Shown in pieces: positions 1-28,942 of a stretch of 28,942 nt of DNA. This DNA comes from a virus: positions 1 to 28,942 of the IMG/VR virus record IMGVR_UViG_3300029797_000015, one strand, 5' to 3'. The notes under the pieces were generated by a model. It did no database searches. It was not told the DNA's origin and saw only the letters and a program-made list of their open reading frames with translations. How positions within the stretch are numbered: position 1 is the first letter of the stretch; each line of letters begins with the position of its first letter. The translations under genes and the position numbers were made by a program.

Positions 1-201
1 GCACCACAAAGGGAGACAGGAGAAGTCAAGTTTAGCACCAAAAAGATCAGTACCTCTAAGATCAGCATTATTAAGATTAGCGCTTCTAAGGTCAGTCTCT
101 CTAAGATCAGCACCTTTAAGTTTAGCCCCTCTAAGATCAGTACCTTTAAGATCAGTACCTCTAAGATTAACCCTAGGTTTAATTTTGTACTTCGTATTCA
201 T
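1..201 (-). CDS. Pentapeptide-repeat protein, N-terminal part (cut by the left window edge)
   Basis: I translated this by hand from the ATG at 201. After a short basic N-terminus (MNTKYKIKPRV) there are about nine consecutive five-residue units of the A(D/N)LXX type: NLRGT, DLKGT, DLRGA, KLKGA, DLRET, DLRSA, NLNNA, DLRGT, DLFGA. Then comes DFSCLPLWC, a Cys/Trp motif I associate with phage and bacterial pentapeptide proteins. The frame is open to base 1, so the C-terminus is missing. AAGGGG lies 9 nt before the ATG, and the preceding gene ends 5 nt upstream. Pentapeptide repeats fold as a right-handed quadrilateral beta-helix; MfpA and Qnr use it to mimic DNA and bind gyrase. Whether this early-position protein targets gyrase is inference only. 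Confidence 0.85.
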   Translation of the reverse strand, partial: MNTKYKIKPRVNLRGTDLKGTDLRGAKLKGADLRETDLRSANLNNADLRGTDLFGAKLDFSCLPLWC

Positions 202-206
202 AGTAG

Positions 207-653
207 TTATCCCCTTATAATTACACAGTTCTTAGTTGTGATAATACTTGTGAAGTCAATACCCATAAGACCTAATTCATGTTTAATCTTGTTTCTGAAC
301 AAGGATTCACTACGTTTAAGGCCATTAGGTGTACTCGCTTTAGTCCTGTAAACCTTAGTGTAAACCGGAAGATTCCCAAGGTACACCTTAAAGGTGAAAG
401 ATGTGCATACTTCTCTTTCATATAACTTCGCACTAACTGTCCCTTTAATGGTTTCAAAGACGTACCAATCACAATCATCAATATAAGCTGGAGACAATTC
501 ATAATATTTAAGGTGAAATACCTTTCGTACTGCTTCATAGGCACTACAAGCTTTAATAAAGGTTTCCTGATTAGTATCACTATGGTGGACAATATACATA
601 CGTTTAGGGAGTTCAATAGTGAAGTTAAAAAGACTCTGTAAACTGGTAGCCAT
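207..653 (-). CDS. Hypothetical protein, 148 aa, probable early gene
   Basis: ORF with a good ribosome site (AAAGGAG, 8 nt before the ATG). Its stop is almost contiguous with the start of the pentapeptide gene, so the two are probably co-transcribed. I recognise no family. The protein is soluble-looking and mildly basic, with no membrane segment, signal peptide or metal motif; it has aromatic-rich beta-like stretches (e.g. CDWYVFETIKG, TFKVYLGNLPVYTKVYRTKA). Its place just past the genome-end repeats suggests an early host-takeover role like the T7 gene 0.x proteins, but it is not acidic like the DNA mimic Ocr. Function unknown. Confidence 0.75.
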   Translation of the reverse strand: MATSLQSLFNFTIELPKRMYIVHHSDTNQETFIKACSAYEAVRKVFHLKYYELSPAYIDDCDWYVFETIKGTVSAKLYEREVCTSFTFKVYLGNLPVYTKVYRTKASTPNGLKRSESLFRNKIKHELGLMGIDFTSIITTKNCVIIRG

Positions 654-698
654 GATGATGCTCCTTTATAGGATAGTTAATAGAGGGTTATTAATAGA

Positions 699-722
699 GG
701 GAGAGAAATCAAATCCTCTCCC
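699..722 (-). other. Stem-loop between two early genes
   Basis: A perfect 7-bp inverted repeat, GGGAGAG (699-705) and CTCTCCC (716-722), with a 10-nt loop, lies in the 93-bp gap between the two hypothetical early genes. On the transcribed strand it is followed by TCTATTAATAA and not by a T run, so it is not a convincing intrinsic terminator. An RNA-processing (RNase III-type) hairpin, as between T7 early genes, is possible. The loop strand also carries a near-duplicate CTCTATTAA. Confidence 0.4.
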
Positions 723-746
723 CTTGGTTAGCATTTAATTATCAAC

Positions 747-1217
747 CTACCTAACTACCCAAACTTTGTTATCCATAATGGTACAAGCTTCGGGCATCAT
801 GTTTCTAGCCATGAGTTCAGCTTGACTACCTAAGTTTACGAATTTGGTGCCCAAATAGGTGCGCTCCTTGTAGAAAGGTCCATCCTGGGTATCGATCAGG
901 TATACCTGAGGCATGTTAGTGTTAAGTGTAAATGTCCTGACAAGGATACATTCTTGATCAAACAGGTAACCAAGGGATATCATCTTCTTAATGGTATTGT
1001 GGTACTCAAAAGTGATCATATAGGACACTTCACGGTTGCCCTTGTAGTATCCGCAAACGTGCCGATAATCGGTGATAACTCCCTCTTTCTTGAGATATTC
1101 AAGGATACTATTCATGTTTCTGGTTCTTTCCATATTGGTGACGTTGTCTACTTCATTGATAAAAGCGGACACAAAAGCGACGTAAGGCAGATTCTTGTGA
1201 TTGGTGGTCATAGTCAT
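747..1217 (-). CDS. Hypothetical protein, 156 aa, first gene after the genome-end region
   Basis: ORF starting ATG ACT ATG, with AAGGAG 8 nt upstream of the first ATG. It is the first gene transcribed away from the repeat-rich region, in the position of the earliest T7 genes. No family recognised. It has no signal peptide or membrane helix. A mid-segment (residues ~38-85) looks alpha/beta: MNSILEYLKKEGVITDYR, then REVSYMITFEYHNTIKK, reminiscent of small ribosomal S8- or RRM-like folds, but I cannot claim homology. The upstream leader holds the TTGACA tandem array and a candidate host promoter, consistent with immediate-early expression. Confidence 0.75.
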   Translation of the reverse strand: MTMTTNHKNLPYVAFVSAFINEVDNVTNMERTRNMNSILEYLKKEGVITDYRHVCGYYKGNREVSYMITFEYHNTIKKMISLGYLFDQECILVRTFTLNTNMPQVYLIDTQDGPFYKERTYLGTKFVNLGSQAELMARNMMPEACTIMDNKVWVVR

Positions 1218-1247
1218 GGTAGGTACTCCTTAAGGGTTAGGGTTAGT

Positions 1248-1274
1248 TGTCAATGTCAATGTCAATGTCAATGT
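1248..1274 (-). repeat. Hexamer tandem repeat (TTGACA) x4.5
   Basis: On the plus strand TGTCAA is repeated four times without error and then TGT. Read in the direction of transcription this is (TTGACA)n, identical to the consensus -35 box of sigma70 promoters. It ends about 30 nt before the start of the 156-aa gene, too close for its last copies to have a -10 box at normal spacing upstream of the ribosome site. It is either simple-sequence slippage or a promoter or protein-binding array. Confidence 0.9.
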
Positions 1275-1281
1275 GATTAAG

Positions 1282-1310
1282 CTTCTAAGAGTTATCTCAG
1301 GGTATGTCAA
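1282..1310 (-). promoter_or_regulatory. Candidate host sigma70 early promoter
   Basis: On the minus strand, TTGACA (1310-1305) is a perfect -35 box. After a 17-bp spacer comes TAGAAG (1287-1282), a 4-of-6 match to TATAAT. Just upstream is an AT-rich stretch (TTATAAAAATAATT) that could act as an UP element. The site lies before the first apparent early gene, where T7 carries its host promoters. The weak -10 keeps this tentative. Confidence 0.4.
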
Positions 1311-1332
1311 TAGGAAATACCCAATTATTTTT

Positions 1333-1394
1333 ATAACATCAGGGATATCATCAGGTAGGTCTAATCAGGATAACATCAGGGATATCATCAGGTA
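1333..1394. repeat. 25-bp direct repeat, two copies
   Basis: Positions 1333-1357 and 1370-1394 are identical over 25 bp (starting ATAACATCAGGG and ending CATCAGGTA), with 12 bp between them. Each copy contains two CATCAGG heptamers. A related 17-bp repeat (TCATCAGGTAGGTCTAA) occurs at 1348-1364 and 1409-1425, so the block is a nested array. It is part of the probable genome-end region. Confidence 0.9.
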
Positions 1395-1445
1395 TTAACA
1401 TCAGGTGCTCATCAGGTAGGTCTAAATGGGTCATCTAGTGCGAGA

Positions 1446-1507
1446 GACCTAGAGGTATGCTAATGGTGACCTAGAGGTGGGCTAGAGGTGACCTAGAGGT
1501 ATGCTAA
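1446..1507. repeat. ACCTAGAGGT direct repeats
   Basis: GACCTAGAGGT occurs at 1446, 1468 and 1490, exactly 22 bp apart, with a fourth degenerate copy (GGCTAGAGGT) at about 1480. The first and third copies extend to an identical 18 bp (ending ATGCTAA). The constant 22-bp period, two helical turns, would place each copy on the same DNA face, as expected of a protein-binding array. Confidence 0.85.
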
Positions 1508-1578
1508 AGGTGTCCTTAATGTGGTCAAACAGATAAGCAGATAAACTGTCAAAATTCTGACGCGTCAACTATTTGACA

Positions 1579-1683
1579 CCTATTGGAGACCTAAGTGTTC
1601 CTGTTGGAGACCTAAGTGTTCCTATTGGAGACCTAAGTGTTCCTGTTGGAGACCTAAGTGTTCCTATTGGAGACCTAAGTGTT
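1579..1683. repeat. 21-bp tandem repeat, five copies, alternating A/G variant
   Basis: Five head-to-tail 21-bp units at 1579, 1600, 1621, 1642 and 1663 (core TTGGAGACCTAAGTGTT). They are identical except for the fourth base, which alternates A, G, A, G, A, so the true expansion unit may have been 42 bp. A palindrome, TGACGCGTCA, lies just outside at 1558-1567. The 21-bp period keeps one reading frame open across the array; I take that as a by-product. Confidence 0.95.
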
Positions 1684-2107
1684 TCGCTGAGAGGAACAGC
1701 AAACAGATAAGCGGACAGTGAGGGTAACACGCTCCACCCCATTCGTAACACGCCTAGCACACCTACAGGACCATCTAGTAGCACGATTAGAGCACATTTA
1801 GCCTCCCTTGTAGCACGCCATAGGGCAGCAGCAGGGTAAATAGCTGGAATCATTAAGGGTATTCATCAGGGTAGGTCATCAGGAGGGGCCACGGGGGAAC
1901 GCCAGGATCGCTCATACCTTAGGTGACCTCTCCCATTTTTCTCCAATTTTGAGAACCTTATGTACACCTATCGCCCATTATGACCACCTAATGACCACCT
2001 CAAGTATACCCAATGACTACATATACATACATACATCTATTTCCTTCACTTATAAGGAATCATCAGGTATACCTAAGGTTTATATAACAGTTCTCTATAC
2101 TTATTAG

Positions 2108-2317
2108 TTACCCACCGATAGTAGCATTAGTAACAGGATCACTAAATACATCAATAATAGTGTTGATAATAGGAGCAAACTTATTAGCACTATCAACAAT
2201 ACTCTGGAAGTCCACTCCAGCCTGAGTTCCAAACACAATAGCCACAACAGCAGCAACAATAGCTACAGTCTTCTTAGAGGGCTTATACTTCTTAAAATCA
2301 ATATCCTTAATAGACAT
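2108..2317 (-). CDS. Small membrane protein downstream of terminase (gp19.5 position), 69 aa
   Basis: ORF with AAGGAG 8 nt before its ATG. The N-terminus is highly charged (KDIDFKKYKPSKK), followed by one short hydrophobic stretch at residues ~17-34 (TVAIVAAVVAIVFGTQAG). The second half is amphipathic (SIVDSANKFAPIINTIIDVF) and ends in GG. The positive-then-hydrophobic layout suggests a single membrane pass with the N-terminus inside. It is the last late gene, the place where T7 has the small membrane protein gp19.5. I see no sequence match to gp19.5, so only the position is shared. Function unknown; an accessory lysis role is one guess. Confidence 0.7.
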   Translation of the reverse strand: MSIKDIDFKKYKPSKKTVAIVAAVVAIVFGTQAGVDFQSIVDSANKFAPIINTIIDVFSDPVTNATIGG

Positions 2318-2381
2318 AATACTATCTCCTTTCCCTTTGGGAGTCTTAGGGTTAAAACATTAATAATGATAAATAACAAAG

Positions 2382-4175
2382 TTACCGTTTAACAGTTCCA
2401 TCTCTAGCTTTTCTACGTATCTCGTCCAAGGTCTCGGTAGCTGATCTCTTAATAGACCAATGAGGAGCGTTATCGTCAAACTCAGTATAAGTTACTCCAC
2501 CTATGTTAGCAGTTGTAGCTCCCATAAGAGAATCCATAGCTTGCTCTAACCAATCCTCAGTAACACTCTCAATCCCCTTAGTGACATCAATGTTCATCAG
2601 GTCTACTAAGTGACCTACACCAATGGCTACACTATCAAGTCTATCATCAGCTAACAAAGCTCCCCTATCTTGAGTGATCCTTGTCATTTGATATAAACAA
2701 GAATACTTAGGTTCTTTAGCCTTATGAGCAGTCTCATAGTCATCCCTAATGCACTCAGGGGTAATGATCATTCTATGATTAGTAATAACAGGTTCAAGAG
2801 TATCAATGATCCTTAGTTCCTTCTGTCCCTTAGAGCGTACCTCTGTGAGACCACATTTGTGAACCTTATTGAGAACAGGTTCAAGAAGCTTAAGGAACAT
2901 ACCATCACCAAAGTTACCTTCACAGACAACCTCATGGACATTCCATAGCTTTGCTGTCTGTGCTAACGTATTGAGTGTCTCATCAGAGTAACCACTCTTG
3001 ATACCACTTACTCTATGTAGATAGATAAAACCATTAAGATAATAAACAACTGAGAATCCTGTCTCATCCTTACCTCGACCTGACGGGTCAACAGAAAGTA
3101 TCCTATAGGTATACTTCTGGACCTCATTAGAGACAGTATGGTACTGATGATAAGAGTCACCTCTAAGACCTACCATAGGTAAATCTTCTATTTTATTATT
3201 ATGATTAGGTAACCACACTATGTCCATAGGAGCTGACTCCTTAGGGAAGCTACCTACAATCAAGTCTCTCAACTTAAGAGGATACCTATCAGCATCACTC
3301 ATAGAAGTATCAAGCATATACTGAAGCATGAAGCCAGCCATCTTATAGGATAACAATCGTTCCTCTAGGTCTTGTTCATCGAACCTAAGAGGGTCAGTTG
3401 GCTTCCACGCATACTTATCAGGATCGGTATCAAAGACATCAGCTATATAAGGAGCTAGTTTGTCTCCATAGGTATTCCTATGAGCTATGTCTTTAGGGTA
3501 CCTAGCAGGCCAGATGCGAGTAGTATAACCTCTATCAAGAAGTTCATTATAAAGAGTATTCTCAGACTGAGGTGTACCCAAGTAAAGGATGGTACCTCCA
3601 GGCTTGATAATAGCGTCAAACTCTTTGACAAGCTCTGCTAGTCTCTCTCGCATAACCTGGGTAAAAGAGTTATTAGGAACCTCTACGTCATCAGCAATAA
3701 TGAAGTCAGCACGACTACCAGTTAACTGTCCTGTGATACCAACTGACTTCACACTAGGGGAATGGTCAGGTTTACTAGGACCAACATCAAAGATATTAGC
3801 GGTATCCCTCTGTCCCTTACGAGCAGCCAAATGGTTAAGGAAGGGTAGTTCATTAATGATCTTCTTAATGAAGGAGGCATTAGCGTCTGCTCTCTCCTTA
3901 GACGCAGAGACAATCATAATCTTAATATTAGGATTCCTCCACAGTAACCACACAGCAAACGCACATGTGATAAATGACTTGGCTACACCTCGAAATCCCT
4001 GGATAATAAATCTCCTAGAGGGTAAATCTTGAATGGTACTAGCCATGTCCTCCTGAATAGGAGTAGGCTTAGGGAGTCCAATAGCTTTCCATACGATATA
4101 CAGAAAGACTATGAAGGACTCCTTAGCCTTATTGAGGAAACCCTGTTCTTTATCAGAAAGGATTAATTCACTCAT
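2382..4175 (-). CDS. terL: Terminase large subunit (T7 gp19-like): packaging ATPase and nuclease, 597 aa
   Basis: This is the motor protein that cuts concatemeric DNA and pumps it into the prohead through the portal. The ATPase half has a Walker A-type loop GFRGVAKS (residues 60-67), a Walker B segment FIIADDVE (158-165) and a coupling motif LYLGTPQSENTLY (~197-209). The C-terminal RNase H-like nuclease half has likely metal ligands D363 (in SVDPSGRGKDETG), E419 (in VVCEGNFGDG) and an acidic pair around D511/D514 (ADDRLDS). T7 gp19 is 586 aa, so this is full length. It starts 5 nt after the small subunit with no clear ribosome site, so translation is probably coupled to it. Confidence 0.97.
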   Translation of the reverse strand: MSELILSDKEQGFLNKAKESFIVFLYIVWKAIGLPKPTPIQEDMASTIQDLPSRRFIIQGFRGVAKSFITCAFAVWLLWRNPNIKIMIVSASKERADANASFIKKIINELPFLNHLAARKGQRDTANIFDVGPSKPDHSPSVKSVGITGQLTGSRADFIIADDVEVPNNSFTQVMRERLAELVKEFDAIIKPGGTILYLGTPQSENTLYNELLDRGYTTRIWPARYPKDIAHRNTYGDKLAPYIADVFDTDPDKYAWKPTDPLRFDEQDLEERLLSYKMAGFMLQYMLDTSMSDADRYPLKLRDLIVGSFPKESAPMDIVWLPNHNNKIEDLPMVGLRGDSYHQYHTVSNEVQKYTYRILSVDPSGRGKDETGFSVVYYLNGFIYLHRVSGIKSGYSDETLNTLAQTAKLWNVHEVVCEGNFGDGMFLKLLEPVLNKVHKCGLTEVRSKGQKELRIIDTLEPVITNHRMIITPECIRDDYETAHKAKEPKYSCLYQMTRITQDRGALLADDRLDSVAIGVGHLVDLMNIDVTKGIESVTEDWLEQAMDSLMGATTANIGGVTYTEFDDNAPHWSIKRSATETLDEIRRKARDGTVKR

Positions 4176-4180
4176 AAATA

Positions 4181-4435
4181 TTATTGAAGTTCCATCTGTT
4201 CTTCTACAGCAGCCATGAGTTCACCAACTGCACTCTTCTGGCCCTGAGATTTAATATAAAGCATATCAATACCGTTATCCTTGAGAAGCTTAAGAATCTG
4301 TCCATAGAGCTGAGGTGTACGCTTATCAGGGTCTTTGAGATCATCAAGCATAGCCTCAGCAGTCTCACAGTGAATCTGAACAAGAAGCTCTTCAAGGGCA
4401 CTATTAGAGGTATTAGTATCTTTAGTCATAGTCAT
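4181..4435 (-). CDS. terS: Terminase small subunit (T7 gp18-like), 84 aa
   Basis: Recognises viral DNA for packaging and hands it to the large subunit. It matches the T7 gp18 family in size (89 aa in T7), in its all-helical character and in its position directly before terL. A central segment (AEAMLDDLKDPDKRTPQLYGQ) is typical, followed by a helix LLKDNGID. The start overlaps the holin stop as TAATG. A second in-frame ATG at 4429 is better spaced (9 nt) from AAGGA, so the protein may be two residues shorter. Unlike T7, no Rz/Rz1 genes separate it from terL. Confidence 0.88.
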   Translation of the reverse strand: MTMTKDTNTSNSALEELLVQIHCETAEAMLDDLKDPDKRTPQLYGQILKLLKDNGIDMLYIKSQGQKSAVGELMAAVEEQMELQ

Positions 4436-4752
4436 TATTCCTTATCTAAGATACATTCATCATCAGGAAGATCAATATCCTTGTCTGTGATCTTATGTAT
4501 CCTATGTCCTATAGGCATCTTCTTATCACCAGCTCTCATATTGTCTTTACCACAGAGGCGTCTAATGCGAATCTTAAAGATACATTGATCTCTATGGATT
4601 CTAAACACTAAGGATACACACTGAATAAAGATATACAAGATAGTAAGAAGAATAACCCAATCATTAAGTTCAATTCCAAACAATGTTACACCTGAGACTA
4701 CAACAGGAGGAACTGACTTGACTATTTCATTTTTGAAGTCTAGTTCGATCAT
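4435..4752 (-). CDS. Holin, T7 gp17.5-like, 105 aa
   Basis: Small membrane protein that times lysis. The N-terminal ~50 residues resemble T7 gp17.5: MIELDFKNEIVKSVPPVVVS, then a strongly hydrophobic helix at residues ~32-50 (WVILLTILYIFIQCVSLVF) and a weaker hydrophobic stretch at ~14-27. The remaining 55 residues form a charged cytoplasmic-type tail (RIHRDQ through DDECILDKE); T7 gp17.5 (67 aa) has no tail of this length. I chose the ATG at 4752 because AGGAG lies about 9 nt upstream; the frame is open back to a TTG at 4800. The order fibre, holin, small terminase, large terminase is that of T7. No endolysin gene is in the window. Confidence 0.85.
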   Translation of the reverse strand: MIELDFKNEIVKSVPPVVVSGVTLFGIELNDWVILLTILYIFIQCVSLVFRIHRDQCIFKIRIRRLCGKDNMRAGDKKMPIGHRIHKITDKDIDLPDDECILDKE

Positions 4753-4772
4753 AGCTGGTACTCCTGGGTTTT

Positions 4773-4853
4773 CTAAGGGGTTAAAGCAGTTATAGGCCAA
4801 CTTAGTGCTCCGTGTATTCTGAAAGTATGGTTAGTGAGATTATTAAATCCCAT
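4773..4853 (-). CDS. Possible 26-codon ORF upstream of the holin
   Basis: Hand-found ORF beginning ATG GGA TTT AAT AAT and ending TAG, giving MGFNNLTNHTFRIHGALSWP plus six residues. It is preceded by a very strong AGGAGG, though 11 nt from the ATG. It lies in the 138-bp gap between the 194-aa gene and the holin, and its end overlaps the leader of the holin gene. It could be a micro-protein, or a leader peptide controlling holin translation. No family recognised. Confidence 0.4.
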   Translation of the reverse strand: MGFNNLTNHTFRIHGALSWPITALTP

Positions 4854-4890
4854 AATAATATGTACCTCCTAGAGGTAATAGGTAATATAA

Positions 4891-5475
4891 CTAATTAACT
4901 TTATCCAGAGTACAGCTCCTTATAGTAAACTCATAAACATCTACAGTAGTCTCTTCCCCTGTCTCATAATCAATACTGTTCATTGTCTCACCAGTAGGAA
5001 CCGTGTAGCTCTCCACAGGGAGCACCGCAAGGACATCACTAAAGGTAAACCCCAGGAACTTTGGGTCCAGCAGGGCGGCTCTAGTTTCGACCACCAGCGC
5101 CCCGCTAAGGCCACTATCGAGGTCCATGAGTATCAACTCCTTAGAAACTGGATGGAGTGTCTGAGAAGCCTCCACAGCATCTCGCAGGAGGGCCACTGGG
5201 GCGTCCGCAATGAGCATCTGGACTACAGGGTCAACCGTCAGATCGTCAACGGCAGGAATGGAGTAGTCAAATGATTCACTATGGACACCTCTAGAGTCAG
5301 GAAATTCATCCTTGTAGAAGTGAATACACCTCAAGATATAATCGTTACCATCTTTCTTGAATACACCACAATCCACTGAGTTTTCCCAATGGATACCATT
5401 AAGGTAACCACTAGGGGTACCCGAAGGCACCCCATAGTAGGCTACAAATCTATCACCACGATTAACGAAAGGCAT
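4891..5475 (-). CDS. Hypothetical protein downstream of the tail fibre, 194 aa
   Basis: No family recognised. It follows the fibre gene by 44 nt with ribosome site AAGGTAGGA. The N-terminal ~60 residues are beta-like and aromatic (FVAYYGVPSGTPSGYLNG, HWENSVDCGVF). The middle (residues ~66-150) is Ala/Leu/Asp-rich and helical (VALLRDAVEASQTLHPVSKE). The C-terminus is again beta-like (YEFTIRSCTLDKVN). No membrane segment. The DNA for the middle part, about 5040-5270, is visibly more GC-rich than the surroundings. Genes in this place in podophages often encode fibre chaperones or secondary receptor-binding proteins; that is positional inference only. Confidence 0.75.
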   Translation of the reverse strand: MPFVNRGDRFVAYYGVPSGTPSGYLNGIHWENSVDCGVFKKDGNDYILRCIHFYKDEFPDSRGVHSESFDYSIPAVDDLTVDPVVQMLIADAPVALLRDAVEASQTLHPVSKELILMDLDSGLSGALVVETRAALLDPKFLGFTFSDVLAVLPVESYTVPTGETMNSIDYETGEETTVDVYEFTIRSCTLDKVN

Positions 5476-5519
5476 ATAGATATTCCTACCTTATAAGCTT
5501 AAAGTGTTGTTATTACTAA

Positions 5520-8500
5520 TTATACAGCCATACGGGTTTCGATTTGAGCATCAGACATACCACCTTTGTTACTTACCATGACGCGGCGGAACCAGATTGG
5601 AAGAGTGTTGCCGTAGGCTAGACGGAGTGCCGTGCGTGGGCTGAAGGAGCCGTCGAAGGAAGTCCAAGAACTCCACCAGATAGCTTCATCAATATCAATA
5701 CGCTTATACCCAACTCTGAATTGTGTGCCGTCTGCGTTTGTCTGGACGATCTTCAACTGTTGCTCGTTACGCAGCCAAGGGGCACCACCTAAACTACTAA
5801 CAGTAGTACCGTCGTAAGAAGTGGTGTAGACATTACTACCTGTACTCCCTCGGCCAAATCCAAAATCAGATGTACCACCACTTGCGTTTTTACACGTCAA
5901 GAAGTTATACCATGTATTAACTGGGAGATCCCCACTCCCCACACCCATCGTCACTTCAGCAGCCACCGTGCATGTAGCAGGTTTGAGCTTCTGGACGGAG
6001 ATGTTGTCAACCCACCCTGTGACCGTATTGTATGTGCGTAGACATACACGATGACTAGTATCAGTAGCCACAAATACAATCTCTTGCCCCCCACCATACG
6101 AGTATGTTGCACTATTTATACCGACAATATACAATCCCAACCCGCAAGGAGCCGCACTGGAAACGTGGAAGTTAACAGTGACTCGATAAGTCTTTCCTAT
6201 TTCAGTATCTACATATTGGCGAAGTACATCTGTAGAGCCTGGAGCATTTGTAATTACGGCCCTTCCGTCTCCCCATGTAATAGAGTTAATATCCCATCCA
6301 CTCACATCACTATCAAACGTCCCATTCGTAACCAACTCAACCCCATCAGCTTCACTCTTCTCAAAACACTTCATCAAAGGGGAGGTGAGGCGTTGGACGG
6401 AGATGTTGTCGAATTCGTTATATTCTGTATTTAACCCACCACTAAGGAGTGTTATATAAGTCACTGTACTAGTCGCAACAAAATCAAGCTCAAGCTGACC
6501 ACTAACTCCTATATTACCGACCTCACCAAGTTGACTGCCACCACTAGTTGTTCCAGCGCGCAGTTTACAGTAACTAGTGTTGTAGCTGACGTTTACAGCT
6601 TTGAATTTATACTTAGTCCCAACTATCGTTGAAATATCCTGGACAACACCTGCATAAGAGTTGTTGTCTGTTGTTAAGCGGAGGCGTGAGTTGACAATAG
6701 ACGGAACACCAGCGAGAATATTCCACCCATCCACATTCGTATCAAACCCACCATTATACACCAACTCCACACCATCAGGCTCTTCTGCCATATTGAAGTT
6801 GATGCCATTGTCACCAGATGTACCAGCAGCGGAGGCTACGGTGGTTCCTGGGAGGACGTAGGGCATGGGAGCAGGGGTGGCAGTGATCTGAATCTGTGTG
6901 ACCCGCAGCTTCTCACCCAACTCAGTTTGGCTTCCAGAACCGATGTAGATATAGGGGTCAGCAACAGTGGCTACAAATGTCACTGAAGCGAGGCCGTCTA
7001 CTACTGTTTCTGTTGATATAGATGGGGCTGAAACTATAAGTCTCGATCCATTACCTATTAGAGTCTCAATATTAGCACTAAGTGTGTATGTCGTACCAAT
7101 AACTAAACCATTCAGACATGTATATAGACTACCACCAGTAACATTAAATAATACCGTATCAAATGTAACATCATGGGCTACATTATTCTTAGTCCAATTG
7201 CGAAGATCATCCTCTCCAACAGGCAGCAAATTATTATAACTCGGCCCACACCACACACCCTTATCGCCGTGGATAGCAGGAACATAGTCTGTTAGTTCGT
7301 TAACAGTGACGGTAGTAGCTTCGGTCTTGACGTAGGGTACAGGGCGATCTGTCTTAGTGAGTTGTGCTCCCCAGATGTAGATGCCTGAGACGCCATCGCC
7401 AACAAAGGGAACACGATAGTCTCCAGCATAGATATATAGATATACTGAGTCACTACTTGTAGTGGTAAACGACATACTGTATCTATAATATCCATCTCCA
7501 ATATATTCTATTGTAACCACGGAAGAAGCAAGTGATTGGTATTCAAGAGAGTGGTCTGTAAGATTAAATACGGTACCAACATAAGAAGCTCCAGCTCCAT
7601 GCGCTCTTAAGGAAAGCTGATCTACGCCAAATGATTTTGCTTCTATACTTAATGTATGTACTCCAGCGCCTAGTATCTTCCCTGAGTAAATCATATGTGC
7701 AGATGAGCTTGTAGTATTTGGTAGTAATAAATATGTTTCTTCGTCCACATTTGCAATAACTGACGACAAACTTTTCGTCCACGCCGCATTATCAAACTCT
7801 TCACTATACGTCAGTAAGTTGGTATAGCTAGGCCCACTCCACCAAAGCTGACCATCATCATTCAGATCAACAGGTTCATTGTAACCAACATAGCTCCCAT
7901 CTTCCGCATACATCCTGTCACTATAGGACCAACTAGGATCAGGACCAACAGCACTACGCTGTCCACCATCTTCATATCGCCAGAGCAGTTGAACATCATC
8001 ATACTTCGTAATCTTGCCGTACATACTGTCAGTCTGAGGAATCTCAATCCACCAAAGGCCAATGTTGAGGTACACCTTCTTTGGCTCATAGGCATCGACA
8101 ATACAGAATGTGCCCTGCTGGTAATCACCAACATTGGGAAGATTCTGTGAGCGGATGACGTTATAACCAGCAATTGTCTTACTGTTCAACTCATCCAGAA
8201 AGTCCTTATTAGAATGGCTATGAGTGGATGCTGTCTGCAATCCAGCTTCAATATCTTCACACTCAGCTTGAGCCGCCTGAGCAGCATCTCTAGCGTTAAT
8301 AGCGTCAGTCTTAGCGGAACTAGCAGTAGAGGCACTAGAGGAAGCCTCAGAAGCCTTAGTGGAAGCAGTAGAGGCACTCGTAGCAGCACTCGTAGCACTA
8401 CCAGCAGCGGCACTAGCGTTACTAAGTGAACTAGCTGCACTGTTAGAAGCAGCAAGAGCACTAGCCTCAGCCTCAGTAGCTTTGGTTGTAGCAAGAGTAG

Positions 8501-9521
8501 CATTATCAATAGCTACCTGTGCCTTAGTGGTAGCCAATGAAGCACTATTGGAGGCATCACTAGCTTTCGTGGTAGCGGTAGCAGCAGCTACAATAGCTTC
8601 ATCAGCAGCCTCCTCAGCATTAGCAACCTGTGTGCTTACCTGAGAGGCATAGCCAGCAGCAGCAGTCTCAGAGGCAGCCGCTGCGGTTGCACTAGCACTA
8701 GCGTTAGCAGCCCAATTCTGGGAACTAGTGGCACTCGCAGCAGCATTACTAGCGTTAGTAGCTGAAGTCTGCCCATCAATGACTACCTGTGCAGCAACAG
8801 CGTCACAAAGGTTCTTCTGAGCAAGAGCAGCGGTAGCACTATCTTCAGCTTTAGCAGCATGATGGAGGGCACTGTACTTACCAGTTTCAACAGCACTATC
8901 TTCAGGGTTCTCAGCCCATGCTTCAGCCAAATCAGCACTATTAGAAGCATCACTAGCTTTAGTAGTAGCTACGTTCTGGGAAGCCAGAGCAGCAGCAGCA
9001 CTAATCTCAGCGGCATCAGCTTCAGCCTCAGCTCTATCACCTTGAGCCAACGCATCAAGATAGATGGTGTTCCCAAATGTATCAATGTAGTCTTTATTAA
9101 CAGCATCTCCAGGGTCAACAGGATCGGCTACATTAACAATCCTTCTATCCTGGGCATCCAAGTCATCCGACTCATTAGGAACAATAGAGTTATTAACAGT
9201 ATCGTTAGCCTCTTCAGAGATATGGATAGACTGAAGAGCGGAGATGTCCAAATCATTAGCAGTAAGAATAGAAGCATCTCTAAACTCAACAAGACGACTA
9301 GGATCAGTGATACGCTTAATAAGAATGAGTGCTCCAGTTGTAGGAACACTAAGAAAGTTAATGACTCGCTCACCTGAGAATACATAGTCAGTATCTCTTA
9401 CCTGAAGTACACCATCAACATAGATATACACAAAGTCTTTCGACAGGTAATCAAAGATGATCTGGTACTCAGTGGTGGAGCCATCACCAGTATAATAAAC
9501 AAAAGACGTAAAAGTTGTCAT
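5520..9521 (-). CDS. Tail fibre, T7 gp17-like N-terminus with a multi-domain receptor-binding region, 1333 aa
   Basis: Receptor-binding fibre attached to the tail. Residues 1-~110 match the T7 fibre N-terminal domain that docks to gp11/gp12 (GDGSTTEYQIIFDYL, VDGVLQVRDTDYV, ILIKRITDPSRLVEF). Residues ~155-435 are an Ala/Ser-rich stretch with repeated ATTKASDASNSA-type units, probably a trimeric coiled-coil shaft. Then come two related modules opening with GPSYTNLLTYSEEFDNAAWTK and GPSYNNLLPVGEDDLRNWTK, and two further modules opening ELVYNGGFDTNVDGW and ELVTNGTFDSDVSGW and both ending DNISVQ(R/K)L, typical of carbohydrate-binding jelly-rolls. The last ~140 residues (from PVNTWYNFLT) look like a collar or tip. 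GGAG sits just before the ATG at 9521. T7 gp17 is 553 aa. Confidence 0.95.
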   Translation of the reverse strand: MTTFTSFVYYTGDGSTTEYQIIFDYLSKDFVYIYVDGVLQVRDTDYVFSGERVINFLSVPTTGALILIKRITDPSRLVEFRDASILTANDLDISALQSIHISEEANDTVNNSIVPNESDDLDAQDRRIVNVADPVDPGDAVNKDYIDTFGNTIYLDALAQGDRAEAEADAAEISAAAALASQNVATTKASDASNSADLAEAWAENPEDSAVETGKYSALHHAAKAEDSATAALAQKNLCDAVAAQVVIDGQTSATNASNAAASATSSQNWAANASASATAAAASETAAAGYASQVSTQVANAEEAADEAIVAAATATTKASDASNSASLATTKAQVAIDNATLATTKATEAEASALAASNSAASSLSNASAAAGSATSAATSASTASTKASEASSSASTASSAKTDAINARDAAQAAQAECEDIEAGLQTASTHSHSNKDFLDELNSKTIAGYNVIRSQNLPNVGDYQQGTFCIVDAYEPKKVYLNIGLWWIEIPQTDSMYGKITKYDDVQLLWRYEDGGQRSAVGPDPSWSYSDRMYAEDGSYVGYNEPVDLNDDGQLWWSGPSYTNLLTYSEEFDNAAWTKSLSSVIANVDEETYLLLPNTTSSSAHMIYSGKILGAGVHTLSIEAKSFGVDQLSLRAHGAGASYVGTVFNLTDHSLEYQSLASSVVTIEYIGDGYYRYSMSFTTTSSDSVYLYIYAGDYRVPFVGDGVSGIYIWGAQLTKTDRPVPYVKTEATTVTVNELTDYVPAIHGDKGVWCGPSYNNLLPVGEDDLRNWTKNNVAHDVTFDTVLFNVTGGSLYTCLNGLVIGTTYTLSANIETLIGNGSRLIVSAPSISTETVVDGLASVTFVATVADPYIYIGSGSQTELGEKLRVTQIQITATPAPMPYVLPGTTVASAAGTSGDNGINFNMAEEPDGVELVYNGGFDTNVDGWNILAGVPSIVNSRLRLTTDNNSYAGVVQDISTIVGTKYKFKAVNVSYNTSYCKLRAGTTSGGSQLGEVGNIGVSGQLELDFVATSTVTYITLLSGGLNTEYNEFDNISVQRLTSPLMKCFEKSEADGVELVTNGTFDSDVSGWDINSITWGDGRAVITNAPGSTDVLRQYVDTEIGKTYRVTVNFHVSSAAPCGLGLYIVGINSATYSYGGGQEIVFVATDTSHRVCLRTYNTVTGWVDNISVQKLKPATCTVAAEVTMGVGSGDLPVNTWYNFLTCKNASGGTSDFGFGRGSTGSNVYTTSYDGTTVSSLGGAPWLRNEQQLKIVQTNADGTQFRVGYKRIDIDEAIWWSSWTSFDGSFSPRTALRLAYGNTLPIWFRRVMVSNKGGMSDAQIETRMAV

Positions 9522-9554
9522 ATGTTCTCCATTTAGCAAAGTTTTTGTATAGAA

Positions 9555-9577
9555 GGTGGGCAGAGTTACTACCCACC
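9555..9577 (-). other. Stem-loop between gp16-like and fibre genes
   Basis: A 6-bp inverted repeat, GGTGGG (9555-9560) and CCCACC (9572-9577), with an 11-nt loop, fills the only intergenic gap between the internal virion proteins and the fibre. On the transcribed strand it is followed by TTCTATAC, not a real T run. It could be a weak terminator, an mRNA-processing hairpin or part of a fibre-gene control region (T7 has promoter phi17 here). Confidence 0.35.
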
Positions 9578-9591
9578 ATGTTTACTGTTAG

Positions 9592-12500
9592 TTAATCTCT
9601 CAATGCCTCCTTATGATGCTCCTTAGCAAAGTTAATAAGGTGGGCTATAAACATCGGATCATTAGGCATAATAGTATTCTTAATGGAGTCCCAAAGGATA
9701 CCAGCCTGTCTCTCCTTTTCTTTAGGAGTAAGATTCTTAGCACCAACAGCCGAACCAGCTAGGTTATAAGCTGAGGCACCTAGATCAAAGGTATCCTGAA
9801 TATAACCCACAGCAGGGATATAACCAGCAACCTTATTACCTATTTTACCAGCCCTTGTTACATCAGAGGCATTCTGACGCATGGCTCGTTCTGTAGAGAT
9901 AGTTGTCTTAGCTGCATCACTAGTTAACCCTAAGGCACCTGTAACAAGTGATAAGCCAGCAAGTCTAGAGTTCCTATCATACATACCTTTTATAGCTGCA
10001 TGATACAAGAAGTCTGGGTCTTGCATATCTTTCCATGAAAACTCATCAACACCATACTGACGTTGAATATATTTCTTTTTCTTCTCAGGATCACTAATAG
10101 CATTAGCTCTCAGAGCAACTAGACCTAATGTCTGTAAGGATTGTAAAGCTGAGTCAATAAAGTATTCATACACAAAATCTTTATCCCCTTCGTAAGCGTA
10201 ACGATTACCAGCCTTAATCAATCTTTTATTGATAGACTTTAGAGCAAATGACTTGAACTGCAAGAGTAGTGTCAAAGCTGCATTATGACTACCACCCTTC
10301 CATAAGAACATAGAACCTGGGGTCTCTCGTTGGATAACCTCATTAGCAACATACTCTCCTATAATACCAAGTTGGTGCTGAAACTTAGGAGTCATATGAT
10401 CAAAGTAATCTTCTGATATACGAGGACTACCATTCTTATCCATAAAGGTCATCTTCTTAAGAGCTTCAAAGGTATGTTCTAGGTCTTTCTCAGTAAGCCC
10501 AAGTCTTTTCAAATGTTTAGGAGTAAAGAATCCTCTAGGGTTAAGATCACCACCGTGAACAAATCTAGTCATCTCAGCTAACAGTTCCTGTCTAGCTGTA
10601 GATACAATAGTGTTCTGAGAGTGGTACATAAACTGAGTCAAAGGGGAATTATTAGCCAACATCTTTGAACCTGTTACAAGAGAGGCAATAAACTTATTGT
10701 TGTACTTTTCAAGGTTCTTTTCCATTTCTCTAGGCCAGAATAAGGTTTCCCCAATGTCCTTATGGAATGTCATGTTCTCAAGTAGCCTAAGGTCATCAGC
10801 AGATGCCTTACCTCTTTCAAGTCTCTTTAACAGTTTACCAACAGCAGGTATATTCTTGAAGAAGAATGATGTACCATAAGCTCTGATACCAGCAGCGGTC
10901 TCAAAGTAGTTCATAATACCAAAAGCAGCATTCTTAGTGAACAACCCCATGTTTGTAGCTGTATCTAGCATACCCTCTACAAAACTCTTAGTAGCCCTAG
11001 CTCCTGACTTAGATACACCTGTTACCGGGAGACCGTAAGCTTGATATACCATCATCTTCATAGCTCTCAGCTCGCGTTCCCTATTCTTATTACTTTCAGG
11101 GATAGTCCTAGCAGCTTCATCGTAGATACCTTTGAGATAATTGAACCCATCAGTTGATCCTGTAGTATTCAACACAGAAAGATCACCAAGGGTTCTATTC
11201 ATATATCCATCATAGATATCCATCATCTTTGTATCAAGAATATCAGACACAGAGAAGTTACTATCTTTTCCTTTGTAGTACACATCCCAAGGTATCCTCT
11301 GTTCATACGGACTCATTTCATCAAAACCACCATTAGAATCCCAAAAGTTCCTATCATCAAGACGACGATTAAGGTATCCATAAGCACTCTTGTAAGCCCT
11401 ATCTGTTAGTTCCTCAGAGTAAACCTTATTGGGAATATCCTCATAAGCACCAATAGTATCTAATTCCTTTTGATACTTATCAAGGTTCTTCTGTCTAGTA
11501 GATATCTTTCTACGTATAGCTGCACGTTCCTTCCTAAGTTTAGCTATATCATCTTTAGACAGACCATCAAACTCATCCAGACCCTTAATTACAGCATCCG
11601 ATTGAAAGTCTTTATCAACAGGATGTTTAGTGGGAATCTTAGGACCAATCTCACTACGGACCCTTCCGGTATACTTAATGTCTGATCTACCTTTGAGAAG
11701 CTTCTCAGTTGAAGCAAAGAAGTCATCAAGCATAGTAGCTTCATCTTTACCAATACCAAAGAGCTTTGCTAAACTACGGATAATGCGTGTTCTAAAAGTT
11801 TCCTTACCTCTAACTGATTTGGTCTTCTTAAGGAATTCAACCAATTGAGGATTAACGAAACCTTCAGACAGGAGTTCATCAATACTAATTGACCAGTGTT
11901 GATAACCAGCATTAGGAAACTCATTAAAGAAAGCTGTTTTAGCTTCATATAAGATGTGTTCAAGTTCCCATTTAGCTTCAGTTTGCAGCCTAGTCCCTTT
12001 ACCTTGGTTAACCAAGATAAGACGCCTAGCTGTTACCGCATGGAACATCTCATGGAGCATGGTCTGATAATTATCCCCAGGAGGCATATGGATATCATTA
12101 GTAACTGGATGATAGAAACCGCCTACTACTCCACCTCCCGGTGTAATCTTAAAAGGACGATCATAGGTATGGATAACCATAGCAGGATCAATAATCCTCT
12201 TAAGCATCTCAGCTACAGCAGTGTGACGTTCACCTAAGGCACCACTCTTAAGCATCTCATCAAGAGTATCCTTCATAGTCTTAGTAGACACTAGCTTGTG
12301 CTTACTGGATATCATCTCCGAATACTGATTCTGGCCTGTGATACCTGATGTGACAATATTCTGTGTAGGTTCTTTAGGATCGCTAACTGTGCCGTCTTTA
12401 GTGACTGTCTTAGCATCCCCAATCTGTCTAGTTAAGTCTTGATCCTGTCTACGTAAGTTAGTCAGCTCTTTATCTACAGCTTTCCATTTAGCTTCAGTAT

Positions 12501-14730
12501 CCTTCCATTTCTTTTGAAGGACATCAATAGGAGTCTTATAGTTAGGGTCTTTAGCTGCATGTTCCATCCAAGCAGTATCAATAATATCTTTGAACTGTTT
12601 GAACTTATCCTCATTAGAGATAACACCTTCCCACAGGTTATTAGCCATTTCCTCCTGAAGGTCTTCAATAGCTCTAGTCCTTTCCTTCCCAATGGTGTTA
12701 ACTAGGTTCTCTACCTTCTCGCCATCACTTCTAACAGGGACATAGAAACCATCCTCAGGGATATTCCTACCAGCTCTTTCAGAAAGAATATTAGGAAGAT
12801 TCTCTTTACCAGCTATCTTTGAGGAATCTTTGAGCATCTCTTCAATCCACTCCATTGATTCCTTCCACATATAAGCAGCTTCTTGAAGAGGCTCAGGTAG
12901 CTTACTAATAGTTCCACTCTGTCCTGCATGGTAGATAGCTGTAACAGTATCATTAAAGTTCATCCCAAGTTTGGACATAGACCTTTTAACAGCACGAGCA
13001 AACTGTTCTCTATAGTAGTTAACCTCACCTATTAAACGCTGTCTAGTATCAAAGATAGTATCAGCATCTCGATGAACATTAACCATTTCATCGGCAGGGA
13101 GTTTAGAAGCTGCTCTAGTGTCACCTTCAACAGTCCCTTGAGAATAAGTTGTACCATCATCAAGATCAACCTTTACCTCACCAGTGTCACCACGTTTAGT
13201 TCCAATAACACCATCTTTCTCGGATATCTTATAACCAGCAGTAGGTCTTCCTATCTCATCAGGATAAAAGAGTCTCCCAAACTTCTTTACAAGTTCAGAA
13301 TCAGAAGCTTCTGTCCACTCTTGAAGGGTCATCTTAGGTTTAATCTTCTTGATAGCTTCCCATCTAGCTATGGTTTTCTTATTAAGATTATTAATAACCT
13401 TACCAACGACAGGGCTACCAGACATACCCTTAACTTGTCCTAGGTCTTTACCTATACGTGTGCCAGTTTCAATCAACTCAGCCCTAGTAGCAGAGTCTCT
13501 AAGCCACTGTGCTGATTTACCACTAAGTGCCCCAAGGCCATGAAAAGCAGATATCATCAGAGCACCTCCAATAAAGGCATCCCTGATATTCATTTCAGTT
13601 CCAGTTGTGTACTGTCTGAGTCCCTCACTAGCAGCTCCAAAGGAGCCACCAACACCAGCCATAGCGGACCACCATCCTAACTTAGCAGCTAGTTGTGAGT
13701 TAAACACCCTACCAGCGAATGTAGCACCCTTACCAGCAGTTTGAAACGCTATACCCAAAGGAATTGCATTAAGTGGATCAAAGACAGCTTCAGCAGTCAT
13801 ATTAACAAGAGTGTTACCTATACCTGAATTAGCTACTTGCTGATTATACTCTTTTTGTTCATCCATCCTAGCTACTAGGTTCTCAAAGTCACCTTCATAT
13901 ACTGTGTTACGGAGAACCCATTGAGCAGCAGGGGAATCTAAAGAACCATACTTCTGTGTCAAAAGATCAAGGTCAGATGGTGTGGGTCTATATAGTTTAG
14001 TGTTCCTACCAAAGTAATCACCATCAACACTATATCTAGCAAGGCGCATCGCAGCGAGATCAACCCACGTTCCAAGCGTTGAATTAAGTCTAACTGAATC
14101 AAGTATGTTAACAGCTTCGTTAGCAATTTCTTTCTCACTACGAACACTACCAATAGCAGTATCAAACACGTTATTACGTTTGAAGAGATCACGGTCATAT
14201 GGGAGGTCATTTACAGAAGAAGCAGGGGAATATTCAATACCTGCTTCCTCATATACCCCCTGTACGTTTGAATTAATTATATCCCTAGAAGAGGTAATAG
14301 CAGAAGGTTCCTGTTGAACACTCTCAGTAAATACACCAATCTTATCAACATAATTCAAAGTCTCTTCTTTGGTAGGCTTCTGACCTGACGCTACCAACTT
14401 TCCCTGAGAGGTACCACCATTGTAATGAGCCACAGCAGCCGCCCAATTACCTTTATACTGCCCTTTGAGATCAGACAGGTAATTAGCCGCAGCTTGAATA
14501 GATTTAGTAGGATTGAAGAAATCTTCATCAGTGTTCAACCCATAGGAAGCACCAGTCTTAGGCATGAACTGAGCTATACCTTTAGCACCAGCAGGTGATA
14601 CTGCATTAGGATTGAAAGAAGACTCAGTAAATAAGAGCTTCCTAAAAGAATCATGTGGAATATCGAATTCATCTGCCATCTCTTTGATATAAGCATCATA
14701 ATCAGACGGCTGTGTGGGATCATAAGGCAT
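9592..14730 (-). CDS. Internal virion protein gp16-like: lytic transglycosylase plus metallopeptidase-like segment, 1712 aa
   Basis: Ejected core protein that crosses the cell wall and helps pull the first DNA into the cell. Residues ~10-130 form an SLT-type lytic transglycosylase: probable catalytic E36 in FTESSFNPNAVSPAGAKGIA, then QFMPKTG and AVAHYNGG (99-106). T7 gp16 has the same domain at its N-terminus. A long helical middle follows. Residues ~840-1000 contain HEMFH (893-897), a HExxH zinc site, with a downstream DELLSEGFVNPQLVEFL (951-967) whose E956 or E952 could be the third ligand. The C-terminal ~400 residues are the usual gp16-type region (TPGSMFLWKG, LLLQFKSFALKSINKRL). T7 gp16 is 1318 aa, so about 390 residues are extra. 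The start has GAGGAG 8 nt upstream. Confidence 0.95.
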   Translation of the reverse strand: MPYDPTQPSDYDAYIKEMADEFDIPHDSFRKLLFTESSFNPNAVSPAGAKGIAQFMPKTGASYGLNTDEDFFNPTKSIQAAANYLSDLKGQYKGNWAAAVAHYNGGTSQGKLVASGQKPTKEETLNYVDKIGVFTESVQQEPSAITSSRDIINSNVQGVYEEAGIEYSPASSVNDLPYDRDLFKRNNVFDTAIGSVRSEKEIANEAVNILDSVRLNSTLGTWVDLAAMRLARYSVDGDYFGRNTKLYRPTPSDLDLLTQKYGSLDSPAAQWVLRNTVYEGDFENLVARMDEQKEYNQQVANSGIGNTLVNMTAEAVFDPLNAIPLGIAFQTAGKGATFAGRVFNSQLAAKLGWWSAMAGVGGSFGAASEGLRQYTTGTEMNIRDAFIGGALMISAFHGLGALSGKSAQWLRDSATRAELIETGTRIGKDLGQVKGMSGSPVVGKVINNLNKKTIARWEAIKKIKPKMTLQEWTEASDSELVKKFGRLFYPDEIGRPTAGYKISEKDGVIGTKRGDTGEVKVDLDDGTTYSQGTVEGDTRAASKLPADEMVNVHRDADTIFDTRQRLIGEVNYYREQFARAVKRSMSKLGMNFNDTVTAIYHAGQSGTISKLPEPLQEAAYMWKESMEWIEEMLKDSSKIAGKENLPNILSERAGRNIPEDGFYVPVRSDGEKVENLVNTIGKERTRAIEDLQEEMANNLWEGVISNEDKFKQFKDIIDTAWMEHAAKDPNYKTPIDVLQKKWKDTEAKWKAVDKELTNLRRQDQDLTRQIGDAKTVTKDGTVSDPKEPTQNIVTSGITGQNQYSEMISSKHKLVSTKTMKDTLDEMLKSGALGERHTAVAEMLKRIIDPAMVIHTYDRPFKITPGGGVVGGFYHPVTNDIHMPPGDNYQTMLHEMFHAVTARRLILVNQGKGTRLQTEAKWELEHILYEAKTAFFNEFPNAGYQHWSISIDELLSEGFVNPQLVEFLKKTKSVRGKETFRTRIIRSLAKLFGIGKDEATMLDDFFASTEKLLKGRSDIKYTGRVRSEIGPKIPTKHPVDKDFQSDAVIKGLDEFDGLSKDDIAKLRKERAAIRRKISTRQKNLDKYQKELDTIGAYEDIPNKVYSEELTDRAYKSAYGYLNRRLDDRNFWDSNGGFDEMSPYEQRIPWDVYYKGKDSNFSVSDILDTKMMDIYDGYMNRTLGDLSVLNTTGSTDGFNYLKGIYDEAARTIPESNKNRERELRAMKMMVYQAYGLPVTGVSKSGARATKSFVEGMLDTATNMGLFTKNAAFGIMNYFETAAGIRAYGTSFFFKNIPAVGKLLKRLERGKASADDLRLLENMTFHKDIGETLFWPREMEKNLEKYNNKFIASLVTGSKMLANNSPLTQFMYHSQNTIVSTARQELLAEMTRFVHGGDLNPRGFFTPKHLKRLGLTEKDLEHTFEALKKMTFMDKNGSPRISEDYFDHMTPKFQHQLGIIGEYVANEVIQRETPGSMFLWKGGSHNAALTLLLQFKSFALKSINKRLIKAGNRYAYEGDKDFVYEYFIDSALQSLQTLGLVALRANAISDPEKKKKYIQRQYGVDEFSWKDMQDPDFLYHAAIKGMYDRNSRLAGLSLVTGALGLTSDAAKTTISTERAMRQNASDVTRAGKIGNKVAGYIPAVGYIQDTFDLGASAYNLAGSAVGAKNLTPKEKERQAGILWDSIKNTIMPNDPMFIAHLINFAKEHHKEALRD

Positions 14731-14757
14731 TACATTAACTCCTCGGCTTCTAGCCTA

Positions 14758-16845
14758 TTAGTTAGTATTATTTGTTGTTGATACAATAGAGTCTTTAGTG
14801 AAGAGATATGATCCATTAATAATCCCAGGTTCATATACGCGAACACCCTTAGACAAAGGATCATATTCAAAGTATAAATCTTTCTCTTCAAACTTAGCTT
14901 CAATACTAGCAATGAAGTCAGTAAGAGATTTATTGACATCATCAATACTCATCTCAGGTGGGAACTGTTGATAGAAAGATGTAGGTATATAAGTTTCTAC
15001 TTCATCTCTAGAGCTATCCCAAATCAGCCCCTTGTCTTTATGAGGGGACTGATAAGTAAATTGTTGGTGTGTTGCTTTGAAGTCATGTTTGGCTTCTTTA
15101 ATAGCTGTAGCAGAATCTTTACCAGACGCTAATTTAACAAGAGCAAGTCTTCTAATAAACAATGTTTCATAAGCTGAGTTATCTTCCTCTGCGGTACGTG
15201 TTTTAATAGGGAGTTCAAGGTCAAATCTCTCTCTGACACTCTTCTTCTTAAACATAGCAGAAGCATTAACATACTCACCAAAAGTACCACCACTAGCCAT
15301 AAACCCAATGATGTCCAAGGCGTCCGCTTGTTCATAATCCACAATACCAGAGACTTTCCTAGGATCATTATTGATGTAAGATAGTACCTGCTTTAACCCA
15401 TCAGGTTCCCTAATAGAATCAGGGGTCTTAAATCCCGATGCAACAGCTTCAATATCAGACTTAACCTGACCAGCTATCTCACCAAAGAGACTTTTGAACA
15501 TCTTCTGTCCATCTTTATCAGTAAGCATACGGTCAACCATATCAGGGGATAATTGACCACTCATAAAGTGTTGTCTAAGTATCTCCTGAAGATGCTCATG
15601 TGATGGTGTACCTAGAGATGTTCCATCAGCAGCAAATAACTGATTACCAGCAGGTGATGTAGTAGGATCAGCTAATCCAGCTAGGAGAGATGTAGTATAA
15701 GAAGCTAGTGTTCCAATTCTAATCTGATCTTTCATAAGTGCGGTAGCTTTTCCAACATCCTTAGTAAGTTTCTTATTATAGGCATCTATAGCTGATTGAA
15801 CTTTTTCAGTTGCTTTAGTAACCTGACCACCTGCTTGATCAGCTAATGTCTGTTGTAGTGCTCTCAAACCACCAATATCATTATTCAAGACAAGAGAGCT
15901 GATCTGCTCATCAAGCTGTTTATTATTAGTAAAGTCTTGAATCATCCTGATGTTATTTGATTTAACCTTTGTAGCATTAATAGTTTCATCACCAAACAAC
16001 ATCCTATAAGTAATACCACCACTCAGACCTGGGACGTTCTTATCAGCCAATTGATCAATCTTAAGGAATCCATCAGGATGATTAGCTATAGCTTCAATTG
16101 TGCTCTTAGCTACCTTCATTGCATCCTCAGGCATCCTACCTGCAACACCACTCTGCATAAGCATAGTGAGTCCATTATGGAGATCATCAACACTACCATC
16201 CAACAGTTCATTAATCTGTGATTCAGCAGCTATCTGCCCCTGTTGCTTCCTGAAGTCATCCTTGACTGTCTCAGATGTCTTCCACACGTACTCTCGTGTC
16301 TTATTGGCGTCTACCCAGAACCCATTAAGGAATGCTCCAGAACTCCCAAGGGAACCATGAGCTTCTCCAAGGTCAGTAGCTACTTTCCTCTGGTGGTCAA
16401 TGAAGACCTGATCAATCTCTTCAGGGGACATATCAATAAACTCATCAGTCTTGAGTCTATCGTTAAATTCCATCATACCAATATTGAAAGCATTCCTACC
16501 TTGGATAGTGGCCAGGGATGCCATAGCAAATGGATCATACTGGAAGGGTACTTTATTCTCCTTCATCTCATTAGCTACTTCTTGGAATGATTTACCGTTA
16601 GCCCACTCCTGGGCATTCTTATCAGCTACCTTCTTAATATTATCGTAGGCGTCATTAGCACCTTCCATGACATCCAAAAGTGAACCAGCAAGGTTAAACC
16701 TCTCAGGTTCAAACTTAGGGGCCACAACCTGAGTCATAGCCCCTTTGGATTCTTGAAGTTGCTGCATAGCCCCGGAGAACTGCCTCCACTGACCAACAGC
16801 GGCACCAGCAGTTGTATTACTAAACTTACCACCTCCAATAGCCAT
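14758..16845 (-). CDS. Internal virion protein gp15-like, 695 aa
   Basis: Large soluble, mostly helical protein between the gp14- and gp16-like genes, the place and about the size of T7 gp15 (747 aa). In T7 gp15 forms part of the internal core and, with gp16, the periplasmic and cytoplasmic section of the DNA-ejection channel. It begins MAIGGGKFSNTTAGAAVGQW, shows many helical stretches (LQQTLADQAGGQVTKATEKV) and has no catalytic motif, signal peptide or membrane helix that I can see. AGAGGTGATGATGT precedes the ATG. The call rests on synteny, length and composition. Confidence 0.88.
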   Translation of the reverse strand: MAIGGGKFSNTTAGAAVGQWRQFSGAMQQLQESKGAMTQVVAPKFEPERFNLAGSLLDVMEGANDAYDNIKKVADKNAQEWANGKSFQEVANEMKENKVPFQYDPFAMASLATIQGRNAFNIGMMEFNDRLKTDEFIDMSPEEIDQVFIDHQRKVATDLGEAHGSLGSSGAFLNGFWVDANKTREYVWKTSETVKDDFRKQQGQIAAESQINELLDGSVDDLHNGLTMLMQSGVAGRMPEDAMKVAKSTIEAIANHPDGFLKIDQLADKNVPGLSGGITYRMLFGDETINATKVKSNNIRMIQDFTNNKQLDEQISSLVLNNDIGGLRALQQTLADQAGGQVTKATEKVQSAIDAYNKKLTKDVGKATALMKDQIRIGTLASYTTSLLAGLADPTTSPAGNQLFAADGTSLGTPSHEHLQEILRQHFMSGQLSPDMVDRMLTDKDGQKMFKSLFGEIAGQVKSDIEAVASGFKTPDSIREPDGLKQVLSYINNDPRKVSGIVDYEQADALDIIGFMASGGTFGEYVNASAMFKKKSVRERFDLELPIKTRTAEEDNSAYETLFIRRLALVKLASGKDSATAIKEAKHDFKATHQQFTYQSPHKDKGLIWDSSRDEVETYIPTSFYQQFPPEMSIDDVNKSLTDFIASIEAKFEEKDLYFEYDPLSKGVRVYEPGIINGSYLFTKDSIVSTTNNTN

Positions 16846-16884
16846 ACATCATCACCTCTTATTTATTTACAGTACATATTATCG

Positions 16885-17523
16885 TTACAACCCAGAAACA
16901 CGTCCACCTCCCATATTAAAACCACCACCTGTTCCGGTAGCGGTTCCTTGGGCACCACCAACATTGAAACTTCCTGCTCCACCTCCACCACCAAACATAC
17001 TACCAAAAGAGTAACCAGTAGCAGCTCCTTTAAGGGAACTAGTAAGTATAGAGAATAAAGCTTCCTCATCTGATACAATTGAATTATCGTAGGTCTGTTT
17101 AGCCTGTGATATCTTAGACTGAGCAGTGAGTCTATCAGCTTCCATCTGTCTCATATAGTTAGCTGTGACAATAGAGGAGTTCTCCTTAATAGAGGATTCT
17201 GTTCTAAGGTCATGCGCTTCAACAGACTGTGTAATCTTTTCTGTTGATCTACCCTCAGTACCTGTTTCAGCTATAGCAGCCTTAATAGTGGATTGATTCT
17301 GTCTAGAGTTATAAGTAAGGTTCTCAAGAGTGCGGCGTGCCCCATCAAAATTACTATTGATAGCAGTTATATTCCTGAGAACACCATAATTATAGTTAAT
17401 ACTAATGGACTTAATAGCTGCCTTATAGTTCTGTAAAGCAGCCTTATTAGTGGCACCTGCGGCACCTCCAGCTTGGAATGCACCTAGTAGACCACCAGCA
17501 CCAGCCATTATAATAGGAAACAT
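16885..17523 (-). CDS. Internal virion protein gp14-like, 212 aa
   Basis: Starts 4 nt after the nozzle gene and precedes the gp15-like gene, as in T7 (gp14 is 196 aa). The N-terminus is small-residue rich and hydrophobic (MFPIIMAGAGGLLGAFQAGG), as expected for the ejected protein that forms the outer-membrane part of the channel. The middle is a long, Gln/Thr/Ser-rich helix with many charged residues. The last 40 residues are very Gly-rich (SFGSMFGGGGGAGSFNVGGA and onward). That Gly tail is unusual for the family and looks flexible. Confidence 0.88.
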   Translation of the reverse strand: MFPIIMAGAGGLLGAFQAGGAAGATNKAALQNYKAAIKSISINYNYGVLRNITAINSNFDGARRTLENLTYNSRQNQSTIKAAIAETGTEGRSTEKITQSVEAHDLRTESSIKENSSIVTANYMRQMEADRLTAQSKISQAKQTYDNSIVSDEEALFSILTSSLKGAATGYSFGSMFGGGGGAGSFNVGGAQGTATGTGGGFNMGGGRVSGL

Positions 17524-17526
17524 AGG

Positions 17527-20500
17527 TTACATCCTCCTCGCCCTAGTTGTATATAGTCCTTCCCAACCACCACCAGTGATGCCAAAGGGTGTAGGAGAGT
17601 CAGATTCAATTACAATCTGTGTCTTAGTGTTATGACCATGAATAGGTATCCTGAACTGTTCATTACCTATAGCTGTGCTTCCAAGTTCTGTGCTTTCTGT
17701 CCCAAGGATTCTAGGAGTGAACCTATAATAGAATACCCTACTATTATCATTAATCTTTCCATCAGGATATACATAGACAGAGAAAGGTCCACAATCAGTA
17801 GTATCCAACCAGAGATACCTAAGCATCAGAACACCTTCAGTATATGGTATAATACTACCATTCTGATTAGTTGACTTAAGGTATAACTTAGAGAGTTCAG
17901 CAGTAAAGGTAAGTGTTCTCCCAATGACTACAGCACGATCACTAAAGTTACCGTATAGGTAGAATGATCCACCATCAATAGCATCTCTAGATTCTTCTAA
18001 GATAGCTCTAAACAGACCATCAGATGTAATCACATCGTAAGTTCCATCACCCCAGATACGGGTACTATCATAACCATAAATATCAGCTAACCTAAAGAAT
18101 GTCTTGTTAGTAGCTGCATCATAGTTACCACTAGGAACTGTATACTCTACTTTACGATCAATAAAATACCTAGTCTGTTCAGCATCAGGGAAGTCAACTG
18201 TGTTACCAACAAGTCTAAGGTAATGAAGTTCAACACCTTCAGGGGTAGTTACTAACATCATTAACCTATCATCAACGAACTCTGCAAGGTGTATCAGCCA
18301 GTCCTCAGGGAATACCCATTCTGACCATGACTGTTGTACAAACTGATTGTTCATCTCTTTGAACTTAAATACGAATACTTTATTACGAGCACTCTTAGTT
18401 AGCATAGAGATGATATCCTCAGTCACACTACCAGACATCCTAAAGAGTCCATTAGGTAAGTAATTAGGTACATGAGCTGTTACATCATCTGCTCGTTTAA
18501 GTTCAGGTGACTCAATAACAGAGGCATATTTATACACACTAGAATAAATAGCACGCTTGGATACAAAATAGATGCCGTTACCAATAGAAACAGGAGCACA
18601 TGATTTATCGTAAGCATTAGCTGAAACATAATCTACCCTATTGTTCTTTGCACTTAATACACCTTCACCTCTAAGGATGAACTGAGCTTCCTTAGCAAAC
18701 ACAAGTAGGTCTGTCTCCATGGGGACAGCATCAAGGAGAATATTAACTGAAGCATTCTTCTTCACATCAGCAGACACTGCAACATCAATAGGGTCTTCAT
18801 CAATAATACCAGTAGCTGAGTCAAACCAGAACTGGAAGAACTCACTAGACTTAGACAAGATAATATTCTCATCAGAGAGGAACCCTAACCTATTTCTGAA
18901 GAAGAAGATATCATTAATAGTTCTGTCCACAAAGGAAGGCTTAGAGTTAGTATTGTCATCACCTGTCAATCTCTCATACCACTCTACAGGCTGAAGAGTA
19001 AATGTTCCATCAGCTTCTCTAACAAGAGACTGAGGCATGGTGTTAGGGTCTATCTCTACTTCAATATCAGGAGCAGCCACCTCAACCCAGTTAGTCTTAT
19101 CAGCTTTGTACTCCAACCAGAAGTCGTCAGTAGTCTCTGTGTTATACCCTTTAACTCTAATTCTTAAGTTAGGAGCACACACAGGAGGGAGATCATTAAT
19201 TGACTTAACCTCACCCATGAAGCACTTCATATTGTTATTACCAAAACCATCACCACATGTGATAATATCAGTGCTAGAGAATGGGGTTCCATTATAACCA
19301 GTGAGAAGAATCCAATCCTGTCCAGCTTCATAATCATACAAAGCTGTACTCAAGTTAGAGGCTAACTGTGCTATAACATTAGTAGTAGTAGCACTCGTAG
19401 AATGTGATGGATCACTGCCATTAGGAACAGTATAACTAGCGATAGCAGAGCCATTAAGGAGTATTTCATGTTTCTTTCCGTATGCTGTATTCTTACAATA
19501 AATAAGTGCTTGAACAGGTAAAGCTAGTGTCTTCTTAGTGGTCATACTAACTTCTTTCTCTTTATTGAGAATGAAAGTATAATCAGCAATAGTGACAGCC
19601 TTAATAGATTCTTCAGGGGCACCTGTAAGACCACTAAAATAAGCAGCAGATTCGGGTGTGATAGTTACATCATATTCAGTACCTTCAAGGTCAAATACCC
19701 TGACCATCTTAGGAGGCGGTGGGGTTTCAGTTGGGTCATCATTGTATACAACACCTGTTACAATAAGCTTAACAGCTCCATGCCCACCTTTCTTACCAAG
19801 ATACTTAGGGCTGATAGGTTTATCACCACCTTCACCAACAGTTACATAAACAGTTCTAGCACCTCTCTGGAGAGTAACTTTAGACTTAACATAACCACCA
19901 GTACCACCACCACCGTGTCTCTGCTTGTACGATGTATAGGTACCACCACCATATCCCTTAGATGTACCCCAAATGGTGTTAATATACCTAGTAGGTGCTG
20001 TATAATAAGACTCATACTTGTAGTACCCAGGAAGACCTCCAGGGAGACCTCCTAGAGCCTGAACAGCATTTCTACCACCTTGTCCACCGCCAACAGAAAC
20101 AATTTTTTCATTACCTATATTTAGAACAGAAGCAGTACCCGATTCTCCAGGGGTCATCTCGTCATATGTAATTCTATCTGTAAAGTAATTAACATCTTTA
20201 TCCTGGCATAAACCACCCTCACCACCTCCACCAAGAACCCAATACTCAAAAGTCTGCGCCCATTCTGGAAGCTCTACCTCATAGGTTCCAGGAGTAGTCC
20301 ACTCATAGGTGAGAGACATAGGAGTACCTTCTTGATCAGTGGGATCAGGTAACACATAATCACTAGGAGGGGTAAGAACCATAATATACTTTTCATTTTC
20401 ATCCCTATTGATAACATGTATCTTACTAGTGTCCAAGTTAGGAATAGACATCTTCTTTAGGAATACACTAGGAGGTCTCTTAAGTAACCCTAAGACTTCA

Positions 20501-20610
20501 TCAGAGAACCCATTAACCTGTCTTTCAAGCTGGTCAGGAAACCTAAGCTGTGAAGGCTGTTGTGATATACCTCCTTTGAAAGAAGGAAGGGCTTGGGAAA
20601 TCAAACCCAT
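17527..20610 (-). CDS. Tail tubular protein B / nozzle (T7 gp12-like) with a glycine-rich inserted domain, 1027 aa
   Basis: Forms the tail nozzle below gp11, holds fibre N-termini and opens for DNA exit. The family start is clear: SQALPSFKGGISQQPSQLRF, then GFSDEVLGLLKRPPSVF and HVINRDENEKYIMV. The usual partner strand (MVRVFDLEGTEYDV, from residue 302) comes only after an extra ~215 residues (about 84-300). This insert begins like a Gly-rich adhesin domain (TTPGTYEVELPEWAQTFEYW, then VLGGGGEGG) and has VGGGQGG, GGLPGGLPG, GYGGGTY, RHGGGGTGGY and VGEGGDKP, and ends in a TPPPPK linker. Without it the length is about 812, near T7 gp12 (794). The remainder, including DRTINDIFFFRNRLGFLSDE, is conserved. 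GGAGG stands 7 nt before the ATG. Confidence 0.95.
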   Translation of the reverse strand: MGLISQALPSFKGGISQQPSQLRFPDQLERQVNGFSDEVLGLLKRPPSVFLKKMSIPNLDTSKIHVINRDENEKYIMVLTPPSDYVLPDPTDQEGTPMSLTYEWTTPGTYEVELPEWAQTFEYWVLGGGGEGGLCQDKDVNYFTDRITYDEMTPGESGTASVLNIGNEKIVSVGGGQGGRNAVQALGGLPGGLPGYYKYESYYTAPTRYINTIWGTSKGYGGGTYTSYKQRHGGGGTGGYVKSKVTLQRGARTVYVTVGEGGDKPISPKYLGKKGGHGAVKLIVTGVVYNDDPTETPPPPKMVRVFDLEGTEYDVTITPESAAYFSGLTGAPEESIKAVTIADYTFILNKEKEVSMTTKKTLALPVQALIYCKNTAYGKKHEILLNGSAIASYTVPNGSDPSHSTSATTTNVIAQLASNLSTALYDYEAGQDWILLTGYNGTPFSSTDIITCGDGFGNNNMKCFMGEVKSINDLPPVCAPNLRIRVKGYNTETTDDFWLEYKADKTNWVEVAAPDIEVEIDPNTMPQSLVREADGTFTLQPVEWYERLTGDDNTNSKPSFVDRTINDIFFFRNRLGFLSDENIILSKSSEFFQFWFDSATGIIDEDPIDVAVSADVKKNASVNILLDAVPMETDLLVFAKEAQFILRGEGVLSAKNNRVDYVSANAYDKSCAPVSIGNGIYFVSKRAIYSSVYKYASVIESPELKRADDVTAHVPNYLPNGLFRMSGSVTEDIISMLTKSARNKVFVFKFKEMNNQFVQQSWSEWVFPEDWLIHLAEFVDDRLMMLVTTPEGVELHYLRLVGNTVDFPDAEQTRYFIDRKVEYTVPSGNYDAATNKTFFRLADIYGYDSTRIWGDGTYDVITSDGLFRAILEESRDAIDGGSFYLYGNFSDRAVVIGRTLTFTAELSKLYLKSTNQNGSIIPYTEGVLMLRYLWLDTTDCGPFSVYVYPDGKINDNSRVFYYRFTPRILGTESTELGSTAIGNEQFRIPIHGHNTKTQIVIESDSPTPFGITGGGWEGLYTTRARRM

Positions 20611-20627
20611 AGTTACACCTCCATATA

Positions 20628-21203
20628 TTATCTGGACTGATTACCAGACACAGTTTCATTATTGTCGTACAAGTTATACTGACCCATTTCAATTTCAAGT
20701 TTGTTAAACTTAATGAGAGCTTCTTGTTCTCTCTGTGCTAACACCTGATCCATCTCAGGTGAGGTCAGTTTTACATTCTGAAAGTTTCTAGCTGTCACCG
20801 CTGTAATATAATTACGAACAGGTTCAGGAAGGTCTTCAAAGGGATACTCACGGACCAGTTCAGTCAATACAATAGATGAATTAAAAAGATCAGTGTTATT
20901 ATCAAGATCAAAGAAATAACCACCTCTATTGATGTATCTACCACTAGCAATAACCCTAAGGATATCTTTAGTGTACACAATCTTTTTAGAGGTATCAGGA
21001 GTAAGTGTTACATTCTCTTGAAGATTCCATGCCCAACCTTGTGCTTGAATATCTCTAGATACTTTACTAAGCATACGAAGGGCATCAATAGCGTCAACAT
21101 TAGTGAGTTCAGTAAGGGAGTTAATAGGAGGACTCCCTACGGAACTAATGATAGTATTAACAGCATCCAACGTAGGATCATTAGAATAAATATAATCAGC
21201 CAT
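20628..21203 (-). CDS. Tail tubular protein A / gatekeeper (T7 gp11-like), 191 aa
   Basis: Head-to-tail adaptor ring under the portal that also anchors the fibres. Typical family features are VNTIISSVGSPPINSL, DALRMLSKVSRDIQAQGWAW and the C-terminal helical block AVTARNFQNV followed by QVLAQREQEALI. T7 gp11 is 196 aa. It is the first gene after the capsid terminator, with AGGAGG about 12 nt before the ATG, so expression should be well below that of the capsid gene. It lies 17 nt upstream of gp12. Confidence 0.95.
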   Translation of the reverse strand: MADYIYSNDPTLDAVNTIISSVGSPPINSLTELTNVDAIDALRMLSKVSRDIQAQGWAWNLQENVTLTPDTSKKIVYTKDILRVIASGRYINRGGYFFDLDNNTDLFNSSIVLTELVREYPFEDLPEPVRNYITAVTARNFQNVKLTSPEMDQVLAQREQEALIKFNKLEIEMGQYNLYDNNETVSGNQSR

Positions 21204-21231
21204 ATTAGTAAGGTTCCTCCTAATTATTAGC

Positions 21232-21268
21232 TAAAAAAGGGGAGCCAGAGGATAACCTCTAACTCCCC
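21232..21268 (-). terminator. Strong intrinsic terminator after the major capsid gene (T-phi-like)
   Basis: On the transcribed strand GGGGAG (21268-21263) pairs with CTCCCC (21244-21239), and inside it AGAGG pairs with CCTCT around a TTAT loop; six T follow (21238-21233). Only two small internal mismatches interrupt the 13-position stem. It lies 21 nt past the capsid stop and before gp11, exactly where T7 has T-phi, which trims transcription so that capsid protein is made in excess over tail proteins. Confidence 0.93.
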
Positions 21269-21288
21269 AAGGGTATACAGTAATAAGA

Positions 21289-22266
21289 CTAGGCAATAGC
21301 CAGTTCAGTGAACAGCACAACAGACTCAGGACGGAGACCGTCATGACCCATAGCGTACTTACCAATGATCTGATCAGCCTGATACTCAGCCCGACGAGCC
21401 TGTTCCATAGCCAGATCACGCAGCTTAACAGTACCAACAGCCGAACGATGCATAGCAATACCAGTAATCGTAGCGGTCACCAGAGAGGCATCAAAGGTGT
21501 GCTTACCATCAGCACCACCATCCAGCAGGTGAGGAACTTCAATAACCTCAAAGCCAGCCACGTTCTTAATGTTACCAGTCTCCAGATCAATCAGAGCCGG
21601 GTAGTTAGCAACATTAGGAAGCAGAGCAAGCAGAATAGCTGTATACACTTCAGGAGTACAGAAGAAGTAACGCTCAGAAGCCGGAACATAGTTAGTGGTC
21701 ATCGTAGCACGGGCAGTCATAAGACCCTCAATGATCTTCTGACCAAAGGCAGCGGTCTGGGCAGCAGCACCAGTGACGATCTCACCAGCAACACCAGTAC
21801 CCTTCGGCTTAGAAGCACCATCAGGGATATTAGCGGTATCCAGAACGATATTAGCGGCCTCAGCGAGAACAGCACCATCAGCAGCAAGAGCCAGAGCCTC
21901 ACCCATCTGACGGCTATACTCAGTACGCACATCGTAGTGGTTCATAGCCTCTTCAATATCAGTAATAAACACATCCGAAGTCAGAAGACCATCAATAGCA
22001 ATGATCCGCTCGTTGTGTTCAATCTTAGTACGCTGATCATCAAGGTTGTTACCAGGGGTCAGGTACTTAGCCACCGCACGACCCATAATAGGGAAGCTAG
22101 CGGACTTACCATTAGTAATAGTGCGGACCTGATGTTTGTCCATCACCTTAGTCATACGGGTGAAGGCACCAAGCACCTCACCAGCAAACACTTTCAGAAA
22201 GATAGCCCAACGATCACCACTAGACAGTACCTGACCGGGGGAAGCAATAACAGACTGAGCAGCCAT
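21289..22266 (-). CDS. Major capsid protein (T7 gp10-like), 325 aa
   Basis: HK97-fold shell protein. Family signatures include RWAIFLKVFAGEVLGAFTR near the N-terminus, TITNGKSASFPIMGRA, and VIEVPHLLDGG plus GTVKLRDLAMEQARRAEYQA toward the C-terminus. T7 gp10A is 345 aa. TTGGAG lies 9 nt before the ATG. The gene uses many more C-ending and CGN/GCC codons than its AT-rich neighbours, as expected of the most highly expressed protein. A strong terminator follows. I see no obvious slippery site for a gp10B-type frameshift product, and the terminator directly after the stop leaves little room for one. Confidence 0.96.
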   Translation of the reverse strand: MAAQSVIASPGQVLSSGDRWAIFLKVFAGEVLGAFTRMTKVMDKHQVRTITNGKSASFPIMGRAVAKYLTPGNNLDDQRTKIEHNERIIAIDGLLTSDVFITDIEEAMNHYDVRTEYSRQMGEALALAADGAVLAEAANIVLDTANIPDGASKPKGTGVAGEIVTGAAAQTAAFGQKIIEGLMTARATMTTNYVPASERYFFCTPEVYTAILLALLPNVANYPALIDLETGNIKNVAGFEVIEVPHLLDGGADGKHTFDASLVTATITGIAMHRSAVGTVKLRDLAMEQARRAEYQADQIIGKYAMGHDGLRPESVVLFTELAIA

Positions 22267-22286
22267 ATAATAAACTCCAATTAATA

Positions 22287-22562
22287 TTAGTTAAAATTTT
22301 CTCGTAGATATTCAATGTAATGCAACAACTTGGCAGTATCTGGTTTATCTAGGCAGATACCACCTTCCTCATTCACTGTTGCGCTTGGTAGATTCGGGTA
22401 CGGAGGAATTGGTTTCCTTATTGTCGTTAAACCTAGACATGAACTGAGAAGCAGGGTCATTATCAATAGCATCATACTCATCCTGAGCTTTCTCAGTTTC
22501 GTACTTCCTAAAGATACGCCTAGCGATCTCAAGTATGAGGTTAAGAAGTGTAAGGATAGCAT
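22287..22562 (-). CDS. Probable outer-membrane spanin (Rz1-like lipoprotein), overlapping frame, up to 91 aa
   Basis: A hydrophobic stretch MSMMLLIMTLLLSSC ends in a lipobox (LSSC, Cys42 of the longest frame). After it come a Pro-rich segment (KPIPPYPNLP) and GGICLDKPDTAKLLHYIEYL, a pattern I associate with phage o-spanins, which join an inner-membrane partner to break the outer membrane at lysis. Most of it overlaps the 65-aa gene in another frame, the classic Rz/Rz1 layout. The ATG at 22562 is 8 nt from GGGAGG and gives a long N-terminus before the lipobox, as T7 gp18.7 has to my memory; internal ATGs at 22481 or 22475 (AGGA 5 nt upstream) are alternatives. It lies between scaffold and capsid genes, an unusual place for lysis genes. 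Confidence 0.65.
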   Translation of the reverse strand: MLSLHFLTSYLRSLGVSLGSTKLRKLRMSMMLLIMTLLLSSCLGLTTIRKPIPPYPNLPSATVNEEGGICLDKPDTAKLLHYIEYLRENFN

Positions 22563-22566
22563 TCAT
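22369..22566 (-). CDS. Small protein, 65 aa; possible inner-membrane spanin partner or unknown virion-region protein
   Basis: Starts 4 nt before the overlapping lipoprotein frame and shares its GGGAGG, here only 4 nt from the ATG. The N-terminus has a short hydrophobic helix (AILTLLNLILEIARRIF), then a charged helix (KYETEKAQDEYDAIDND) and PASQFMSRFND. A hydrophobic start followed by a charged helix fits an i-spanin, but 65 residues is short and the hydrophobic part is interrupted by charges at positions 13-16. It could equally be a small conserved podophage protein of unknown role that happens to overlap the spanin. It begins 14 nt after the scaffold stop. Confidence 0.65.
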   Translation of the reverse strand: MNAILTLLNLILEIARRIFRKYETEKAQDEYDAIDNDPASQFMSRFNDNKETNSSVPESTKRNSE

Positions 22567-22580
22567 TATACCTCCCTTGA

Positions 22581-23411
22581 CTAGAGCCAGTTAGTTTTCA
22601 TGAGCTTCTGCTCAACTTCCTTAGTGTAGGCTCTATCTCTACCATAGCGTCTATCTGAAGTTGCCTTAGACAACTCAGCCTTAGTTTTGTATCCTTCAAC
22701 AGTTGTGGCTGTTCTAGGTGCTCCAGGCAATCTAGGACTACCAGTACCAAAAGAAGAACCCATACGGGCAATAAACGAATCCATGTACAACTTAGCTGTA
22801 GCCAAGTCATTACGATCAAGGGCAGCGTCATATGCCACCTGTTCGTTCTTAGGTACGTTCTGGAATGCCCATCCCATAACCTGCTTATAGTTCTCTTCAC
22901 TACCAGCAAGATTATGGATAGCTGTTTCAAAGTTACGTTCTACAATCTCAGCAGCTTTGATGTACCCATCAATCACTGTCTTACTATAACCAGCTTCACT
23001 AAGCTTGGTATAGGTAGCCTCCGAGAGAGAACCATTATCCTCAAGTTCCTTAATAGCAGCCTCAAAGTCGATACCTTTCTCTTTAAGATTGGTACCAAGC
23101 TCATTTACTGCATCTTTAAGTTCCTGTCGTTCTACTTCTGGTGCTTTCTCTCCGTCACCATCTGTAGCTTCCTTACCATCCGCTTGTGAAGAATCGTCTG
23201 TATTATCGTTAGAGCCATCGGTATCAGGCTTAACATCCTTATCAGACTCTGCACCAGTTTCACCTTCCTCATCTTCTCCTTTAATAGTAACGTGGGTACC
23301 ACCGGAGGATACCTCCACGTCAATATTATCGAGGTCATCCAGATTTCCAGTGATAGCACCGGGGCCATACAATTCTTCAGCAGCACTAGTTCCAACTTGT
23401 TTATCTGCCAT
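22581..23411 (-). CDS. Capsid assembly scaffold (T7 gp9-like), 276 aa
   Basis: Internal scaffold that directs procapsid assembly and leaves before or during packaging. It lies between portal and capsid genes as in T7 (gp9 is 307 aa). The N-terminus is very acidic and low-complexity (EDEEGETGAESDKDVKPDTD). A helical core follows (LKDAVNELGTNLKEKGID, EDNGSLSEATYTKLSEAGYS, IKAAEIVERNFETAIHNLAG). The C-terminus is basic (TSDRRYGRDRAYTKEVEQKL), as expected for the end that contacts coat protein. Ribosome site GTAGGT precedes the ATG. Confidence 0.93.
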   Translation of the reverse strand: MADKQVGTSAAEELYGPGAITGNLDDLDNIDVEVSSGGTHVTIKGEDEEGETGAESDKDVKPDTDGSNDNTDDSSQADGKEATDGDGEKAPEVERQELKDAVNELGTNLKEKGIDFEAAIKELEDNGSLSEATYTKLSEAGYSKTVIDGYIKAAEIVERNFETAIHNLAGSEENYKQVMGWAFQNVPKNEQVAYDAALDRNDLATAKLYMDSFIARMGSSFGTGSPRLPGAPRTATTVEGYKTKAELSKATSDRRYGRDRAYTKEVEQKLMKTNWL

Positions 23412-23450
23412 ATAATATTACCTACTAATGTTCATATGCATACATCTATA

Positions 23451-25019
23451 CTACATAGGAGCACCAGCTTGCATAGCACCAGCTTGCTGTCCCATCTGGG
23501 TAGCAGCAGCTTCAGTACCAGCCATAGCTCCTTGTGCAGCAATAGCTTGCTGTTGTTCCTGAGCAATCTGCTCATCTGTCTTAACAAGTCCTCTTGCGTC
23601 GATACCAAGGGACATAGCTACACGCATCACAAGGTCATCAAGGTTAAGCTTACTGTAAAGAGCTTCACCCATACCCTGAATAATCTCAAGGAAGGTCATA
23701 AGTTTAGTAAGATCATGACCACGACCAAGAGCATCCAGACCAGTGACGATAACAGGTTCAATAGCTCCTTCCTTAACTGCGGGAAGGAGGTTACGAGACT
23801 GCATCTCTTTGAAGACACGCCGTACCATAGGAAGCTGAAACTCCTGAGCAAGGATGGAATATACACCACCCAAGGTATCCTCAAGTTCACCTGCTACGTA
23901 CCTAATCTCTTCTGCCGTTACACGTTCACCGGACCTCTGCACCGCCGAGTTAAGAAGGAATACATATGAAATACGATCCTTAATATCATCAGCAGCTAGT
24001 TTAGCAACTTGGAGGTCTTGAGACTTTTGAAGCTGTGCTGTTACAATATCCCCTTCTCTACCTTGGATAAAGGAACCATTACGGGCTTTCTCATACTGTC
24101 TAACAGAAGTAAGACTTCCAGGCTGTACCATGAAGAACACCCTAGCTGCGGCTTGAGCGAGATCAACAATGGACTTAGACAGGTTCTCATAAGACTGAAG
24201 GTCACCAATGTATTCTTCAACGAATCCACGTCCGTAATGCTCTCCGTCCCTTTTAGTGAACCTAAGCCACATCCAAGGGGAAGCATCAACAGGAAAGTTA
24301 GATTCTGTTCCAGCAACAACTTCTCCATCAATCTCTACATAAGAAAGGTATTCCTTTTCTCTTCGATAGATATGAGTATAGACTTCAACTTCTTCTTTAT
24401 ATTGTTCACTATCAGAACCCTCTACCTTAAGATTAGCAGAGTATTCTTCAGGAAGAGAAGCCCTGGAATACTTATCAAGAGTAACACTCTCAATAACATT
24501 ACCAAGGTCATCTCTAAGAACAACGTAGTTCCTTAAAGTATAAAGCTTCATTCCACCAACTTTAGGTGGCATAAATAAACATGCGTTACCAGCTACTAAC
24601 AGTTGTTTCATAGCTTCAAAGCATGTAGGTCTAAACATGTTGGTTTCCATATAGTTCATCATGGAAGTTTCCATAGCAGCTAGACCATATTCAATCTGTG
24701 TCTTTACTGTTTCATCAGTAGCTGAATCAAGCTTTTGCTGAGTTTCAGCATCCACGGATAAACGATAAAAAGGTTGATTAGCCGGAAGGATTGCTAGGAT
24801 AAGCTTAGAGGCAAGGTTATTCAAACCTCTAGCACCAATAGACTGATAAGGGGTATCATAACTAGTAGACCCATCATCAGACTCTTTTGGAAAGAGCATA
24901 GGGATTGTAAGGACAGCAGCTTCTTCAGCCCTTGTGGTATAATTATCTCTATCCTGTTTAAGCTTATCGTAGGTAACTTTAGCACCTTCCAATGGCTTGT
25001 CTTTAGCCTTCTGTGCCAT
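23451..25019 (-). CDS. Portal / head-tail connector (T7 gp8-like), 522 aa
   Basis: Dodecameric ring at one capsid vertex through which DNA enters and leaves. Family hallmarks are the start AKVTYDKLKQDRDNYTTRAE, SIGARGLNNLASKLILAILP followed by ANQPFYRL, the mid-region HYGRGFVEEYIGDLQSYENL, and the ERVTAEEIRYVAGELEDTLG helix. T7 gp8 is 536 aa. The last ~45 residues are Gln/Ala/Met-rich (AQEQQQAIAAQGAMAGTEAA) and probably disordered in the capsid interior. Its ATG overlaps the previous stop as TAATG, implying translational coupling to the acetyltransferase gene. Confidence 0.97.
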   Translation of the reverse strand: MAQKAKDKPLEGAKVTYDKLKQDRDNYTTRAEEAAVLTIPMLFPKESDDGSTSYDTPYQSIGARGLNNLASKLILAILPANQPFYRLSVDAETQQKLDSATDETVKTQIEYGLAAMETSMMNYMETNMFRPTCFEAMKQLLVAGNACLFMPPKVGGMKLYTLRNYVVLRDDLGNVIESVTLDKYSRASLPEEYSANLKVEGSDSEQYKEEVEVYTHIYRREKEYLSYVEIDGEVVAGTESNFPVDASPWMWLRFTKRDGEHYGRGFVEEYIGDLQSYENLSKSIVDLAQAAARVFFMVQPGSLTSVRQYEKARNGSFIQGREGDIVTAQLQKSQDLQVAKLAADDIKDRISYVFLLNSAVQRSGERVTAEEIRYVAGELEDTLGGVYSILAQEFQLPMVRRVFKEMQSRNLLPAVKEGAIEPVIVTGLDALGRGHDLTKLMTFLEIIQGMGEALYSKLNLDDLVMRVAMSLGIDARGLVKTDEQIAQEQQQAIAAQGAMAGTEAAATQMGQQAGAMQAGAPM

Positions 25020-25546
25020 TATTTGTTATCCTCCAATAAATGATAAATAAAAGATGGTACCTCTAGGAATCCTACTTTATGGTAAGAGTTTCTTATGGGA
25101 GTACCATCCAAGATAGCAGTGGATGTTTCAACCACAGTTACTACCTTACAATCAACAAGAGTCTTTAAGAACTTGGCAGCTACCCTACCCACACCAGTAC
25201 CCTCTTTAATAGCCATAACAGCCAACTCAGAGGCGCATAAAGCTTCAGTAGACCACCAAGGATATCCTATAGTGTACAACATGAAACCATTGATCTCATG
25301 TGTTTCTATGTCTCTAAAACTAACTAAATGAATAGTAGACTCGTTAACATTCCTTGGTAAAATAAAGTCTTCATATGTAGAGGCACCAAGGATAAACAGT
25401 GACTCAATCTTATGGTAGTCACCAAGATTCTTAAAGAAACTCTTATCAGTAAGTTCACGTCCCTTGTTGTAAAACAAAGTGGCTAACTCCCTAGCTTCAC
25501 CTTCATTAACAAATGAATGAATAAGCTTAGGTAATGTTTGCACCAC
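25019..25546 (-). CDS. GNAT-like N-acetyltransferase, GTG start, about 175 aa
   Basis: The open frame reaches back to 25732, but its first 62 residues are a basic shadow of the upstream gene. A double GTG at 25546/25543, with AGGTG 7-10 nt before it, is the likely start (QTLPKLIHSFVNEGEARELA). GNAT features: strand SFRDIETHEINGFMLYT, then SELAVMAIKEGTGVGRVAAK, where GTGVGR resembles the acetyl-CoA loop, and a C-terminal NSYHKVGFLEVPSFIYHL. Proteins of this type occur next to the portal in other podophages. The substrate is unknown; a virion or host protein is possible. It overlaps the gp7.3-like gene by about 20 nt and the portal by the TAATG. Confidence 0.75.
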   Translation of the reverse strand: MVQTLPKLIHSFVNEGEARELATLFYNKGRELTDKSFFKNLGDYHKIESLFILGASTYEDFILPRNVNESTIHLVSFRDIETHEINGFMLYTIGYPWWSTEALCASELAVMAIKEGTGVGRVAAKFLKTLVDCKVVTVVETSTAILDGTPIRNSYHKVGFLEVPSFIYHLLEDNK

Positions 25547-25754
25547 TAGAGACACCTGCCTGTTTACTGATTTTAAGGGACGATTTACCCTTCTTCTTCT
25601 TACCTGCCAATGCTCCCTCAGTATAGCCCAATTCAGGGCTAGTAGGTTCTTTCTTAACCTCCTGAATAGGGGCAGCAGGGATTTTAGGCTCAGGCATCTC
25701 AGGGGCCGAATCGAACCCAAAAAGACTACCAATAGCCTTAACTACGCCTCCCAT
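25527..25754 (-). CDS. gp7.3-like virion / tail assembly protein, 75 aa
   Basis: Start chosen at ATG 25754, 7 nt after GGAGG; the TTG six bases upstream is too close. It is Pro/Lys-rich and probably disordered (PEMPEPKIPAAPIQEVKKEP). The C-terminus GKKKKGKSSLKISKQAGVSS then GANIT resembles the end of T7 gp7.3 (basic run, Ser-Leu-x-Ile/Val, then Gly/Ser-rich tail), and it sits just before the portal region as gene 7.3 does. T7 gp7.3 (99 aa) is a minor virion protein needed for tail assembly and adsorption. The match is short, so it is a family-level call. Confidence 0.68.
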   Translation of the reverse strand: MGGVVKAIGSLFGFDSAPEMPEPKIPAAPIQEVKKEPTSPELGYTEGALAGKKKKGKSSLKISKQAGVSSGANIT

Positions 25755-25756
25755 AG

Positions 25757-25954
25757 TCAATCCTCCATAGTACCGATGTTAATATTGTTTATAGCGTCTA
25801 AAACAAGTTGGATTCCATTAAGTGTGTCCCTACTATGCTTATCCCCTCTGGTTATCAAAATACGAATATCGAAAGTGGTATTCAAGTAATCAAGAACATC
25901 CTGAGGGACTTTTGACTTAGGGCGGTTCACATGTGGGGATATATAATTACTCAT
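25757..25954 (-). CDS. Hypothetical protein, 65 aa
   Basis: I prefer the ATG at 25954 (MSNYISPHVNRP), which has GGGGAG 3 nt upstream, over the in-frame ATG at 25975 with no nearby site. The sequence PHVNRPKSKVPQDVLDYLNT suggests an extended N-terminus and then a helix; a second helix is DTLNGIQLVLDAINNIN. No family, membrane segment or motif recognised. It is two bases from the gp7.3-like gene and first in the head-gene cluster, so it may be a small assembly or virion protein. Confidence 0.68.
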   Translation of the reverse strand: MSNYISPHVNRPKSKVPQDVLDYLNTTFDIRILITRGDKHSRDTLNGIQLVLDAINNINIGTMED

Positions 25955-26007
25955 AGTCTCCCCTTCGGTAAACATTTATTCTCAAGTTTTAGCCTCCTTA
26001 TTAGGGA

Positions 26008-28026
26008 TCATTTAATTGGGCACGCTCCAGTGGCACACTCATCACCTGTATCAATCTCATTAGACATACTTTCATCTATCTCCGAGAAGTCAACATCCTT
26101 AAGTTTATTAACATAAGCATCATATTCAGCTTTAGTTACTACTGTCTGTGGAAGATAGGCAGCACCTAAATCTTCTGCTCTGAGTAGAGGGTTATACCTC
26201 TTAAGGAACGATACACCAACATAACAGTCCCAATTAGATAACAACCAGTCAATAATATGTTTGATCTCACTATCATCATAGTAGATAGTCTGAGATACAT
26301 TCTGGTGACACCAATTCTTCTGCCATTTCTTGTACCTTTCTAACTGATCAATAGCTGGTTCAAGATTACATTCAATCTCACCATACTTCTTATCCTTCAT
26401 CTTCTCAAAGCTTATATTATCATAAGCAATAGGAAAAGTTACAAGAGTAGCATCATGGTTAGTTGGGTGTTTCTCTGTCATATAACCAGCCATCATAAGC
26501 TTGGGTATCATAGGATCGTGATTACCAAAGACAATCTTATTAAAAATATACTTCCCCATAGGCTTATGAATACCTTCTGTAGTATCCATAATCTTAGACA
26601 TAGTGCCACTAGGTTTAATAGTAGTAACATTCTTAGGGTGAGGCATACTAAGTTCATCAGCCATTTGATAAGCTGCAAAAGTAGCTACTCGCTGAAGCTC
26701 CATAATGTCGTACTCGCTCATATCATCCCTTTGGGCAACACCAGTAACACCAACACCACAAAGATGAAGATGCTGATTATTCTGGTGCCAAGCATCCTGA
26801 AGGATACCATCTCTGAGGTCAACACAAGTCTGTCGATAGTTAGCCCTAGCAATAATCTTAGTTACCTTATGGAGTCTACTAGGGTTATCCTTAAACTTAG
26901 CTAGATCAATCTCAACAAGATTACAAAATCCTTTATTAGGAAGAAGAATCTCTGCACAAGGGTTCACACCAGAGAACCAAGGAGCTTTTCTTCTAGCTTC
27001 CATTGCGTTAATGAATCCAGGTTCACATCCACCACCTTCAACCATAAGCTTAAAGATGTGCTCTAGTTCACTCTTAGAGGGTTTAGTTTCAAAAAGCAGT
27101 GAGTTATTAGACTGTGCTCTCTGAGGGTTATTAACCCAATACTCACGTTTCATAAGAGCAAACTCATTAGCCATTGTCGAACTTGAAGGAACCAATGCAA
27201 TCTCAGCACTACGCCTAGAAGAAAGAATAGTTCCCAAATGATTCATAATATCAATGATATCAATCTCATTAAGGAGGAACCCAGACTTTCTATTAAGGAT
27301 ATCAATGATAGATACCATAGCTTTACAGAACATGGTATCACCAGAAGATATCCATCCATATCCATTCAACCTAACACCAGCAGCACGAATCTCAGAGAAG
27401 TCAAGGACAATCTCTGTAACCCTCTCCTTGAGGGCCAGGAGCTTACCAACAGCCTTACTCCACGCTTCCGCTGAGTCTCCAATACGAAGCTGCCAGACGC
27501 CCGTAGCGGGGTCGTAGTCGGTCACGTTAGCGTCGTTACCTCTTTCTCCCTGGAGCCACTGAGAGAGTGTTCTGTCGCTTCGTATGACGGTCACTGTAGG
27601 CACCGGATTGGAAAAACCGCTTAGGGTACCAACCTTAGGAGTGAACCCTACACCGCATCCCTGCATCAAAAGCCAAATTGCATCAACTACATCTGCAATT
27701 GTTTCAGTATGGAGATATGCACAATTAAACATAGAGGCTTCCCTGCGTTTGGAAATAGAGGTACCTCCTAACCAGAGAGTGCGCCCACTAACAGACGCTT
27801 CTCTAGCCAGGAGGATACCCCTAAGGTCTTCCAACTCAGCCCACTGGTTAGAGCCAAGGTTAACACCCCTAGCCCGTTCCCAAAGCCATGCTTGATGTGC
27901 AACCACCCGATCAACTATCTGTTCCCATGTTTCTAGTACCTCTGAGGACTCAAGTAAGTTACCCTCAATAGGTCTTGCATAGGTTCTTTTAGTTACGATC
28001 TTTGATCTGATAGATTGCTTTCCCAT
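26008..28026 (-). CDS. nrdJ: Adenosylcobalamin-dependent (class II) ribonucleoside-triphosphate reductase, 672 aa
   Basis: Makes deoxynucleotides for phage DNA synthesis using coenzyme B12 to generate the thiyl radical. It resembles the monomeric Lactobacillus leichmannii enzyme (739 aa). Visible features are the active-site NPCAEI (355-360, radical Cys357 and Glu359), Cys368 eleven residues on as in the family (C408/C419), Cys102 in FNCAYL as the likely partner, LMQGCGVGF (120-128), and a C-terminal CATGACPIK redox pair (Cys664/Cys669) matching C731/C736. Because it is class II it needs no radical-storing small subunit, and none is next to it. AAGGAA precedes the ATG. The DNA at about 27480-27600 is more GC-rich than the rest of the gene. 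Confidence 0.95.
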   Translation of the reverse strand: MGKQSIRSKIVTKRTYARPIEGNLLESSEVLETWEQIVDRVVAHQAWLWERARGVNLGSNQWAELEDLRGILLAREASVSGRTLWLGGTSISKRREASMFNCAYLHTETIADVVDAIWLLMQGCGVGFTPKVGTLSGFSNPVPTVTVIRSDRTLSQWLQGERGNDANVTDYDPATGVWQLRIGDSAEAWSKAVGKLLALKERVTEIVLDFSEIRAAGVRLNGYGWISSGDTMFCKAMVSIIDILNRKSGFLLNEIDIIDIMNHLGTILSSRRSAEIALVPSSSTMANEFALMKREYWVNNPQRAQSNNSLLFETKPSKSELEHIFKLMVEGGGCEPGFINAMEARRKAPWFSGVNPCAEILLPNKGFCNLVEIDLAKFKDNPSRLHKVTKIIARANYRQTCVDLRDGILQDAWHQNNQHLHLCGVGVTGVAQRDDMSEYDIMELQRVATFAAYQMADELSMPHPKNVTTIKPSGTMSKIMDTTEGIHKPMGKYIFNKIVFGNHDPMIPKLMMAGYMTEKHPTNHDATLVTFPIAYDNISFEKMKDKKYGEIECNLEPAIDQLERYKKWQKNWCHQNVSQTIYYDDSEIKHIIDWLLSNWDCYVGVSFLKRYNPLLRAEDLGAAYLPQTVVTKAEYDAYVNKLKDVDFSEIDESMSNEIDTGDECATGACPIK

Positions 28027-28035
28027 TAGTATTCC

Positions 28036-28848
28036 TTATTTAGGAGTCCACAGTTTGACTCCTGTTTCTTTGTCATAGTAATCAGCACGTAAGATGAAGG
28101 CACACCTAGCTTGCACCAATGCATACTCTTCATCAAAACCTGCCTTCTTGTATGCAGCTACCACAACATCCCAGAGGTTATCCCCTTTCTGGACAGCCTT
28201 ATCAAGAAGCTTAGTTGCAGCTACAGGGCCAATACCTTTACACCCAGGATAACCATCCGTAGAGTCTCCAATGAGTGTTTGATAGAGATGCCAATAATTA
28301 GCTTCTAGCTCATCAATGGTATCTGCCGTTCCCCTAGCTGTATCAAAGAAGGTAGCGGGGATAGTCTTAAAGTCTTTATCCGCTGATACAATAATAGGGT
28401 TACTAAGTTCCCCTGAGGTAGCAAGGATACCGCAAGCATCATCACCTTCAAGCGTAGGGAACTCAACTATACTATACGTTTCACTGAGATAGTCTCTCAA
28501 TGCTTTGTAGCATACAGGTTTACGTTTGCTCTTTCTATTAGCTTTGTACTGAGGGTAGACATCTTTCCTAAAGTTATGTTTAGGATCAGAGAAACAAAGA
28601 ATGATATCTTCAACATCAACTTCCAACTCAGACTCAACAGCCTTTAGCTGTGAAGACATCATGGATTCAAATGTACTGATAGCATCATTGACATCACTGT
28701 GGAGTGTCCACATTCCATCACCCCAATCAATCTCTTGTTCAACCGCACAAGAAGCTACAAAAGCTACATAATCACCATCAAAGATAACCTGTGCTTTAAT
28801 TTCATCAAACCTATTTCCGTGAATTCGATCTGCTTCAGAACACCCCAT
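28036..28848 (-). CDS. 5'-3' exonuclease (T7 gp6-like, FEN/PIN fold), 270 aa
   Basis: Removes RNA primers and degrades host DNA; in T7 it also helps recombination and concatemer processing. Metal-binding acidic motifs are QVIFDGDYVAFV (D24, D26), LEGDDACG and VSADKDFKTIP. The helix-hairpin-helix DNA-binding segment is TDGYPGCKGIGPVAATKLLD. Start chosen at ATG 28848, which has AGGAGG 10 nt upstream; the frame extends to a GTG at 28899 but that N-terminus lies inside the preceding gene. T7 gp6 is about 300 aa. It sits 9 nt before the reductase gene and closes the DNA-metabolism module. Confidence 0.92.
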   Translation of the reverse strand: MGCSEADRIHGNRFDEIKAQVIFDGDYVAFVASCAVEQEIDWGDGMWTLHSDVNDAISTFESMMSSQLKAVESELEVDVEDIILCFSDPKHNFRKDVYPQYKANRKSKRKPVCYKALRDYLSETYSIVEFPTLEGDDACGILATSGELSNPIIVSADKDFKTIPATFFDTARGTADTIDELEANYWHLYQTLIGDSTDGYPGCKGIGPVAATKLLDKAVQKGDNLWDVVVAAYKKAGFDEEYALVQARCAFILRADYYDKETGVKLWTPK

Positions 28849-28942
28849 AGCGGTATGTCCTCCTATGAATTTCTTTATGTTCAGGACAACAGTAACCACC
28901 TCTATGGGTAGTCATGTTCTTACACCCAGGAAGCAAACACTG
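28835..28942 (-). CDS. C-terminal part of a Cys/His zinc-binding protein (cut by the right window edge)
   Basis: Hand-translated frame, open from the window edge to a TGA at 28835: QCLLPGCKNMTTHRGGYCCP, then EHKEIHRRTYRYGVF. The spacing Cys-x4-Cys-x10-Cys-Cys-x2-His looks like a small zinc knuckle; the pattern CxxPGC then CPEH is common in phage HNH endonucleases (usually at their N-terminus) and in short zinc-finger proteins. Here only about 13 residues follow the knuckle, so the HNH part, if any, would have to lie upstream. The end overlaps the exonuclease start by 14 nt and holds its ribosome site, as expected of a genuine coupled gene. Confidence 0.6.
   Translation of the reverse strand, partial: QCLLPGCKNMTTHRGGYCCPEHKEIHRRTYRYGVF

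Follow-up and report, generated by a model that had tools for sequence, protein, structure and literature searches.

The gp16-like ejection protein encoded in this viral DNA carries a zincin-like metallopeptidase domain in addition to an N-terminal lytic transglycosylase (SLT). The stretch analysed here, which we call the window, is the IMG/VR record IMGVR_UViG_3300029797_000015 from position 1 to 28,942. Judged from its sequence, the segment around the HEMFH motif of the protein is a real zincin-like domain and more than a chance occurrence of HExxH, since it has homology that is independent of the motif and is conserved. We consider it about 60% probable that this is a metallopeptidase of the polyvalent or N4-vRNAP C1 type, inserted in the cytoplasmic part of gp16 and acting after ejection.

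A T7-like gp16 protein with an intact transglycosylase

The 1712-residue protein matches phrog_342, 'internal virion protein with endolysin domain' (E 9e-119), as well as the T7 gp16 PDB chains (E 4e-32), with residues ~1118-1694 aligned to T7 744-1298. At the other end of the chain, the SLT catalytic Glu E36 (TESSF) is aligned with E37, the catalytic Glu of the T7 gp16 transglycosylase (PMC8954989). The gene order is also T7-like: head-tail adaptor, scaffold, capsid and two tail tube proteins are followed by gp14-, gp15- and gp16-like proteins, and then by a T7-type tail fibre, a holin and the small and large terminase subunits. Both the N- and C-terminal homology and the order gp14-gp15-gp16-tail fibre are thus those of the T7 gp16-like (phrog_342) group. 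The original prediction had T7 gp16 about 390 residues shorter, as is borne out by the two lengths (1712 vs 1318 aa), and it had the putative peptidase sharing a protein with the transglycosylase; the zincin segment does coexist with an intact SLT. The features of the protein are collected in Table 1.

The gp15-like protein (window 14758-16845, minus strand) is very divergent: at E 1e-5 it has matches in only 8 phage records, and a lysozyme domain was not found in it. In the tail nozzle protein (window 17527-20610, minus strand; 1027 aa), ~300 extra residues at the N terminus precede the Phage_nozzle match, a short run rich in glycine among them. The T7-like cluster also has a ribonucleotide reductase gene (window 26008-28026, minus strand), upstream of the one for the head-tail adaptor.

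Table 1. Features of the gp16-like protein, with their positions in the window.
Feature	Position	Strand	Basis
gp16-like internal virion / DNA-ejection protein, ATG start, 1712 aa	9592..14730	-	phrog_342, T7 gp16 PDB chains
N-terminal lytic transglycosylase (SLT), residues 13-110	14401..14694	-	PF01464, E 2e-24
Hydrophobic stretch, residues 384-404, corresponding to T7 membrane region I	13519..13581	-	hydropathy scan; T7 region I 243-410 from PMC8954989
First long helix of putative coiled-coil stalk, residues 734-772	12415..12531	-	model m6355f05208c0, helix 10-48
Flexible linker, residues 788-813, pLDDT < 50	12292..12369	-	long model
Zincin-like metallopeptidase domain, ~residues 800-1015	11686..12333	-	profile 79.8 bits; model; PhiM1/N4 structural match; phrog_2206
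Three-strand sheet of predicted zincin core, strands 852-856, 872-874, 879-882	12085..12177	-	DSSP on model m2a659f98f4c3
HExxH motif H893-E894-M-F-H897, in helix 888-908	12040..12054	-	sequence, model, 32/32 alignment
E952, predicted third metal ligand, in helix 950-959	11875..11877	-	invariant 32/32; helix in model
E956, alternative Glu	11863..11865	-	Glu in 6/32 at its column, mostly W/Y/G elsewhere
Flexible linker, residues 1015-1054, pLDDT < 50	11569..11688	-	long model
Second long helix of putative coiled-coil stalk, residues 1059-1114	11389..11556	-	model helix 335-390
G1118, equivalent of T7 gp16 G737	11377..11379	-	AYG alignment
gp16 C-terminal region, residues 1119-1694, aligned to T7 gp16 744-1298	9649..11376	-	alignment

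The HEMFH site belongs to a domain that is recognised without its motif

The segment singled out in the original prediction, 11731-12183, corresponds to residues 850-1000. HEMFH is present at residues 893-897 (window 12054-12040) as claimed. The protein has no other HExxH, and its composition would predict ~0.03. On its own, an HExxH would prove little: T7 gp16 also has one (HERLH 559), which goes unrecognised by the profile of the family described here. This profile was made from 31 relatives, with the window left out, and scored 79.8 bits against the domain. With HEMFH masked the score was 51.3 bits, with E952 masked too it was 44.3 bits, and with 20 residues around the motif masked it was still 40.6 bits; 200 shuffled inserts that kept HEMFH scored at most 4.9 bits. 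T7 gp16, HERLH 559 included, gave no match to the family profile, and Delftia phage IME-DE1 is without the motif; HERLH 559 was therefore rejected as an ancestral site.

The domain is also matched by phrog_2206, virion RNA polymerase (E 2e-9), which together with the profile places it in the N4-vRNAP C1 / podophage ejection-protein zincin family. At 23-29% identity, tblastn and blastp found internal virion proteins of Providencia phage PS3, of Pseudomonas putida phages and of Xanthomonas pradovirus and Klebsiella KP34-type phages, together with a vRNAP-sized protein of Acinetobacter phage At2. The Pfam family PF18818 MPTase-PolyVal reached 12.3-12.5 bits (E 0.16-0.18), under its gathering cut-off of 27.5 bits, and the domain is not assigned to that entry. 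Both a zincin-type domain with HExxH and Glu and the likeness to large polyvalent phage proteins, proposed from the motif and a downstream Glu, are supported.

H893, E894, H897 and E952 are invariant in 32/32 aligned sequences, namely the window and relatives that are only ~12-25% identical to it; all relatives retain the HExxH residues for which conservation had been proposed as a check. The relatives were collected by similarity and cut around HExxH, which conditions the conservation for the motif, and not for E952, and the invariance could partly reflect this selection. In a profile search of 43 fetched loci that did not require the motif, every strong match had HExxH. Two glutamates, E952 and E956, had been put forward as the remaining ligand. 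The invariance of E952 points to it as the third ligand, whereas E956, with Glu in only 6/32 at that column, is ruled out. The site thus has what is expected of a zincin, an HExxH with both His and the catalytic Glu, and a downstream Glu on a second helix.

The predicted fold is zincin-like

AlphaFold2 was run on residues 788-1022 with 23 sequences in the alignment; the domain was folded alone because a model of domain plus coil gave Foldseek and VIA lists full of coiled coils. In the resulting model (m2a659f98f4c3; pLDDT 84.8, pTM 0.82), the predicted core consists of an N-terminal helix, a three-strand sheet, the HExxH helix and the Glu helix, the elements by which Iyer et al. (2017; PMC5512222) define a zincin core. 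The best structural match was PhiM1 gp48 288-515 (Z 10.7, rmsd 3.1 Å over 147 residues), followed by N4 vRNAP 2131-2364, the C1 domain (Z 9.0), and more weakly by the anthrax lethal factor catalytic domain (Z 6.8, rmsd 5.1 over 152). A Foldseek search of the domain model against the PDB gave nothing below E 0.2. Against predicted viral structures (BFVD), E values went down to 9e-8, and the top matches included phage internal core proteins, an LT_GEWL (transglycosylase) protein and polyvalent-protein entries. We base the structural claim on the VIA Z-scores, the BFVD matches and the sequence profiles. A comparison of the prediction with gluzincin folds, suggested at the outset, accordingly yields a zincin-like model that is matched by PhiM1, N4 and lethal factor.

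The domain is inserted ahead of the genome-clamp residues

Compared with T7 gp16, the protein has ~380 extra residues, placed at ~T7 690-735 directly ahead of the conserved AYG; the upstream border is only rough because similarity is low there. The insertion lies within the equivalent of T7 411-1118 and adjoins the residues of the genome clamp. In T7, a clamp halts DNA entry at ~850 bp and is lost in the mutants G737D, I754T and E761K (PMC8954989); according to T7 genetics cited there, G737D allows the entire genome in even when there is no transcription. A longer AlphaFold2 model (m6355f05208c0), spanning residues 725-1115, has two long helices whose best structural alignments are coiled coils, including the dynein stalk. 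At the same gp16 place, the near relative MT835695 has a long coiled-coil-like stretch and no peptidase. We infer that this part of gp16 is a coiled-coil hairpin, with pairing of the two helices as modelled, the tip of which accepts insertions. The modelled stalk-like mounting of a zincin just before the T7 genome-clamp residues appears to be new here.

Klebsiella phage phi1_146025 has a ~170-residue coiled-coil-like insertion in its gp16 (L011 995-5458, residues ~718-888), at T7 716-720. Its HERLH and ~170-aa insertion were considered as a peptidase and rejected, being a T7-type motif and a coiled coil instead.

Relatives, spread and annotation

By terminase and capsid, the nearest relatives are MT835695, MT835557 (human faeces) and IME-DE1, and the zincin domain is absent from all of them. 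For this reason a gain of the domain in this T7-like lineage is likely. IMG/VR scans with the domain or the whole protein found no close relatives of the window protein, and a scan with the Luutsna domain found none either. A domain tree of 30 rows gave the window no supported place, its pairing with Luutsna being a long-branch join; as the tree is too poorly resolved, we claim no donor.

Single-query searches, whose result sets overlap, found the domain in 346, 350 and 131 phage records, and by similarity the zincin occurs in hundreds of phiKMV-, KP34-, Pradovirus- and N4-type records. The proteins that house it differ, comprising gp16-like proteins, vRNAP and other large phage proteins.

Two viral contigs (L052 1436-2833 and L053 2941-4338) encode a large protein with two tandem zincin copies (HELTH and HEVSH), and the protein of the former had no PHROG match. 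In MT835557, the gp16-like protein (L065 8713-12069) has 1119 aa; its alignment to the window protein does not start until residue 241, and both an N-terminal match to the SLT region and a zincin domain are absent. In Xanthomonas phage F5 (L005 3246-8151) the gp16 gene is split into two ORFs of 1059 and 581 aa, vs the single 1633-aa protein of Titan-X, possibly through a frameshift or a sequencing error.

The public labels of such proteins are often those of wall-cutting enzymes: in phages of the KP34, Kakivirus and P. putida types, the gp16-like proteins (L007 3954-7652, L002 3891-7700 and L003 3567-8144) are called 'peptidoglycan lytic exotransglycosylase' or 'endolysin domain'. An SLT scan of the gp16-like proteins of CX1, PS3 and Luutsna gave no match, and the zincin domain is present in them. 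In the open-licence papers considered here, the lack of an SLT match in gp16 of the KP34, PS3 and Luutsna types appears unreported, as does the zincin nature of the corresponding region of PhiM1 gp48. This suggests that 'endolysin/exotransglycosylase' labels on gp16 of the phiKMV, KP34 and PhiM1 types point at the wrong enzyme. The invariant four-residue site is common to hundreds of podophage records, including those of phiKMV, KP34-type and N4-type phages.

Where and when the domain would act

The composite model of T7 gp16 puts the N-terminal part (1-228) in the periplasm and 411-1118 in the host cytoplasm, with putative membrane regions at 243-410 and 1119-1290 (PMC8954989). In the gp16-like relatives examined, HExxH lies between the first and the last hydrophobic regions by hydropathy; in the window protein only the first region passes the threshold and the second is weak, the topology itself being modelled from T7. 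With the domain in the part of gp16 modelled as cytoplasmic, the host cytoplasm is the likely compartment. Of the two sites of action originally envisaged, periplasm or cytoplasm, the T7 topology model thus favours the latter and speaks against the former. N4 vRNAP, with the same domain, likewise works in the cytoplasm (PMC5512222, PMC12633501).

From the homology, conservation, predicted fold and position, we infer the following as the best explanation. The domain, which flexible linkers would attach to what appears to be the tip of an antiparallel coiled coil, would bind Zn2+ through H893, H897 and E952, with E894 activating water. Packaged in one piece, the protein would leave the virion as a thread ahead of the DNA. 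The periplasm would be the place of action of the transglycosylase. The peptidase would arrive next to the genome-entry clamp on the cytoplasmic side and cut a protein of that compartment, either a host factor or an ejectosome protein whose state would change after entry. Given their positions on the T7-inferred topology, the inner membrane would lie between the places where the two enzymes work. Ejection as such does not require the domain, since the gp16 proteins of T7 and of the nearest relatives of this phage are without it. Because injected virion proteins act before phage gene expression, a protease carried in with them could serve early on against the host or in control of the ejectosome. 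Only tentatively do we go further, to an active, ejected cytoplasmic zinc peptidase that was gained by a T7-like lineage and sits on a coiled-coil stalk by the genome-entry clamp, and that cleaves a specific host protein, possibly one of defence, or resets the ejectosome within the first minutes of infection, with an activity that would be common to phiKMV-, KP34- and N4-type phages.

A special case of this best explanation, possible if doubtful, is that the peptidase acts after DNA entry on its own ejectosome and not on host proteins; by cleaving gp16 or gp15 it would open or shut the channel, or free or shut the DNA clamp. Its place next to the region whose T7 mutations release the early clamp would fit, as would the need for the ejectosome to be shut or taken apart once ejection is over (PMC12633501); however, T7 and the nearest relatives of this phage manage without the domain, and in the N4 and phiKMV types it is found at another position in the chain, both of which argue against such cutting.

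We regard it as rather unlikely that the domain is by now a structural part of the core, serving core packing, DNA organisation or as a structural metal site, with no proteolysis that matters. In PhiM1 the equivalent domain belongs to the ordered portion of the core, and a groove that separates it from the lysozyme-like domain of an octameric protein is occupied by coils of DNA (PMC11440229); for N4, HExxH is reported and no activity is mentioned in the parts of the paper considered here (PMC12633501). A structural metal site, however, has no need of the general base E894, and yet this residue and the rest of the catalytic set are invariant, which argues for catalysis. The occurrence of the domain in gp16-like proteins, vRNAP and other large phage proteins fits a mobile enzymatic module as well.

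Quite improbable is a role in maturation, in which the protease would process its own gp16, or else further proteins of the core or capsid, while the virion is being assembled, either ahead of entry into the head or within it. Such processing before packaging is known of P1 DdrB, a polyvalent protein with a C-terminal MPTase, and autoprocessing has been proposed for the class (PMC5512222); the flexible linkers on both sides of the domain would suit it. Against this reading, N4 vRNAP is packaged unprocessed (PMC5512222), 1103 of the 1263 residues of the PhiM1 gp48 chain are modelled in the mature virion, and related phages without the domain exist, so that it is no general requirement for building the core. 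The analogy with N4 vRNAP makes self-processing ahead of packaging unlikely for this protein, for which self-processing of the core had been suggested originally. Finally, a chance HExxH within a coiled-coil insertion, for which the HERLH of T7 gp16 and the peptidase-free insertion of phi1_146025 at the same gp16 place could serve as precedents, has practically no probability, as it is refuted by the profile test with masked motif and shuffled inserts and contradicted by motif-independent homology, invariance and fold.

Comparison with known systems

Zincins in injected phage proteins are an already recognised kind of part. Iyer et al. (2017) recognised the N4 vRNAP domain as a zincin-like metallopeptidase, and found that no other domain is as common in polyvalent proteins as MPTases of this sort (PMC5512222). 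They also described fusions to lysozyme domains and suggested that the MPTases process their own proteins or act on the host; a C1 domain with HExxH is described in the N4 cryo-EM preprint (PMC12633501). The window domain and N4 vRNAP C1 have the same fold in the model, the HExxH and Glu, and detectable sequence homology, and both are part of an injected virion protein in which a large helical C-terminus follows. Unlike the window domain, C1 is fused to an RNA polymerase rather than to a transglycosylase and gp16, and identity in the structural alignment is ~14%.

PhiM1 gp48, a tetrameric ejection protein (PDB 8vb2), is a gp16-like core protein and the top structural match, with conserved HEAAH and HEF motifs and a sequence match to the domain (E 9e-17). 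It differs in how its region 268-528, which coincides with the zincin domain, is described: the authors call it endolysin/exotransglycosidase-like and assign the lysozyme-like domain to the gp15-like protein (PMC11440229). The domain is also matched by a 1337-residue internal virion protein in PDB 9sfn, which has the length of phiKMV gp37 (E 4e-14), and by gp10 in PDB 23sg (E 9e-33). phiKMV gp37 and KP34-type core proteins have the same domain, with HExxH and Glu, which in them lies between two hydrophobic regions; in the phiKMV/KP34 type it is found ~160-200 residues further upstream of the conserved C-terminal region, and the KP34, PS3 and Luutsna types have no SLT match.

T7 gp16 has the SLT, the membrane regions and the C-terminal clamp region in common with the window protein and is without the zincin domain, its HERLH being unrelated by the profile test. 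The combination of SLT and zincin is not unique, since Xanthomonas pradoviruses have both in one gp16, as exemplified by Titan-X (1633 aa), where the domain is at another place in the chain and ~23% identical. What is new about the zincin of this SLT-bearing T7-like gp16 is that it is absent from the nearest relatives and located in the part of the protein modelled as cytoplasmic.
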